In this document: positions 1-64,000 of the stretch, piece after piece
Layout of the letters: each line of letters starts with the position of its first letter
How positions within the stretch are numbered: position 1 is the stretch's first letter
NCBI RefSeq assembly: GCF_018128065.1
Contig: NZ_CP072360.1
Span: 1,244,501 to 1,308,500, forward strand
DNA from: Prevotella melaninogenica
GTDB lineage: Bacteria > Bacteroidota > Bacteroidia > Bacteroidales > Bacteroidaceae
DNA: 64,000 nucleotides
Direction: 5' to 3'
Made by a program: the position numbers and the translations under genes
Notes under the pieces: model-generated
What the model saw: the letters and a program-made list of their open reading frames with translations, nothing else
Told to the model about the DNA's origin: nothing
Databases searched by the model: none

Positions 1-31
1 CTTACTTAACACAGATGGTGAAGAGCAATAA
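1..31 (+). CDS. Possible 3' end of an upstream gene
   Basis: Frame 2 reads LLNTDGEEQ and then TAA at 29-31, directly before a strong hairpin terminator. This is how the tail of a plus-strand gene entering from the left would look, but only nine codons are visible and no family can be named. A chance reading frame is equally possible. Confidence 0.25.
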   Translation, partial: LLNTDGEEQ

Positions 32-80
32 ATTTGAAAAGAGCTGTAACTGCCAATGCGGTTACAGCTCTTTTCAAATT
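31..80. terminator. Bidirectional hairpin terminator
   Basis: A perfect 20-bp inverted repeat (31-50 and 61-80) encloses a 10-base loop. The arms are A/T-rich at their outer ends (AATTTGAAAAG at one end, CTTTTCAAATT at the other), so it can act as an intrinsic terminator in both directions. It would serve the minus-strand gene that ends at 96 and any plus-strand gene ending near 31. Confidence 0.75.
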
Positions 81-95
81 ACAATAAAATACGAT

Positions 96-500
96 TTAAA
101 CTTTCTTCAGCAAAGCAGTCAATCCTTGAAGCTGTTCCTGCCACATGGAAATCTTGCTATTTACCTTATCAAGATCAACGCCCTGATTTAGTTCTGGTGA
201 ATCACGTTGCTGCTGCAACAAGCTGATATACTGATTAACCAATGCAATCTTAGCTTTTATAGTCTTTTTCTTAGGGTAGCCACGCTTATCAACCTCTTTC
301 TGATATTGTTCAGATATTGCGTTGATTCGTTGTCCACACTCTTCATACTGGCTCAACCACTGCTGGTAAGCTGCACTATTCTGCTTGTTTTCAAACTGTG
401 TTGTGTTTGCAGATTCACCTATCTGCTTGTATGAGCTTTGTGCCATACCCATCATTGGAAGGACCAACAAAGCAATAACCAATAATTTCTTAACTCTCAT
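96..500 (-). CDS. Small secreted hypothetical protein
   Basis: A 134-residue protein of unknown function. The first 20 or so residues form a signal peptide: a basic start (MRVKK), a hydrophobic core (LLVIALLVLPMMGM) and an AQ-S cleavage site of the kind common in Bacteroidota. The mature part is polar and helical, rich in Q, K and E, with no cysteine lipobox and no recognisable enzyme motif; it could form a coiled coil in the periplasm. It stands alone, with a TAnnTTTG promoter motif about 35 bases upstream of its start and the strong hairpin just after its stop. The start is the only ATG in front of the signal peptide. I do not recognise the family. Confidence 0.7.
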   Translation of the reverse strand: MRVKKLLVIALLVLPMMGMAQSSYKQIGESANTTQFENKQNSAAYQQWLSQYEECGQRINAISEQYQKEVDKRGYPKKKTIKAKIALVNQYISLLQQQRDSPELNQGVDLDKVNSKISMWQEQLQGLTALLKKV

Positions 501-532
501 AATTGTGTTCTTTTAAAATAAAATATCAGCTG

Positions 533-540
533 CAAATATA
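533..540 (-). promoter_or_regulatory. Bacteroidetes -7 promoter element
   Basis: On the minus strand this reads TATATTTG followed by C, matching the Bacteroidetes -7 consensus TAnnTTTG. It lies 33 bases upstream of the ATG at 500. No clear TTTG -33 box was checked out for it. Confidence 0.55.
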
Positions 541-573
541 AAGTAAATATCAGAAAGAACCAAAGTTTTTTTG

Positions 574-581
574 TAATTTTG
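574..581 (+). promoter_or_regulatory. Bacteroidetes -7 promoter element
   Basis: TAATTTTG followed by C matches TAnnTTTG and lies about 72 bases upstream of the uvrA-paralogue ATG at 653. No TTTG -33 box is visible at the usual distance. Confidence 0.5.
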
Positions 582-652
582 CATATTACTCTCCGTCCTT
601 TAAATCACTTTTAAGAGTTTGTAAGGATAAATATAGAATAAAGTTGAATAAT

Positions 653-3529
653 ATGAATAAATATATTGAGGTAAAAGGGGCTAAGGTTAACAACCTAAAA
701 GATATAAACGTGAAAATCCCTCAAGGTCAGTTTGTTGCTATCACTGGCGTATCAGGTTCGGGCAAGTCATCGCTTGCTTTCGACACACTCTACGCTGAAG
801 GACAACGCAGATATGTTGAGAGTCTTTCCGCTTATGCCCGTCAGTTCTTAGGTAGAATGGCCAAACCAGAGGTCGATTTCATCAAAGGACTTCCCCCTGC
901 CATAGCCATTGAGCAAAAAGTTATCTCACGTAATCCACGTTCGACAGTGGGTACTTCTACCGAAATATACGAATATCTCCGTCTTCTCTATGCTCGCATA
1001 GGTAGAACTTTCAGTCCTGTATCGGGCGAAGAGGTAAAACATCATTCTGTTGAAGATGTCATTGAGAAAGTGATGTCCTATTCTGAAGGTACAAAGTTCT
1101 GTATTCTTTCCCCTCTCCATATCATTGAAGGGAGAAGCGTACAAGCCCAACTTGAAATGGAGATGCAGGAAGGCTATGCACGTATCTATGTGGATAATGA
1201 TTTCATTCGCATAGAAGACTGGCTTGAACAAAATCCTGCTGATGAGAGCAACAAAAGCAAAGCTAAAAACAAGGATAAAGACATCTATCTCGTTATTGAT
1301 CGACTATCGGTCGATAAGTCCAAAGATACATTGACTCGACTCACTGATTCTTGTGAGACAGCTTTCTATGAGGGCGATGGCAATATGCGGTTGATGATTC
1401 TCCCAGCTAAACTAACCTACGATTTTTCAACTCGCTTTGAAGCTGACGGTATCCGCTTTGAAGAGCCAAACGACAATATGTTTTCGTTCAATTCTCCCCT
1501 TGGTGCCTGTCCTACTTGTGAAGGATTTGGGCGAGTTATAGGAATTGATGAGAAGTTAGTCATTCCTGATTCCTCTCTTTCTGTCTATGATGGCTGCGTA
1601 CAATGTTGGCATGGTGAGAAAATGGCAACGTGGAAAGATGAATTTTGCAGACGTGCTGCAAAGGATAATTTCCCTATCTTTAAACCTTATTATGAACTAA
1701 CAAAGGCTGAGAAAGAAAGCCTTTGGAAGGGTCTTCCAAGCGAAAGGAAGAAGGATATTCACGACCGAATCTGTATTGATTCCTTCTTCCAAATGGTAAA
1801 GGAAAACCAGTATAAGATTCAATATCGTGTTTTGCTAAGTCGTTATCGTGGTAAGACTGTTTGTCCTGACTGCCATGGAACTAAACTAAAGAAAGAAGCT
1901 ACGTGGGTCAAGATAGGTGGTATGGCTATCACCGACCTTGTTGATATGTCTATTATCAACCTTAAAAAGTGGTTTGACAAGCTGGAACTAACAGAGCATG
2001 AGCAGGAAGTTAGTAAGCGATTGATGACCGAGATAACAAGTCGTCTGCAGTTCCTTTTAGATGTAGGATTGGGCTATCTCACCCTTAACCGCCAATCAAA
2101 CTCATTGAGTGGTGGTGAGAGTCAGCGCATCAATCTCACAACTTCCCTTGGTTCTTCCCTCGTTGGCTCACTCTATATACTTGACGAACCATCTATAGGT
2201 TTACACAGTCGAGATACCGACCGACTCATCCATGTACTGAAAGAACTTCAAGCATTAGGTAACACGGTGGTTGTTGTAGAACATGATGAGGAAATCATGC
2301 GTGCTGCAGACTACCTGATTGACGTTGGACCAGATGCAGGTAGACTTGGCGGAGAGATTGTTTTCGAAGGTAAAGTATCTGATATCAAGCGAATAGAGGG
2401 AGATATTAAAGAGAAGAAAAATACTCAATCACTGCAACTGCTGGAGCAGTATCCTCATTCATATACCATTAAATACCTCACAGGAACGGAAGTTATCAAC
2501 ACACCTACAAGTCGACGCCCTTGGAATATGGCGATAGAATTGAAGGGAGCACGCATGAATAATCTTAAGGGTGTTGACGTAAAGTTCCCTCTGAATGTCT
2601 TTACTGTAGTGACAGGAGTCAGTGGTAGCGGAAAGTCTTCCCTTGTGAAAGGTATTCTCTACCCTGCTCTAAAACGTCATTTAGATGAAGTTGCCGACAC
2701 ACCAGGTGAATATTCATCTATCGGTGGTGACTGGAAACAGATTAAACACGTGGAGTTTGTAGATCAGAACCCTATCGGTAAGAGTACACGCTCTAACCCT
2801 GCAACATACGTAAAGGCATACGACGAAATCAGAAAGCTATTTGCAGACCAGCAGTTATCTAAGCAGATGGGCTTCACGCCACAATATTTCTCATTCAACA
2901 CAGAAGGTGGTCGCTGCGAAGAATGTAAAGGTGCAGGTGTCATTACGGTAGAGATGCAATTTATGGCAGACCTCGTTTTGGAATGTGAAGAGTGTCACGG
3001 ACAGCGTTTTAAGCATGAAATTCTTGACGTACAATTCCAAGGAAAGAATATCAACGACGTTCTGAATATGACAGTGTCTGAAGCTATTCAGTTCTTCGGT
3101 GAACACAAACGCAAAGCAATTGTCAACCGCTTGAAGCCTTTGGAGGATGTCGGACTGGGCTACATCAAACTCGGACAAAGTTCTTCTACCCTCTCTGGTG
3201 GTGAGAATCAACGTGTAAAACTCGCCTACTTCATTGGACAGGAACAGCAAGAGCCAACACTTTTTATCTTCGATGAGCCTACCACAGGTCTTCACTTCCA
3301 CGATATTCAGCGTCTACTTCACGCCTTCAATGCCCTCATTGACCGTGGTCACAGCGTATTGGTTATTGAACATAACCTCGATGTCATCAAATGCGCCGAC
3401 CACGTTATTGACCTTGGTCCAGATGGTGGTGATAAAGGTGGATACCTCGTCATAGCAGGTACGCCAGAGGAAGTGGCACATTGCAAAGAGAGCCTAACAG
3501 GTAAGTATTTGATTGAGAAGCTAAAATAG
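653..3529 (+). CDS. uvrA: UvrA paralogue (excinuclease ABC subunit A-like)
   Basis: A 958-residue UvrA-family ABC ATPase, the DNA-damage sensor of nucleotide excision repair or a diverged relative. Visible: Walker A GVSGSGKSS near residue 35 and again in the second half, two LSGGE signatures, two DEPSIGLH/DEPTTGLH Walker B-type motifs, and the C-terminal zinc module (CEECKG ... CEECHG). In the first zinc module only the CPTC pair is present; the partner CxxC known from E. coli UvrA is missing. It differs from the canonical copy at 8827 in otherwise invariant stretches (QNPIGKSTRS instead of QSPIGRTPRS). Start: a TTG at 644 is in frame, but the ATG at 653 fits the family N-terminus. Bacteroidota often carry two UvrA genes; the role of this one is not evident from sequence. 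Confidence 0.9.
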   Translation: MNKYIEVKGAKVNNLKDINVKIPQGQFVAITGVSGSGKSSLAFDTLYAEGQRRYVESLSAYARQFLGRMAKPEVDFIKGLPPAIAIEQKVISRNPRSTVGTSTEIYEYLRLLYARIGRTFSPVSGEEVKHHSVEDVIEKVMSYSEGTKFCILSPLHIIEGRSVQAQLEMEMQEGYARIYVDNDFIRIEDWLEQNPADESNKSKAKNKDKDIYLVIDRLSVDKSKDTLTRLTDSCETAFYEGDGNMRLMILPAKLTYDFSTRFEADGIRFEEPNDNMFSFNSPLGACPTCEGFGRVIGIDEKLVIPDSSLSVYDGCVQCWHGEKMATWKDEFCRRAAKDNFPIFKPYYELTKAEKESLWKGLPSERKKDIHDRICIDSFFQMVKENQYKIQYRVLLSRYRGKTVCPDCHGTKLKKEATWVKIGGMAITDLVDMSIINLKKWFDKLELTEHEQEVSKRLMTEITSRLQFLLDVGLGYLTLNRQSNSLSGGESQRINLTTSLGSSLVGSLYILDEPSIGLHSRDTDRLIHVLKELQALGNTVVVVEHDEEIMRAADYLIDVGPDAGRLGGEIVFEGKVSDIKRIEGDIKEKKNTQSLQLLEQYPHSYTIKYLTGTEVINTPTSRRPWNMAIELKGARMNNLKGVDVKFPLNVFTVVTGVSGSGKSSLVKGILYPALKRHLDEVADTPGEYSSIGGDWKQIKHVEFVDQNPIGKSTRSNPATYVKAYDEIRKLFADQQLSKQMGFTPQYFSFNTEGGRCEECKGAGVITVEMQFMADLVLECEECHGQRFKHEILDVQFQGKNINDVLNMTVSEAIQFFGEHKRKAIVNRLKPLEDVGLGYIKLGQSSSTLSGGENQRVKLAYFIGQEQQEPTLFIFDEPTTGLHFHDIQRLLHAFNALIDRGHSVLVIEHNLDVIKCADHVIDLGPDGGDKGGYLVIAGTPEEVAHCKESLTGKYLIEKLK

Positions 3530-3771
3530 ATAAGATTTGTAGTATTGTGTTGTACAGAGAATGAAAGATAACCTAAAAGGTTCACACTATGTACGACAAA
3601 AACACTTCGTATAAATAAGAAAAAGATATTAGCATGTGTGAGGAGGACACAAGTTTTGTAGACTGCGAAATATATTTACATTTTTCACAATTCTCCTACT
3701 TTTAAATAGGCATTAAAAGCCTTTTCTTCCCGCATTCGTATTTATCAACATATCAAGTTGTTACAGAACCG

Positions 3772-3876
3772 CACAAGAAGAGGTGCTTAGTTAGCCTTCA
3801 AAAGGGCGTTAGTTAGACCTCAAAAGAGCATCTTTAGGAAGCCAATTGGGCGTCTTTTCAAAGCTAAAAGGGCATC
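3772..3876. repeat. 22-bp-period palindrome array, family 1 copy A
   Basis: Units start at about 3772, 3794, 3816, 3838 and 3860, exactly 22 bases apart. Positions 7-14 of each unit carry AAAAGGGC or a variant, and most units fold as a small hairpin (for example GCCTT-CAA-AAGGGC). The array lies in the 549-base gap between the convergent ends of the uvrA paralogue and the POT transporter. A related copy is at 15542. I see nothing else in the gap apart from AT-rich sequence. Confidence 0.75.
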
Positions 3877-4078
3877 TATTAAAATTTAGCATTTGAAAAA
3901 TACGGACAAAACATAAGTGGATATATCAACTTTATAAGTTATGACATATCCACTTTCTTATAGCATTGACGCAAATATTTAATATAATCTGCCAAGATTC
4001 ATTTGGTTATTTGACAATGTCCTAAATACTCAAAATCAATTAGCTATAATTCCCTTATAAGAGGTCAATCATTTTACA

Positions 4079-5632
4079 TTAAGACTTCGTTACACGCTCC
4101 AGCCACTTCACCATACCGAACATAACAGCCATAGAAATGATACATACGATGGCAAAAACAAGCCAACAAGTCCAAATTGACCACTTGTTATACATCAATG
4201 GACCAATCCAAAGGAAGCCATTACCAACAGCTGTAGCACCTAACCACAATCCCTGACAAAGTCCCTGAAGATTCTTAGGAGCAACCTTACTTACAAAACT
4301 CAGACCCAGTGGAGAGATAAATAACTCAGCAACGGTGAGGAAGAAGTAAGTGAGGATAAGAATCATCGGACCAGCCTTCATAGTTGCACGGACAGCAGGC
4401 TCAAGAGAAGTAAACTGCTCAGCTGAAGGATAATCATGAACCAGTGAAAATACCATTAAGAAGAGATAGGCAAAGCCTGCGATACCCATACCGTAGGCTA
4501 TCTTACGAGGTGTGGAAATAGGCTTACCTTTCTTGGTGAAATAGGCAAAGACCCACATAATCAATGGAGTAAGAGAGATTACAAAGAACGGGTTAACCGC
4601 CTGCCATATCTCCGGTGCTACAGAATCCGTATTGACGAAGTCGCGTGCGAAGAAAGAAAGGCTCTGACCATTCTGATGGAATGAGAACCAAAAGAATACA
4701 CTGATACCCAATACAGCAAAAAGAGCATACATACGCTGTTTAATCTCCTTTGCCATTGACGCTTTCTCATCCTCGGTATACTCAACATTGACTATCTGCT
4801 CCTTCTTGCCTGGCATTGGGAAGAGTTTCTTTGAGCTCATGAAGATAACAAGAGAGATGAGCATGGTAACAACACTGGCAATAAAGCTATAATGAACACC
4901 TGTATTGAACACATCAAGATAATGAGGACAGAATGATGCTAAATCAGCAGCATTACCACCCACCTTGGTTGCAAGTTCCTGCAAATTGCTGAGATTGTCA
5001 CCAATAGTACCATTGATATACTTATGGCAAAGCTGTGGCAAAGCTGCATCATAAGTCAGACCATTGCGTCCCAGCCACCAGCTACGCAATACAGGAGCTA
5101 TGAATGGAGCAGCCAATGCACCCAAATTAATGAAGACATAGAAGATCTGGAAACCAGCATCACGCTGTCCCTGCGCCCATTTCAGACGCTCGGGTGAAAC
5201 TTTTGCCGCTTCAGTCTCAAAATCATCATACATCTGACCGACGATAGCCTGTAAATTACCTTTAAATAATCCATTACCAACAGCAATCAATACCAAAGCA
5301 AAGATAGTGAAGGCAAGCAGATAAGAATTATTTTCAGGTGTAGCGAGAACAGGGATAGACAATGCCACATACCCCAGTGCCATCACGACAAGACCACTTT
5401 CAATTGTACGCTGATAGTTTTGTGTGCGGTCAGCAATAACACCACCTACCAAGCTCATGACATAGATTGCAGCCAAAAAAAGGGATGCAATCAGACCTGA
5501 CGTTTCGTCTGACAGACCGAACTTAGAACACAAGAATAATGCGAGAACCGCATTCATAATGTAGTAACCGAAGCGTTCGCCCATGTTACTGAAGGCTGCT
5601 TGAAGCAATCCTTTTGGGTGATTTTTAAACAT
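4079..5632 (-). CDS. POT/PTR-family proton-coupled peptide transporter
   Basis: A 517-residue inner-membrane protein of the major facilitator superfamily, POT branch, which imports di- and tripeptides with protons. Support: the N-terminal FSNMGERFGYYIMNAVLALF is the family motif 1 (ExxERFxYY type), GGVIADR is the loop 2-3 MFS motif, and about 14 hydrophobic segments follow. A C-terminal stretch AELFISPLGLSFVSK matches the POT PTR2 signature region. It is the last gene of a three-gene operon, starting 8 bases after the outer-membrane barrel gene. A peptide diet is normal for oral Prevotella. The substrate cannot be read from sequence. Confidence 0.9.
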   Translation of the reverse strand: MFKNHPKGLLQAAFSNMGERFGYYIMNAVLALFLCSKFGLSDETSGLIASLFLAAIYVMSLVGGVIADRTQNYQRTIESGLVVMALGYVALSIPVLATPENNSYLLAFTIFALVLIAVGNGLFKGNLQAIVGQMYDDFETEAAKVSPERLKWAQGQRDAGFQIFYVFINLGALAAPFIAPVLRSWWLGRNGLTYDAALPQLCHKYINGTIGDNLSNLQELATKVGGNAADLASFCPHYLDVFNTGVHYSFIASVVTMLISLVIFMSSKKLFPMPGKKEQIVNVEYTEDEKASMAKEIKQRMYALFAVLGISVFFWFSFHQNGQSLSFFARDFVNTDSVAPEIWQAVNPFFVISLTPLIMWVFAYFTKKGKPISTPRKIAYGMGIAGFAYLFLMVFSLVHDYPSAEQFTSLEPAVRATMKAGPMILILTYFFLTVAELFISPLGLSFVSKVAPKNLQGLCQGLWLGATAVGNGFLWIGPLMYNKWSIWTCWLVFAIVCIISMAVMFGMVKWLERVTKS

Positions 5633-5640
5633 AGCTTATC

Positions 5641-6390
5641 TTATTTAGTTTTGGTTATATCAAAAAGATAGGTAGCCTTGACAACAATGTTGCCATAATT
5701 AGACTTACCGAAATAGTCTTTCTTTGAACTTCCATAGATATTACCTAATCCATAGTAATAACGAGCATCGAGCAGGAAATGTCCAACATGTCGGTTGCAA
5801 TACTCCATACCTAAGCCAGCCACAATGCCATAGTCTAATTTCTTTTCAATAGGCATTGATTCTTGTGCGATGGTCGTATTACTTCGCCCTGTACCATCGG
5901 TGGCAAGGTTAGGTGTATCATAGTTCTTAGATGTTGACTCTCCAAGATAAACTCCTAATTGTGGTCCCGCTTGGATGAAGAAGTTAAAACCATTCCGCTC
6001 ACGTCCCCATGCAAGATGTGCAAAAACGGGTATCTGAACATAATTAATGGTTCGTGAGTATTCTTCAGCCAATCCATTAGAATTAATTACAGGCTGGTCT
6101 GTACCAGTCAGTATCTTCTCTTTCCACCCGATAGAAGCATAGTTAACCTCACCATAGATAGAACAAATGGTATTAAAATACTTCTCACAAACATAACGCA
6201 GACTTAATCCACCCGTGACTCCGCCATGCATAGACTGCCTTACACTTGGCGTAAAACCTACGTTTGAGAGTACGTACCCTCCATTTACACCAATAGCAAA
6301 GTCGTTACGATGGTCTCCTATTTGCGCTGCAACAGACAAAGGCAGCGCAAGTAGGAAGATAACTAATATTTTTGAGATTCTATTCTTCAT
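5641..6390 (-). CDS. Outer-membrane beta-barrel protein (porin-like, PorT-type fold)
   Basis: A 249-residue exported protein. Residues 1-22 are a signal peptide ending in SVAAQ. The rest alternates aromatic and polar residues as in small outer-membrane barrels, with barrel-type phrases such as GVNGGYVLSNVGF at the start and VVKATYLFDITKTK at the C-terminus. It resembles the generic Bacteroidota 'outer membrane protein beta-barrel domain' family; PorT of type IX secretion has the same fold but nothing here proves that identity. It lies 26 bases after the LysM gene and 8 bases before the peptide transporter, so the three are probably co-transcribed. Confidence 0.75.
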   Translation of the reverse strand: MKNRISKILVIFLLALPLSVAAQIGDHRNDFAIGVNGGYVLSNVGFTPSVRQSMHGGVTGGLSLRYVCEKYFNTICSIYGEVNYASIGWKEKILTGTDQPVINSNGLAEEYSRTINYVQIPVFAHLAWGRERNGFNFFIQAGPQLGVYLGESTSKNYDTPNLATDGTGRSNTTIAQESMPIEKKLDYGIVAGLGMEYCNRHVGHFLLDARYYYGLGNIYGSSKKDYFGKSNYGNIVVKATYLFDITKTK

Positions 6391-6416
6391 ATTTGGAATA
6401 AGGTCTCTTCTACAAT

Positions 6417-7814
6417 TTAATAGACAAGATTCTCCATTGTCTGGTCTGTCTTGAAATGAATCAGTTGGAAGTTGTCATTAATATATCCACCCTGCCCTAT
6501 ACGAACAAAGTCGTAACGAGTTTGTAATGGACGATACTTAACCTCTGAGGCTGCACCCTTAAAATTCTTTCCGTTTGCCTTCAAGCCACGTATGAAGAAC
6601 TGTGTCATATCGTAACCCGTAAGTGCCATACGGGGAATATTTTGCTTTGCCATAGGCTCTCCATATTGTTCTAAATATTTTGCCTCTAATTCCTTCGTTT
6701 TATCCGCTGCCTTATTATAATAATAGGTAGATGGGATATAAGTATTATACTTGAAGTATTGGTCGAGGTTATAGTCCTGATAAACAAACCATTGGTTATA
6801 TCCAAATAAACTGATGGCTACACCTGGACGTGCCTTCTTAAGCTGAGCTAACTTAGCAAAGACCTCATTCAACTGTGGACTTTTCTCAGAATTAAGAATA
6901 ACAACATTAGGGCACGTTGCATCAAAGTGCTTTAAGAAGTCTGTGGCTGATGATTTTGAGCTTGTGAGATTATATTTAATCTTTTGTAAATCAAGCTGTT
7001 TCCTTAAATTTGTGGTAAAATCACCCACCTGGCTTGTTGCATCTTTGCAATTAACAAAGATAGGATGATGTGATCTTTGGAAACGCTCCAAGAAAGCAGC
7101 AATAGCCTTATTTGTTAAGGATGCATCAGTCTGATATACTTGGAATATGTTAGGATTTGTTTCAACATCGTTGCCTGTTATTGAGAAAGGTATCACAAGC
7201 TTGATATCATACGCACGACAAAAATCAGCTAAAGGCTTTACCTGCTCAGAATAAAGAGGTCCAAAGATGATATCTAATTTAGAAGCATTTGGTTCGAGTA
7301 ATGTACTACGAATATCAGCCCCCTTTGGTACATTCCAAGCATGCACATCTGTGGTAATACCTTCACTCTTCAACTGATTAAGAGCCAAGAGGACACCACG
7401 ATAGAACTCTACCATACGTTTTCCATCACCGTCTTGATTATGCAAAGGAAGCATAACACCAACACGAATTGCATTCACAGCCTTTACTGGAGCCTGAGCA
7501 ACAACAGGTTTAGCAGCTGACTTTTTGTTTGTCTTACCTTTTACAGAACCATCTGGCAGGAAGTCTCCCTCCTTTGAATAAGGAACAAATATCAAATCAC
7601 CTTTCTTCAATTCATAGCCAGCCTGCTTCATCGTCGGGTTACCATCAAGTAACTGTGGGATTGTTACGCCATATTCTTTAGCAATACCAAAGATAGTTTC
7701 CTTACGTTTTACCTTGTGTTGATCACGCCATTGGGCACTTTGTGCCAGCACGCTATAACTAAAAGTCATAGCCAAAAACAACATAAGGTATTTGAGATAT
7801 TTTTCCATATACAT
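6417..7814 (-). CDS. LysM plus periplasmic-binding-fold protein
   Basis: A 465-residue exported protein. After a signal peptide (hydrophobic to AQSAQ, about residue 25) comes one LysM domain (HKVKRKETIFGIAKEYGVT ... LKKGDLIFVPY), which binds peptidoglycan. The remainder, from about residue 110 (IRVGVMLPLHNQDGDG), has the type I periplasmic-binding fold of amino-acid ABC receptors (LDIIFGPLYSEQVKPLADF). Such fusions in Bacteroidota are annotated as LysM-containing substrate-binding proteins and resemble LpoA-like cell-wall regulators more than importers, since no ABC transporter lies nearby. Start: an in-frame ATG at 7859 overlaps the -7 promoter motif at 7849-7856, so 7814 (or 7808, MEKYLKYL) is preferred. 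First gene of the operon with the barrel and peptide transporter. Confidence 0.8.
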   Translation of the reverse strand: MYMEKYLKYLMLFLAMTFSYSVLAQSAQWRDQHKVKRKETIFGIAKEYGVTIPQLLDGNPTMKQAGYELKKGDLIFVPYSKEGDFLPDGSVKGKTNKKSAAKPVVAQAPVKAVNAIRVGVMLPLHNQDGDGKRMVEFYRGVLLALNQLKSEGITTDVHAWNVPKGADIRSTLLEPNASKLDIIFGPLYSEQVKPLADFCRAYDIKLVIPFSITGNDVETNPNIFQVYQTDASLTNKAIAAFLERFQRSHHPIFVNCKDATSQVGDFTTNLRKQLDLQKIKYNLTSSKSSATDFLKHFDATCPNVVILNSEKSPQLNEVFAKLAQLKKARPGVAISLFGYNQWFVYQDYNLDQYFKYNTYIPSTYYYNKAADKTKELEAKYLEQYGEPMAKQNIPRMALTGYDMTQFFIRGLKANGKNFKGAASEVKYRPLQTRYDFVRIGQGGYINDNFQLIHFKTDQTMENLVY

Positions 7815-7848
7815 ACTTTTGTATTCTAATAGTAACAAATTACAACTG

Positions 7849-7856
7849 CAAATATA
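7849..7856 (-). promoter_or_regulatory. -7 element of the LysM-barrel-transporter operon
   Basis: Minus strand TATATTTG followed by C. Its position inside the longest reading frame of the LysM gene argues for the internal start at 7814 or 7808. Confidence 0.6.
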
Positions 7857-7946
7857 CAAAAGAAATCTGTAATCAAAAGATGTAGAATGATAAAAAACAC
7901 AAAAACACTTATAGCATATTATTATTTGTGCAGACTGCTACATTTA

Positions 7947-7978
7947 CTTGTTTGTATGGAAAAAATTGTGTAAATTTG
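7947..7978 (+). promoter_or_regulatory. Promoter of the CHU_C protein gene
   Basis: TAAATTTG at 7971-7978 matches the Bacteroidetes -7 box; a partial -33 box (CTTG, 7947-7950) lies 20 bases upstream. The gene starts at 8022. Confidence 0.55.
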
Positions 7979-8021
7979 CACGATTACACATTTTCAAGGT
8001 AACATCAAACGAACTATTAAA

Positions 8022-8705
8022 ATGAAACAATATAAATTTAGGATATTTGGTATGGTACTGTCGCTGCTTCTTTCTTCCATAGCATGGGCACAAAATTGCC
8101 AACCTTCAGGTAAATACACCGATGCAAATGGAGAAACCAATACGATTGCAGCGGGTGATACTTATGCAGGATCGGCTCCTCTAATAGTTTCGTTTTCAGC
8201 TAATCCATCTACAACAAACGATGCTGCCACAAATTACGAATGGCATTTCTTCAATCAAAAGAATCCACGTTCAGCCTTTCTTATCCGTTACGATGAGAAT
8301 ACAGAATACACCTTTACAGAGGCTGGAACAACGAGAGTGGTGCTTTATGAAATTCTGAATGGTGACACTACACGCTATAATGCTATCAGCTTCTCTATCA
8401 GTGAAAGTAGTCTACAAATGCCTAATGCTTTCTCCCCTAATGGCGATGGCATCAATGATGTCTATCGTGCGAAACCTGGTTATAAAAGTATTATAGAGTT
8501 CAAAGCTATTATATTCAATCGTTGGGGACAAAAGTTATACGAATGGAATGACCCTTCTGGTGGCTGGGATGGTAAGTATAAAGGCAAAGATGTTGCCCAA
8601 GGGACTTACTTCGTCAATGTCACTGCAAAAGGAGCTGACGGAAAAGAGTTTCATATCCATAGAGATGTCAACCTCCTTAGAGGATATACACAGAATACAA
8701 GATGA
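8022..8705 (+). CDS. Secreted protein with type B (CHU_C) type IX sorting domain
   Basis: A 227-residue protein. Residues 1-23 form a signal peptide ending AWAQN. The middle (about 45-125) looks like a PKD/Ig-type fold (SAPLIVSFSANPSTTNDAA ... YEWHF). From about residue 135 the sequence MPNAFSPNGDGINDVY ... IFNRWGQKLYE ... GWDGKYKGKDVAQGTYF is the gliding-motility-associated C-terminal (CHU_C) domain, a signal for export by the type IX secretion system. It is short for this class: little remains besides one fold and the sorting domain. It stands alone, with its own promoter. The partner or substrate is unknown. Confidence 0.85.
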   Translation: MKQYKFRIFGMVLSLLLSSIAWAQNCQPSGKYTDANGETNTIAAGDTYAGSAPLIVSFSANPSTTNDAATNYEWHFFNQKNPRSAFLIRYDENTEYTFTEAGTTRVVLYEILNGDTTRYNAISFSISESSLQMPNAFSPNGDGINDVYRAKPGYKSIIEFKAIIFNRWGQKLYEWNDPSGGWDGKYKGKDVAQGTYFVNVTAKGADGKEFHIHRDVNLLRGYTQNTR

Positions 8706-8826
8706 TAGAATAATGAAGTTTAGATAATATTAAAAGGTAATTCTAACTTTCCTTTCGGCTGACATTTCAAAAAGGAGTCATTAACATTCAGCTATTCATC
8801 AACACTCAACACATTACCACCAAACA

Positions 8827-11655
8827 ATGAACGAAAAGATAGAAGTCTTTGGAGCCAGAGTACATAATCTGAAGAATATAGATATAACCATCCCACGCAA
8901 CTCACTTACAGTATTTACTGGACTATCTGGTTCAGGAAAGAGTTCGCTTGCTTTCGATACTATTTTCGCTGAAGGTCAGCGTCGATACATTGAGACTTTC
9001 TCTGCATACGCACGCAACTTCCTCGGAAATATGGAGCGTCCTGATGTAGATAAGATTACAGGACTCTCTCCCGTCATCTCCATTGAACAAAAAACGACCA
9101 ATAAGAATCCACGTTCTACCGTCGGAACAACTACTGAGATATACGATTATCTCCGACTTCTCTTTGCTCGTGCAGGCGAGGCATACTCTTATATGAGTGG
9201 TGAAAAGATGGTAAAATATACAGAGGAGAAAGTAGTGGATATGATTATGTCTGACTATCAAGACCGTAAAATATACATCCTCTCTCCACTCGTCCGCAAT
9301 CGTAAAGGTCACTACCGTGAACTCTTTGAGCAGATGCGTCGCAAAGGTTATCTCTACATACGCATAGATGGAGAGATAGAGGAGCTTACTCGTGGAATGA
9401 AAGTAGACCGTTACAAGAACCATAACATTGAAGTCGTTATTGACAAGATGAAGCTTGGTGGTACGGAGAATAACACACTACGTGAACGTTTAGCCAAGAC
9501 GATTACGACTGCTATGAAGCAAGGAGAAGGTTTGATTATGATTCTTGATAACGAACGCAATGAAGCTAAATACTTCTCAAAACGACTTATGGACCCTGTC
9601 ACAGGCATAGCCTACAAAGACCCTGCACCAAACATTTTTTCATTCAATTCACCCGAAGGTGCCTGCCCTCAGTGTAAAGGCTTGGGTGTCATAGATGAGA
9701 TTGACTTAAAGAAAGTGATTCCAGATGACGAACAAGACATTCATAGCGGTGCAATTATCCCTTTAGGAAAATACAAGAACCAGATGATTTTCTGGCAGAT
9801 AGATGCTTTATTGAAGAAGTATGATTGTAGTCTTAAAACACCCATCAAGGATATACCAAAGGAGGCAATGGATGAGGTTCTGTACGGTTCGCTGGAGAAG
9901 TTGAAGATAGCCAAAGAACTTGTACATACCACCTCCGACTACTTTGTATCCTTTGATGGTATCATTAAGTATCTCCGTACTGTTATGGAGAACGACGACT
10001 CCTCAGCAGGAAAGAAGTGGGCAGACCAGTTCATTGCCGAAACTCAATGCCCAGAATGTCATGGGCACCGCCTGAATCGTGAGGCTTTATCCTATAAAAT
10101 ATGGGACAAGAATATTGCTGACCTTGCGGAAATGGACATTACCGAGTTGAAAGACTGGATTGACCATGTTGAAGAACACTTGAGCGAGAAGCAACGTACA
10201 ATTGCCGTTGAAATTATAAAAGAGATTCGTAAGCGTATAAACTTCCTACTCGATGTGGGACTTGATTATCTCGCCTTGAACCGTCAGAGTGCAACTCTCT
10301 CTGGTGGAGAGAGCCAGCGTATCCGCCTTGCAACACAGATTGGTTCACAACTTGTCAACGTACTTTACATCCTCGATGAGCCATCTATTGGTCTGCATCA
10401 GCGGGATAACGAACGACTCATTAACTCGCTCAAGGAACTACGCAATATGGGTAATACGGTCATTGTTGTTGAGCACGACGAAGACATGATGCGAGCAGCA
10501 GACTGGATTGTAGACATTGGACCAAAAGCTGGTCGCAAAGGTGGTGAGGTTGTATTCCAAGGTAAGCCTGAAGATATGCTCAAGACACACACACTCACCG
10601 CACAGTATCTAAACGGTGAACGTGCTATCGAAATCCCAAAGGAACGACGAGAGGGCAACGGAAAGACCATTCAACTCACTGGTTGTAAAGGTAATAACCT
10701 AAAAGATGTGGACGTAACTTTCCCACTTGGCAGTCTCACTGTCGTTACGGGTGTATCTGGTTCTGGAAAGAGTACGCTTATCAACGAGACTTTACAGCCT
10801 ATTCTTTCACAACATTTTTACCGTTCTCTGAAGCGTCCAATGCCTTACAGAAAGATTGAAGGCATTGATAACATTGATAAGGTGGTGAACGTTGACCAAA
10901 GTCCTATTGGTCGTACTCCTCGCAGTAACCCAGCTACATACACGGGTGTATTCTCTGATATTCGCCAACTATTTGTCAATCTTCCTGAAGCAAAGATTCG
11001 TGGTTACAAGCCGGGACGATTCTCTTTCAACGTGAAAGGAGGACGATGTGAGACTTGTGGCGGTAATGGATACAAAACTATTGAAATGAATTTCCTGCCT
11101 GATGTGATGGTACCTTGTGAGGTCTGCCACGGCAAACGCTATAACCGCGAAACCCTTGAAGTACGCTTTAAAGGAAAATCAATTGCAGATGTATTGGATA
11201 TGACAGTCAATATGGCTGTAGAGTTCTTTGAGAACGTACCACAGATTCTGCCGAAGATAAAGGCATTACAAGATGTTGGCTTAGGATATATCAAACTTGG
11301 ACAAAGTTCCACTACCCTCTCTGGTGGTGAGAGTCAGCGTGTCAAGTTAGCAACCGAACTCGCAAAGCGTGACACAGGTAAGACACTTTACATTCTTGAC
11401 GAGCCTACGACAGGTCTTCACTTTGAAGATATTCGTATCTTGATGGACGTCTTACAGAAGCTTGTTGACCGTGGCAACACAGTAGTCATCATCGAGCATA
11501 ATCTCGATGTCATCAAACTTGCAGACTACATCATTGACATGGGACCAGAAGGTGGTCGTGGTGGCGGTCGTATGTTAGGCTGTGGAACACCAGAGATTGT
11601 GGCAAAGAATAAGGAAAGCTATACTTCCCGCTTCCTTGCAAAAGCACTAAAATAA
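8827..11655 (+). CDS. uvrA: Excinuclease ABC subunit UvrA (canonical copy)
   Basis: A 942-residue ATPase that finds bulky DNA lesions and loads UvrB. It shows two Walker A motifs (GLSGSGKSS, GVSGSGKST), two LSGGESQR signatures, two DEPSIGLH/DEPTTGLH motifs, the DNA-contact stretch QSPIGRTPRSNPATYTGVF and the C-terminal zinc module (CETCGG ... CEVCHGKRY). In the other zinc module the upstream CxxC pair of E. coli UvrA is replaced (LMDPVTGIAY), leaving only CPQC, the same loss as in the paralogue at 653. The start ATG at 8827 gives the standard N-terminus (EKIEVFGARVHNLKNI). It is closer to bacterial UvrA1 than the other copy. Confidence 0.95.
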   Translation: MNEKIEVFGARVHNLKNIDITIPRNSLTVFTGLSGSGKSSLAFDTIFAEGQRRYIETFSAYARNFLGNMERPDVDKITGLSPVISIEQKTTNKNPRSTVGTTTEIYDYLRLLFARAGEAYSYMSGEKMVKYTEEKVVDMIMSDYQDRKIYILSPLVRNRKGHYRELFEQMRRKGYLYIRIDGEIEELTRGMKVDRYKNHNIEVVIDKMKLGGTENNTLRERLAKTITTAMKQGEGLIMILDNERNEAKYFSKRLMDPVTGIAYKDPAPNIFSFNSPEGACPQCKGLGVIDEIDLKKVIPDDEQDIHSGAIIPLGKYKNQMIFWQIDALLKKYDCSLKTPIKDIPKEAMDEVLYGSLEKLKIAKELVHTTSDYFVSFDGIIKYLRTVMENDDSSAGKKWADQFIAETQCPECHGHRLNREALSYKIWDKNIADLAEMDITELKDWIDHVEEHLSEKQRTIAVEIIKEIRKRINFLLDVGLDYLALNRQSATLSGGESQRIRLATQIGSQLVNVLYILDEPSIGLHQRDNERLINSLKELRNMGNTVIVVEHDEDMMRAADWIVDIGPKAGRKGGEVVFQGKPEDMLKTHTLTAQYLNGERAIEIPKERREGNGKTIQLTGCKGNNLKDVDVTFPLGSLTVVTGVSGSGKSTLINETLQPILSQHFYRSLKRPMPYRKIEGIDNIDKVVNVDQSPIGRTPRSNPATYTGVFSDIRQLFVNLPEAKIRGYKPGRFSFNVKGGRCETCGGNGYKTIEMNFLPDVMVPCEVCHGKRYNRETLEVRFKGKSIADVLDMTVNMAVEFFENVPQILPKIKALQDVGLGYIKLGQSSTTLSGGESQRVKLATELAKRDTGKTLYILDEPTTGLHFEDIRILMDVLQKLVDRGNTVVIIEHNLDVIKLADYIIDMGPEGGRGGGRMLGCGTPEIVAKNKESYTSRFLAKALK

Positions 11656-11699
11656 GATATACCCTATTGGCAAGAGAGAAAGAGTTTTCAATTCTTTTC

Positions 11700-11731
11700 T
11701 TTGGATAATTGATAATTTAGTCCTAAATTTG
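11700..11731 (+). promoter_or_regulatory. Promoter of the AGE-family epimerase gene
   Basis: TTTG (11700-11703), a 20-base spacer and TAAATTTG (11724-11731): a full match to the Bacteroidetes -33/-7 arrangement. It overlaps the first in-frame ATG at 11729, which therefore cannot be the start; the ATG at 11834 is used instead. Confidence 0.7.
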
Positions 11732-11833
11732 CCAAAGCACAGTAGTAAAGGACAGCCATACAAAAGCACAGATTGTCCTCTTTACTTTACGATACATTTG
11801 GATTTTAAAACATTGTCTATATCACCTAAAATT

Positions 11834-13021
11834 ATGGATAAAAAAGAATACTTACGTTCATGGGCTGAAACCTATAAGAACGACCTTACAAACAACATTA
11901 TGCCTTTCTGGTTGAACCATGGTTGGGACAAAGAGAATGGCGGTATTTACACCTGTCTAAATCGTGATGGTTCATTGATGGACACAACCAAATCGGTGTG
12001 GTTTCAAGGACGATGGGCATTCATCTGTGCTTTTGCATACAACAATGTAGAAAAGAATCAAGAATGGCTTGAAGCCTCTAAGTCTGCTATCGACTTCATT
12101 GAGAACCATTGCTTTGACGAGGACGGACACATGTACTTTGAGGTAACAGCAGAGGGTAAACCACTGCGTAAGCGTCGCTATGTCTTCTCAGAGACTTTCG
12201 CTGCAATCGCTTTTGCAGAATACTCTTTGGCTACTGGTGACAAACACTATGCGGAAAGAGCATTACAAGTATTCCATGATGCACAACGTTTCCTCTCTAC
12301 TCCAGGTTTCCTTCCTGCCAAGTATGAAGCGGGTGTCGAGATGCAAAGTCATTCTATCATTATGATTCTCATCAACGTTGGCTCACGTCTTCGTGCGGTA
12401 ATTGACGACCCAACATTGACTCAGCAGATTGACGAGTCTATCTCATTGCTCCGTCGCTACTTCATGCACCCTGAGTTCAAGGCACTGCTTGAAACAGTTG
12501 GTCCTAAGGGAGAATTCATTGACACCAATGCTGCACGCACCATCAATCCTGGTCATTGCATTGAAACGGCATGGTTTATCATGGAGGAGGCTAAGTTACG
12601 CAACTGGGACAAAGACTTACTTGACACTGCCCTCACCATCTTCGATTGGTCATGGGACTGGGGATGGGATAAGCAATATGGCGGTATCATCAACTTCCGA
12701 GACTGCCGAAATCTCCCACCACAGGACTATTCACAGGATATGAAGTTCTGGTGGCCACAGTGTGAGACAATCATTGCTTCACTCTATGCCTACCTTGGAA
12801 CAGGAGACGAAGAATATCTCTATCGCCACCAACGTATCAGCGAGTGGACATACGCCCACTTCCCTGACCAAGACTTCCCAGAGTGGTACGGCTACCTGCA
12901 TCGTGACGGAACCGTTGCACAGCCTGCAAAGGGTAACATTTTCAAAGGACCTTTCCACGTTCCACGTATGATGATTAAAGGCTATATGCTCTGTCAAGAG
13001 ATATTGAAGACTATGGAATAG
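11834..13021 (+). CDS. N-acylglucosamine 2-epimerase family protein
   Basis: A 395-residue (alpha/alpha)6-barrel epimerase of the AGE/renin-binding-protein family, which interconverts N-acylglucosamine and N-acylmannosamine, or related sugars, in sialic-acid and amino-sugar use. Typical features: MPFWLNHGWDKENGGIYTCL at the N-terminus, KSVWFQGRWAFICAFAYN, a PGHCIETAWFIMEE histidine motif, and KFWWPQCETIIA near the C-terminus. Length is normal. It has its own promoter and a hairpin terminator and no sialic-acid gene beside it, so the substrate is not settled; cellobiose 2-epimerase is a related alternative, but KSVWFQGRW fits the AGE branch. Confidence 0.85.
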   Translation: MDKKEYLRSWAETYKNDLTNNIMPFWLNHGWDKENGGIYTCLNRDGSLMDTTKSVWFQGRWAFICAFAYNNVEKNQEWLEASKSAIDFIENHCFDEDGHMYFEVTAEGKPLRKRRYVFSETFAAIAFAEYSLATGDKHYAERALQVFHDAQRFLSTPGFLPAKYEAGVEMQSHSIIMILINVGSRLRAVIDDPTLTQQIDESISLLRRYFMHPEFKALLETVGPKGEFIDTNAARTINPGHCIETAWFIMEEAKLRNWDKDLLDTALTIFDWSWDWGWDKQYGGIINFRDCRNLPPQDYSQDMKFWWPQCETIIASLYAYLGTGDEEYLYRHQRISEWTYAHFPDQDFPEWYGYLHRDGTVAQPAKGNIFKGPFHVPRMMIKGYMLCQEILKTME

Positions 13022-13047
13022 TATAAGATACTAAAGAATACAACAGA

Positions 13048-13090
13048 AACTCCCATAACTTTACCAACGATGGTACGTTATGGGAGTTTT
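13048..13090 (+). terminator. Hairpin terminator after the epimerase gene
   Basis: Stem AACTCCCATAAC / GTTATGGGAGTT, 17-base loop, followed by TTAT. It lies 27 bases after the epimerase stop. Confidence 0.7.
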
Positions 13091-13225
13091 ATGATACCTT
13101 TAAAGCATAAACTTATATGAAAACAAAACAATAATTAAACAAGAACACTGTAAGCATCCAAAATTCGCCGTCTTGTCACTTCACAAAAAAACCTTATATG
13201 ACTGGCTTCATATAAGGGTTCTATG

Positions 13226-14905
13226 CTATTTATAGTTTATGGGTAGCAGTTTAATCAATTCCTCATCCTCCATGTCCAGCAAGGGTTTTGCTAATACCTG
13301 CCTTAACCACACATTAGGTTCTATCTTTGCTTCCCTACAACATGCCATGAACGTATAGAAGATGGCATTGTTTTCGGCTCCTTCGTTGTTGCCACAGAAC
13401 AGATAGTTTTTCCTTCCCAATGTAATGGGTCTGATGGCTTGCTCCATAAGATTGTTGTCTATATTGAAACGCCCATCTTGTACGTATCGGCTGATGCGTA
13501 TCCATACGGCGAAAGCATAACGCAGAGCTTTCTCCATAGCTTCGCCAGGGAGATACTCCTTGTGTACCTCCTTCATATATGCTTCAAGAGCCTTTAATAT
13601 AGGATATGCTTTGGATTTTCTTTCAGCCTGAATCTCTTCGTAGCTGGCGTTACTGTGTTTTAAGTTTGCTTCTAACTCGTAGAGTACAGCGATCATCTTA
13701 ACGATATGGGCGGCATTCTTATCATTTGTCGATAAATGCTCGAACTTTCGCCGGACATGTGCCATACATCCCAAGAGCTCTATGCCTTGAACGTTTTCAA
13801 ATCTGCTGTAAGCTTCATACCCATCGGATTGTATAGCACCATGATAGCCTTTGAAGAGTTCGTCGGGTACGGCTCCCGATCGTGAACCTTCCTTCCAATG
13901 AAAGAAGACCCCTCGGCAGTGCAGCGCATCTCTTACTCCCCACAGATAACCCTTGCGAGTCTTACCCTTACGGTCGGCAACTTGTACGCTTGTCTCATCA
14001 ACTTGCAAGTAGGGACTCTGTAAAATCAACTTTGCTTGGAGTTTATATAGAGGATATAAAGCGTTAGCTGTGCTGTGAACCCAGCTGTTTATGGTAGAGG
14101 TTGGGATGTTGATGCCATACTCTTTCCATCTGGTGCTTTGTCTATACTCTGGCAAATGATAGACAAACTTTCCTGTGATAATCTCAGCCAGCAGAGAGGC
14201 ATCGGCAAAACAATCCACAGCTTGCTTCTGTAAAGGAGCTTCCAGTATGTCAATCTTTGCATCCGTGGGTTTTGCATCTTTCAAACGGCAGACGATGCGG
14301 TCTTCAACCTTAACATAAAAGCTTGAGGGACGTAAGCACAAGTGTTCTGTCTTATCGTGACCGATGATAACCATACGGTTTTCATCATAACCGTCTGGAT
14401 AAATCTCAGTAACCACACGCTCTATATCATTAGGAACATAAGAGGCATATGGCTTGCCTTTTCTCGTAGAACGAGCGTTACAGCTTGCTTCCCTGCGCTG
14501 CTTAGCTTGCTTCTCTACTTCCTTGATGATAGTTGGTATTTCCCCCGAAAGTTGTTTACCTTCTTTTGCCCAATCTTTATCAAAGAACGAACCTGCCCAG
14601 CCGTTGGGACTCTCAGGTAAACGCTTTTCGCTACGTCTACCGAATACCATACGCTCAAGTTCAAGAATACGTTGAGATTTTCTTGCTAACTCTGCATCCT
14701 TTTGCTTAAGTTCTGCATCCTTTTGCTTAATCTCAACATCCTTAACCTTGATCTCTGCGTCCTTTTGCTTAAGTTCAACATTCTTGCTCTTAAGTTCTAC
14801 ATCCTTACTTTTAAGCTCCATGTCTTTCTGCTCAAGGAGATTTATAAAATCTTCTCGAGTTAAAAAATGATAGTTAGACGCAGTCTTATTGTTGGATGTA
14901 TTCAT
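13226..14905 (-). CDS. tnpC: IS66 transposase TnpC
   Basis: A 559-residue DDE transposase. Order: an N-terminal coiled coil made of nearly perfect seven-residue repeats (MELKSKD, VELKSKN, VELKQKD, AEIKVKD, VEIKQKD, AELKQKD; about residues 30-72), a leucine-zipper-type segment, a CxC-type region, then the catalytic core with YLQVDETSVQ (first Asp), AIQSDGYEAY (second Asp) and NLMEQAIRPITLGRKNYLF (Glu region), and the IS66 C-terminal domain ending LPINYK. Length is normal. It is followed by the left terminal repeat and preceded by tnpB in the same orientation. Confidence 0.95.
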   Translation of the reverse strand: MNTSNNKTASNYHFLTREDFINLLEQKDMELKSKDVELKSKNVELKQKDAEIKVKDVEIKQKDAELKQKDAELARKSQRILELERMVFGRRSEKRLPESPNGWAGSFFDKDWAKEGKQLSGEIPTIIKEVEKQAKQRREASCNARSTRKGKPYASYVPNDIERVVTEIYPDGYDENRMVIIGHDKTEHLCLRPSSFYVKVEDRIVCRLKDAKPTDAKIDILEAPLQKQAVDCFADASLLAEIITGKFVYHLPEYRQSTRWKEYGINIPTSTINSWVHSTANALYPLYKLQAKLILQSPYLQVDETSVQVADRKGKTRKGYLWGVRDALHCRGVFFHWKEGSRSGAVPDELFKGYHGAIQSDGYEAYSRFENVQGIELLGCMAHVRRKFEHLSTNDKNAAHIVKMIAVLYELEANLKHSNASYEEIQAERKSKAYPILKALEAYMKEVHKEYLPGEAMEKALRYAFAVWIRISRYVQDGRFNIDNNLMEQAIRPITLGRKNYLFCGNNEGAENNAIFYTFMACCREAKIEPNVWLRQVLAKPLLDMEDEELIKLLPINYK

Positions 14906-14968
14906 CAGAAAACCAGTTATTTATATGATACAAAGGTACGAAAAATATCTGGATTTTGCAAGAAATTT

Positions 14969-15313
14969 CTAAGGTTTATTGTAACGTTTCCTTCGATAAC
15001 AATGAGGATTTATACCTTCTATATAAAGGACCAATTCATCCCATCGAAGTTCATAAAATCCCTTGGTTTGCTGCATGATTTTACCACTTAAACAACCCTG
15101 TGCCATCTGCTTGTGGTATACGACAAAACCACATCGTTCCCAATGAAGCAGCTTGATACGATTGCGAGAACGATTATAGAACACATAAACACAACCATCA
15201 GATGGGTTAAAATCATTACCACGGACGAATTGACATAATCGAAGCATCCCCTGGCGCATATCCACAGGAGAACAACAAACCCGATAAACATTTGTTTCAT
15301 TCAGTGCAAACAT
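14969..15313 (-). CDS. tnpB: IS66 accessory protein TnpB (Orf2)
   Basis: A 114-residue protein of the IS66 Orf2 family, needed for transposition by an unknown mechanism. Family phrases: YRVCCSPVDMRQGMLRLCQF, GCVYVFYNRSRNRIKLLHWE, and a C-terminal IEGINPHCYRRKRY. An in-frame ATG exists at 15352 but lies inside the terminal repeat region; the ATG at 15313 (MFALNE) gives the usual N-terminus. Confidence 0.92.
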   Translation of the reverse strand: MFALNETNVYRVCCSPVDMRQGMLRLCQFVRGNDFNPSDGCVYVFYNRSRNRIKLLHWERCGFVVYHKQMAQGCLSGKIMQQTKGFYELRWDELVLYIEGINPHCYRRKRYNKP

Positions 15314-15541
15314 CTTTTTTGTGCAAAGGTAGCAACAATGCTGCATCCACAAAAGACGGCTAATTTTGGATGCTTACAGAACACTGACACTTCCTTATTA
15401 ATGGTATTATCTTTAAGTCGCACGCTGACTTTATATGAATTTACTTTACATTATTTCTTAAAATAAACTCCTTAAAAGGGCGAAAAAAGACATTCACAAG
15501 CTCATTCATAAATCCCTTACTATAAGTAAGTTACAAACCAG

Positions 15542-15650
15542 TGCAAGAAAAGGTGCTTAGTTAGCCTTTAAAAGGGCGTTAGTAAGCCCTCAAAAGGGCA
15601 TGTTTTGAAAGGCAATTAAGCCTTAATTCAAACGCTATTAAGCATAGATT
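15542..15650. repeat. 22-bp-period palindrome array, family 1 copy B
   Basis: Units start at about 15542, 15564, 15586, 15608 and 15630, exactly 22 apart. The first three are close to copy A at 3772 (shared stretches AGGTGCTTAGTTAGCCTT and AAAAGGGCGTTAGT). Unit cores fold as mini-hairpins (GCCCT-CAA-AAGGGC; AAGGC-AATTAA-GCCTT). Lies between the IS66 copy and the 3' end of yebC. Confidence 0.75.
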
Positions 15651-15747
15651 AAAAAGAAGGATGTGAAAAAATAGGACAAAAGTTTGCCTTCCGCGCATAT
15701 TCTTCGATTAACAGAAAGAGTAGAAAACAACATATCGGAAAACAGAA

Positions 15748-15869
15748 AAAGAGACCATCTTAAAAATGTAGAGATACACAATTTGCGCACCTGTCAGTTA
15801 CAATGGACATGGAAAGACAAATATGCTTTCCACCCAAAGTGCTGACTACATTTTTAAGATAGCCTCTTT
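15748..15869. other. Nested inverted-repeat structure downstream of yebC
   Basis: A 24-base outer inverted repeat (15748-15771 and 15846-15869, 22 of 24 matching, with TCTTAAAAATGTAG perfect) encloses GTCAG/CTGAC and an inner perfect stem TGGAAAG / CTTTCCA with a 9-base loop. The gap 15378-15925 has no gene. It could be a MITE-like remnant, a terminator or a structured RNA; the sequence alone does not decide. Confidence 0.55.
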
Positions 15870-15925
15870 CTATGTTCTTAAAACCAATTAAACCTTATTA
15901 TATATAGGCACATTGGCGTATGAGG

Positions 15926-16657
15926 TTATTCCTCTGCTGGCTTCATGTTAGTGTAAACATTCTGCACGTCATCGAAATCTTCTAAACGCTCAACCATCTT
16001 ATCGATCGTCTCACGCTCTTCAGGTGTAACGTCCTTCAAATCGTTAGGAATACGAGTGAACTCTGCAGAAGTAATCTCGAAACCATTGTCTTCTAAGTGT
16101 TTCTGAATCTCACCAAAGCTTGTTGGCTCACCATAGATAGTGATTTCGTTCTCTTCCTCATCCTCATCGAACTCATCATCAACCCCATAGTCAATCAAGT
16201 CGAGAATCAACTCTTCCATATCTAAACCCTCTTTCTTCTTAAAAGTGAAGACAGCCTTTTGATCAAAAAGGAAGCTAAGAGAACCCTGTGTACCAAGGTT
16301 ACCATTAAACTTATTGAAGATTGAACGAACATCACCTACTGTACGTGTAGTATTATCTGTCAATGTATCAACAAATATAGCAACTCCATGAGGTCCATAA
16401 CCTTCGTATGTCACCTCCTTATAGTCGCTGGTATCCTTACCCATGGCGTTCTTAATAGCACGCTGGATATTATCCTTCGGCATATTCTCACGCTTACATG
16501 TTGCAATAATTGCACGAAGGCGTGGGTTGTTCTCTGGCTCAGGACCACCTGCCTTAACAGCAATAGCGATTTCTTTACCTAACTTTGTGAACGTACGGGC
16601 CATGTGACCCCATCTCTTGAGCTTAGTTGCTTTGCGATATTCAAATGCTCTACCCAT
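15926..16657 (-). CDS. yebC: YebC/PmpR-family protein
   Basis: A 243-residue YebC-family protein. Family members act as DNA-binding regulators and, as shown more recently, help ribosomes with proline-rich stretches. The N-terminus MGRAFEYRKATKLKRWGHMA followed by RTFTKLGKEIAIAVKAGG is the Bacteroidota form; NPRLRAIIATCKRENMPKDN, EGYGPHGVAIFVDTLTDN and the acidic FDEDEEENEI domain are typical. It starts 12 bases after pheT, so the two form an operon driven by the promoter at 19173. Confidence 0.93.
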   Translation of the reverse strand: MGRAFEYRKATKLKRWGHMARTFTKLGKEIAIAVKAGGPEPENNPRLRAIIATCKRENMPKDNIQRAIKNAMGKDTSDYKEVTYEGYGPHGVAIFVDTLTDNTTRTVGDVRSIFNKFNGNLGTQGSLSFLFDQKAVFTFKKKEGLDMEELILDLIDYGVDDEFDEDEEENEITIYGEPTSFGEIQKHLEDNGFEITSAEFTRIPNDLKDVTPEERETIDKMVERLEDFDDVQNVYTNMKPAEE

Positions 16658-16669
16658 TGGATTTGTTTG

Positions 16670-19138
16670 TTAACGGAGTTCTGCTCCGAGTTTATTTGTT
16701 AAATTCTTAATTAATTTCTGCATGATGGCATCAATAGCCTTATCGTTGAGTGTCTTCGTCTCATCCTGAAGAATGAAGTTGACAGCATAACTCTTCTTGC
16801 CCTCTGGAAGGTTCTTACCTTGGTAAACATCGAAGAGTTCAACACGCTTCAAGAGCTTCTTGTCTGCCTGACGTGCAATCTCCTCAATCTGTGCAAACTC
16901 AACATTATTGTCAACCAACAATGCAAGGTCACGGCTTACAGCAGGATACTTAGATATCTCTTGGAACTGAAGTTTATTCTTACGAATAGCCTTCATCAGT
17001 CCAGCCCAATCCAACTCTGCATAGTAAACCTTCTGATCGATATCGAAACTCTTCAAGAGTTTATGACTAAGAATACCCATCTCAACGAGTACCTTACCTG
17101 CACGTGTCTTCAGTGTGATTGCTTTGTCAAAAACATTATTGTCAGACTTCTCGCTAACGAGTAAGCCCTGTGCGATACCGATTCGACGCAGAATATTCTC
17201 AACGTATGCCTTCAGTTCATAGAAAGAAGATTCCTGATCAGGGTGCGCCCATGAACCTTGTATGCGCTTACCTGTCACCCACAAAGCCATGTGGTAATCC
17301 TGTGTATAAGCCTTGATAGGACTTTCCTCTGTCCACTTCTCCTTATTGTACTTATAGACATTACCAACCTCAAAGAAGCGGAGATTCTGTGCCTTGCGGT
17401 TCACATTGCGTACAATACTCTCCAAACCACCGAAGAGAAGGGTCTGACGCATCACACCTAAGTCGGCTGAAAGAGGATTCATCACCTTCACAGTCTCCTC
17501 CCAAGGATAAGCATTGAGGTCTGTCTCCTCATAGTAAGAGCTCTTGGTAAGTGAGTTGTTCATAATCTCAGAGAAGCCAGCACCAACCAACTGTTCACCA
17601 ATGATATTCTCACGATGATAGTTCTTGTCAGCCTCTTCTGCAATTGTCAATGAAGACTTCAACTCTGTAGGAATCTCTACATTATTATATCCGTAGATAC
17701 GGAGGACATCTTCTACAACGTCACAAGGTCGCTGTACGTCAACACGATAAGGAGGAACGAGGAGGTTGAGACCCTCTGCATCTTCCTTTTCAACCTTCAT
17801 TTCAAGGCTTTCAACAATGCGCTTAATCGTTTCATGACCAAGTTTCTTACCAATAAGACGATCGCAATACTCATAGTTCAAACGAACTGGGAAGCCCTCC
17901 ATCTTAGTTGGATACTCGTCACGAATCTCCATACTTACCTTTCCACCTGCAAGTTCCTTACAAAGGATTGCAGCCTGCTTGAGTGCATAGATAACGCCAT
18001 TCGGGTCGATACCACGCTCAAAACGAAAACTGGCATCTGTAGAAAGACCATGACGACGAGCGCTCTTACGAATCCATGTCGGGTGGAAATAAGCACTCTC
18101 CAAAACTATGTTTTTGGTCGTCTCATAAGTTCCACTACCCTTTCCACCGAAGACACCAGCGATACACATAGGGTCTTCCTCATTGCAGATAGCAAGATCG
18201 TGTTCGCCAAGGGTATGCTCATCGCCATCCAAAGTAACGAAATTCTTACCTTCGTTCTTGTCCTTAACAATAATATGATTGCCCTTAACCATATCTGCAT
18301 CAAAGCAGTGCATAGGTTGTCCGTAAGCCATCATGATATAGTTAGTAATGTCGACGATGTTATTGATTGGGCGTAGACCGATAATATTCAGTTTATCCTT
18401 CAACCACTGTGGACTTTCCTTTACCTCACAATCCGTCATACTCAAACAAGCATAACGACGGCAAGCATCAGTATTCTCGATCGTCACATCAATAGGAAGG
18501 TCATGATTATCAACCTTAAAAGCATCACAAGAAGGGCGATGCAATGAGGTTTCATAACCATTCTGTATCAACCATGCATAGAGGTCGCGCGCCACACCAT
18601 AATGACTTAACGCATCAGCACGGTTTGCCGTAATGTCTATTTCAATCAACCAGTCACTATCCAACTGGTAATACTCTGATGCTGGCTGACCTACTGGTGC
18701 ATTGTCTGGTAACACGATAATACCATCGTGCGCTGTGCCGACACCAATCTCATCCTCGGCACAAATCATTCCAAAACTCTCTACACCACGCAGCTTACTT
18801 CTCTTAATCGTAAACTCATTGTCACCATCATAGAGTACACAACCTAAGTCAGCTACGATAACCTTCTGTCCTGCTGCAACATTCGGTGCACCACATACGA
18901 TCTGCTGTGGTTCGCCCTTGCCAAGGTCAACGGTTGTTACGTGAAGATGATCAGAGTTTGGATGTGCCTCGCAAGTGAGTACCTTACCGACATACAATCC
19001 CTTCAGTCCACCTCGTATCGTTTCAACTTCTTCCAATGCGCCAACCTCCAAACCAATAGAGGTGAGTGCAACAGCAATCTCTTCTGGAGTTAGACTGAAG
19101 TCAACGTATTCCTTTAGCCACTTATATGAAATATTCAT
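16670..19138 (-). CDS. pheT: Phenylalanine--tRNA ligase beta subunit
   Basis: An 822-residue subunit that works with PheS to charge tRNA-Phe. Domains in order: N-terminal MNISYKWLKEYVDF, an EMAP-type tRNA-binding OB fold (about 40-150: VGKVLTCEAHPNSDHLHVTT, QIVCGAPNV), B3/4 and B5 domains (ADALSHYGVARDL, about 190 onward), a catalytic-like core, and the C-terminal FDX-ACB anticodon-binding domain from about 730 (SKYPAVSRDLALLVDNNV). Length is normal. pheS is not in the window. First gene of the pheT-yebC operon. Confidence 0.97.
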   Translation of the reverse strand: MNISYKWLKEYVDFSLTPEEIAVALTSIGLEVGALEEVETIRGGLKGLYVGKVLTCEAHPNSDHLHVTTVDLGKGEPQQIVCGAPNVAAGQKVIVADLGCVLYDGDNEFTIKRSKLRGVESFGMICAEDEIGVGTAHDGIIVLPDNAPVGQPASEYYQLDSDWLIEIDITANRADALSHYGVARDLYAWLIQNGYETSLHRPSCDAFKVDNHDLPIDVTIENTDACRRYACLSMTDCEVKESPQWLKDKLNIIGLRPINNIVDITNYIMMAYGQPMHCFDADMVKGNHIIVKDKNEGKNFVTLDGDEHTLGEHDLAICNEEDPMCIAGVFGGKGSGTYETTKNIVLESAYFHPTWIRKSARRHGLSTDASFRFERGIDPNGVIYALKQAAILCKELAGGKVSMEIRDEYPTKMEGFPVRLNYEYCDRLIGKKLGHETIKRIVESLEMKVEKEDAEGLNLLVPPYRVDVQRPCDVVEDVLRIYGYNNVEIPTELKSSLTIAEEADKNYHRENIIGEQLVGAGFSEIMNNSLTKSSYYEETDLNAYPWEETVKVMNPLSADLGVMRQTLLFGGLESIVRNVNRKAQNLRFFEVGNVYKYNKEKWTEESPIKAYTQDYHMALWVTGKRIQGSWAHPDQESSFYELKAYVENILRRIGIAQGLLVSEKSDNNVFDKAITLKTRAGKVLVEMGILSHKLLKSFDIDQKVYYAELDWAGLMKAIRKNKLQFQEISKYPAVSRDLALLVDNNVEFAQIEEIARQADKKLLKRVELFDVYQGKNLPEGKKSYAVNFILQDETKTLNDKAIDAIMQKLIKNLTNKLGAELR

Positions 19139-19172
19139 TATATTGTTATATTGTTTGTTCTGAAAATACGTG

Positions 19173-19180
19173 CAAATTTA
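19173..19180 (-). promoter_or_regulatory. -7 element of the pheT-yebC operon
   Basis: Minus strand TAAATTTG followed by C, 35 bases upstream of the pheT ATG. Confidence 0.6.
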
Positions 19181-19347
19181 CTAAAAAACTCAGACATAGC
19201 AAAAGGATAAAAGAAAAAAGCGGTTATGGTAGAAGAAACTCCCTCTTTCTTCCATTATAACAATGAACAACAACAACTTTTGCTTATGAACAATAGACGT
19301 AAGTGCCTTTAGCTCAACAAAAGGGATGGCGATTATTCTTTAATAAT

Positions 19348-19378
19348 TGCAGATCTCAAGATAATCTCTTACCTTTGC
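19348..19378 (+). promoter_or_regulatory. Promoter of the YpfJ-like peptidase gene
   Basis: TTG (19348-19350), 20 bases, then TACCTTTG (19371-19378), a good Bacteroidetes -33/-7 pair 40 bases before the ATG. Confidence 0.65.
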
Positions 19379-19418
19379 AGGCATAAAACAAGTTTAGACA
19401 AAAAACTAAAGAAACAAT

Positions 19419-20303
19419 ATGAGACTTACAGGACGTAGAGAAAGCAATAATGTAGAAGACCGACGTGGCATGGGTACTGGTGCAAAAGCAGGTATTGGAG
19501 GCATTGGAGGTATCATTATCATAGCTCTTTTCACCTTTTTAAGCGGTGGCAACTTAGGGGATTTCGTTAACAACGTTGTGCAAACACAGATGCAGGGACA
19601 GACTGAAGTACAGACCGATGGGCAACAACACCAATTCACAGAAGAAGAGGAGAAACTTGCTGATTTCTCAAAACAGATTCTTGCTGGTACTGAAGATGTC
19701 TGGACAGAGCAGTTTCAGCTTCACGGTATGAAGTATCAATACCCTACCCTCGTTCTCTTTACAGGTGCTGTACAAACTGCTTGTGGCAATGGTTCGGTCG
19801 CTATGGGACCTTTCTATTGCTCTGCTGACCAGCGCCTTTACCTTGACTTGAGTTTCTTTAGTGGTATGCGTAAGGACTTAGGAATAGAAGCAAAGGGCGA
19901 TCTTGACTTTGCCTACGCTTACGTGATTGCGCATGAAGTAGGTCATCATGTAGAATATCTCCGTGGTATTCTTGGTAAATGTCATGCAAAGATGGCACGT
20001 GTCAGTCAAGAAAAAGCTAATAAGCTCAGCGTAAAACTTGAACTCCTTGCCGATTACTACGCTGGCTGTTGGGCACATTATGACAACGAGAAATTCCAAA
20101 GTATTACTGATGGTGACATTGAGGAAGCGGTTGATTGTGCTGAGAAAATCGGTGACAACTATCTTCAAAAGAAAGCACGTGGCTATGCACAGCCCGAAAC
20201 CTTCACACACGGAACTTCCGAACAACGTATGTATTGGTTGAAGAAAGGTATAGAAACTGGTGATTGGGACACAACACCCTTTGCCCCAGGAGAGTTAGAT
20301 TAA
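19419..20303 (+). CDS. YpfJ-family neutral zinc metallopeptidase
   Basis: A 294-residue protein of the putative neutral zinc metallopeptidase family (YpfJ/KPN_02809). The N-terminus MRLTGRRESNNVEDRRG is the family start; one transmembrane helix follows (about 27-48). The peptidase part carries the zinc motif AHEVGHHVE near residue 175, preceded by CGNGSVAMGPFYCSADQRLY and followed by ELLADYYAGCWAH and GTSEQRMYWLKKG. Its physiological substrate is unknown. It stands alone; about 480 bases downstream hold a repeat array and the promoter of the next gene. Confidence 0.9.
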   Translation: MRLTGRRESNNVEDRRGMGTGAKAGIGGIGGIIIIALFTFLSGGNLGDFVNNVVQTQMQGQTEVQTDGQQHQFTEEEEKLADFSKQILAGTEDVWTEQFQLHGMKYQYPTLVLFTGAVQTACGNGSVAMGPFYCSADQRLYLDLSFFSGMRKDLGIEAKGDLDFAYAYVIAHEVGHHVEYLRGILGKCHAKMARVSQEKANKLSVKLELLADYYAGCWAHYDNEKFQSITDGDIEEAVDCAEKIGDNYLQKKARGYAQPETFTHGTSEQRMYWLKKGIETGDWDTTPFAPGELD

Positions 20304-20421
20304 AACTTAATCAAAACCTTCCTGTAACTAAAAAGCATTCTTATAGCATAGCAAGTAAGCCTTGCCAGCTATAAACATAATCTGCTTTTAGAAGCAAAAC
20401 GATTACAAATGACAATTTATC

Positions 20422-20512
20422 TTCATGATAAAAAAGAATTATTTTCACGAAAATAAATATTTCCTTTCACGTGAATAAATATTTTTTTTCATGGAAATAA
20501 TTCGCAAGATAG
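20422..20512. repeat. 22-bp-period palindrome array, family 2 copy A
   Basis: Four units, with the C of TTCA(C/T)G at 20424, 20446, 20468 and 20490, exactly 22 apart. Cores are TTCATGA, TTTTCACGAAAA, TTTCACGTGAA and TTTCATGGAAA, joined by AT-rich AATAAATATTT. Lies downstream of the YpfJ-like gene. Related arrays are at 28160 and 40503. Confidence 0.75.
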
Positions 20513-20658
20513 CGATAATTACAGTTTGCCTTTTAGAGGTGTAACGAGAGTGTATTGAGGTAAAAAGAACTATTGATGGCGATTTCTTCTTTTATATAAT
20601 CTAAAACCACTTTATGTAAAAAAATTCTGATTAGTTTTCTTTTTAGCCGTTTTTTATT

Positions 20659-20666
20659 TACCTTTG
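20659..20666 (+). promoter_or_regulatory. -7 element of the exported-protein cluster
   Basis: TACCTTTG followed by C, about 120 bases upstream of the ATG at 20786. Confidence 0.5.
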
Positions 20667-20785
20667 CATGAACAAAACCTAAATAAAATCTTAACAAAGA
20701 GTAGCCTACAATACCTATTCCCCATTTAATAGTGTAAATAAGTTGACTACAAACTTGCTTGAAAAAACATAAAAACTTAATAACT

Positions 20786-21820
20786 ATGACCAAAAAGTTA
20801 ATAGTATTATCTCTAATACTACTGTTGCCTATCACAATATGGGCACAGAGTTCTGTGACATTTGATTTTTCAACGTCTTCATCAGATGATGCTGTACCTC
20901 CAATAATAAAAAAGGATGGTATTACTCTGAAGTTTAGTGCTCTCTCAAAAGAATTTTTGTCTGATTATCATAAGCAGGAGAATTCTATTTTCTTGAGACT
21001 CAAATATAAAGGATTACTATCAATAGAAAGTAAAGATTACATTATTACATCTATTAAATTTATTACTTATGATCGGAAGCATCTTTTAAAGGTGTATAAT
21101 GGAGATAAATTATCTATTAAGAAATTCAACAAAACTAATGATAAACTTTATTTACAAGAATGGTCTGAACATACTTCCAGTATATCTTTTGCCGCTTTTG
21201 GTGGATATAACGTAGATATAAAATCAATCAAGGTGACATATGTCATTCCTATTGCAATATCATCTGCTGAAAGAGCAACACTTTATTATAGTGATAAGTC
21301 ATTTATTATTCCTAAGGGCATTGTTGCACGCACCTATAAAATCGAAGGTAATGTACTTTTTCAAAGTAAGGAGTATAAAGAAGGAAATGTACTTCCGAAG
21401 GGTACTGCTGTCGTTTTAGAGGCTAAGGAAGGTAATTATTTCTTTGAAGAAACAAATAAGACTGGTGATACTGACCCTGATAATGTTTTGCGTGGTTCTG
21501 ATAATAAAACGATGACGACAGGAGGAAAGCTGTATTATGTGTTTGGTAAAGGTAGTAATGGTGTCGGTTTCTATTGGAAAGAGCCAGATGGTAAGGTCTT
21601 TACAACAGAAGCACACAAAGCCTATCTTGCTTATTCTCCATCAACAACCGCACATGCAAAGAGTTTTCTCGGTTTTGATGTTGCTTTGGGAATAGAAGAT
21701 TCTTCAGCGATTGAAAAGGTAGCGATTAGTAGTCCTATTTATAATCTTGCTGGGCAGCAAGTGGATAAGGATTATAAGGGAATAGTAATCGTAAACGGAA
21801 AGAAGTATCTTAACAGATAA
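20786..21820 (+). CDS. Secreted protein with Prevotella-type C-terminal tail
   Basis: A 344-residue exported protein of unknown function. Signal peptide MTKKLIVLSLILLLPITIWA is followed by QSS. The first mature stretch (VTFDFSTSSSDD) and its predicted strands suggest a carbohydrate-binding-like beta sandwich, a weak inference. The C-terminus (SPIYNLAGQQVDKDYKGIVI then VNGKKYLNR) is a tail shared by many large secreted Prevotella proteins and probably serves surface export or anchoring. The start at 20786 gives a clean signal peptide; an earlier in-frame codon at 20759 only adds a charged leader. First of three consecutive plus-strand genes. Confidence 0.75.
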   Translation: MTKKLIVLSLILLLPITIWAQSSVTFDFSTSSSDDAVPPIIKKDGITLKFSALSKEFLSDYHKQENSIFLRLKYKGLLSIESKDYIITSIKFITYDRKHLLKVYNGDKLSIKKFNKTNDKLYLQEWSEHTSSISFAAFGGYNVDIKSIKVTYVIPIAISSAERATLYYSDKSFIIPKGIVARTYKIEGNVLFQSKEYKEGNVLPKGTAVVLEAKEGNYFFEETNKTGDTDPDNVLRGSDNKTMTTGGKLYYVFGKGSNGVGFYWKEPDGKVFTTEAHKAYLAYSPSTTAHAKSFLGFDVALGIEDSSAIEKVAISSPIYNLAGQQVDKDYKGIVIVNGKKYLNR

Positions 21821-21877
21821 GTCTTCAAGCTGTCATGCATGGTACAATAGTGATTAACTGATTTTTAATAAGTAGAC

Positions 21878-22090
21878 ATGAAAACATATATCAAACCTTT
21901 AATAAAGAATTATCACGTTTTATCCTCTTTTCATTTGTTGGCTGGCTCACCAGAAAAGGCAGGAAAGGCTTTGACGAATGATCAAGGATTAGTACATAAT
22001 CAGCCAGAGCCAGATATAAAACAATTATCGAAAGGAGACTTGTTCTCTGATTATAATATTACAGACTCTATGACGGAATGGAGTGATTAA
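21878..22090 (+). CDS. Small hypothetical protein
   Basis: A 70-residue protein (MKTYIKPLIKNYHVLSSFHL ...) with an LLAGSPEKAG segment around residue 23 and an acidic C-terminus. Short Prevotella proteins with this kind of opening, a basic TYIKP start and an LxAGSP motif, are common next to surface-lipoprotein genes; the AGS site may be a cleavage point of a peptide leader. No function can be given. It sits 57 bases after the secreted-protein gene and 30 bases before the lipoprotein gene, so it is probably in the same transcript. Confidence 0.65.
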   Translation: MKTYIKPLIKNYHVLSSFHLLAGSPEKAGKALTNDQGLVHNQPEPDIKQLSKGDLFSDYNITDSMTEWSD

Positions 22091-22120
22091 CAATACTTTA
22101 CTATAACTTAAACAATTACG

Positions 22121-23121
22121 ATGATGAAAAAACAAGTAACATGGTTTGGGCTTTTGTGCTGCTTACTTTTGTTTGCAGCCTGTGAAAAGCCTGTATTAGA
22201 AAGCAATGAAAGTGGTAAAAAGCCTAATGGCACAAAGGAAAAACTTACCAGAGTTGTACGTATCCATCCTAAGGAGCTACGCGTTGAAACGATAGAAGAG
22301 GCAATGCAGGCAAAACGACAGCCTATGAGTAGGGCGAATAGTGAAGAAAAGAAGAAAAATAAGTTGTATGCTGTCAATGTCTACGAGAAGAAACCTAATG
22401 ATGAGAGTTATTCTCTGTATGCTTATGGTTTGTTCACGAATCTTTCAAAGATTGCATTAAAGATGAACGTGGAGAACCTTTATAAAGTAGAGTGTTTGAC
22501 AGTTGAGGAGGGAGACGATAGGCTTGGAACTAAGGATGGAGAGTATTTGGCTCCTTTCTTGCATGGAGCGAATAAAGGGACAAAGGCTGCAAATACTTTT
22601 GTTTTCTCAAAAGATGAAAACATGAATAACTTAACGAATAGTGAAACGATCATAGCTAATGGACAAGGCATTGCAAATCCACGTCTTGTCAAGCTCTATG
22701 GTACTATCAATGATTTCAGTCCTAAAATAACAAAAGATCTAACCATTGATATGCGAAAGGCTGTGTTTGGATTGCGTTTCAAGGTAACACCGCCTGATGA
22801 AGGTAAATTAGTTATTACATATTTGGGGTGGCGTATAACTGTGATGGATAACAGTGCTGCGTATGATAATAGTGCGACATATTCTTTCTACGATATTGTA
22901 AATGCAAGTCAAGAAGGTTATCAAGCAACAGTTGACGTAAAGATTACATGGACAAAAGTGACGGAACCATAGAGCAGGAAACCAAGCAGTTAACTGTCAA
23001 GCGGAATGTTATGACTGTTATAGATATTAGTGTGGAAGGACAAAAGCCACAAGGGTTTATCTTCAACGAAGAAACAGGTGACATGAAAACTGAGAATGTT
23101 AAGTGGAAACTGGTATTATAG
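22121..23121 (+). pseudogene. Fimbrillin-like surface lipoprotein, one frame break
   Basis: The open frame stops at 22972 after 283 residues, but adding one base to the AAAA run at 22954-22957 lets it continue (TWTKSDGTIEQETKQLTVKR ... TENVKWKLVL) to TAG at 23119-23121, giving 333 residues. The N-terminus is a lipoprotein signal (MMKKQVTWFGLLCCLLLF, lipobox FAAC). The body resembles fimbrillin/Mfa2-like surface lipoproteins of Bacteroidota: the 'IDMRKAVFGLRFKV' strand and 'VDVKITWTK' near the end. That family call is weak. The break may be an assembly error rather than a true inactivation. The stop lies just before the group II intron at 23134, which is on the other strand. Confidence 0.6.
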
Positions 23122-23133
23122 TCTTTAATTTCA

Positions 23134-23813
23134 ATCGAGTAGGAGGTAAATGTTACTCATAAGAGGCATTTACCTCCTACTTTTACATTTACCGACCTCC
23201 CACACCACCGTACATACCGTTCAGCATACGGTGGTTTCGGGTTTTCTCATCTCACGATGTGTGGCAAGTTGTTTTCAGCTATCCCTTTGAGTACGACCAC
23301 TTCTATTCTATTGTCGGATTCCGTCCTATCGTACGAATAGAGAGTTCCTTTCGGACATCTGGTTACAAACAAAATCGCAGGGTAGCAATCATTTACTATT
23401 GCACTGCCCGATTCAGTCCTTCCCCATAGGCACACGTGCCTTAGGTACTATGGCATCTTCTGACTTATCACGACAAGTTTTGCTCCATGAGTTACGTAAA
23501 AGAAATAAATCGTCATGTCCGTGAGACCTCCTCGGATAAGGGCATTGTCTTTCCATCTTATACCTACTTCATTTTTCGCTTCGCTCAAGGAAACTCCACC
23601 AACCGTTCCGAATAGCTATGGGACTTTGATTTGTTTGGCAATCTCAGCCACGGTTATATGCCTTATATGAAATTTCTGTCCGTTAGGTCAGATGTTTGCC
23701 GCCAGCTTCCTTCAGATTTCACCTCACGATGAGCACCCTCTGGCTATGTAATTCCTGCTATTAGGGCTTACTCGGGACTTACACCCGTTAGACAATGCTC
23801 ATGCCGAGCGTAC
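23134..23813 (-). mobile_element. Group II intron (class C-like) without reverse transcriptase
   Basis: Read on the minus strand, about 680 nt show the order of a group II ribozyme: a 5' end GTACGCTCGGC (form of GUGYG), domain I segments GGGTGTAAGTCCCGAG and ATCTGAAGGAAGCTGGCGGC, the pre-ORF region with AAGTCAGAAGATGCCATAGT, a domain V hairpin (23204-23235, arms ACCACCGTA / TACGGTGGT), GGGAGGTCGG, then a long domain VI stem (GTAGGAGGTAAATG / CATTTACCTCCTAC) ending CTCGAT at 23134. No reverse-transcriptase frame exists; the longest frame inside (62 codons) has no RT motif. It sits 3' of the thrA terminator hairpin, the site choice of group IIC introns. Class and exact ends are inferred from memory of the family. 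Confidence 0.8.
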
Positions 23814-23816
23814 TAA

Positions 23817-23854
23817 ACAGAAAGGGAGCATACATAGCGTACGCCCTTTTCTTT
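23817..23854 (-). terminator. thrA terminator hairpin, group IIC intron target
   Basis: On the minus strand AGAAAAGGGCGTACGC pairs with the following TATGCTCCCTTTCT, with GTTTA after it and then the intron 5' end. It follows the thrA stop by about 30 bases. Confidence 0.65.
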
Positions 23855-23883
23855 TTGATATATAATGCTTTACTAATGTCTCT

Positions 23884-26317
23884 TTAGATGTTAGCGATAC
23901 TCATGATGTTTGCAAACACTCCGGCTGCCGTTACCGATGCACCGGCACCATAGCCCTGTATCTGCATAGGATACTCCTTATAACGATCAGTGGTCAGTAG
24001 GACTATGTTGTTAGAACCTTCAAGATTATAGAAAGGATGGGTAGAAGCCACTTCCTTTAGTGCAACATTCGTCTTGCCACGTTCCATTGTAGCAACGAAA
24101 CGCCAGCGTTTACCCTCTTGTGCAAGCTTCTGACGACGCTCTTCAAAGTTGGCATCAAGTTCAGGAAGACGTTTCCAGAAGTCTTCTACTGTGCCTTGGA
24201 AATAATCGTCTGGGACAAAGAGATGCTTTTCAACATCCTCTTGTTCCACCTTGTATCCAGCCTCACGTGTGAGGATAACCAGCTTACGAACAACATCCGT
24301 TCCACTAAGGTCAATACGTGGATCTGGCTCACTATAGCCCTGCTCTTTAGCACGTTTAACAGTTTCAGAGAAGGGAACATCAGCTCCAATCTCATTAAAG
24401 ATGAAGTTAAGCGTACCTGATAATACGGCTTCAATCTTTAGTATTTTGTCACCTGAATTACGTAAGTCGTTGATAGTACCAATGATAGGCAAACCTGCGC
24501 CCACGTTTGTTTCAAAGCGGAATTTGACACCACGCTGGATAGCAGTCTGCTTCAAGTGATAGTAATTCTCGTATGCACTTGATGCTGCTATCTTATTGGC
24601 TGCAATCACAGAGATGTTATTCTCCAACAAAGACTGGTAAAGTGCTGCCACCTCTTTAGAAGCAGTACAATCCACAAATACCGAGTTAAAGATATTCATC
24701 TTGAGGATAACATCACGCAAGTGCTCTGGACTTGAAGGCTCACTCTCTTTGAGTTCCTCAAGATAATTATTGAGGTCCAAACCGTCACGATTGAAGATAG
24801 CATTTTTAGATGAGGCAATACCCACCACATTCAACTTCAAGTTAGAATTTTGCTTTAGCTCTTCATACTGGCTCTTAATTTGTTCTATGAGCTTTCCTCC
24901 TACCGTACCAACACCACAAATAAGAGATTAAGCACCTTGTATTCTGACAAGAAGAAAGAGTCGTGAAGTACATTTAACGACTTTCTTAAATCCGAACCCT
25001 TAACGACGAATGAGATATTCATCTCTGACGCACCCTGCGCAATAGCTGTAATACTAATACCAGAACGACCAAGTGTCTCGAAAAGCTTGCCACTGATACC
25101 AGGTGTTCGTTTCATATTTTCGCCAACGATAGCCACTGTTGCAAGTCCACTTTCAGCGTGCATTGGGAACATACGACCATCTTCTATCTCAAGGCGGAAT
25201 TCTTCATTGAGCACCTTCACTGCATTATCAGCATCTTCATCCTTCACACCGATAGAAGTATTGTTCTCTGAAGCAGCCTGTGACACGAGGAAGACACTGA
25301 TACCATTGTTAGCAAGAGAGCTAAAGATACGTCGGTTGACACCAACAACACCCACCATAGAAAGACCCGTCACGGTTATAACCGTTGTGCCTTTAATAGA
25401 TGAAATACCCTTAATAGGCTTTTGGTTGTTTTCAATGTGCGACTTGATGATCGTACCTTTCCCATCAGGATTAAACGTATTTTAACCTTAATAGGTATAT
25501 TCTTTACGCAGACTGGGTATATCGTTGGAGGATAGATTACCTTTGCACCAAAGTTACAAAGCTCCATAGCCTCGGTATAAGAAAGCTCGTTGATAGTATA
25601 AGCACCTTTGATAACACGAGGGTCAGCGGTCATAAAGCCATCAACATCCGTCCATATCTCTAACACTTCAGCATTAAGCATTGCAGCAAGGATTGAAGCA
25701 GTGTAGTCACTTCCACCACGTCCGAGATTGGTTATGTCGCCTGAGTCACGGTCTTGTGCTATGAAACCAGGTATTAAAGAGATGCGAGGAAGGTCAGAGA
25801 AAGTGTCTAATACAAGTTTGTTAGTCAGTTCTGAATCAAGACTTCTTTTGCCGTGTTTCTCCTCAGTCTTAATAAACTCACGTGCATCAAACCACTTAGC
25901 TCCACGGATAAGGGTTGCAACGATTCTTGAACTAAGGCGTTCACCATAGCTCACAATAGTGTCCTCTGTCTTATGACTGAGGTCATGAATTAAGAATACA
26001 CCGTAATAAATAGACTGGAGTTGCTCGAAGAGACTATCCACTTTGCAGAATAGTATCTCACGGTCATGTGGGTCGGTAATTATTGCATCTATCATCTTGT
26101 GATGTCGTGCAACAATTGAATCAAACTCTGTTCTCCAACTATCATCACCGTTCAAGGCGAGTTTAGAGGTAGCAATAAGCTGATCGGTTATACCACCTAA
26201 GGCACTAACAACCACAATGACGGGTTGATGTTTTGCCTCCTTTTCTACAATCTTTTGCAGACTTAAAATACTCGAAACAGAACCTACGGATGTTCCACCA
26301 AACTTTAATACTTTCAT
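23884..26317 (-). CDS. thrA: Bifunctional aspartokinase / homoserine dehydrogenase, two frame breaks
   Basis: Three consecutive frames make one ThrA: aspartokinase (MKVLKFGGTSVGSV, residues 1 to about 280), two ACT domains (VTGLSMVGVVGVNRRIFSSL ... ITAIAQGASEMNISFVV), and homoserine dehydrogenase (NVVGIASSKNAIFN, GAGLPIIGTINDLRNSGDKI). The breaks are repaired by one T added to the plus-strand TTTT run at 25480-25483 (restoring IPIKVKNTFNPDGKGTI) and one A added at 24922-24923 (restoring NLFICGVGTVGGKL, the NAD-binding glycine loop). The repaired length, 811 residues, is normal. It makes aspartyl phosphate and homoserine for threonine, methionine and lysine. Assembly error is more likely than gene loss. 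Confidence 0.85.
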
Positions 26318-26383
26318 TCCTGATGTTTAATTTGTTATTATTCGGCATCCCCGTTACAATGGGGGAAGTGCAAAACTTGGTCA

Positions 26384-26391
26384 CAAAAATA
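26384..26391 (-). promoter_or_regulatory. -7 element of thrA
   Basis: Minus strand TATTTTTG, 67 bases upstream of the thrA ATG. No amino-acid leader peptide or T-box-like structure was seen in the short leader. Confidence 0.5.
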
Positions 26392-26436
26392 ACAAGAAAT
26401 ATTGCAATAGCCAACGATTTTCTCGATATATTTGAG

Positions 26437-26444
26437 TAAATTTG
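26437..26444 (+). promoter_or_regulatory. -7 element of the FAD-dependent dehydrogenase gene
   Basis: TAAATTTG. It overlaps the in-frame TTG at 26442, which rules that codon out as a start and supports the ATG at 26472. Confidence 0.6.
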
Positions 26445-26471
26445 TGGCAAAAAGAAGAAGTTATACGATAT

Positions 26472-28046
26472 ATGACAGAGGAATATCAGTTACGTGTTTT
26501 GCCCCAAGTTGGCTATAATGAAGACAACATAAAAGCATACCTTGCTAAGGAAAAGGGACTGGATGAGCGTACAATTTATCGTGTTCGGGTATTGAAACGT
26601 TCTATTGATGCACGTCATCGCGACATATATGTTAATTTGAAAGTTCGTGTTTATATAAACGAATTTCCACAAGATGACCCTTATGTTAAGACTGAATACC
26701 AAGACGTAAGTAGTCGTCCTTCGGTCATTGTTGTGGGTGCTGGTCCTGCTGGTCTGTTCTCTGCTTTGAAACTTATAGAATTAGGATTACGTCCAATAGT
26801 CCTTGAACGTGGAAAGAATGTACGTGATAGAAAGCTCGATATTGCTTTGATCACCAAGACGCAAGAGATTGACCCTGAGTCGAATTACTGCTTTGGCGAA
26901 GGTGGTGCTGGAGCTTATTCGGATGGAAAACTTTATACACGAAGTAAGAAACGTGGACCTGTAGATAAGATTCTAAACGTCTTTTGTCAGCATGGTGCAT
27001 CGCCTTCTATCCTCGCAGATGCCCATCCGCATATTGGAACAGACAAACTTCCACGTGTGATAGAAAATATGCGTAATACGATACTTGACTGTGGAGGTGA
27101 GGTTCATTTCCAAACCAAGATGACCTCATTAATCATCGATCGTGATAAAGTTGTTGGTGTTGAAGCTGTTGATAATCGTGGAGCAATCACTATGAAGCGA
27201 GCTTTTCATGGTCCTGTTATTCTTGCAACAGGTCATTCGGCACGTGATGTCTATCGCTATCTTGCAGAAGCAGGTATTGAGATGGAAGCAAAGGGAATTG
27301 CTGTTGGTGTACGATTAGAGCATCCTTCTCATCTCATAGACCAAATACAATATCATAATAAGAACGGAAAAGGAAAGTATCTTCCAACAGCAGAGTACTC
27401 TTTCGTGACACAAGTACAGGGACGTGGCGTTTACTCTTTCTGTATGTGTCCAGGTGGTTTTGTGATTCCTTCGGCTACTGGTCCAGAACAGACTGTTACC
27501 AATGGTATGAGTCCTGCCAATCGTGGAACGCAATGGTCGAACTCAGGTATGGTTGTTCAGCTGAATCCAGAAGATGTTAAAGGTGATGATGTTCTACGTA
27601 TCTTGCGTTATCAGGAACAGTTAGAACGAGACACATGGCAGCAGGGAAATCGCAAGCAGACAGCTCCTGCGCAGCGAATGGCAGACTTCGTAAATAATCG
27701 TCTGTCGTATGATTTGCCTAAGTCAAGCTATGCACCAGGATTAATTTCCAGTCCGCTTCATTTCTGGATGCCATCCTTTGTTACGAAACGACTCCAAGAA
27801 GCTTTCAAAACCTTTGGCAAACAGGCTCATGGATTCCTTACTAATGAAGCCGTAATGATAGCCTCAGAGACTCGTACCAGTTCTCCTATTCGTATTCTGC
27901 GTGACCGAGAACGACTCATGCATATCCGCCTTGAAGGGCTATTTCCTTGTGCGGAAGGTGCTGGTTATGCAGGTGGAATCGTCAGTGCAGGCATTGATGG
28001 AGAACGATGTGCAGAAATGGTTTCGGCTTATCTCCAACAGCTATAA
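26472..28046 (+). CDS. FAD-dependent dehydrogenase (COG2509 type)
   Basis: A 524-residue flavoprotein of unknown substrate. An N-terminal domain of about 80 residues (MTEEYQLRVLPQVGY ... ARHRDIYVNLKVRV) precedes the Rossmann FAD site VIVVGAGPAGLFSALKLIE and, further on, CFGEGGAGAYSDGKLYTR, HPHIGTDKLPRVI, VILATGHSARDVY and a C-terminal EGAGYAGGIVSAGIDGERCA. This layout is typical of the uncharacterised FAD-dependent dehydrogenase family found widely in bacteria. Length is normal. It is transcribed divergently from thrA and converges on the nad operon; a repeat array lies in the gap. Confidence 0.88.
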   Translation: MTEEYQLRVLPQVGYNEDNIKAYLAKEKGLDERTIYRVRVLKRSIDARHRDIYVNLKVRVYINEFPQDDPYVKTEYQDVSSRPSVIVVGAGPAGLFSALKLIELGLRPIVLERGKNVRDRKLDIALITKTQEIDPESNYCFGEGGAGAYSDGKLYTRSKKRGPVDKILNVFCQHGASPSILADAHPHIGTDKLPRVIENMRNTILDCGGEVHFQTKMTSLIIDRDKVVGVEAVDNRGAITMKRAFHGPVILATGHSARDVYRYLAEAGIEMEAKGIAVGVRLEHPSHLIDQIQYHNKNGKGKYLPTAEYSFVTQVQGRGVYSFCMCPGGFVIPSATGPEQTVTNGMSPANRGTQWSNSGMVVQLNPEDVKGDDVLRILRYQEQLERDTWQQGNRKQTAPAQRMADFVNNRLSYDLPKSSYAPGLISSPLHFWMPSFVTKRLQEAFKTFGKQAHGFLTNEAVMIASETRTSSPIRILRDRERLMHIRLEGLFPCAEGAGYAGGIVSAGIDGERCAEMVSAYLQQL

Positions 28047-28159
28047 GCTTATCTTTTAATAGTAAGAAAGTGATTAGGCTTTACTTATAGTTTACTTGAG
28101 AAGGTATTAGAAGACTTGAAGTATCATCCTCTACTCCTATAGAATATCTTTATCGAATT

Positions 28160-28245
28160 ATTTTCACGAAAAGAAAAGTTTATTTACGTGAGAAAAAAAT
28201 ATTTCTTTACATGAAGAAAAGTGTTTTTCTTCATGTAAAGAAATT
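28160..28245. repeat. 22-bp-period palindrome array, family 2 copy B
   Basis: Four units with steps of about 21, 23 and 23 bases: TTTTCACGAAAA (28162), TTTACGTGA (28183), TTTACATGAA (28206) and TTCATGTAAA (28231). The last two form a longer hairpin. It lies between the convergent dehydrogenase and nadC genes and could act as a terminator for both. Confidence 0.7.
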
Positions 28246-28270
28246 AGATTTATTGACATCTTACTAAGAA

Positions 28271-29137
28271 TCAATCTTTTGAGACAACTGCCTTGAAGCT
28301 CATATCAAGTCCCTTAACACTATGTGTTAGGGCACCAAAAGAGATGAAATCGACTCCAGCTTTTGCGTAAGGAATCATCGTTTCAAAAGTAATTCCACCG
28401 CTTGATTCCGTCTCACAGCGACCAGCTACAATATTGACAGCTTTACATGTGTCCTCTGGTGTGAAGTTATCAAACATAATACGGTCACAGCCTTCATTCA
28501 GAGCTTCTTCCAACTCCTTAAAGTTTCTTACCTCACATTCAATCTTAAGGTCATCTTTACCATGTTCCTTGCAATATTGCTTTGCACGTGAAATTGCATT
28601 ATGCACACCACCACAGAAGTCAACGTGATTGTCTTTTAAGAGAATCATATCGAAGAGACCAATGCGATGATTCATTCCGCCGCCTATCTTCACAGCTTCC
28701 TTTTCCAACATTCTCATTCCTGGTGTTGTCTTACGTGTGTCTAAAACGCGTGTCTTCGTACCAGCATCAACAAGTGCCTGTTGGTACTTGTGCGTCATGG
28801 TAGCAATACCACTCATACGTTGTAGGATATTAAGCATAAGACGCTCTGTCTGTAACAAGCTCTGCGTTCTACCCTTCACACTCATGGCAATATCACCAGG
28901 TTTCACATGTGTACCATCTTTTATATAGACTTCCACTTGTAGTTCTGGGTCGAAAAGGTGGAACACTCTTTTAGCAACCTCAACTCCTGCCAAGATTCCT
29001 TCTTCTTTGATTAACAACCTACTTTCACCCATAGCATCTGCAGGGATACAACAAAGCGTTGTATGATCACCATCTCCTATATCCTCACTGAAAGCGAGTT
29101 CGATAAGTTTATCATTAAGTTCTTCTACCGACAACAT
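28271..29137 (-). CDS. nadC: Nicotinate-nucleotide pyrophosphorylase (carboxylating)
   Basis: A 288-residue quinolinate phosphoribosyltransferase; turns quinolinate and PRPP into nicotinate mononucleotide, the third step of de novo NAD synthesis. Motifs: ALSEDIGDGDHTT-type start (LAFSEDIGDGDHTTLC), QRMSGIATMTHKYQQAL, TRVLDTRKTTPGMRMLEK, GGGMNHRIGLFDMILLKDNH, IECEVRNFKELEEAL and ESSGGITFETM. Length is normal. Last gene of nadB-nadA-nadC, 15 bases after nadA. Confidence 0.96.
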   Translation of the reverse strand: MLSVEELNDKLIELAFSEDIGDGDHTTLCCIPADAMGESRLLIKEEGILAGVEVAKRVFHLFDPELQVEVYIKDGTHVKPGDIAMSVKGRTQSLLQTERLMLNILQRMSGIATMTHKYQQALVDAGTKTRVLDTRKTTPGMRMLEKEAVKIGGGMNHRIGLFDMILLKDNHVDFCGGVHNAISRAKQYCKEHGKDDLKIECEVRNFKELEEALNEGCDRIMFDNFTPEDTCKAVNIVAGRCETESSGGITFETMIPYAKAGVDFISFGALTHSVKGLDMSFKAVVSKD

Positions 29138-29152
29138 AATAATATGATTAAA

Positions 29153-30145
29153 TTATAAACCTAAACTTTTTGAGATATCCAACATCTTATGGATTGACTT
29201 GACAGCCTTCTTTGCCAACTCAGGTTCCACCTCGATAGCTGGCCATTCATATTTCAAGCAATTATACAGCTTCCTCAATGTGATATATTTCATATACTCA
29301 CACTCGTTACAAGGGCTATCGCTATCATTAGGAGGGGCAGGAATGAAAGTTTTTTGTGGAGCCAACCGCTGCATTTCAACAAGAATACCACTCTCTGTCA
29401 CCACAATAAACTCCAGAGCATCACTCGTAACGCTATACTTTAGCAAGGCAGACGTGCTCCCTACCTTATCTGCCAAACTAAGTATGGCTGGTGGACATTC
29501 AGGGTGAGCCAGGACTTTAGCAGCCGGATGTTCGTGTTTTAGTTGTTGAATCTTCTCAACAGAGAATCTATCATGAACCTCACAAGCTCCATCCCAAAGC
29601 AACATCTTGCGTCCTGTTTGTTCGCTTATATAATGACCTAAGTTCTTATCTGGTCCAAAAATAATAGGGGTGTCTTTTGGTAAAGACTCTACAATTTGCT
29701 TTGCGTTACTACTCGTTACTACAACATCAGTTACCGCTTTAGTTGCCGCCGTTGTATTGACATAGCTTATCACCGTATGATCAGGATGAGCCTGTACGAA
29801 CTTCTCAAACTCATCAGCAGGACAACTCTCAGCCAAAGAACAAGAAGCATTAAGGTCGGGAACAAGAATTGTCTTTTCAGGACATAAGATTTTATTTGTC
29901 TCACCCATGAAATGTACGCCACACATAACGATGATATCGGCATCAGTAGAGGCAGCCTTTTGTGCCAAAGCCAAGCTATCTCCAACAAAATCAGCTAATT
30001 CTTGGATTACACCTTCTGTATAATAATGAGCCATGATAAGCGCATTCTTTTCCTTACACATTCGGCGTATTTCTGCTTTTACGTCAATCCCTTCTGGAAT
30101 AGGTTCATCTATATAACCTTGTTCCAGCCACTTTTCGTTTATCAT
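29153..30145 (-). CDS. nadA: Quinolinate synthase
   Basis: A 330-residue [4Fe-4S] enzyme that joins iminoaspartate and dihydroxyacetone phosphate into quinolinate. Motifs: ALIMAHYYTEGVIQELADFV, VMCGVHFMGETNKIL, VISYVNTTAATKAV, CEVHDRFSVEKI, HPECPPAILSLAD and the C-terminal PCNECEYMKYITLRKLY. Cysteines in the VMCGVHF and PCNEC regions are likely cluster ligands. The ATG at 30145 (MINEKWLEQG) is chosen over one ten codons upstream because the family begins near here. Middle gene of the nad operon. Confidence 0.95.
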   Translation of the reverse strand: MINEKWLEQGYIDEPIPEGIDVKAEIRRMCKEKNALIMAHYYTEGVIQELADFVGDSLALAQKAASTDADIIVMCGVHFMGETNKILCPEKTILVPDLNASCSLAESCPADEFEKFVQAHPDHTVISYVNTTAATKAVTDVVVTSSNAKQIVESLPKDTPIIFGPDKNLGHYISEQTGRKMLLWDGACEVHDRFSVEKIQQLKHEHPAAKVLAHPECPPAILSLADKVGSTSALLKYSVTSDALEFIVVTESGILVEMQRLAPQKTFIPAPPNDSDSPCNECEYMKYITLRKLYNCLKYEWPAIEVEPELAKKAVKSIHKMLDISKSLGL

Positions 30146-30216
30146 TTTATTTTGTATTATAAATCGAGCGTACAATAACTATTGTACTGTTCGTATCACC
30201 TTACTATATTCCTATA

Positions 30217-31806
30217 CTACTTCTTGTCGTATGCATGCTTTGGATAATCTACCGTATAGTGCAAACCTCGACTTTCCTTTCGCTCTATAGCCTGTCTTGT
30301 TATGAGATAACCAACATTTATCATATTGCGAAGTTCACAAATATCCTTCGTTGCCGTGACACGCTTAAAAAGGTTCTCTGTTTCCTCATATAGCAAGTCA
30401 AGCCTTGCCCAAGCACGTTTCAAGCGCAAATCACTTCGTACAATACCCACATAGTTACTCATGATTTCACCAACTTCTTTAATACTCTGCGTGATTAAGA
30501 CATGTTCTTCATTGGTCATTGTACCCTCATCATTCCACTCTGGGACATGCGTATTAAAATCATAGTTATCTATCACCTGAAGTGCATGGTCAGCTGCTGA
30601 CTTAGCGTAAACGACGGCTTCTATCAGCGAATTGCTGGCAAGTCGGTTTCCACCATGTAGACCTGTACACGAACATTCACCCACAGCATAGAGTCTATGA
30701 ATAGAACTTTCAGCATTCAAATCAACCTTTATTCCTCCACAGATGTAATGTGCACTGGGACAAACGGGGATATAGTCCTTTGTTATATCGACACCAATAC
30801 TCAAGCATTTCTCATAGATATGCGGGAAGTGGTGTTTTGTTTCTTCAGCATCTTTATGTGTTAAGTCAAGGCAAACATGGTTTAGTCCATGAATCTTCAT
30901 CTCATGGTCGATAGCTCGAGCAACAATATCACGCGGCGCAAGAGAGAGACGTTCGTCATACTTCTGCATGAACTCCTGCCCATCAGGGAGTCGCAAAATG
31001 CCACCATAACCACGCATTGCCTCAGTAATCAGAAATGCAGGGTGGGTCTCGGAAGGATTATAAAGAACCGTAGGATGGAACTGTACAAACTCCATATCCT
31101 TTACTGTTCCCTTGGCACGATAGACCATTGCAATGCCATCACCAGTAGCTATGACAGGGTTAGATGTCATTGCATAGACTGCTCCGACACCTCCTGTTGC
31201 CATAAGTGTTACCTTACTCAAGAAAGTATCAACCTTTTGGGTATCAGGATTGAGGATATAAGCACCATAACATTCAATGTTTGGAGTTTTACGCGTCACC
31301 GTCATTCCTAAATGATGTTGCGTGATAATCTCAACAGCATAGTGATTCTCAAAAATTGTGATATTAGGATTTAACCTCACTGCTTCCATTAATCCACGCT
31401 GTATCTCAAATCCTGTGTCATCAGCATGATGGAGAATACGAAAATCACTGTGACCACCTTCACGATGTAAGTCGTATGTACCGTCTTTGTTCTTATCAAA
31501 GTTAACGCCCCATTTGACAAGTGTCTTGATTGCTTCTGGCGCATTACAAACAACTTGCTTAACAGCTAAAGGGTCAGAAATATAATCACCAGCGATCATA
31601 GTATCGTTGATGTGCTTTTCAAAATTATCTATGGCAAGGTTCGTTACCGCTGCTATTCCTCCTTGCGCCTTAGCCGTATTGGCTTCATCTAAAGAGGTCT
31701 TGCAAACAAGGGCAACCCTTCCCTTACCACTATTTGCCACACTCAAGGCATAACTCATTCCTGCTATACCACTACCAATAACCAAGAAATCGAAATTGTA
31801 TATCAT
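30217..31806 (-). CDS. nadB: L-aspartate oxidase
   Basis: A 529-residue FAD enzyme that oxidises L-aspartate to iminoaspartate, the first step of NAD synthesis. It shows the FAD site FLVIGSGIAGMSYALS, the family stretch KAQGGIAAV, the HREGGHSDFRILHHAD active-site region, ATGGVGAVYAMTSNP, EFVQFHPTVLYNP, CPSAHYICGGIKVD and the C-terminal RKESRGLHYTVDYPK. The start at 31806 (MIYNFDFLV) puts the FAD site at residue 8 as usual. First gene of nadB-nadA-nadC; promoter at 31843. Confidence 0.96.
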   Translation of the reverse strand: MIYNFDFLVIGSGIAGMSYALSVANSGKGRVALVCKTSLDEANTAKAQGGIAAVTNLAIDNFEKHINDTMIAGDYISDPLAVKQVVCNAPEAIKTLVKWGVNFDKNKDGTYDLHREGGHSDFRILHHADDTGFEIQRGLMEAVRLNPNITIFENHYAVEIITQHHLGMTVTRKTPNIECYGAYILNPDTQKVDTFLSKVTLMATGGVGAVYAMTSNPVIATGDGIAMVYRAKGTVKDMEFVQFHPTVLYNPSETHPAFLITEAMRGYGGILRLPDGQEFMQKYDERLSLAPRDIVARAIDHEMKIHGLNHVCLDLTHKDAEETKHHFPHIYEKCLSIGVDITKDYIPVCPSAHYICGGIKVDLNAESSIHRLYAVGECSCTGLHGGNRLASNSLIEAVVYAKSAADHALQVIDNYDFNTHVPEWNDEGTMTNEEHVLITQSIKEVGEIMSNYVGIVRSDLRLKRAWARLDLLYEETENLFKRVTATKDICELRNMINVGYLITRQAIERKESRGLHYTVDYPKHAYDKK

Positions 31807-31842
31807 AAGGCCTTTACGTCTGATATCATAAATTAGTAGGTG

Positions 31843-31872
31843 CAAAAGTAATAAAAATTACCATAACATCAA
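31843..31872 (-). promoter_or_regulatory. Promoter of the nadBAC operon
   Basis: On the minus strand TTG, a 19-base spacer, then TACTTTTG (31843-31850) followed by C. It starts 37 bases before the nadB ATG. Confidence 0.65.
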
Positions 31873-31994
31873 TAAGAAAAGAGTATTTATATTTATACGT
31901 GCATGATAAAAGTGTTTCTAATCATATTGAATATTAGTTCTTTTTTATCTGATTTAATGGTAAGCAAGCCTCTCTCTTTCCATTTCTTACTATT

Positions 31995-32047
31995 GTGCGG
32001 ATGGTAAACACCAATGGTGCGGATGGTAAACACCAATGGTGCGAAAT
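31995..32047. repeat. 22-bp tandem repeat, family 3 copy A
   Basis: Two identical 22-base units (31995-32016, 32017-32038) and nine bases of a third. Each holds GGTAAACACCAAT, and the junction CACCAATGGTG is a palindrome. The same core occurs at 35080. The rest of the gap between nadB and rprY (31807-32237) holds the nadB promoter and the rprY terminator. Confidence 0.8.
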
Positions 32048-32152
32048 ACTAACACATAGCAAGAAGAACTCTAATTTGTGATATGTCTACTATGTTTTCA
32101 TCTATATTTTAGGATAGATTCTTATCTCTCAACTTCCTTATTAAACAATAGA

Positions 32153-32193
32153 AACGCTATTCTTTCCTCTCTTGAAAAGGAAAGAATAGCGTT
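32153..32193 (-). terminator. rprY terminator
   Basis: A perfect 16-bp stem AACGCTATTCTTTCCT / AGGAAAGAATAGCGTT with a 9-base loop, followed on the minus strand by TTCTATTGTTT. It lies 45 bases after the rprY stop. Confidence 0.8.
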
Positions 32194-32237
32194 ACTTTTT
32201 AGAGGTTCTGTAAATAAAACATTACAGACTATAGTTT

Positions 32238-32945
32238 TTACTGCTCGTCTGGTACAATGAGTTTATAACCCTTACCGTGAATATTGATAATCTCAACCTG
32301 TGGGTCTGGCTTCAAATGCTTACGCAACTTAGTGATATAAACATCCATTGAACGTGCATTGAAGTAGTTATCGTCAATCCAAATGGTCTTCAAAGCATAA
32401 TCACGCTGAAGAATCTCATTAGAGTGTGCGCAAAGCAAAGCAAGCAATTCATTCTCCTTTGTTGTAAGCTTAGTTGCCTTCTCTGGGTTGTTATCCAAAG
32501 TAAGCAACTGCTTCTGTGTATCAAAGGTGAAACGACCAATAGTGTACATTGTTGACTCCTTGGTCTTTTTTCCTCTTACACGACGAAGGATTGCCTCAAT
32601 ACGGAATACGAGTTCTTCCATAGAGAATGGCTTAGTGATATAATCATCAGCACCAATCTTGAAACCTTCCAAGATATCCTCTTTCAACTGCTTTGCAGTA
32701 AGGAAGATGATAGGAACTTCTGCATTTGCCTGACGAATCTCTTGTGCAAGGGTGAAACCATCCTTCTTTGGCATCATAACATCAAGCACACAGATATCAT
32801 ACTTGCTCTTCAAGAAAGCTCTGTAACCAACCTCACCATCAGGGCAGAGGTCAGCTTGGAAGCCTTTTGCCTGCAGATATTCACTCAACAGTGTTCCGAG
32901 ATTCTCATCGTCTTCACACAACAGAATTTTCAATTTATCATCCAT
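32238..32945 (-). CDS. rprY: OmpR-family response regulator, RprY type
   Basis: A 235-residue two-component regulator. Receiver domain (about 5-120): acidic pair EDDE near residue 13, phosphorylation site VLDVMMPKKDG (Asp near 55), the Thr in IFLTAKQ and the Lys in DYITKPFSMEEL. Winged-helix DNA-binding domain from about 140 (LTTKENELLALLCAH, YFNARSMDVYITKLRKHLK, IINIHGKGYKLIVP). It closely fits RprY of Bacteroides/Porphyromonas and follows the kinase gene by 40 bases. Known regulon in relatives includes stress and sodium responses; not testable here. Confidence 0.9.
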   Translation of the reverse strand: MDDKLKILLCEDDENLGTLLSEYLQAKGFQADLCPDGEVGYRAFLKSKYDICVLDVMMPKKDGFTLAQEIRQANAEVPIIFLTAKQLKEDILEGFKIGADDYITKPFSMEELVFRIEAILRRVRGKKTKESTMYTIGRFTFDTQKQLLTLDNNPEKATKLTTKENELLALLCAHSNEILQRDYALKTIWIDDNYFNARSMDVYITKLRKHLKPDPQVEIINIHGKGYKLIVPDEQ

Positions 32946-32985
32946 AACTTATACGTATTAAATTGTTTATACTCTTAATTATCTT

Positions 32986-34542
32986 TTATTCTTCATCTTC
33001 CTCATCGCGAATAACGGGGAGTTTAATGACGAATTTTGTTCCTTTACCATATTCGCTCAGCACCTTAATCTCTCCTTCATGTAAGTCAACCATCTTCTTT
33101 ACATATGCCAAGCCTAAACCAAAGCCTTTGACATCGTGAAGATTACCAGTGTGAACACGATAGAACTTATCAAAGATCTTCTTTAAGTTCTCCTTCTTTA
33201 TTCCTTGACCAGTATCACGAACTGAGAGATAGAGATTCTCATTCGTGTTCCATGTCTTCAGATAAACATCTAATGGTTCGTCTGGTTTTGCATATTTAAC
33301 GGCGTTATCCAAGAGGTTAAAAATAACATTCTGAAAATGCATTTCATCAACATACATGAGCGAGTCAACCGCTTCAATCTCTGTATATACTTTACCACCA
33401 GTATGCTCAACACGCAAACTAAAGGAATGAGCAATCGTCTCAACCATTTCGTTAAGGTCGGTATATTTCTTCTTTAACACAGCCTTCTTGCGATCATACA
33501 TACTCATCTGGAGTACCTTCTCAACAAGGAAACGCAGACGTTTAGACTCATCATTAATTACACCTCCTAAGTGTTCTATCATCTTTGGGCTCTTTGTCAA
33601 CGTCTTATCGTTCATCATCTGAGCAGCCAGAGAGATACTTGCGATAGGCGTTTTGAGCTCATGTGTCATGTTATTGATAAAGTCATTCTTTATCTCACTG
33701 TAACGTTTCTGTCGGAAGATGGTTACAATCGTGAAGATAAAGGTAACCAACAACACGAAAGTGAAGATGATGGATGGAATCATAAACCGTACACTGGAGA
33801 AGATGTAGTTGTTCATCTGTGGAAAATGAACCTTTACAACGCCCATTCTATTTACAGGATCGTTGCGGAACAACACCTGAGAATAAGTATTCTCCTCACC
33901 ATCACTCACATAATCAGGACATTTATAAACCTCTCTACCATCTTGTGTCGTCACCGTGAAATGATAAGGAATATTGATTCCATTGTTCATCATTTCCGCC
34001 TTTAAGTCCTGATCCAACAGCTTAAAGTTAATTCTATTTCGCAACGGCTTATCTGAAGCAGAATAAAGGATATTGTATATCACCTCCTCCAACATTGCCT
34101 TCTGATAGACGTAACGATTGCGAACAATCTCCTGCATGTTGCGCTTTGTAGCAGACAGTGTACTACTATCATTGCGCAGAATCATAGCTTTTGGTGTCAA
34201 AGATGGCTTTGCTTGAAGCAGTTTTGCCTCAAATGAAGTATATGGCTCCCCCTGTTCGTCTGTGACAGGAGCTTGATGAGCGGAAGTAGATGTATCTTTA
34301 TCTGTATTCTGCTCTTCGCCTTGTGAGCGTTCTTTCTTATTTATATCATCCTCCAAATAACGAAGAGTCTCATTCAACTCCATATTGCGAGATGCTTGAT
34401 AGAGGGCACGGTTGACGGATTCGTCAAACTGTTCCTTCTTCATCTCAGCCATTTCTTCAATGTAGTTGAGCTGGAGCAGAAGCAAACCAAGGAACGAGAG
34501 TCCCATGATTATGGCTATTGTCCAAATTGTTTTCTTCTTCAT
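32986..34542 (-). CDS. rprX: Sensor histidine kinase, RprX type
   Basis: A 518-residue membrane kinase partnering RprY. First transmembrane helix at about 8-26 (IWTIAIIMGLSFLGLLLLQL), a periplasmic sensor region of roughly 220 residues, second helix at about 258-280 (FMIPSIIFTFVLLVTFIF), HisKA with the phospho-acceptor in FINNMTHELKTPIASISLAA, and an ATPase domain with NVIFNLLDNAVKYA (N box), VRDTGQGI (G1) and GFGLGLAYVKKM (G2). All key residues are present. Gene order kinase then regulator, with promoter at 34616. Confidence 0.9.
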   Translation of the reverse strand: MKKKTIWTIAIIMGLSFLGLLLLQLNYIEEMAEMKKEQFDESVNRALYQASRNMELNETLRYLEDDINKKERSQGEEQNTDKDTSTSAHQAPVTDEQGEPYTSFEAKLLQAKPSLTPKAMILRNDSSTLSATKRNMQEIVRNRYVYQKAMLEEVIYNILYSASDKPLRNRINFKLLDQDLKAEMMNNGINIPYHFTVTTQDGREVYKCPDYVSDGEENTYSQVLFRNDPVNRMGVVKVHFPQMNNYIFSSVRFMIPSIIFTFVLLVTFIFTIVTIFRQKRYSEIKNDFINNMTHELKTPIASISLAAQMMNDKTLTKSPKMIEHLGGVINDESKRLRFLVEKVLQMSMYDRKKAVLKKKYTDLNEMVETIAHSFSLRVEHTGGKVYTEIEAVDSLMYVDEMHFQNVIFNLLDNAVKYAKPDEPLDVYLKTWNTNENLYLSVRDTGQGIKKENLKKIFDKFYRVHTGNLHDVKGFGLGLAYVKKMVDLHEGEIKVLSEYGKGTKFVIKLPVIRDEEDEE

Positions 34543-34615
34543 TACTCTCTACTTTATATCCATACTGCTCATAGAAGAAATCCACTCACAGCACCATATA
34601 TTTATTTTTCGACTG

Positions 34616-34623
34616 CAAAGATA
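34616..34623 (-). promoter_or_regulatory. -7 element of rprXY
   Basis: Minus strand TATCTTTG followed by C, 74 bases upstream of the rprX ATG. Confidence 0.55.
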
Positions 34624-34911
34624 GGATTTCCTTAAATAATTAACATCTAAAAGTTAAGAAATAACATATAATTGTTTTTCATTAACTAAATATTACTTTT
34701 TAGATTAATAATTATCAAGTATAGTCTTCAACATGTAACTTTAACCACTCCAAAAGATCTGCAAGAAAGTAAAAGAGCTAATAAAACATTTATTTAGATT
34801 CACAAAACAAAAGTAAGTAAGTCTTTCTATAAATCAACAAAATGCATTAGCTGAAAACAAAACGTTTATTTTTTATACAAAAGAATACACCTAAGAAAAA
34901 TATTATTTTAT

Positions 34912-34919
34912 TATCTTTG
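34912..34919 (+). promoter_or_regulatory. -7 element of the outer-membrane receptor gene
   Basis: TATCTTTG about 234 bases upstream of the ATG at 35153; if used, it gives a long leader that contains the repeat at 35058. The remaining divergent gap 34543-35152 is AT-rich with no other feature seen. Confidence 0.45.
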
Positions 34920-35057
34920 TAGACTCATTAAACCTATTGCCTACAAACAAAAATAAATTAATATGCTATCCAGTAAACATCTCTCACATAAGTTAATCTT
35001 TCATGTATTACAATATTATAATGAGAATAATAATCAAACTTCTCATATTTTACCGAT

Positions 35058-35115
35058 GTGTTGATGCCCAACACAAGTGGTGATGGTGGTAAACACCAAT
35101 CGTGTTGAGTGCTTA
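35058..35115. repeat. 22-bp-period repeat, family 3 copy B, in a 5' leader
   Basis: Units at 35058, 35080 and 35102. Unit 1 is a hairpin GTGTTGATGCCCAACAC, unit 2 contains GGTGGTAAACACCAAT (shared with 31995), unit 3 begins GTGTTGAGTGC. It ends about 40 bases before the receptor ATG, so it would be in its mRNA leader. Confidence 0.65.
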
Positions 35116-35152
35116 GTATACTATAAAAATAGATATAAATATAACAAACCTC

Positions 35153-37567
35153 ATGACAATTCAAAGATTACAAACAAGACCTTTCGCATCATACATCATC
35201 TTAGTTATAACTCTATTGCTGCTGAACTCATCCTGTCTTATGGCTCAGCAGAACATAATCTTTAATATCCAGCAACAAACAAAGCACCCTATTGATGCTG
35301 CAACAATTATCATTTCTGATCAGAAAACAGGAAAAGTAATTGCCAATGGGCTAACCGAGACGGACGGAAAGTTTAATTACACCCTTATTGATGGTAGTTA
35401 TCAACTATACTGCGGAGCTATCGGATGCCGTGATACTACTATTCTTTTCTCCATTCCAAATAACCATTCCATTTATAACATCTATTTATATCCTGACGGT
35501 ACAGAGCTGAAAGACGTTATTGTCACAGCCCGCAAACAACGCTCACTCATCAAAATGGAAAGTGGAAAGATACGCATTTCTGTTGCAGAATCCTATCTTG
35601 CCAACCTTGGCAACTCTTTAGATGTTCTGCGCCACACCCCAAGTGTAAGGCTTGATAATAAAGGAAATCTATCGCTTTCTGCCCTTGGCAATGCCGCCGT
35701 TTACGTGAACGGAAAACGCATACGACTTCAAGGTGAAACGCTTACAGCCTATCTGCGTACTATTCCATCTTCTAACATTGCAAGCATTACTACTTCAACC
35801 AACCCTGATGCAAGTTATGATTCAGAAGGGGCAAGCGGTATTATTGACATAAAACTAAAAGACAACAACGAACGAGGGCTTTACATTTCGACCTCTCATG
35901 GTACATCTTTTTGGAATCACATACGCCAAAGTTCTGATTTTAGTATGACTTATAACAAACAGACATGGCAGCTGGGCATCAACTATAGTCATAACATTGG
36001 ACACTATGACATGGAGTATGGTACTGATAGAATGCAAGAAGGAGACCGAAACTTTTCAGAGACCGATGATACTGACAAGCGAAACACTTACGCAGGAGGA
36101 CTGGCTTTTGTATTCCAACCTAACAAGAAACACAAACTTATGCTGAACACATCAGTTGATGCCTTAACAGGTCCCGGAGTGACAGCAACAACTACATGGA
36201 TATATAAAGGTAGAGACACGCTTCATGAAATACTTAAAGCAAGGAATGATTATACCAAACAAGAGAACACAAAATATACGACAGGCATAGGCTATCAGTT
36301 TAATATTACAGAACAACAGACCATCACTGCAAATGCAGATTGGATTCACGTTGATGTTGTAAGTAATAACAATCAGCCCAATGCGTTTTACTCTCCAAAT
36401 GGAACATTACTAAGGGAAGACGACTATCCAGCTAAATCCAAAAAGAAAATAAACATCATCTCATCTGCTATCGACTATAATCTAAAGAATAGTCATGACG
36501 GAGAACTCCTAACAGGTATTAAAGCTGCCAAGGTAGAAAGCAAAAATCGCTTTGGCTTCTATGCAAAAGGTGTGCTTGACAACACAAGATCTAACAGGTT
36601 TACCTACCAAGAGTCAAACCTTGAAGGCTATATACAATATGCCCAGAAATGGAAACATGTACAGGCAACTGCAGGTATGCGGATTGAATATATGCAGACT
36701 ATCGGGACTTTAGAATCCTATTTGGACGGAAAACTGATGGAGGAGAATAAGAACAATCACACAAGACTCTTTCCTAATCTTTCTATCAGTTATAATCTTA
36801 ACAACAAAGCAAAGCTCACACTTGCCTATAGTAAACGGCAAGACAAAGCAAGATACGAAGACCTTAACCCCATTGAATATCTGTTAGATGAACTAACCTA
36901 TTGGAAAGGGAATCCATTTATTCAGCCACAAATAAATCATAGGATATCTTTAGATTACACAAAGAATAATCTTAGTGTAACGCTCTCTTATAATCAGCTA
37001 AACAATTATTTTACACAGCTTCCCGATACATACAAGAAAGACTGCATAGTCATGACAACCAAGAATATTGGTAAACAGAAGCAGCTGGCACTTGACCTTA
37101 TCTATAACAAACGTCTCACCTCATGGTGGGATGTCAGTGCAAACATCGGTGCTTACTACTTTATCAACCATCTTGATTATGAATCTTATAGAGAAGACTA
37201 CCGTCGCCCCTCATGTAACCTTTCACTTTCAAACGACATACAACTACCTGCAAAAGTTCGTATGGAACTGTCTGCAAGATACGCAAGTAAACGACAAGGC
37301 AGAAGTTATGAGGTCCTCAAACCAAGTGGAGGTATAGATATTGGATTGAGTAAACGATTACTCCGAGACAGACTCTCTCTATCTTTAATGATTACCGACC
37401 TACTCCACACTGAGCGTTGGGATAGCTATGGACGTAAGGGAGCATTAGATTTAGACATTTGGGGGCACAGTGAAAGCCGCCAAGTTATCTTCCGTGTACA
37501 TTACAACTTCGGAAGTAGTAAGTTTGAAACAGGTAAGAACAAAGTAAAAGAGGCAGAACGTCTGTAG
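35153..37567 (+). CDS. TonB-receptor-like outer-membrane beta-barrel protein
   Basis: An 804-residue outer-membrane protein. Residues 1-32 are a signal peptide (core SYIILVITLLLLNSS, end LMAQQ). A carboxypeptidase-regulatory-like domain follows (about 35-115, FNIQQQTKHPIDAATIIISD), then a plug-like region (DVIVTARKQRSLIKMESGKI, SSNIASITTSTNPDASYDSE) and a long barrel of the OMP_b-brl_3 type ending in a short tail after VIFRVHYNFGS. These proteins resemble TonB-dependent receptors; the ligand is unknown and no SusD partner is next to it. Start: the ATG at 35153 gives the signal peptide. Converges on tilS. Confidence 0.85.
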   Translation: MTIQRLQTRPFASYIILVITLLLLNSSCLMAQQNIIFNIQQQTKHPIDAATIIISDQKTGKVIANGLTETDGKFNYTLIDGSYQLYCGAIGCRDTTILFSIPNNHSIYNIYLYPDGTELKDVIVTARKQRSLIKMESGKIRISVAESYLANLGNSLDVLRHTPSVRLDNKGNLSLSALGNAAVYVNGKRIRLQGETLTAYLRTIPSSNIASITTSTNPDASYDSEGASGIIDIKLKDNNERGLYISTSHGTSFWNHIRQSSDFSMTYNKQTWQLGINYSHNIGHYDMEYGTDRMQEGDRNFSETDDTDKRNTYAGGLAFVFQPNKKHKLMLNTSVDALTGPGVTATTTWIYKGRDTLHEILKARNDYTKQENTKYTTGIGYQFNITEQQTITANADWIHVDVVSNNNQPNAFYSPNGTLLREDDYPAKSKKKINIISSAIDYNLKNSHDGELLTGIKAAKVESKNRFGFYAKGVLDNTRSNRFTYQESNLEGYIQYAQKWKHVQATAGMRIEYMQTIGTLESYLDGKLMEENKNNHTRLFPNLSISYNLNNKAKLTLAYSKRQDKARYEDLNPIEYLLDELTYWKGNPFIQPQINHRISLDYTKNNLSVTLSYNQLNNYFTQLPDTYKKDCIVMTTKNIGKQKQLALDLIYNKRLTSWWDVSANIGAYYFINHLDYESYREDYRRPSCNLSLSNDIQLPAKVRMELSARYASKRQGRSYEVLKPSGGIDIGLSKRLLRDRLSLSLMITDLLHTERWDSYGRKGALDLDIWGHSESRQVIFRVHYNFGSSKFETGKNKVKEAERL

Positions 37568-37598
37568 CTATCTGTTAATCACTATCAACCTTTTTGTT

Positions 37599-37815
37599 GA
37601 AAGCTTAAGAGCTTTTTGGTGAAAACTTAAGAGCTTTTTGGTGAAAGCTTAAGAGCTTTTTGATGAAAGCTTAGGAGCTTTTTGATGAAAGCTTAAGAGC
37701 TTTTTGATGAAAGCTTAAGAGCTTTTTGGCTAAAAGGTCAACCCTTTCTGCGAAAACAGTCGACTGTTTTTGAAAAATAGTCAACTGTTTTAAAGAAATG
37801 GTCGACTGTTTTGAT
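37599..37815. repeat. Composite 22/21-bp-period palindrome array
   Basis: Six 22-base units from 37599 to 37730 carry the hairpin core AAAGCTTAAGAGCTTT (or one-base variants), a seventh of 22 bases (37731-37752) carries AAAAGGTCAACCCTTT, and three more at 21-base steps (37753 onward) carry AACAGTCGACTGTTTT, AATAGTCAACTGTTTT and AATGGTCGACTGTTTT. The core changes while period and hairpin shape stay. It fills most of the gap between the convergent receptor and tilS genes. Confidence 0.85.
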
Positions 37816-37887
37816 TATGATTATTAAGACCATTCCTTCACTACACAAGTAGATAAAAGATTAGAATAAACAGAAAGCTCTTCTACA

Positions 37888-39258
37888 TTACAAAATCTCA
37901 ATCTGTAGGCAAGAACTACTCTGTGGGATCAACTTAAAACAATCATTGATACGAAGACCGAGGACCCAAAGGATAGTACCTGTAGCATCAAGGAGGACCA
38001 ACTGGTTACGTTTTTCAAAGCGGTTACGTTTGAGATTGGTGAGAAAATCACTCACAAGTTGAGTACCACACATGCCAAGAGGAGTAAATCGATCGCCTTC
38101 TGCAACACGTCTTAAGGTCAAAGGAAATCGAATAGAGGATGCATTAAGGTCAACAATCATAGGATTCTTTGAATAAGAAACGTTTGAAGATGGTGTCAAT
38201 GCTCGTTGTGTCAATCGAAGAGAAAGGTGCTCATCATAGACATAACGCCCTGTTTCAGGGATTACAAGCTCACGTGGTTCAGCTTCCTCGCGAGGCAAAA
38301 CCATAAAGAATCCACGATCATGAGTAAGTTCATGTGTTGACGAATACCACAACTGCCCGATCTGACCATCAAGATGTGAAACCATCTCGGCTATCTGAGA
38401 AGATGAAAAGCCAAGCGGTTTAAGCACATGAAAAAGGAAATAAGAAGGAGAAGGAAATACTCGAACAAATGACAAATCAATCTGGAAAGGTTCATTCATC
38501 AAGTTACTTAAACTAACTTGACTCGCAGAACCGACAAAGCTAATAGCCTTGCCCAAAGCCGATTTAAGCGATTCTTGCACAATAGCATCTACCTCAGAGA
38601 GATGATTAGCAGTAGTAAGGATAGTATCCGTAACCGACGGATTAATCTCAGATAACTGTGGAAGAACATTCAACCGAATCTTATTCCGTACCACATCATC
38701 TACAAGATTAGTGCTATCAATAACAAAAGAAACAGCATACTTTTGGAGATAATCTTCAATTTCTTGGCGTGTCACACATAGCAAAGGGCGGATAACATCA
38801 TTATTGCGAGGACGAATACCCATCAAACCACTAAGGCCTGTTCCACGAACAAGGTTTATAAGAATCGTTTCAACAGAGTCTTCTTTATGATGTCCCACAC
38901 AAACACCATCAGCACTCAACGCCTCTTTCAACTGAAAGAAATAACAATAACGCAGTTCACGCGCTGCCATCTCAATACTCACCTTATGCAAGTCGGCATA
39001 AGCCTGCGTATCAAAATGGGCTTTATGAAGTGGAATATCCTCACGTTGACATAACTCCTCACAAAACTGTTCATCCCTCAAACTCTCCTCTCCACGTAGG
39101 TGGAAATTGCAGTGAACAGCCTCAACACGATAGCCCAACTCCTTGAGACATAGCAAGAGGGCAACACTATCAGCACCACCAGACAGAGCTACCAAATAAA
39201 GAGCATCTACTCGTAGCAGATGCTCAGAGGCTATGAATCGTTTTACTTTATTCAACAT
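37888..39258 (-). CDS. tilS: tRNA(Ile)-lysidine synthase
   Basis: A 456-residue enzyme that adds lysine to C34 of the tRNA-Ile reading AUA. It has the PP-loop LVALSGGADSVALLL near residue 22, EAVHCNFHLRGEESLRDE, the VCVGHHKEDSVETIL and LVRGTGLSGLMGI motifs, IRPLL and the C-terminal TilS domain (RVAEGDRFTPLGMCGTQLV, SDFLTNLKRNRFEK). Length is normal. Its start overlaps the end of the upstream methyltransferase gene by 11 bases, so the two are translated from one message. Confidence 0.95.
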   Translation of the reverse strand: MLNKVKRFIASEHLLRVDALYLVALSGGADSVALLLCLKELGYRVEAVHCNFHLRGEESLRDEQFCEELCQREDIPLHKAHFDTQAYADLHKVSIEMAARELRYCYFFQLKEALSADGVCVGHHKEDSVETILINLVRGTGLSGLMGIRPRNNDVIRPLLCVTRQEIEDYLQKYAVSFVIDSTNLVDDVVRNKIRLNVLPQLSEINPSVTDTILTTANHLSEVDAIVQESLKSALGKAISFVGSASQVSLSNLMNEPFQIDLSFVRVFPSPSYFLFHVLKPLGFSSSQIAEMVSHLDGQIGQLWYSSTHELTHDRGFFMVLPREEAEPRELVIPETGRYVYDEHLSLRLTQRALTPSSNVSYSKNPMIVDLNASSIRFPLTLRRVAEGDRFTPLGMCGTQLVSDFLTNLKRNRFEKRNQLVLLDATGTILWVLGLRINDCFKLIPQSSSCLQIEIL

Positions 39259-40450
39259 AAAGGACTAAACCCTTCAAATATTCACCTTCTGGATGATAAA
39301 TATTAATTGGATGGTCAGCAGGTTGATGAATCTGATGCAGGATGCGTACCTTACGTCCAGCTTGTGCGGCAGCAGTGAAGACAGCCTGTCGGAAGTTATC
39401 CTTTGTGACTACCTGCGAACAACTGAAGGTAAACAAGATTCCTCCCGGCTTAATCTTTTCAAATCCTTTGACGTTCAATCGTGTATAACCACGCAAACCA
39501 TTCTTCAAAGCACTACGATGCTTTGCGAAGGCTGGGGGGTCGAGAATGATAAGATCATACTTACCATCGTTGTCATCAAGATATTTGAAAGCATCCTCAC
39601 AGATTGCCTCATGGCGTGAATCATTAGGGAAGTTGAGTTCTACATTCTTATTAGTCAACTCGATAGCCTTAGCCGAACTATCCACAGAATGCACCACTTC
39701 TGCACCGCCACGCATAGCATAAACAGAGAAGCCACCCGTGTAACAGAACATATTTAGTACACTTCTTCCCTTCGCATAATACTCCAAGAGAGAGCGGTTC
39801 TCACGCTGATCAATGAAGAAACCAGTTTTCTGACCCTTCAACCAGTCAATATGAAACTTTAAGCCGTTCTCTATCGCTATATTATTGTCTGTATCTCCAT
39901 ATATAAAACCATTCTCCTGACCGAGGTCTGCCTTGAAAGGAAGAGTTGTTTCACTCTTATAATAGATACTATCCAACTTATCGCCCATCACCTTAACAAG
40001 GGCTTTCGCTATCTCCTCACGGCATACATGCATACCAACTGAATGAGCTTGCATAACAGCAGTCTTGCCATATATATCAATAATCAATCCAGGAAGATTG
40101 TCGCCCTCACCATGAACAAGACGATAAGTTGTGTTTGGGAACAGTCCTACTCCTGTTGATTCTTCCCGAATAACACCAATAGCCTGACGAACTTGAAAAG
40201 CCGCTCTCAAACGACTTTCCCAAAACTTATCATCTATCTTTACGTCGTGGAACGAGAGAACACGGACTGCAATAGAACCAATTTGGAAGTGCCCGACAGC
40301 AATAAACTTCTTTTCATGCGTCATAACACGCACAATATCCCCTTCCTCAAGTCCTTCTTCTATCTTGTTGATAGCACCTGAGAAAATCCATGGATGGTAA
40401 CGAAGAAGACTTTCTTCTTTGCCCCTTTTCAAATATACTTGCTTATACAT
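39248..40450 (-). CDS. Class I rRNA methyltransferase, RlmI-like
   Basis: A 400-residue SAM-dependent methyltransferase: N-terminal PUA RNA-binding domain (about 5-75, RYHPWIFSGAINKIEEGLEE) and a Rossmann methyltransferase domain with KTGFFIDQRENRSLLEYYA, VLNMFCYTGGFSVYAMRGGA, YDLIILDPPAFAKHRSAL and FTFSCSQVV. This is the RlmI (23S rRNA m5C1962) arrangement; the exact target base is inferred only from the family. It is followed by tilS with an 11-base overlap. Confidence 0.88.
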   Translation of the reverse strand: MYKQVYLKRGKEESLLRYHPWIFSGAINKIEEGLEEGDIVRVMTHEKKFIAVGHFQIGSIAVRVLSFHDVKIDDKFWESRLRAAFQVRQAIGVIREESTGVGLFPNTTYRLVHGEGDNLPGLIIDIYGKTAVMQAHSVGMHVCREEIAKALVKVMGDKLDSIYYKSETTLPFKADLGQENGFIYGDTDNNIAIENGLKFHIDWLKGQKTGFFIDQRENRSLLEYYAKGRSVLNMFCYTGGFSVYAMRGGAEVVHSVDSSAKAIELTNKNVELNFPNDSRHEAICEDAFKYLDDNDGKYDLIILDPPAFAKHRSALKNGLRGYTRLNVKGFEKIKPGGILFTFSCSQVVTKDNFRQAVFTAAAQAGRKVRILHQIHQPADHPINIYHPEGEYLKGLVLYVE

Positions 40451-40502
40451 AAAGTTTCTATTTAGCGTTTATCGTTTTCCTCTACTTGATGATTCCAGAA
40501 TT

Positions 40503-40575
40503 ATTTACATGAAAATAAATATTTATTTACGTGAAAAGAAATCTTTTTCTTCATGAAAAAAAATATTTATCTCTA
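40503..40575. repeat. 22-bp-period palindrome array, family 2 copy C
   Basis: Three units with their core C at 40508, 40530 and 40552, exactly 22 apart: TTTACATGAAAA, TTTACGTGAAAA and CTTCATGAAAA, joined by AATAAATATTT-like spacers. Lies between the RlmI-like gene start and the exonuclease gene end. Confidence 0.75.
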
Positions 40576-40598
40576 CGATAATAATTTACATAGAGACG

Positions 40599-41272
40599 TT
40601 ATTTTGATGTCACTTCTGATGTATTCCTCGCTTCTTCTGGTGTAGGTTTTACCTTGGGAGGGACTACTACGAGTTCGTAATTACCACTATGTTTCAATTC
40701 ATGCAGACGCTCATAGAGTTTAATACATGTCCAAGCATCTGTAGAAGCATATATTTTCTGCTTATCACTTAATATCTCATTCTCCCAGTTCGATAACTGT
40801 TCACGCTTCGTGATACGCTCATGGAAAACATTAGCATAAAGTTTCTGAAGGCTCATATCTTCAATACCCAACGCCTTAACATAGTCTTGAAGGTCGATAA
40901 AAAAACCTGGTTTAAAGTCTACACGCTGATGTAACATCAAGATATCATCACTCAATGAGAGTCCCACCTTTGGCACTGTTGTATCTTCAAGAAAACGTTT
41001 AATACAATCTGGTACACCTATGATATTCAATCGAAAGAGAAAACAGACATCACGATCGCAAGCCTGCAAGAGTGCTACTTTGCGACGTTGCCCTTTTTGA
41101 AGACAGGACGCGTCTCCGTGTCGATGCCGATGATATCCTTAGAAAGCAGATAATTAACCGCTTTCTCAGCTTCAACTTCATTTAAGACAACGACTATCTT
41201 CCCTGGGAAGGTAACCCTTGGCAACTGTGATATTTTACTCTTATCAAATCTATTGTATAATACTGTACTCAT
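40599..41272 (-). CDS. DEDDy 3'-5' exonuclease (RNase D/Werner type), one frame break
   Basis: Two frames join into a 224-residue exonuclease when one C is added to the plus-strand CCC run at 41091-41093, restoring RPVFKKGQRRKVALLQACD. Catalytic motifs: DIIGIDTETRP (Exo I, about residue 50), GLSLSDDILML (Exo II) and YASTDAWTCIKLYE (Exo III, tyrosine form). This is the small exonuclease-domain protein common in Bacteroidota; a substrate among structured RNA or DNA is not settled. The chosen ATG at 41272 (MSTVLYNRF) is the internal one. The break sits between Exo I and Exo II and looks like an assembly error. Confidence 0.8.
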
Positions 41273-41344
41273 TTTAGATTGCATACTAACTTGCAAAATT
41301 AAAAAAAAAGTTTGAAAAACGGCACTTATGTGGCACTTATTTAT

Positions 41345-41352
41345 TACTTTTG
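41345..41352 (+). promoter_or_regulatory. -7 element of ftsK
   Basis: TACTTTTG followed by C, 24 bases upstream of the ATG at 41376. It lies inside the extended reading frame that begins at 41312, which shows that the extension is not translated. Confidence 0.6.
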
Positions 41353-41375
41353 CAAGGATAAAAGAACAACGATAA

Positions 41376-43837
41376 ATGGCAAAAAGAAAACAACACAGAA
41401 AAGCAAGACTTTCACCGAGGCGATCGGACTAAATAACATTATTAACGACAAAACAGGATTTGTTGCTGGACTTATCCTTTTATGCGTTGCTATCTACATC
41501 TGTGTCGCTTTTTTCAGCTATTTCAGTACTGGTGCAGCAGACCAAAGTTTAGTTACTGATCTCCGCCCTGGAGAGGTGGAGAATGCGAATAGAGTTTTCC
41601 AAAACGTCTGCGGTTCACTCGGTGCAATCATTTCCTACGGACTTATCTCACGCTGTTTTGGTATTCCAGCCTTTATCATTCCTGCCTTCATTGCCCTTTG
41701 TGGACTTCGCATGATGGGAGCTTACAAGAAACTGAACTTAACGAAATGGTTCATGGGAATGGCTTTGGTAATGATTTGGTCATCTGTTACTTTTGCAAAA
41801 GCCCTCACGCCATTACTGGGAGATCAAATATATAATCCTGGCGGAGACCATGGAGCTTTCTGTGTACAATATATGGAGAATCTTGTTGGTTCACCGGGAT
41901 TGATAGCTATCTTGGTAATTGTCATGTTAGCTTATCTTACCTATATCACCTCTGAAACAATTACCGTCGTACGCAAGATGATAAATCCTTTTGGTTACAT
42001 CCGTGACAAGGTGAAGTTTACAGTGGTACATGGCAGCAAAAGCGATAGCACAGAAGATCTCTATAACGATGAGGTTGTAATAGAAGATGAACCAGTAGAG
42101 GCAATAGAACACGTTGATCCTACTCTCGCTGAACCTATTGACTTACCAACAGAACCAACAACCACTCCACAAGAGCCAGACACACTCAACTCGTCCTATG
42201 GCAATGAAAAGGGAACAAAGACACCAAACAATATTACCCCAGGCTTTGAGATTGAGGAGAAGAAAGTTGAAGAGAAAGCAAATAGCAAGACACTCGCAAG
42301 TAACAACCTTCCACTGACACCAATCAATCCTCGTGAACCTTTCACAAAGTGGAAGTTCCCTTCACTTGATTTGTTGAGAGAATATGCTTCTGATTCTAAG
42401 ACTAACTATGTAAGCCAAGAAGAGTTAGAAGCTAACAAAGATCGTATTATCAAAGTTCTAAATGACTTTGGCGTACAGATTCGTAGTATTCGTGCAACTG
42501 TCGGTCCGACAATTACTCTTTATGAAATTACCCCTGCACAGGGTATTAGAATCTCTAAGATTAAAAACCTTGAAGACGATATTGCACTGAGTTTGGCTGC
42601 TATCGGTATTCGTATCATAGCTCCTATGCCGGGTAAGGGTACAATTGGTATTGAGGTTCCAAATGCTAAACCCAACATCGTATCAATGTTCTCTATCCTA
42701 AACTCACGTAAGTTCCAGGAGTCAACAATGGAGTTGCCGATTGCATTAGGTAAGACTATTACCAATGAGGTGTACATGGTAGACCTTGCTAAGATTCCTC
42801 ACTTACTTGTTGCAGGTGCTACTGGACAGGGTAAGTCAGTTGGTCTGAATGCTATCATCACCTCCCTACTCTATAAGAAGCACCCAAACGAACTGAAGAT
42901 TGTACTCGTTGACCCTAAGAAAGTGGAGTTCAGCGTCTATTCTCCAATTGCAAAACCATTTATGGCTGCTGTTGAGGAGAATGAGGAAGAGCCAATCATC
43001 ACAGATGTTCAGAAAGTTGTAAAGACGCTAAAAGGTCTATGTGTACTTATGGACGAGCGTTATGACCTACTGAAAGCAGCTCGTGTTAGAAACATAAAGG
43101 AATACAACCAGAAATTCCTTAGACATGAACTGAATCCAGAGGAAGGACATGAGTTTATGCCATATATCGTTGTCATCATTGACGAGTTTGGTGACTTGAT
43201 TCTTACTGCTGGTAAGGAAGTAGAAATGCCTATCACACGTATCGCACAGTTGGCACGTGCCATCGGTATTCACATGATTATTGCAACCCAGCGACCAACA
43301 ACATCTATTATCACAGGTAATATCAAAGCAAACTTCCCAGGACGTATTGCTTTCCGTGTTGGAGCGATGATGGATTCACGTATCATTCTTGATCGACCAG
43401 GCGCACAACAGCTCGTTGGACGAGGTGATATGCTTTATCTCAATGGTGCTGACCCTGTCCGCGTACAATGTGCTTTCGTGGATACACCAGAAGTAGAGAA
43501 CATCACAAAGTTCATTGCTAACCAGTTAGGACCTGTCCGTCCAATGGAAATCCCAGAGCCTTTGTCTGAGGATGAAGCTGCTGGTGGTGGCTCACTGGAC
43601 GCACAAACTCTTGACCCATTGTTTGAGGAGGCAGCACGAGCTATCGTTGTATCCCAGCAGGGTTCAACAAGTATGATACAGCGTCGACTGTCTATTGGTT
43701 ACAACCGGGCTGGTCGCCTAATGGATCAAATGGAAAAAGCTGGTATCGTGGGTGCGGCAAAAGGTTCAAAACCACGTGAAGTATTAATAAGTGATGAGGT
43801 AAGTCTTGACAACCTTCTTACAATCCTGCGTGGCTAA
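41376..43837 (+). CDS. ftsK: DNA translocase FtsK/SpoIIIE, start region with one frame break
   Basis: An ATPase that pumps chromosome DNA through the division septum. Adding one A to the run at 41381-41385 joins ATG 41376 to the main frame as MAKKKTTQKSKTFTEAIG, 820 residues in all. Four transmembrane segments follow (about 25-190), an acidic/proline linker, then the motor: Walker A VAGATGQGKSVGLNAI, Walker B VVIIDEFGDL, ATQRPTTSIITG and LVGRGDMLYL, and a C-terminal winged-helix gamma domain (IVVSQQGSTSMIQRRLSIGY) that reads orientation sequences. Being essential, it cannot really be broken, which supports a sequencing error here. LolA-like gene follows. Confidence 0.93.
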
Positions 43838-43882
43838 TAAAGTTTTTACATATACGGATAAAATCATTAAAACGATAAAACT

Positions 43883-44497
43883 ATGAAGCAGATTAAATAT
43901 TTATTATTGTTCGTTGCCATCTTTATGGCAAATAGTATAGTAGCACAAAATGCTAATCAAGCAAAGGCATGCCTGGATAAAGCTACTGCTAAAGTGTCTA
44001 ATTTAGGCGGTTTTACTGCCCACTTTGCCCTCTCCAGACCAGGTTCTGTTGGCAGGACATCGGGCACTATTTCTGTGAAAGGAACTAAATTTGTTGCTAC
44101 TACTCCACAGACAACCGTATGGTTTAATGGTACGACACAATGGTCATATATGAAGTCAACTGACGAGGTGAACGTTTCTACACCTACAGAGGCGCAACGC
44201 CTTTCAATGAATCCTTACGCATTGATGACACTGTATCGTCAGGGCTACAAGCTCTCTATGACAACAGAGGGTGGTGCTTACGTAGTACACATGAAGGCTA
44301 CCAATCCTAAACGCAATATCCCAGAGGCATATGTAACAGTCAATAAAGCTTATCAGTTGCAGAAAATAAAGATCAAACAGGCTAACAAGTGGACTACTAT
44401 AACAGTCTCTGACATCCAGCGTAAGAATTTTTCTGATGCTATTTTTACTTTTAATAAGAAAAGTCATCCATCTGCTGAGATTATAGACTTGAGATAA
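43883..44497 (+). CDS. LolA-like outer-membrane lipoprotein carrier
   Basis: A 204-residue periplasmic protein. Signal peptide to VAQNA (about residue 22), then a LolA-fold sequence: KVSNLGGFTAHFAL, GTISVKGTKFVATTPQTTVW, FNGTTQWSYMKSTDEVNVST and a C-terminal KKSHPSAEIIDLR. It fits the LolA-like chaperone family that follows ftsK in many Bacteroidota and probably ferries lipoproteins to the outer membrane. It begins 45 bases after ftsK and its stop is followed at once by the next ATG. Confidence 0.85.
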   Translation: MKQIKYLLLFVAIFMANSIVAQNANQAKACLDKATAKVSNLGGFTAHFALSRPGSVGRTSGTISVKGTKFVATTPQTTVWFNGTTQWSYMKSTDEVNVSTPTEAQRLSMNPYALMTLYRQGYKLSMTTEGGAYVVHMKATNPKRNIPEAYVTVNKAYQLQKIKIKQANKWTTITVSDIQRKNFSDAIFTFNKKSHPSAEIIDLR

Positions 44498-45994
44498 ATG
44501 ACTTACTGGGAGGCTATACAAACACTACATAAGCACTTCTACCTATCTGGTAGAAGGCATAAAATATGGCAAGCCAACAACGTAGCAAAGCTTTTTTACT
44601 ACGTGTTGGCTGTTTTTCTTTATGCTTATTTTGCGTGGATAGGATATACATTAGCCGGCCTCACTATCCACGATAATCTTGGAGGTTATCGCTTTATCTA
44701 TGCCCTGCTACCCATATTTCTGTTCATTGATTATCTTTCAGATATACAACAGACCATCGGTTGCTGATGCATATCCGTCCTTATCTTCTCCTACCGCTTC
44801 CCAAACACAGCTATACAGACTATCTGATTTTGCGTCAGTTGATAGTTTTTAAGAACGTAAACCTCCTCTTTATCTGCATTCCTTTTGGTATTAAAACAGT
44901 CATTCCAGAGTTGGGTGCAACAGCTATGATTGGTTATACAGCAGGACTTTACCTCCTTCTGCTTATCAACGGACAGTTTTTCCAGTTTACACAAGTGCTG
45001 ACGGCACGTGGACTTTTGTATTGGCTCATACCGATTTTTACTTATTTCTCCATCGCAGTAATAACAATATTCTTCCCTTCTCCACAAAGTTACCTCCATC
45101 ACTGTGCAGAGGTGGGCAATGCAATGATAAGAGGAGAGCTATGGATATATGCTGTTATGGTATTGTTGCTAATAGGAATGATATTGCTAAATCGCAATGT
45201 CCTTGAACAGCGTATCCGCCAAGAACAATACCCAGCAACAAGATCTAAAAGTACCAAAAGTAATATCAAACTCACTTTCTTCGATCGTTTCAACTTAATC
45301 GGAGAGTACCTTAAAATTGAGTTATGGACAATCCTCCGAAATAAGAGCCTACGCCTTATATTCATTTTCAACACAATTGGTATCTTTCTGTTTAGCCTAA
45401 TTATTGCTATTGACCCAGAAAGTGACATCGTAAAATCAATGGCTTCATTTACTACAGCTTTATCATCTACGGGTTAAGTTCACTTACAAAATCATGTGTT
45501 ATGAAGGCAATTACTACGAGTGCCTACTGATGCAGCGTAATAGTGTCCAAACTCTTTTGTTAGCAAAGTACTACTTCTATACTGCCCTGCAGTTAGTTCC
45601 ATTGCTTACCTTCCTTCCCATAGTTCTTATTGGCAAAATAAGCTTTTGGACGATACTTGCCTACGCTCTCTTTACAGCTGGTGTTGCCTATCGTATTCTC
45701 TTTCAAATGGCAATATATAATAAGGTGACATTTTCTATGCAAGCAACCCACACGGGTAAGAATGCAAATACCAACTACGTACAGCTCGTCGTTACTGTCA
45801 TAGCTATACTCAGTCCCTTCCCTATCGTATCGTTAGGAACATGGTGGCTAAACCAACCTACCCTCACCAATAGTCTCCTTTCCCTCTTCGGCATCAGCTT
45901 TATCGTCACGCACCGCCATTGGATTAAAGGCATCAGTCAAAAGATGAAAGCCAATCAATACGAACAATTAGAGGGCTTTCAGAAGAGTAGATAA
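44498..45994 (+). CDS. DUF5687-type multi-pass membrane protein, three frame breaks
   Basis: Three frames form one gene of 499 residues when single bases are restored near 44759-44760 (G), 45438-45439 (A) and 45488-45491 (A), giving joins such as SDIVKSNGFIYYSFIIYG and LSSLTKIMCYEGNYYECLL. About ten hydrophobic helices and the phrases HIRPYLLLPLPKHSYTDYL and NKSLRLIFIFNTIG suggest the DUF5687 family, membrane subunits of Bacteroidota ABC exporters; this call is from memory. No ATPase gene follows, which is unusual since these often pair with one. Three breaks in one gene could mean decay, but all are homopolymer losses like the others in the window. Confidence 0.6.
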
Positions 45995-46057
45995 TAAAAT
46001 CGGAACAGCATATACTTACCCAAAGAAAACATCAAGGATTACTAAATAGCACATAAA

Positions 46058-46963
46058 ATGAAAAAGAACGTAGCTTTAGTACTATCAAGTGGTGGTGCTC
46101 GTGGATTAGCTCATATCGGAGCCATTGAAGAATTGGAACAGAGGGGCTTTTGCATAACATCCATATCTGGCTGTTCTATGGGAGCCTTAATAGGTGGAAT
46201 GTATGCTGCTGGCAAGCTAAAGGAAGTGAAAGACTGGATGCTGAAATTGGACAAGAAGAAAATGTTTTCACTAACCGATTTTTCTTTTAGCTTGAATCAC
46301 GTAGTGAAGGGAACTAAGGTTATGGATGCCTTAAAAGAAATTGTCCCTGATGTAAATATAGAAGACTTACCCATCCCCTATACTGCCGTTGCTACAGATT
46401 GGAATAGCGGACAAGAAATCATCTTCCGTTCTGGTAGTTTATACGAGGCAATACGTGCCAGCATTTCCATTCCATTGTTTCTCGACCCTGTACGCAAAGG
46501 AGAAATGCTACTGGTAGATGGAGGATTGGTTAATGCCTTACCCCTAAATCGCATTGCAAGAAAGAAAGGAGATATTCTCGTAGGTGTCAATGTAAGTACA
46601 CACAATTATAAAGAGGAGCTGTCTTTCTTTGAGATGATAGAAAGAAAAAAAATAAAGAAGTCATTACCACCCTTTATCTCCGAACGACTTATAACTTTTC
46701 AAGAAGGATTGGCACTAAACTATCTAACCTTACTTTCTCGCACCATCTCCATTATGCTTGAACAGAATACACGACAACAAATCCTCATCTCAAAGCCCGA
46801 CATCATTGTTCAAGTGCCAATGTGTCGATACGGCATCTTCGATTTTGACAAAACTGCCCAAATATCATTGATTGGAATGAACAAAATGCGTGAGGCCTTA
46901 ATAGAGTATGAGCAGAACCACTCTTCCTTTTGGGATAAACATAAATTCTCAATAAAATATTAG
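46058..46963 (+). CDS. Patatin-like phospholipase (RssA/NTE type)
   Basis: A 301-residue lipid acyl hydrolase. Oxyanion loop SSGGARGLAHIG (about residues 10-21), nucleophile elbow SISGCSMGALIGG (Ser near 39), and the catalytic Asp in LLVDGGLVNALPL (near 152) form the Ser-Asp dyad. It lacks a signal peptide, so it is cytoplasmic or peripheral, unlike the larger exported patatins of the phylum. Length is normal for RssA-like proteins. Its stop TAG is part of the target duplication of the IS4-like element, so the insertion just misses it. Confidence 0.9.
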   Translation: MKKNVALVLSSGGARGLAHIGAIEELEQRGFCITSISGCSMGALIGGMYAAGKLKEVKDWMLKLDKKKMFSLTDFSFSLNHVVKGTKVMDALKEIVPDVNIEDLPIPYTAVATDWNSGQEIIFRSGSLYEAIRASISIPLFLDPVRKGEMLLVDGGLVNALPLNRIARKKGDILVGVNVSTHNYKEELSFFEMIERKKIKKSLPPFISERLITFQEGLALNYLTLLSRTISIMLEQNTRQQILISKPDIIVQVPMCRYGIFDFDKTAQISLIGMNKMREALIEYEQNHSSFWDKHKFSIKY

Positions 46964-46991
46964 TACTGATGCGATAAAATCGCGTTAAGTT

Positions 46992-48170
46992 TTACATATT
47001 ATCAAATAGAGGAAGTTCTTTGACATATTGATTGTAAATGACAGAGGTTCTCGGCTTAGTGATTAAATCTCTGAGGTGAGTTTTCTCCAAAGCAGAAACT
47101 CTTATCAGCGCTGCCACTTCCGTAATGGTGTATGGACTTTTGTTGTCAGCCTTTATTCTTGCAACAAGCAGATAGGCGATGACTGCAACCCAGAGATGGA
47201 TTCGGACTGCATTCTCGGAATACCCCCACAAGGTCTTCACGACAATGTTCTGCTTTATCCACTTGAAGAACACCTCTATGTCCCATCTGTGCCTATACAG
47301 GACGGACACTTCCACTGCGCTAATCTCGAAGTTGTTAGTGATGAACACTATTTCTTCACACGTCTCCTCATCATAGTGGCAGACTGCCCTGAAAGGCTCA
47401 GGGTAAAGTGCATGAGTCTTTGGCTGAGTCAAGCGAATGGTTAAGTCGCCTCGAATACCATCCTCTCGGGAGAAATCTTTTCTATGGCCAATAATCTCGT
47501 ATTTCATGTTGTCCTTCGGTCTGGTAACCCAATAGGCTCCAGCCAAATGGAAGCGAAAGAACTCATCGAAGTCAACATAGGTCTTGTCCATCATATAGAA
47601 GGCAAGAGGCTCCGGCGCAGTCAGTTCAAGTTCGTTGCTGTCATGCCATCTGCCATCCGTGATGTGGATGTTTGCTGGAATGCTCCCGCGCAAGTCAAGT
47701 AGAGTGTGCATCTTCACCGCTCCTTTGTTGTATTTTTCTAAAGCCCATGTCGCAAGTTTGACACTTGTGGAGATGGTCGTGGAATTGAGGGAGTAAAGTA
47801 CGTTGTCTATGGTGACATCTGGTATCGAGGTCCTTGTGTATAAAGGCCTTACCAGATTTATCATATAGATGCCAAACTCCTCATAGATGTTGTAATCCCG
47901 ATTGTCGTTAGCTCGGGAAAGTGATGACAGGTTGACCGTGTTGCCAAATCCAAGATGGTAGAGGATGTCCTTGTGGGCACCTAGACACAGACAGATGTAC
48001 CGTAGAGAATCACAACTCGTCAGCTGTCCAAACAAAAGGTGCAGAAGCAGGTTGTAACAAGTCAAATCCTTGACATGCCAGTCGCCACGGTACTTCTTCA
48101 CGCACTTGTCGAACTGATAACGAGGTATGTACTTCACAACTTGTGAAAACACATATCGACCGACGTTCAT
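46992..48170 (-). CDS. IS4-family transposase
   Basis: A 392-residue DDE transposase. N-terminal DUF4372-like region (MNVGRYVFSQVVKYIPRYQF), first Asp in IPDVTIDNVLYSL, second in AFYMMDKTYVDFDEF, and the IS4 Y-R-E-K signature YRHRWDIEVFFKWIKQNI near residue 290. It is about the normal length and uninterrupted, so the element may be functional. Confidence 0.92.
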   Translation of the reverse strand: MNVGRYVFSQVVKYIPRYQFDKCVKKYRGDWHVKDLTCYNLLLHLLFGQLTSCDSLRYICLCLGAHKDILYHLGFGNTVNLSSLSRANDNRDYNIYEEFGIYMINLVRPLYTRTSIPDVTIDNVLYSLNSTTISTSVKLATWALEKYNKGAVKMHTLLDLRGSIPANIHITDGRWHDSNELELTAPEPLAFYMMDKTYVDFDEFFRFHLAGAYWVTRPKDNMKYEIIGHRKDFSREDGIRGDLTIRLTQPKTHALYPEPFRAVCHYDEETCEEIVFITNNFEISAVEVSVLYRHRWDIEVFFKWIKQNIVVKTLWGYSENAVRIHLWVAVIAYLLVARIKADNKSPYTITEVAALIRVSALEKTHLRDLITKPRTSVIYNQYVKELPLFDNM

Positions 48171-48239
48171 AACAATGCAATTTTGGTTGCAAAGTTACGC
48201 TGTCATTTTCAAATCAAAAAATCAAAGAACGCTCTGAAA

Positions 48240-48428
48240 CCCTTATTAATAGTAACTATTCAGCGATAAGGTGTATAAACTATTATTGATTATCAGTAAG
48301 TTACATAAATAGATACAGACAAATTCTAATAAAGAATGTCTTTTCGAGCCTTTTTGCCACAATGTTAAGTTTATAAGTTCTTGATATTCAACGTTTATTA
48401 TCGCTGAATAGTTACTATTAATAAAGGG
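48240..48428. mobile_element. MITE-like palindromic element
   Basis: A 189-bp segment bounded by 30-base inverted repeats (48240-48269 and 48398-48428) that share TAGTAACTATTCAGCGATAA without mismatch and differ only by one T in the outer CCCTT(T) part. There is no reading frame inside. It lies between the IS4-like transposase start and that element's right end, so it probably inserted into it. I do not know the parent transposon, and no direct target duplication was evident. Confidence 0.65.
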
Positions 48429-48535
48429 ATATATAAAGTTTAATTTAAAATTATTGCATCACTAGTAGTCTAACTTCTGTTACTCCGTTAAAAACTATAC
48501 GAAAAACATCCACACGTTTAACGTAAGAACCATAA

Positions 48536-50639
48536 CCCAAGTTTAACTGGCAAAAATATTTTTCATAAATATTCGGGATGTTTTGTGTAGTATCAATTTT
48601 ATAAATGATTGATAATCAAGCATAGGGTATTGTAACGAGGAGTAAAATCCGAATTGTAGGACACCGTCATATCAAAATTATTTTGTTACTTTGCACTCAT
48701 GCACGCAAATGTACAGACACGATTCAACCCTGCAACAGGCGACATGGCTCCTTATTATCGCATTAAGGAGTCATATCGTGACGTGCAGGGTCATGTACAT
48801 TCGCTAATTCTGTTGAACATCGGGTTTGAACCTTCACTTACTGCCGTACAGGTTCGAAAAATTGCATACGCACTTACCGAACGCTTCAAAAACAGAAGTA
48901 CACCCTCGCTTTTCAAGGAACATCTTGACGGACTTACTCCTATTGAACAGGCAAAGGCTGACGAATGGTGGAGCCGTATGGAGCAAGAAGGTGGAATCGA
49001 TAGGTTTAACAAGGAAGAGCAGAAGTCGCTGAGAAAATATGAGAACTACGTTGACCTTGAGACGGCAAAATATACTGACGCAAGGAATGTCGGTGCTGAG
49101 TGGCTCTGCAAGCAGACGATAGACAAACTGCAATTAGAGGGTTTCCTGCGCAGAAACGGCTGGACGGAGAATACGATCCGCACGGCTTTGTCAGCATTGA
49201 TTGTTCGCACAGTATATGCAGTTTCTGAACGTTCGTCTTATTATTATTTGCGCGATAACTCAGCTGCTGGTGAACTTTATAGTGGAGTTCCTGGCTGGAC
49301 ACCAGGAATCAATTCTCTGTATAAAGTCACTGACAAATTATATGAACTAAAGGAACAGTTAGAGCGTCATCTGTGCAACGTTACTGACGATCTCTTTAAT
49401 ATAGACAACAAGTTGATGCTCTTCGACTTAACCAACTTCTATTTCGAGGGCAGTAAGCGTAACAGCGACAAGGCTAAGTTCGGTCGGTCAAAAGAAAAAC
49501 GCTCTGACTGTAAGCTACTTGTACTTGCACTATGTATCAATAAAGAAGGTTTTATACGTTATTCTTCTATCTTGGAGGGTAATACAGCAGACCCCAAGTC
49601 TCTGCCCGATATGATTGACACGCTGGCAAAGAAGAATCCATCACGGACAAAGGATACGCTCGTTGTCATGGATGCAGGTGTTGCCACGGAAGAGAACTTG
49701 GAGCTGATTAAAAGAAAAGGTTACAATTATCTCTGCGTATCTCGTACGAAAATGAAGGACTATACGCTCAGTGATGATAACAGGAGTGTTACGGTAATGG
49801 ATGCCCGTCGGCAGAAGATAACGCTGAAAGAGGTTAAGACAGAGGATGACAAGGATTATTATCTCGAAATAACATCTCCTTCGAAAGCTATGACAGAGTC
49901 GTCCATGAACAGGGTCTGGAGAGAGCGTTTTGAGATGGAACTGCAGAGAATAAACGATGGAATCTCTAAGAAAGGTGGAACGAAAACCTATGAAAAGGTT
50001 GTTGAACGTACAGGACGTGCCATACAGAAGTACCCATCTATAGCGAAGTTCTATCAGATAAGCTACATAAAAGATGAGAAGAAACCCAAGCAGATGCTGC
50101 GCATAGACTGGGAGATAAAAGACCTCTCCGCAATGGAATCTGGTCACGGAATATACTTCCTCCGCAGCAATGTCAGGACACTTGATGAGCGCGTGACATG
50201 GGAATACTACAATCTCATTCGTGAGATAGAATGCACGAACAGGCAACTAAAGAATGATCTCAACCTCCGTCCTATCTATCATCAGAAAGATGAGAGAAGC
50301 GACGCACACCTCTTCTTCGGTTTATTAGCCTATTGGGTGGTAAACACCATCCGTTGTCAATTAAAACGAGAAGGAGAATCCTGTTACTGGACCGAGATTG
50401 TACGACGTATGAGCACCCAGAAGCTCGTCACAACAAAAGGGAAGAATCCATTAGGAGAGAACATCGAGATGCGCCAATGTAGTAGTCCTTCGAAGCAAGC
50501 AAAACAGATATACGATAAGTTGAACTTAAAACACTCACCATACAAAAAGAATAAAATTTGTAGGACACAGAACCCATAAGAAAAACGAGGAAAGTACGGT
50601 CACTGCAAGAAATAGGCGAAAGTGGGGGTTAAACTTGGG
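48536..50639 (+). mobile_element. IS1634-family-like insertion sequence
   Basis: A 2104-bp element with perfect 12-bp terminal inverted repeats CCCAAGTTTAAC (48536-48547 and 50628-50639), flanked on both sides by ATAA, a possible short target duplication. It carries one long transposase gene. It sits directly upstream of the CRISPR-Cas operon. Confidence 0.75.
48699..50579 (+). CDS. IS1634-family transposase
   Basis: A 626-residue DDE transposase of the IS4 superfamily, IS1634 type. Opening RIKESYRDVQGHVHSLILLN, first Asp in KLMLFDLTNFYFEGS, second in DTLVVMDAGVATEENL, and the C-terminal Glu region NLIREIECTNRQLKNDLNLR followed by HLFFGLLAYWVVNTIR. Full length and uninterrupted. Confidence 0.92.
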   Translation: MHANVQTRFNPATGDMAPYYRIKESYRDVQGHVHSLILLNIGFEPSLTAVQVRKIAYALTERFKNRSTPSLFKEHLDGLTPIEQAKADEWWSRMEQEGGIDRFNKEEQKSLRKYENYVDLETAKYTDARNVGAEWLCKQTIDKLQLEGFLRRNGWTENTIRTALSALIVRTVYAVSERSSYYYLRDNSAAGELYSGVPGWTPGINSLYKVTDKLYELKEQLERHLCNVTDDLFNIDNKLMLFDLTNFYFEGSKRNSDKAKFGRSKEKRSDCKLLVLALCINKEGFIRYSSILEGNTADPKSLPDMIDTLAKKNPSRTKDTLVVMDAGVATEENLELIKRKGYNYLCVSRTKMKDYTLSDDNRSVTVMDARRQKITLKEVKTEDDKDYYLEITSPSKAMTESSMNRVWRERFEMELQRINDGISKKGGTKTYEKVVERTGRAIQKYPSIAKFYQISYIKDEKKPKQMLRIDWEIKDLSAMESGHGIYFLRSNVRTLDERVTWEYYNLIREIECTNRQLKNDLNLRPIYHQKDERSDAHLFFGLLAYWVVNTIRCQLKREGESCYWTEIVRRMSTQKLVTTKGKNPLGENIEMRQCSSPSKQAKQIYDKLNLKHSPYKKNKICRTQNP

Positions 50640-50776
50640 ATAAATAGTTTCACTGCTCAATTCATAGTATTATTACCCAAAATAGGTTTTAATAACCTGC
50701 ATGAAGTGAAATTTATAAAAACAACCATTAATTAAAAGATTTTTCGGAATTATCAAACAAATTAAATATATTTCAT

Positions 50777-50784
50777 TATCTTTG
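50777..50784 (+). promoter_or_regulatory. -7 element of the CRISPR-Cas operon
   Basis: TATCTTTG followed by C, 113 bases upstream of the cas6 ATG and outside the IS1634-like element. The gap 50640-50897 shows no CRISPR repeat, only small stems such as AGGTTTTAATAACCT. Confidence 0.5.
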
Positions 50785-50897
50785 CATTCATTGTCCTAAA
50801 CATGATACACCGATATTATAAGGAGTGTATATTCCTTAATGAACAATGTCTGATTGAGTGACAAGCCACCCATAACCTAAAATATAAAGCCAAAACA

Positions 50898-51593
50898 ATG
50901 ACCAAAATAAAGACACTGACCATACAGTTTGATACCCCCTTACGGCGATCAGAAATCCCACTATTTCGCGGAGCCATTATTGCAGCAATTCCATCAAGCA
51001 ATATCCTATTCCATAATCACGATAGAACATCCCTACGGTACTCTTACCCTCTGATACAATATAAGCGTATTGGTGGGAAAGCTGCTATCACCTGTATTGG
51101 TAAGGGAGTGGATACTATAGGGCAATTTTTCTCTATAAATAAAGACCATAAATTAAGGATTAGGGACAAAACAAGGGCTTTTCCCATACAGAATTTACAA
51201 GCCCTACAGACCGAAATACAGTGCTGGGATTGTAGTTTTGATTACCGCATACGGGATTGGCTACCCCTAAACGAAACAAACTACAAAGTTTATACTGAAA
51301 CAACGAGTCTCATAGAACATATAAAAATACTCGAAAAAATCCTCATCGGCAATATATTATCCCTCGCTAAGGGGCTTGAAATAAACATTACATCAACAAT
51401 TTATGTTTCCATAACAGCTATCGAAAACATACGAGGTGTTAGATATAAACGAGTTCCTTTACAATGTATGGACATACAGTTTAAAAGTAATCTGTCTTTG
51501 CCCGACTTTATAGGTATAGGCAAACATACAAGTGTGGGATTTGGTATAATAACTAAGAAAAATAACGTAAAAAATAAATATGGACAACATTAG
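50898..51593 (+). CDS. cas6: CRISPR pre-crRNA endonuclease Cas6
   Basis: A 231-residue Cas6-family protein that cuts CRISPR transcripts into crRNAs. The last part, LSLPDFIGIGKHTSVGFGII, carries the glycine-rich loop of Cas6, and the N-terminal half (TPLRRSEIPLFRGAIIAAIP, IQYKRIGGKAAITCIGKG) matches the Bacteroidota Cas6 form seen beside type III-A operons. The catalytic His is not certain. First gene of the operon; it overlaps csm1 by 14 bases. Its own repeat substrate is not in the window. Confidence 0.85.
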   Translation: MTKIKTLTIQFDTPLRRSEIPLFRGAIIAAIPSSNILFHNHDRTSLRYSYPLIQYKRIGGKAAITCIGKGVDTIGQFFSINKDHKLRIRDKTRAFPIQNLQALQTEIQCWDCSFDYRIRDWLPLNETNYKVYTETTSLIEHIKILEKILIGNILSLAKGLEINITSTIYVSITAIENIRGVRYKRVPLQCMDIQFKSNLSLPDFIGIGKHTSVGFGIITKKNNVKNKYGQH

Positions 51594-54072
51594 AAAACAT
51601 ATCTACCTAGCAGCTATACTACACGAAATCGGAAAGTTTTACCAAAAAGCAGACACCGAGAATATTACTATAACTTCTAGTCCGATACATATAGGTGAAC
51701 TTGAAGCTCTCTTCTACCTAAAACAAGAAGCCAAATATACCTTATGGACAAAACTATTTATTAAGGAAAACCAGCGAGTCTTTAATAAGCTGCTTAATAA
51801 TACTCAAAACGAGTCAAGTAACAAAGACAATCTGAAGACCTTAGTCAAAAGTCAGATTAGTAAAATAGAACAAATCATCAAAGAAGCATTATTATTATCT
51901 TCTGGTAAAGAAGATTATACTGAAGAGCTTTCTACAGAGAGCGAAAGCAACTGGAAATCTTGTAAGAACGAAAGATTAATTCCCATATTAGAAACAATTG
52001 GTAATCAAGATGAATTGTTAACGAATAAAGAATGGCATCAACTTCCTGTACAGAAGCAGATTCCTTCTATTGATAATTTTCCTCAAAAGAAAATTATTGA
52101 AGTTCCTAACTATAGCAATCTCTGGAAGGAATTTAAAAGTGAATTTGACTCCCTCACTCACGGTACTTACCAAACTTTTTCAGACACCCTCTTGACATTA
52201 CTATACAAATACACCTCTTGCATTCCATCCAATATAACACACTCTCCAGATATTTCACTCTATGATCATATCAAAACAACAACAGCGCTAGCCATCTGCC
52301 TTTACGATCTTATGTGCTCAGGAGAAAAACCAAAAGATCGTTTCCTCCTCATTGGTGCCGACCTCAGTGGAATTCAATCATATATCTATCAGATAGTATC
52401 AAAATATGCTGGTAAAAACCTTAAAGGCCGATCTTTTTATATTCGTTTGTTATCAGACGCAGTTGTGCGTTATCTATTGAAACAACTAAACCTCTTTCAA
52501 GCAAATATCATATATAATAGTGGTGGAGGATTTTATCTTCTAGCACCTAATACAACTGGTATCAAACAGAAGCTTAAAACAGCTATCAAAGAAATTGAAC
52601 AAAGAATATTCACAACACATGGGACATCACTATATGTTGCAATTGATAGCATTACAGTTTCTGATGATGCTTTACTACATAGAAACGGAGAAGATATAGG
52701 TAAACTATGGGGGAATCTGTTTATAAAAAAAGATCAACGAAAAAATCAAAGATATGCAGCAATGATGGAAGAGGATTATAAAATATTCTTTAGCCCACAA
52801 TCAGGTCTCAATAAATTTGATTGTATCTCTGGAGAAGAAATTCCTGCCAACGAACAAAGCTACAGCGAGGGAGAACTTTCACCACTCCGTTATATTACAA
52901 AAGAACAAATAGTTTTAGGCCATAAGCTCCGTAACTTTGATTTAATTATCATCAGCGAATCAGAAATACCTTATTTAGCAGACAAACATTCTGTAGAGCC
53001 TGCTCAATTAGGCTTCCATTACTACCTTCTAAAACAAGAAGAATTAATAAAAGTAAAAGATAAAATATGTTTTGAAAAAGAACCGCTAACTATTTTACAA
53101 GCAAATACAAGCCAAGATAGTAATAGTCTTATAAAAATAATCGAGAATTCTAATACCGTCTATGGTTTATTCTATTATGGTGGAAACGAATTAGGCTTCA
53201 CACGAATACCAACTTTTGAGGAACTATGTCATAAATTAGATACAGATAATGCTTTTAGACGATTAGGAGTTCTAAGAATGGATGTCGATAACCTTGGACG
53301 TATATTCCAAGCTGGTATAAATCCCCAATATACATCTCTATCACGTTATGCAACATTAAGCCGTTCGTTCGATTATTTCTTCTCAGGTTATCTAAATGAA
53401 ATATGGAGAGAAACAGATCCAAGTAAATCAATCATCATATATAGTGGTGGTGACGACCTTTTCATTGTTGGTAGTTGGGAAAAAACTGTTGAGATTGCAA
53501 AACGAATAAGAGAAGATTTTCGTAAATACACTTGCAACAATCCTAATTTATCAATATCTGGTGGCGTCGCCTTGTTATCACCTAAATTTCCAATAATGAA
53601 AGGTGCAGAAGAAAGTGCTATTGAGGAAGATAGGGCTAAAAAACACCGATGCAAGCAATTAGAAAAGAATTCCTTTTCTCTACTCAACACAGCATTGAAT
53701 TGGGATGAAGAGTTTCCTGCCGTTGAAGCACTTAAAAATGAGATAAAAGAACTGCACATTGATGATGCCATTAAGAGTTCCTTTATATCAAAAGTTCTCA
53801 GACATAGAACTAATGCAGAGATGAATTCACACAAAATTACAAACTTCAAAACCTATTGGATGATTGCGTACGATATGGGCAGGATGAAGAACCGTACAAA
53901 AAACGTACAAGCGAAAGAATTAATTAATCGATACATAAAAGAGATCTGTGGTAATAGCTTTTGTCTAAATAACAAAACTATAAACTCTTCCTATCACCCT
54001 TTAGAACTGTGGGCATTAGCGTGCAGATGGGCAGAATTAGAACTACGAACAAACAACAAACAAATAAATTAA
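51580..54072 (+). CDS. csm1: Type III-A Cas10/Csm1
   Basis: An 830-residue signature subunit. The N-terminal HD-like motif reads LAAILHEIGKFYQKAD: His15 is there but the usual Asp is Glu16, so single-stranded DNase activity may be weak or absent. The first Palm domain begins at IGADLSGIQSYIYQIV (about residue 262); the cyclase Palm holds the intact SGGDDLF, GGDD at residues 623-626, which makes cyclic oligoadenylates from ATP when target RNA binds. Between them lies a region (CISGEEIP) with only one visible cysteine of the zinc ribbon. AT-rich compared with the host genes. It is followed by csm2 after 12 bases. Confidence 0.94.
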   Translation: MDNIRKHIYLAAILHEIGKFYQKADTENITITSSPIHIGELEALFYLKQEAKYTLWTKLFIKENQRVFNKLLNNTQNESSNKDNLKTLVKSQISKIEQIIKEALLLSSGKEDYTEELSTESESNWKSCKNERLIPILETIGNQDELLTNKEWHQLPVQKQIPSIDNFPQKKIIEVPNYSNLWKEFKSEFDSLTHGTYQTFSDTLLTLLYKYTSCIPSNITHSPDISLYDHIKTTTALAICLYDLMCSGEKPKDRFLLIGADLSGIQSYIYQIVSKYAGKNLKGRSFYIRLLSDAVVRYLLKQLNLFQANIIYNSGGGFYLLAPNTTGIKQKLKTAIKEIEQRIFTTHGTSLYVAIDSITVSDDALLHRNGEDIGKLWGNLFIKKDQRKNQRYAAMMEEDYKIFFSPQSGLNKFDCISGEEIPANEQSYSEGELSPLRYITKEQIVLGHKLRNFDLIIISESEIPYLADKHSVEPAQLGFHYYLLKQEELIKVKDKICFEKEPLTILQANTSQDSNSLIKIIENSNTVYGLFYYGGNELGFTRIPTFEELCHKLDTDNAFRRLGVLRMDVDNLGRIFQAGINPQYTSLSRYATLSRSFDYFFSGYLNEIWRETDPSKSIIIYSGGDDLFIVGSWEKTVEIAKRIREDFRKYTCNNPNLSISGGVALLSPKFPIMKGAEESAIEEDRAKKHRCKQLEKNSFSLLNTALNWDEEFPAVEALKNEIKELHIDDAIKSSFISKVLRHRTNAEMNSHKITNFKTYWMIAYDMGRMKNRTKNVQAKELINRYIKEICGNSFCLNNKTINSSYHPLELWALACRWAELELRTNNKQIN

Positions 54073-54084
54073 AAGAGAACAATT

Positions 54085-54549
54085 ATGGTAACACCTTACA
54101 ATGAGAACAGGTATCCCGACAAGAGAAGAAACAGTTGGAATACAAACAAGATTGGGTCTGAAACTCCAGAGGAAATTCTGACAAAAGCAGATTTCGATGA
54201 AAGTTGGATTACGGAAGGAGCCAACGAGAGACTTCCAGATTTTGCTGAAATCCTTGGGAAATATATGGCAAGGAATGGACTTACTAATTCTAAAATCCGC
54301 AGTATTTATGGAGAAATAAAAAGAATACAAATGGGTAAATTTGAGATAGAAAAAGCTTCTTTCTTTTTACTCCGTCCGAAAGTAGCCTATGCTTTTGGAA
54401 GAGATGAAAAAAACAAAGGATTAAAACTATTCAAACTCATCTTTGAGAGAGTATATCTTCTTGTCAAAGATCAAAAAACCTATAATAATTTCTGCAATCT
54501 TATAGAAGCTATCCTTGCATACCATAAAGCGTATGGAGGAAAAGATTAA
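54085..54549 (+). CDS. csm2: Type III-A small subunit Csm2
   Basis: A 154-residue helical protein forming the inner filament of the Csm complex along the target RNA. Support: its place between csm1 and csm3 and the family-like C-terminal half (LTNSKIRSIYGEIKRIQMGK, LLRPKVAYAFGRD, LIEAILAYHKAYGG). The first 50 residues are polar and probably disordered. Its end overlaps the extended csm3 frame but not the chosen csm3 start. Confidence 0.88.
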   Translation: MVTPYNENRYPDKRRNSWNTNKIGSETPEEILTKADFDESWITEGANERLPDFAEILGKYMARNGLTNSKIRSIYGEIKRIQMGKFEIEKASFFLLRPKVAYAFGRDEKNKGLKLFKLIFERVYLLVKDQKTYNNFCNLIEAILAYHKAYGGKD

Positions 54550-54574
54550 ATTATTACATTATAAAGAACTATCT

Positions 54575-55252
54575 ATGACTACAACAAGATTAAAAAAGAA
54601 AGTTGTCTATACTGGTACTATTATATTAAAGACCGGTTTACACATTGGTGGAACAAATGCAGCACTCAACATTGGTGGACCAGATAAATTTGTAGTTCGT
54701 AACCCTTTAACCAATATTCCTTATATACCAGGAAGTTCTCTTAAAGGGAAGCTACGATGTTTAGTTGAATTAGCAAATGGAGAGTCTAATGAGGGTAAAC
54801 CTTCAAACAATCCACAAAGCAAAGCTGGTGCATTGTTTGGTACTGCAGGAGATAGTGAGTCAAATCATGCATCACGCCTAATTGTAAGAGATGCAGTTAT
54901 GGCAACACAAACTGATGACGAAAATGAACTAAAAATATTTGGACTTAAACGTTCTGACATACTAGACTTTAGCAGTACTGATTTACCGTTTACCGAAAGT
55001 AAAACAGAAGTAAATATAGATCGCATTACAGCAAAGGCTAACCCACGAACTTTTGAAAGAGTACCAGCAGGTGCATTTTTCAAGCTAGAAATGATTCTAA
55101 ATATCTTTGAAGGAGAAGATGAAAATAGTTTAAAAAGCACTCTAAAGCAAGGAATTACCCTTCTACACGACGATTACCTTGGAGGAAACGGTTCACGTGG
55201 ATACGGCCAAGTTGAAATAAAAATAATGAAAGAAGACGAAAAGACTTATTGA
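54575..55252 (+). CDS. csm3: Type III-A RAMP Csm3, target-RNA cleaving subunit
   Basis: A 225-residue backbone RAMP. It shows KTGLHIGGTNAALNIGGPDK with Asp37 at the place of the catalytic Asp (D33 in the Streptococcus protein), IPYIPGSSLKGKLRCLVELA, RLIVRDAV, EVNIDRITAKANPRTFERVP and the C-terminal glycine loop LGGNGSRGYGQVEI. The complex should therefore slice target RNA at 6-nt steps. The ATG at 54575 (MTTTRLKKKVVYTG) is used; an upstream ATG at 54515 lies within csm2. Confidence 0.95.
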   Translation: MTTTRLKKKVVYTGTIILKTGLHIGGTNAALNIGGPDKFVVRNPLTNIPYIPGSSLKGKLRCLVELANGESNEGKPSNNPQSKAGALFGTAGDSESNHASRLIVRDAVMATQTDDENELKIFGLKRSDILDFSSTDLPFTESKTEVNIDRITAKANPRTFERVPAGAFFKLEMILNIFEGEDENSLKSTLKQGITLLHDDYLGGNGSRGYGQVEIKIMKEDEKTY

Positions 55253-55254
55253 GT

Positions 55255-56256
55255 ATGAAGACATTCTCAATCATAAAGCTAACTAACCTCTCTCCCATTC
55301 ATATAGGAATGGGTAGAGAGACTACAGATTGTTCTGCGCACACGCTACATTCAGATACTCTCTCTGCAGCATTGGCAGCTATGCGGGTACAAATTAAAGG
55401 CCCTAAAGAAATTAAAGAGTTTATAAATTCTTTTTCTATCAGCTCAGCCTTCCCCTTTTGGGAAAACCATCTTTTTCTACCAAAACCGCAAGGCCGCCTA
55501 CAGGTTAGAATCAGAGAAAAAGAAGAAAGCCTAACACGTAAAATTCTTAAAGGAGTCCAATATATAGAAAGTAGTCTTTGGAGTCAACTAATTAAAGGAG
55601 AAGTAATTTATGTAGATCAAAATCAAATACACAAGAACCTGCTCTCTGGTTCAATGAATAACAGATCATTTCCTATTATCTCACGTTCACAAGTAAATGA
55701 GCGAGTTAGCGTATCACGGGAAAAAGGGAAAGATGCAGAACCCTTCTTCTTCGAGTGGGATTTTTATCACAATAAAGCTGGACTCTATGTTCTTACTGAT
55801 GCTAAAAAAGAATTACTCAAAGAATTATATGAGCTCTTCACCATACTCGGTGAACAGGGAATAGGAACAGACCGAAATATTGGTGGCGGCAAATTCAATG
55901 TTGAATATGGAGGGACATTAGAATTAGGGGAAACAAAAGAAAATAGTAACGGACAATTGCTTCTCTCACTCTATATCCCAACAGAAGAAGAGCTTCCAAA
56001 ACTCAACCTCAAGAACTCCCTGTATAGCATTTTACCTCGAGGTGGTTTTATGGCTGGTAGCTGTAATGAAAAAATTCGGCATATTCACAAAAAAAACATA
56101 TATATGTTCAATGTCGGTTCTTACTTCATTACAAAAGAGCAATTACAAGGAAAAGTCGTAGATTTACAGCCCACATGGAACAGTAACGAAATGCATCCTG
56201 TCTACAGAAGCGGATTACCTCTTAGTGTACCTATTAAAATATTAAACTATGAGTAA
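55255..56256 (+). CDS. csm4: Type III-A RAMP Csm4
   Basis: A 333-residue subunit that caps the crRNA 5' end and contacts Cas10. N-terminal IKLTNLSPIHIGMGRE and LHSDTLSAALAAM are RAMP motifs; the late segment LGEQGIGTDRNIGGGKFNVE and SILPRGGFMAGS match Csm4. A TTG six bases earlier is in frame but the ATG at 55255 lies right after the csm3 stop. Overlaps csm5 by 8 bases, a sign of coupled translation. Confidence 0.9.
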   Translation: MKTFSIIKLTNLSPIHIGMGRETTDCSAHTLHSDTLSAALAAMRVQIKGPKEIKEFINSFSISSAFPFWENHLFLPKPQGRLQVRIREKEESLTRKILKGVQYIESSLWSQLIKGEVIYVDQNQIHKNLLSGSMNNRSFPIISRSQVNERVSVSREKGKDAEPFFFEWDFYHNKAGLYVLTDAKKELLKELYELFTILGEQGIGTDRNIGGGKFNVEYGGTLELGETKENSNGQLLLSLYIPTEEELPKLNLKNSLYSILPRGGFMAGSCNEKIRHIHKKNIYMFNVGSYFITKEQLQGKVVDLQPTWNSNEMHPVYRSGLPLSVPIKILNYE

Positions 56257-57361
56257 AGTCAAAATAGATATCGTGAGCAGAGTTCATATTGGTTCTGGTG
56301 AAATTCTGCAATATGGAAGTGATTTCATAGATTTCCAAGAAGGGGGTGATAATTATGTAGGTATTATATCTCCTCGAAAAATAATGTCTCTGATAAAAAA
56401 TGATACAAAAGCATTAGACGCTTGGATAGCAACTATTGAAAGAAAAAAATCTATCATTGACTTTATGAAGACCTATGCTCCAAAAGCAATTACTGATGAT
56501 TATTGCTTCAGAATTGATCATACGTATGAAACTCTTAAAGAAAATGACACCCTCCAAACTTTTATTCATAACGGTTTAGGAGATCCCTACATCCCAGGGA
56601 GTTCTATCAAAGGTGCAATACGCACAGCTGTCCTATCCAATATTATCAATAAAAAAAATGAAGTGGAAAATCTTGTTAATCCTACAAGGATTAATGCAAA
56701 AGCTATAGAGCAGCACTTGTTAGGAGAAAATCCGAACAAAGATATATACCGTTTTCTCAAAATTGGAGATGCCGTTTTCGGTAATAATTATGAAAATATT
56801 GTAAGATTATTTAGTATTAATGAACGGGAAACAAACAGCTACTGGGATACATCTAAAAGCCAGTTGGTTGAAACATTGATGCCCAAAGATTCATCTGTCT
56901 GCGAAATAAGACTTGATTTAAAAGCTTATGGATACGCAAAAAAATATGTCCAAGAGCTACCAGAATGTATGTCATCACTCAATAAAATGTTCTCTACTAT
57001 CAATCAACATACAAAGAGCTTATTAGCTCATGAAATAAAATATTGGCAAGACCATATTAATAATCCAAATGCTGAAAACGTAGATAAATACATTAAAAAC
57101 CTGGAAATCATTATGGAACAGATACAAAAATGCAAAGACCCAAGTAAGACCTCCTGTATCCTACGTTTAGGAGCAGGATCAGGATGGCGATTCATTACTG
57201 GAGCATGGGCTGAAACATTTGAAAAATTCAACGAAAGTATTGTTCCTGTAGCACGTCCTCAAAATCAAAGATATAGTAATTACAGCTTTCCTAAATCAAG
57301 AAGGCTTGATAGTTCCTGTAAACCTTTAGGTTTCATACGTATGACATTATTAGAGGATTAA
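56249..57361 (+). CDS. csm5: Type III-A RAMP Csm5
   Basis: A 370-residue subunit at the crRNA 3' end of the complex. Motifs: IVSRVHIGSGEILQYGSDFI, NGLGDPYIPGSSIKGAIRTA (RAMP glycine loop), FLKIGDAVFGNN, and the late LRLGAGSGWRFITGAW typical of Csm5. Length is normal. It is followed after 3 bases by the CARF nuclease gene. Confidence 0.93.
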   Translation: MSKVKIDIVSRVHIGSGEILQYGSDFIDFQEGGDNYVGIISPRKIMSLIKNDTKALDAWIATIERKKSIIDFMKTYAPKAITDDYCFRIDHTYETLKENDTLQTFIHNGLGDPYIPGSSIKGAIRTAVLSNIINKKNEVENLVNPTRINAKAIEQHLLGENPNKDIYRFLKIGDAVFGNNYENIVRLFSINERETNSYWDTSKSQLVETLMPKDSSVCEIRLDLKAYGYAKKYVQELPECMSSLNKMFSTINQHTKSLLAHEIKYWQDHINNPNAENVDKYIKNLEIIMEQIQKCKDPSKTSCILRLGAGSGWRFITGAWAETFEKFNESIVPVARPQNQRYSNYSFPKSRRLDSSCKPLGFIRMTLLED

Positions 57362-57364
57362 GCA

Positions 57365-58484
57365 ATGAAAAAAAAGGTACATATAGCGCTTGTCGGAGGT
57401 CAAACTATGCCTGTTATTCTCGGCATAAAAGAAAGTTTTCCAGACGAAATCATACTTGTACATTCTGGAAAAAGTGAATCTGAGGCAAAACTTATAGAGA
57501 ACCTCTGTTCTGAAAAATGCTATCTTCAAGAATTTACACCAGTTGATTATGAAACTATCAAAGTTTCTGTTGACAAACTGTTACACAACCTTACTGGTGA
57601 TGAGATAACCATCAACCTATCTGGTGGTACCAAACCATGGGTTCTTTCATTTGCCTTACAAACACAAGGAATGAAGAATGTAACTCTACTATATATTGAT
57701 CAAAATAGTATATGCTACAACTATACCCAACAAAAAAATGGTCAAGTAAGGGTCTCAGTATGAAAGAATTAATGCAGTACAATGGTCAAATTGCAAAATC
57801 ACATTTCTTATTAGATGATTATACAGAAGATGACCTTGACACCTTACAAGAAATAAAAGCTATAAGGCAATATAACTTTAATGAATTCAATAGATTAACA
57901 ACACCAGGAAAAGATGGACAAAAAAAATAAACAATCAAAGTAAAGGAACACTTCAAACCTCCAATGGTTCATACATAGAATGGGACAAAAAAGAAAATTA
58001 CATAACTCTATCACTGAGTGGTAAATATGGATTTAAAGAAAACACATTTGAGTCCCCACACATTATGCAGATTGTTTTCAACTCGGGCTGGTTTGAATAT
58101 GAGGTTGCACAGATGATTAGCAAATGGAAATATGCCAAAGAGATTTGGTTAAACACCATTTATCCATATAATAATAAGTATCCCAAAAATGAGATAGACA
58201 TAATTGTCAATACAGGTTATAAACTTCTTATGATAGAGTGCAAGACCCAAATATATGACAACACAGATATTGATAAATTCAACACAGCTGTGAAAAACTA
58301 TGGTGGATTGGGATCTAAGGCACTCTTCATTACAGATGCAAAGATGAAACCAGAAGCTATAGAAAAATGTTCAGACAATCATATTCTCTCATTTAGTATG
58401 AAAGACTTTGAAGATCGACAGTCAGCACAAGTATCATTATTCCAACTACTTGACCAAGAACTTTTCTATATAAATACCAAATAG
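57365..58484 (+). CDS. Card1/Can2-type CARF nuclease, two frame breaks
   Basis: Three frames join into 373 residues when one A is added to each of two runs, A7 at 57732-57738 and A8 at 57920-57927. The N-terminal CARF domain (MKKKVHIALVGGQTMPVILG, the ligand loop INLSGGTKPWVLS near 82) binds cyclic oligoadenylate; a small middle segment follows; the C-terminal PD-(D/E)xK nuclease shows NEIDIIVNTGYKLLMIECKT (Asp, Glu, Lys of the active site). This is the layout and size of Card1/Can2, nucleases switched on by cA4 that cut DNA and RNA. Function therefore depends on the Cas10 GGDD site. Broken as it stands; see the homopolymer finding. Confidence 0.85.
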
Positions 58485-58495
58485 TAATAAAAATA

Positions 58496-59824
58496 ATGGC
58501 ACGAAAACTATTCATATCCGTTCTCGGAACGGGTCTATACGAAAAAAGTGTGTATACACAGGGAGACATCAGGTCAAGTGAAACAAGATTCATCCAACAG
58601 GCAACGCTTGAGTTGATTGGATGTAAAGAGACTTGGACGGAAGAAGACAGGATTTGCATCCTGCTCACAGACAAAGCGAAAGAATTAAACTGGGAGGTAT
58701 CATCACGCAAACATCCACATACGAAGGAGGAAATAGCCTACGAGGGACTGAACACCTTGCTCCAAAGAATGGATTTGCGCCCTCAGATTACCCCTGTATC
58801 AATCTGTGATGGGAAAAACGAGGACGAAATGTGGAAGATATTCCAGACTACATTTGAACAGATACAGGATGGGGATGAACTTTACTTCGACCTTACTCAC
58901 AGCTTTCGCTATCTACCGATGCTCATTCTTGTTCTTGGCAATTATGCCAAGTTCCTAAAAAACATACGCATAGCACACATTTCATACGGCAACTATGAAG
59001 CACGCAACGAAGAGGGGTCTCCTATCGTAGATTTGCTACCGCTGACTGTTCTTCAAGACTGGACCTTTGCTGCAGCCAATTTCCTGCACAATGGACGAAG
59101 CGAACAGCTGACGCAACTCACTCAACAGGTATTTAAACCAATCCTCCGCGACACAAGGGGAAAAGACCAACAGGCGCAGGCACTCAGGAAATTCTCAGAA
59201 ACACTGAACAATATTACCAATAATCTTCAAATGTGTCGTGGATTAAATATTACAGAGGATAAGGACATCTGCCGTCTGAAAGAATCTATCGATCAGTTAT
59301 CTGAAGACATCATTGCACCTTTAGTTCCTGTGGTGAAAAGGATAGAGCTGTCATTTACGAAGTTTATCCCAGACTCTAATATCCTTAATGGACTGCATGC
59401 TGCACAATGGTGCTACGACAACCACATGTATCAACAGTCAATAACAATTCTGCAAGAAACGATTGTAACCTATATCTGTAATAAAAATAAACTATCGGTA
59501 ACTGACAAAGATGCACGTGCTTTGGTCAATAAGGCTTTCTACATTGTATATGAAAAACTACAGCAGAATGATGAGAAATGGGAACTCCCGAACTATGGTA
59601 AAGGTAACGAGGCTAAAGACAAGGTGAGAGAACTTATTAAAGATCCTGACATAGAAAAACTATCCAGGAGCTTTAGCACAGCTTCAGGTGTACGTAACGA
59701 TTTCAACCATGCAGGATTCCGACCTAACCCGATGACTGCAGACAAGCTCGCACATAAAATTGAAGAAAGCATTAATAAAGTTCATAATATAATATTTGGT
59801 GATTATGTTCATCAACCTCTCTAA
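58496..59824 (+). CDS. Csx1/Csx2-type CARF-HEPN ribonuclease (TIGR02221-like)
   Basis: A 442-residue effector. The N-terminus MARKLFISVLGTGLYEKSVY and DGDELYFDLTHSFRYLPMLI (about residue 122) are the CARF domain of the TIGR02221 group, the likely sensor of cyclic oligoadenylate. A helical middle leads to a HEPN domain with the catalytic R-x4-H, R400-N-D-F-N-H405 in SGVRNDFNHAGF. It should act as a dimeric RNase once Cas10 signals. Base composition rises here compared with csm1-Card1. It ends 20 bases into the next gene. Confidence 0.9.
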   Translation: MARKLFISVLGTGLYEKSVYTQGDIRSSETRFIQQATLELIGCKETWTEEDRICILLTDKAKELNWEVSSRKHPHTKEEIAYEGLNTLLQRMDLRPQITPVSICDGKNEDEMWKIFQTTFEQIQDGDELYFDLTHSFRYLPMLILVLGNYAKFLKNIRIAHISYGNYEARNEEGSPIVDLLPLTVLQDWTFAAANFLHNGRSEQLTQLTQQVFKPILRDTRGKDQQAQALRKFSETLNNITNNLQMCRGLNITEDKDICRLKESIDQLSEDIIAPLVPVVKRIELSFTKFIPDSNILNGLHAAQWCYDNHMYQQSITILQETIVTYICNKNKLSVTDKDARALVNKAFYIVYEKLQQNDEKWELPNYGKGNEAKDKVRELIKDPDIEKLSRSFSTASGVRNDFNHAGFRPNPMTADKLAHKIEESINKVHNIIFGDYVHQPL

Positions 59825-60161
59825 CCACCCTTTCGCCTCTTGGTCATCCTCGCAGCTATCGGCTGCGAGGGAATATGGCGAACTGCAGGAAATTGCCTTT
59901 CCGAACATTGACCCGGAACTTAGCAAGGCTGCTGTACAGAAAGAGGCTGCAGCCTGTGTAACGATGATACTGGAGACCTACCCTACAGAAAACCTAACGG
60001 TGCACATTATGGGCGAACTTACTTTCTGCTACTATGCCGTCAGACTACTGAAGAAAGCGGGAATACGTTGTCTTGCATCTACAACGGAGCGCATTGTTGA
60101 GGAGACAGAAGACCATCAGAAACTTGTACGTTTCTCCTTTGTCCAGTTCAGAGAGTATTAA
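59805..60161 (+). CDS. Unrecognised 118-residue protein in the type III operon
   Basis: No firm family. It opens MFINLSNHPFASWSSSQLSA, followed by a GELQEIAFPNIDP turn, helices, then a core strand TVHIMGELTFCYYAVRLLKK, IRCLASTTERIV and a closing FVQFREY. The order (strand with a polar loop after it, a central HIMGE strand-turn, then a strand ending in STTER) suggests a compact Rossmann-like alpha/beta fold, as in CARF domains and small ring nucleases such as Csx15/Csx16/Csx20, but no such signature is certain. It overlaps csx1 by 20 bases and precedes the helicase by 18, so it is tied to the effector module. Start: ATG 59805 rather than the TTG at 59796. Confidence 0.6.
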   Translation: MFINLSNHPFASWSSSQLSAAREYGELQEIAFPNIDPELSKAAVQKEAAACVTMILETYPTENLTVHIMGELTFCYYAVRLLKKAGIRCLASTTERIVEETEDHQKLVRFSFVQFREY

Positions 60162-60179
60162 TCATTGCTATCAAAGAAA

Positions 60180-61625
60180 ATGACTGAAAAGAATGACAAG
60201 CAGATAGTTCTGACACCTTCCCAGCAACAGGCTTTCAATAAGCTGAAAAACTTTGTCAATGGGAGTAGTGCCATCACGTTCATCCTTACTGGATATGCTG
60301 GAACAGGAAAGACTACGCTGATGAAGACACTCATTGAATGGATAAATGAGCAGAACAAAGAATTCCAACTACTTGCCTCAACAGGCAGAGCAGCAAAGAT
60401 CCTCAGCAACAAGACAGAATGTGAAGCAAAAACAGTTCATAGTTGCATTTATACCTTTGATGATTTCAATCAGGATATCGAAAAGGTCGTCAACCGGATT
60501 GACGACTCAAAAGGTGTTGACGATACAGGACAGTTACTATTGCAATTTACATCAGTCTCAGCAAAGAATTCTGATTATGACCGCAAAATCTATATCATTG
60601 ACGAGGCATCTATGATTTCTGACTTTCCCGATAAAAACCCTACACAGGCTATATTTGGAACAGGAAGATTACTACATGATCTCATCAACTACGATTACAA
60701 AGGTTGTTTTATCTTTGTAGGTGATGCTTGTCAGCTACCACCTATTGCACAAGAGTTCTCTCCTGCGCTTGACAAGGAATATCTGGAGGATGTTCACAGA
60801 ATGAATGTTGAACGTGCTACGCTCAATGAGATTGTACGCCAGCAGGATGGTAATGACATTGTCGTCGCTGCTGCACGTATGCGCGCACTCTACCAGAATC
60901 CACCTCACGTGAAATGGGGAAAGTTCCCTTTCCGTGGTTACAAAGACATCGAGATACATCCTAACAAACTGTCGATACTCAATGCGTATATTAACAACGT
61001 AAAGCAGAACGGTTTTGAAGATGCTACCCTACTCTGCGGAAGCAATGCTGCTTGCAATACACTGACAAGTATTATACGCCCTGCACTCGGCTTCCACAGT
61101 TTATCACTTGAAGTAGGCGAACTACTACTTATCACACAGAACAACAATACGACAAGGCTCATGAATGGTGACCTCGTAAAGGTTATCTCCACAGAGCGGC
61201 GCATAAGACGTGCAGGACTCACCTTTCTGCAAGTTGAAGTGGAAGAAATAGTTAGCAAGCAAACTTTCTCTCTCCTTCTCATAGAAGACATTCTATATGG
61301 TAATATGACCAATCTTACACAAGAAGCTCAAAAAGCACTCTTCATCGACTTCTACCGACGAATGAAGAAGCAGCATATCAAACCCAAGACTGATGCCTTC
61401 AAGACAGCTATGTTTAACGACCCATACCTCAATGCTCTCCGTGCTGTCTATGGTTATGCCCTTACTTGCCACAAGGCACAGGGTGGAGAGTGGAAGGACG
61501 TGTATCTCGACATTCCTCGACACCTCAGCCACTCTCCGAAGCGTTCTGCCTATCAGTGGCTCTATACAGCTATGACGCGTGCCAGCAACCGGCTTCACGT
61601 AGCAGATGACTTTTTTATCGGTTAA
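60180..61625 (+). CDS. RecD/Dda-like superfamily 1 helicase
   Basis: A 481-residue ATPase. Motif I TGYAGTGKTTLMKTL (near 35), Ia LASTGRAAKIL, II KIYIIDEASMISD, III FVGDACQLPPI, IV-V region ALTCHKAQGGEWKDVYLD and VI YTAMTRASNRL are all present, so it should be an active 5'-3' type helicase of the RecD2/Dda/Pif1 group. It lacks RecD2's long N-terminal region. Such helicases are not a standard part of Csm complexes; its place between csx1 and cas1 suggests a role in adaptation or in clearing nucleic acids. An in-frame TTG at 60165 is less likely than ATG 60180. Confidence 0.88.
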   Translation: MTEKNDKQIVLTPSQQQAFNKLKNFVNGSSAITFILTGYAGTGKTTLMKTLIEWINEQNKEFQLLASTGRAAKILSNKTECEAKTVHSCIYTFDDFNQDIEKVVNRIDDSKGVDDTGQLLLQFTSVSAKNSDYDRKIYIIDEASMISDFPDKNPTQAIFGTGRLLHDLINYDYKGCFIFVGDACQLPPIAQEFSPALDKEYLEDVHRMNVERATLNEIVRQQDGNDIVVAAARMRALYQNPPHVKWGKFPFRGYKDIEIHPNKLSILNAYINNVKQNGFEDATLLCGSNAACNTLTSIIRPALGFHSLSLEVGELLLITQNNNTTRLMNGDLVKVISTERRIRRAGLTFLQVEVEEIVSKQTFSLLLIEDILYGNMTNLTQEAQKALFIDFYRRMKKQHIKPKTDAFKTAMFNDPYLNALRAVYGYALTCHKAQGGEWKDVYLDIPRHLSHSPKRSAYQWLYTAMTRASNRLHVADDFFIG

Positions 61626-61685
61626 AAAGACACAACTACAATTATCAAATTAGAAATAAAACAAGTACTATAATACTGCAAACTT

Positions 61686-62663
61686 ATGGAACTAATACTC
61701 AACACATTTGGTGTTTCACTCAATCGTGACAATGAAGGCTTTGTTATCAACACCCGTGATGGTAAACAACGCATACCAGCCGTAGGTATAGACAGCATAC
61801 AAATCAGCCGTGGTGCACAGATAACAAGTGATGCCGTTATGCTTGCCATAGAAAAAGAGATAGAAGTCATGTTCATGGACAAGACAGGAAAACCTATCGG
61901 ACGTATATGGAGTCCAAGATATGGTAGCATCTCTACCATCCGGAAAGGACAGTTGAACTTTACTTATTCTCACAATGCAGTAGAATGGATAAAGGAAGTA
62001 CTCCTCAAGAAGATAGAAAACCAACAGGCTTTAATGTTACTTTTTAACAATGGAAACCATCCCGAAGTAAAGACAGAAAAGAACATTGCACGGTTGGAAG
62101 ATTATCGTACTAAAATTCGCAAACTTGATGGCGAGATTGTTAACGACATAGCACCTATGTTACGAGGATGGGAGGGGCAGGCTTCACGTATATATTTTAG
62201 CACGATAAATACCTTCCTTCCTGAACAGTATCGATTCAGTGTCCGTTCACAACATCCTGCCCTTGATATTACAAATGCCTTCCTCAACTATGGATATGGT
62301 ATTCTCTACGGACGTATTGAAGGGGCACTTATAAAAGCAGGAGTTGACCCGTATATCGGTATACTACACCGTGATGATTACAATCGTCCTGTACTTGTCT
62401 ATGATATCATTGAGATGTATCGTATATGGGTTGATTATGTGGTTTATACACTTCTTGCACAAAACGTGATTACGGAAGAATTCTATTCTGTCCGCGAAGA
62501 CGGCTCTTACTGGCTTGAGGCATTAGGACGACGTGTACTCATACAATCACTCAATGACTATATGGACGAAGTAATAACCCAAAAAGGAGTAACGAGATCT
62601 CGCCTTACAATGCTCTCGCTTTATGTTCAATCACTTGCTCAAAAGTTTAAGGAAGAACTATAA
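61686..62663 (+). CDS. cas1: CRISPR integrase Cas1
   Basis: A 325-residue Cas1 for spacer insertion. Active-site elements: Glu in LRGWEGQASRIYFS (near 160), His in IGILHRDDYNRP (near 224) and Glu in LVYDIIEMYRIWVDY (near 240); NAFLNYGYGILYGRIEGALI is the family helix. No reverse transcriptase is fused. No cas2 follows: only a seven-codon frame (MKINIST) and then the flank of an integrative element. It lies 60 bases after the helicase. Confidence 0.95.
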   Translation: MELILNTFGVSLNRDNEGFVINTRDGKQRIPAVGIDSIQISRGAQITSDAVMLAIEKEIEVMFMDKTGKPIGRIWSPRYGSISTIRKGQLNFTYSHNAVEWIKEVLLKKIENQQALMLLFNNGNHPEVKTEKNIARLEDYRTKIRKLDGEIVNDIAPMLRGWEGQASRIYFSTINTFLPEQYRFSVRSQHPALDITNAFLNYGYGILYGRIEGALIKAGVDPYIGILHRDDYNRPVLVYDIIEMYRIWVDYVVYTLLAQNVITEEFYSVREDGSYWLEALGRRVLIQSLNDYMDEVITQKGVTRSRLTMLSLYVQSLAQKFKEEL

Positions 62664-63069
62664 AAAGCAAAAGCTATGAAAATAAATATTTCAACTTAGC
62701 CCAGCATATACCTTATACTTTCATTACATTTTTACCCAAAAATCTATCCCCAAGGTTCAAGAAAAGGCGAAATAGCGTGAATGATTTGTGAGTCAGTCGG
62801 TTCTGATTTTTAAGCCTTTCGGAGCAAAACCTCGAAAAGACGGGGTTATACCAATTTCGGACAGAGCAACGTTACCAAAACATTACCACCTCCTTTGCAA
62901 GTGAGGATTGGGAAAAGCGGTAACGAACAGCACAAAATCCGACCTGAACTTCGGGGATTACCTCCTGCAAAGGTACGTCGATGAAAAGAAACAGGCAAAT
63001 AAATTGCGGATTGTTTCTTTACCATTGAACGACAATGTTTTGCATAGCAACAAATAACCTGACAATGAA
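62664..63069. other. Gap between cas1 and the integrase, probable element end
   Basis: No gene and no CRISPR repeat. It holds an inverted repeat CGTTACC (62870-62876) / GGTAACG (62919-62925), and two related direct motifs ATTACCACCTCCTTTGCAA (near 62882) and ATTACCTCCTGCAAAGG (near 62957). These could be attachment-site or arm-type binding sites of the recombinase that follows. The element boundary cannot be fixed without the other end. Confidence 0.4.
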
Positions 63070-63077
63070 TAGTTTTG
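63070..63077 (+). promoter_or_regulatory. -7 element of the integrase gene
   Basis: TAGTTTTG, 22 bases upstream of the ATG at 63100. Confidence 0.5.
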
Positions 63078-63099
63078 TAAACCGTAAAAAGTCAGAGTT

Positions 63100-64000
63100 A
63101 TGCGTAGTACGTTTAAGGTTCTGTTCTACCTCAAAAAGAACGCTCCCAAGAAGAACGGTTCCGTTCCCGTGATGTGTCGTATCACCATTGACGGCACCAT
63201 TGCCCAGTTCAGTTGCAAATGCGATATCCATCCTGATTTGTGGGACATCAAGAGCAATAGAGCTTCGGGAAAAAGTGCCGTTGCGTTGGAAACCAACCGT
63301 TTCTTGGACAAGATACGTGTCGGCATCAATGCCAAATACAAGGAGATAGCCGAGCGGGATAACTATGTCACTGCCGAGAAAGTGAAGAATGCTTTCTTGG
63401 GCTTGGAAATGCGGCATGAAACCTTGCTGAAAGTCTTTGCCCAGCACAATGAGGACTTTTTCAAACAGGTAGATGCGGGCTTGCGAAGCCCATCCACCTA
63501 CCACAAGTATTGCACGGTCTATAAACATTTGGAGGAGTTCATCAAGACCCGCTACCGTGTCAGCGACATTGCACTGAAAGAACTCACTCCGGCTTTCATT
63601 ACTGATTTCGACATCTTCCTGCGTACCGAAAAGCAATGTTCCCACAATACAGTATGGATTTATATGATGCCTTTGCGTCGTATGATTACCATTGCCCAGA
63701 ACCACGGATGGATAGTTCGTGACCCGTTCGTGGATTACAGCATATCCGCCGAGAGTACCGACAGGGACTATCTGACCAAGGATGAAATCCGCAGGCTGTT
63801 GGATTTGAAATTCAGGCGTAAATCAATGGAACTTGCTCGGGATTTGTATGTTTTCTGTTGCTTTACAGGCTTGTCCTTTACCGATATGAAGAACCTGACC
63901 AAGGACAACCTTCAGACTTCCTTTGACGGGAAACTCTGGATTATGACCAAGCGACAAAAGACGGGTGTGGAGTCCAATATCATGCTTTTGGATATTCCGA
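63100..64000 (+). CDS. Tyrosine recombinase of an integrative element, 3' truncated by the window
   Basis: The frame is open from ATG 63100 to the window end (300 codons) and lacks its C-terminus. It begins MRSTFKVLFYLKKNAPKKNG, followed by the arm-binding domain (VMCRITIDGTIAQFSCKCDI), a SAM-like core-binding domain (about 105-205, LKVFAQHNEDFFKQV, LKELTPAFITDFDIFLRTEK) and the start of the catalytic domain (YLTKDEIRRLLDL, FCCFTGLSFTDMKNLTKD, the first catalytic Arg equivalent near here). This is the integrase type of Bacteroidota conjugative and mobilisable transposons. Its codon use is visibly more GC-rich than the Cas genes, which suggests a foreign element. Confidence 0.9.
   Translation, partial: MRSTFKVLFYLKKNAPKKNGSVPVMCRITIDGTIAQFSCKCDIHPDLWDIKSNRASGKSAVALETNRFLDKIRVGINAKYKEIAERDNYVTAEKVKNAFLGLEMRHETLLKVFAQHNEDFFKQVDAGLRSPSTYHKYCTVYKHLEEFIKTRYRVSDIALKELTPAFITDFDIFLRTEKQCSHNTVWIYMMPLRRMITIAQNHGWIVRDPFVDYSISAESTDRDYLTKDEIRRLLDLKFRRKSMELARDLYVFCCFTGLSFTDMKNLTKDNLQTSFDGKLWIMTKRQKTGVESNIMLLDIP

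Follow-up and report, generated by a model that had tools for sequence, protein, structure and literature searches.

RESULTS

Arrays with different cores share one pitch

Intergenic DNA of Prevotella melaninogenica carries tandem arrays of short units that fall into many sequence families and nearly always repeat at 22 bp. The pitch is rigid even where the letters have diverged, the larger palindromic families have a two-fold symmetry whose arms do not covary positively on the main axis, the arrays are depleted in divergent gaps, and they are associated with genes for HU-HIG proteins. We give close to, though below, an even chance to the reading that they are docking rows for protein dimers lying side by side, with HU-HIG paralogues, partly autoregulated, as the most likely readers.

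All eight array sites reported in the original prediction are present in the window, the whole stretch of 64,000 nucleotides that was analyzed, and the pattern is stronger than was stated there. The claim that cores differ between sites stood in that several families occur, but there are not eight cores: we found only F1 (sites 3772 and 15542), F2 (20422, 28160, and 40503), F3 (31995 and 35058), and, at 37599, F4, hybrid, and F5 units together. No strand is assigned to any of these arrays. The mixed array (37599 to 37815; lag-22 score 110) has six F4 units with dyads from 37607.5 to 37717.5, one hybrid unit, AAAAGGTCAACCCTTT, at 37739.5, and three F5 units at 37761.5 to 37803.5. Its dyad centers follow in seven steps of 22 bp and then two of 21 bp, so that, as had been claimed, the 22-bp step is kept across both core changes, from AAAGCTTAAGAGCTTT to AAAAGGTCAACCCTTT to AAACAGTCGACTGTTT.

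The F1 arrays lie at 3778 to 3884, with convergent genes on either side (lag-22 score 27; dyad steps of 22, 22, 24, and 20), and at 15548 to 15654 (score 21; steps of 22 and 22). F2 arrays are found at 20417 to 20500 (TTATTTTCATGAAAATAA type; score 32; steps of 22, 22, and 22 with a doubled match dropped), at 28155 to 28248 between convergent genes for an FAD protein and nadC (dyad steps of 22, 23, and 22), and at 40501 to 40584 upstream of an RlmI-like gene (score 32; steps of 22 and 22). One F3 array occupies 31992 to 32043 in the gap between rprY and nadB (score 28; one dyad step of 22), and two F3-like units lie at 35058 to 35110 in a divergent gap, upstream of the open reading frame (ORF) at 35153 to 37567; the script detected one of the two, and their 22-bp distance was counted by eye. 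The sites at 28160 and 35058 fall below an ungapped lag-22 score of 15, and six of the eight window sites are therefore in the lag-22 list. An Rfam scan at the gathering threshold gave no match at the arrays. Elsewhere in the window it matched domains D1 to D4 of a group II intron (23541 to 23733, minus strand; RF02001, 98.4 bits). The ORF at 35153 to 37567 encodes 804 amino acids, has no NCBIfam match, and carries arrays on both flanks; the corresponding Prevotella jejuni locus lacks the ORF and both arrays.

A genome-wide excess at lag 22 spread over many families

The sample comprised the window and 40 stretches of 20 kb, or 864 kb, about 26% of the 3.34-Mb, two-contig genome. The TilS protein encoded there shares 86% identity with its P. 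jejuni counterpart, and the same-genus genomes compared below are taken to belong to Prevotella. Masking of ORFs of at least 100 amino acids left 385 noncoding segments totaling 126.8 kb, in which repeat segments were counted at a score of 15 or more. There were 58 segments at lag 22, 29 at lag 44, and 0 to 12 at any other lag from 12 to 60, the maximum of 12 being at lag 14 and made up mostly of heptamer repeats. The autocorrelation proposed as a check with the original prediction came out in its favor: in the window and the first 20 stretches, three of which had been placed on matches of the 37599 unit, lag-22 segments numbered 32, whereas five dinucleotide shuffles averaged 0.00. The second 20 stretches, placed regularly, contributed 26 of the 58. 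The same genomes also have intergenic tandem arrays of heptamers (GTTGGGT and AATTCAT), of the octamer ACAAGTTA, and of the 9-mer TAATTAGGC, among others at L015 942 to 995, L020 9555 to 9655, L018 16263 to 16339, and L024 16334 to 16377.

When the unit consensuses of 164 loci were clustered at 69% identity, 23 clusters had period 22 (95 loci; 15 of the clusters are single-locus), with 8 clusters at period 44, 3 at period 14, 3 at period 21, and no more than 2 elsewhere. The peak at 22 thus does not come from one repeat in many copies. All families might still have diverged from a single ancestral array with a 22-bp unit, the period being kept by descent, since clustering at 69% identity may separate related families; by eye, the F1 unit AAAAGGGCATCTTTT resembles the G010-A unit AAAAGGTCATCTTTT of a same-genus genome, and an array of another genome, G017, matches F2. 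We consider such descent highly unlikely, given that the 23 clusters stay separate at 69% unit identity, that different families are swapped at one site between close species (see below), and that it leaves the absence of indels at saturated divergence unexplained. Across the quarter of the genome and the samples of relatives that were covered, an excess at lag 22 was found, and not one ancestral repeat; the original prediction survived on both counts.

Spacing is maintained while letters approach saturation

Spacing was measured with symmetric core motif models scanned without reference to lag, on neighboring pairs 12 to 34 bp apart. Of 271 such pairs in six families, 263 had a spacing of exactly 22 bp (F2, 44 of 48; F3, 59 of 60; F4, 14 of 14; G016-A, 54 of 56; G010-A, 21 of 21; G003-A, 71 of 72). 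An earlier version of the motifs gave 216 of 221 in five families; its G016-A seed had 0 matches and was then changed. Neighbors are hardly more alike than random units in five of the six families. At variable columns, the values for adjacent and random units were 0.395 and 0.318 in F3, the clearest small excess, 0.341 and 0.313 in G016-A, 0.302 and 0.329 in G010-A, 0.394 and 0.358 in G003-A, and, at the single variable column of F2, 0.295 and 0.348. Only F4, found at 37599, shows strong recent duplication (0.583 for adjacent against 0.229 for random units). Letters near saturation combined with an unbroken pitch point to maintenance of the spacing as such. The contention that homology is insufficient to explain a constant period with changing sequence is borne out by the 23 families at period 22 and by the step kept across core changes.

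Units of the larger palindromic families are symmetric without positive covariation of their arms

Complementary pairs accounted for a fraction of 0.53 to 0.73 on the main axis, against 0.09 to 0.28 on half-way axes, in F2, F3, F4, G016-A, G010-A, and G003-A; F1 is not clearly palindromic. A column-palindrome test reached a P value of 0.05 or less in 26 of 62 arrays of this genome but also in 13 of 36 control arrays, and because of this weakness a covariation test was used instead. No positive covariation between arms within units was found on the main axis in any of the six families (z of -1.9 to -3.5, negative values that may partly be a bias, because units were picked by motif score). A pattern test that leaves the tested positions free, applied to 66 F3 units, put pairs 0-12, 4-8, and 5-7 at or below shuffle. 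Two-fold symmetry without covariation of the arms is more in keeping with a symmetric site for a protein than with a hairpin selected in RNA or DNA.

Of the two ideas offered in the original prediction, a binding partner imposing a period of two helical turns is the better. The other, an RNA of regularly spaced hairpins at gene ends, here taken as terminators or stability elements, is in our estimate very improbable. Units are self-complementary by sequence, arrays are depleted in divergent gaps, and some pairs do covary: three in F2 exceed shuffle (4-21, P = 0.0005, with three G..G units contributing; 5-20, P = 0.0185; 9-16, P = 0.047), z reaches +3.4 on one off-dyad F2 axis and +0.9 on the second G003-A dyad, and the small set G003-B (8 units) gives +2.3, +1.5, and +1.5 on three of four axes. 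Against this stand the results on the main axis of the six larger families and the three F3 pairs, as well as the mismatches. Counts of G.T and A.C on the main axis were 35 and 28 in F2, 51 and 82 in F3, 29 and 14 in F4, 25 and 49 in G016-A, 27 and 18 in G010-A, and 56 and 59 in G003-A, and so no consistent bias toward G.T appears among the palindromic families, whose units were taken without orientation by gene. The F3 consensus also has no T-run, and the one fixed length is the total of 22, stems being variable, which is odd for an RNA.

Placement and exchange between species

After lag-22 and lag-44 segments were merged, 62 arrays of this genome were distributed over 23 convergent, 32 tandem, and 6 divergent gaps and 1 edge, compared with 63 convergent, 142 tandem, and 55 divergent among gaps of at least 150 bp. 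Arrays in tandem gaps lie midway, at a median of 189 bp after the stop and 191.5 bp before the start. The proposal that arrays sit most often at gene 3' ends thus holds only weakly: the pattern is a depletion of divergent gaps. Homology between arrays of this genome mostly stops at the array (median extension of 0 bp over 2,704 alignments); extensions of at least 20 bp occurred 298 times on the left and 301 times on the right, several of them through simple repeats and some through F1 or F3 flanks.

Related species show the same pitch at the same sites, in some cases with other letters. The gap of the 28160 site has F2-type arrays in G360 and P. jejuni as well, and the 40503 gap has F2-like sequence in all six species compared. 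The latter gap measures 148, 148, 148, 127, 148, and 149 bp in the window, G360, G144, G158, G322, and P. jejuni; in G158, the shortfall of 21 bp is at the array edge, and the 84 bp of the array align ungapped. G360 is 98% identical to this genome over window positions 39400 to 43800. At 37599, the six F4 units are kept in G360, other units are present in G158, and an F3 array takes their place in G144, while the 31995 gap holds another 22-bp family in P. jejuni. The core family has thus been exchanged at one site between close species and the pitch has not changed. We rejected the notion that arrays are generally more conserved than the rest of their gaps, as this was so in only 38 of 59 rows, with species pairs counted up to twice and F3 mixed.

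These comparisons also bear on dispersed minisatellite-like repeats, BrickBuilt-like or selfish, in which a copying or slippage machine would set the pitch and no binding protein would be needed. Some gaps vary between species by close to whole units: at 31995 by 44 bp (392 bp in the window, 436 bp in G360, G144, and G158), for the array at G144:51370 by 21 and 22 bp relative to G360 and G158, and at 37599 by 155 bp (165 bp in G158 against 320 bp). The remaining array alignments are ungapped or have gaps of 1, 7, and 8 bp in diverged pairs, possibly alignment slips. F4 is a recent local expansion, and depletion of divergent gaps is what purged insertions would leave. We nonetheless judge this explanation unlikely. 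The step is exactly 22 bp although, in five of six families, the similarity of neighbors barely exceeds that of random units, and decayed slippage products should hold indels; at least 23 sequence clusters share one period; and homology usually ends where the array ends.

Arrays lie upstream of about half of the examined HU-HIG genes

HU-HIG proteins (Pfam PF18291) combine an HU domain with a winged helix, an Ig domain, or a glycine-rich motif. Burroughs and coworkers reportedly assigned them in 2017 to the HU/IHF superfamily, with a lineage-specific expansion in Bacteroidetes, and predicted them to bind DNA. The original prediction named no binding partner; HU-HIG proteins, expanded in Bacteroidetes, were taken as a candidate by a guess that was tested afterwards. 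Two proteins scanned singly matched PF18291 with E values of 3.7e-26 and 1.2e-28, and the other HU-HIG identities come from genome searches. The sole solved chain matched by sequence to a HU-HIG protein of this genome is an HU (5lvt, E = 0.0029).

A lag-22 segment scoring at least 15 lies within 400 bp upstream of 6 of the 7 HU-HIG genes of this genome, compared with 35 of 635 ORFs. The six scores are 21, 22, 30, 15, 17, and 18; the seventh gene, at C1:782232, has a best score of 7 and hence no lag-22 array. Three of the genes with upstream arrays form a duplicated cassette. F2 arrays precede two of the genes, in one case within the leader just after TATCTTTG, which we take to be the Bacteroidetes promoter element. 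The leader of the HU-HIG gene at C1:114761 contains a CACCATAGTG-like motif that by eye is also present in the L025 array; BLAST with that array against five genomes did not find this leader. The repeated cassette (L179, L202, and L205) consists of a C-type-lectin-like gene, so assigned by eye and without a Pfam match in one copy, followed by a TTTCTAACSSGTTAGAAATTT array and then the HU-HIG gene. Octamer-type repeats, possibly phase-variable, occur upstream of HU-HIG genes in G001 (L196, 1800 to 1905) and at C1:782232 (L203, 358 to 497).

In other genomes, upstream lag-22 arrays were present at 2 of 2 HU-HIG genes in G017, 1 of 1 in G002, 1 of 4 in G003, 1 of 2 in G010, 1 of 3 in G016, and 0 of 1 each in G001, G004, G006, and G028. 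In G003, one further gene has an array of period 23 and another has an array downstream. Over all genomes, 12 of 23 HU-HIG genes have an upstream lag-22 array and 11 do not, compared with 45 of 809 ORFs of this genome and G003 (P = 2.5e-9), the upstream region being taken from the domain start for HU-HIG genes (400 to 511 bp) and from the ORF start for the background (400 bp). Without L212, the second G017 gene, which was chosen after its array had been seen, the count is 11 of 22 (P = 1.9e-8). Collapsing the paralogous cassettes and dropping G017 gives 8 of 19 (P = 7e-6), and outside this genome, again without L212, 5 of 15 genes have arrays (P = 0.001 to 0.003), at loci that are mostly best matches or chance overlaps. 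In G028, which belongs to another family, the region upstream of the HU-HIG gene scores at lag 44, and by eye GC-rich palindromes GCCCCGGGGC and CCCCATGGGG stand 22 bp apart there (L180, about 1938 to 2021). The 22-bp arrangement upstream of HU-HIG genes may thus reach beyond this genus.

The arrays next to these genes are of families that also occur elsewhere. BLAST with the array that precedes the first G017 HU-HIG gene gave, with both strands counted, at least 65 matches in G017, at least 48 in this genome, the F2 sites of the window among them, 1 in G003, and 0 in G009. The cassette array has 5 matches in this genome, 50 in G360, and 0 in G144, and the array of a G016 HU-HIG gene recurs at one other place in G016 and at three in this genome.

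Arrays of the same construction might instead be read by another regulator family that also controls HU-HIG genes. We think this somewhat unlikely but a serious alternative, because spacing, symmetry, and covariation all fit it. No HU-HIG gene with an F1 or F3 array upstream was found, although these are among the three largest families of this genome, and genomes with more HU-HIG genes do not have correspondingly more arrays: G360, G158, and G322 have 58, 3, and 3 HU-HIG matches and 9, 11, and 8 arrays in 70 to 75 kb. The similar arrays of G360 and G158 likewise led us to reject a strict rule of one HU-HIG protein per array family. HU-HIG proteins as the readers are favored over such a regulator by the strength of the association in this genome and by the finding that, here as in G017, two HU-HIG genes are preceded by F2-like arrays.

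Arrays and HU-HIG genes across genomes

Strong PF18291 matches (E of at most 1e-10 or 1e-11) number 7 in this genome, 23 in G003, 3 in G016, 2 in G010, 1 in G001, and 0 in G009 and G011, both of which still have canonical HU. In other families, PF18291 matches are weak, short, and like canonical HU among the matches listed, with the exception of G028, which has many strong ones. Same-genus samples gave 17 lag-22 segments in 260 kb of G003 (and 5 at lag 23), 10 in 200 kb of G016, and 8 in 140 kb of G010, and a P. jejuni contig gave 4 in 21 kb; the excess is the same as in this genome and the letters are different. G001 has 5 segments in 10.7 kb of noncoding DNA, by eye of one family. The HU-HIG-free members of the genus had 1 segment in 14.0 kb of noncoding DNA (G009; P = 0.012 at the rate of this genome) and 0 in 9.1 kb (G011; P = 0.015), and samples from four genomes of other families (G019, G025, G020, and G024) had 0 in 22.4 kb, with 10.2 expected at that rate. 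This comparison of array and HU-HIG presence or absence is confounded by phylogeny and small samples.

DISCUSSION

The nearest described repeat is BrickBuilt, a MITE minisatellite of Porphyromonas gingivalis with intergenic tandem units of 23 nucleotides, no spacers, and 19 loci; the same paper mentions 22- and 41-nucleotide repeats, and its table places BrickBuilt_14 next to PGN_0872, a PF00216 DNA-binding protein (PMC4596501). Like BrickBuilt, the Prevotella arrays are intergenic and tandem and occur in the same order of bacteria. BrickBuilt, however, is one sequence family with a leader, a tail, and IS5-like terminal inverted repeats (PMC4596501), in contrast to 23 sequence clusters with a pitch of nearly always 22 and usually no common leader or tail in the flanks. 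REP/BIME elements with RAYT are likewise described as dispersed intergenic palindromes in lineage-specific families (PMC3733652). Unlike them, the Prevotella arrays have a strict 22-bp tandem pitch; no GTAG or CGTC end tags were noticed in the consensuses, and paired arm changes of the REP/BIME type were not seen on the main axis in six families, the F2 pairs and G003-B being exceptions. REP elements driven by RAYT were rejected as an explanation, since no intact REP-associated Y1 transposase was found in this genome; its one PF01797 locus is in two pieces, one with a stop.

The proposed docking has a parallel in plasmid iterons, direct repeats of about 22 bp that place protein on one face of the DNA and whose binder gene is autoregulated. 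Iterons form one family per replicon, at an origin, unlike the many chromosomally dispersed families here, whose arrays number 62 in roughly one quarter of the genome. We know of no CRISPR that resembles a 22-bp unit with a degenerate core. We know of no published target sequence for HU-HIG proteins, and these arrays would be one.

In the mechanism that we propose from these patterns, an array would be a row of two-fold symmetric protein sites two helical turns (22 bp) apart, so that adjacent dimers would all lie along the same face of the DNA. The protein scaffold would set the pitch and the recognition surface the letters, so that unrelated cores could share one pitch and mix in one array. 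The readers would most likely be HU-HIG paralogues, which are expanded in this genus, with different paralogues for different core families. Because HU-HIG genes often have an array just upstream, arrays may be docking rails for their products, and as about half of the examined genes have one, some in the leader, these genes are probably self-regulating. Dispersed intergenic copies might help to arrange the DNA around them or stop transcription from passing from one gene into the next. More tentatively, and with some doubt, we suggest a sequence-independent 22-bp operator lattice with fast-diversifying, HU-derived readers, in which every paralogue would be autoregulated through an array of its own and arrays would also stand at gene borders, a chromatin-like code that would be replaced between close species and lost with the protein family.

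To our knowledge, no class of repeats has been described whose defining feature is the pitch instead of the letters. No such class appeared among the matches listed in a search of titles and abstract openings in the open-access literature, with subscription journals mostly outside its scope. Should the arrays be read by HU-HIG proteins, target sequences would be at hand for a protein family that is expanded in a major genus of the human gut and mouth, and the role of its HU paralogues would become directly testable.
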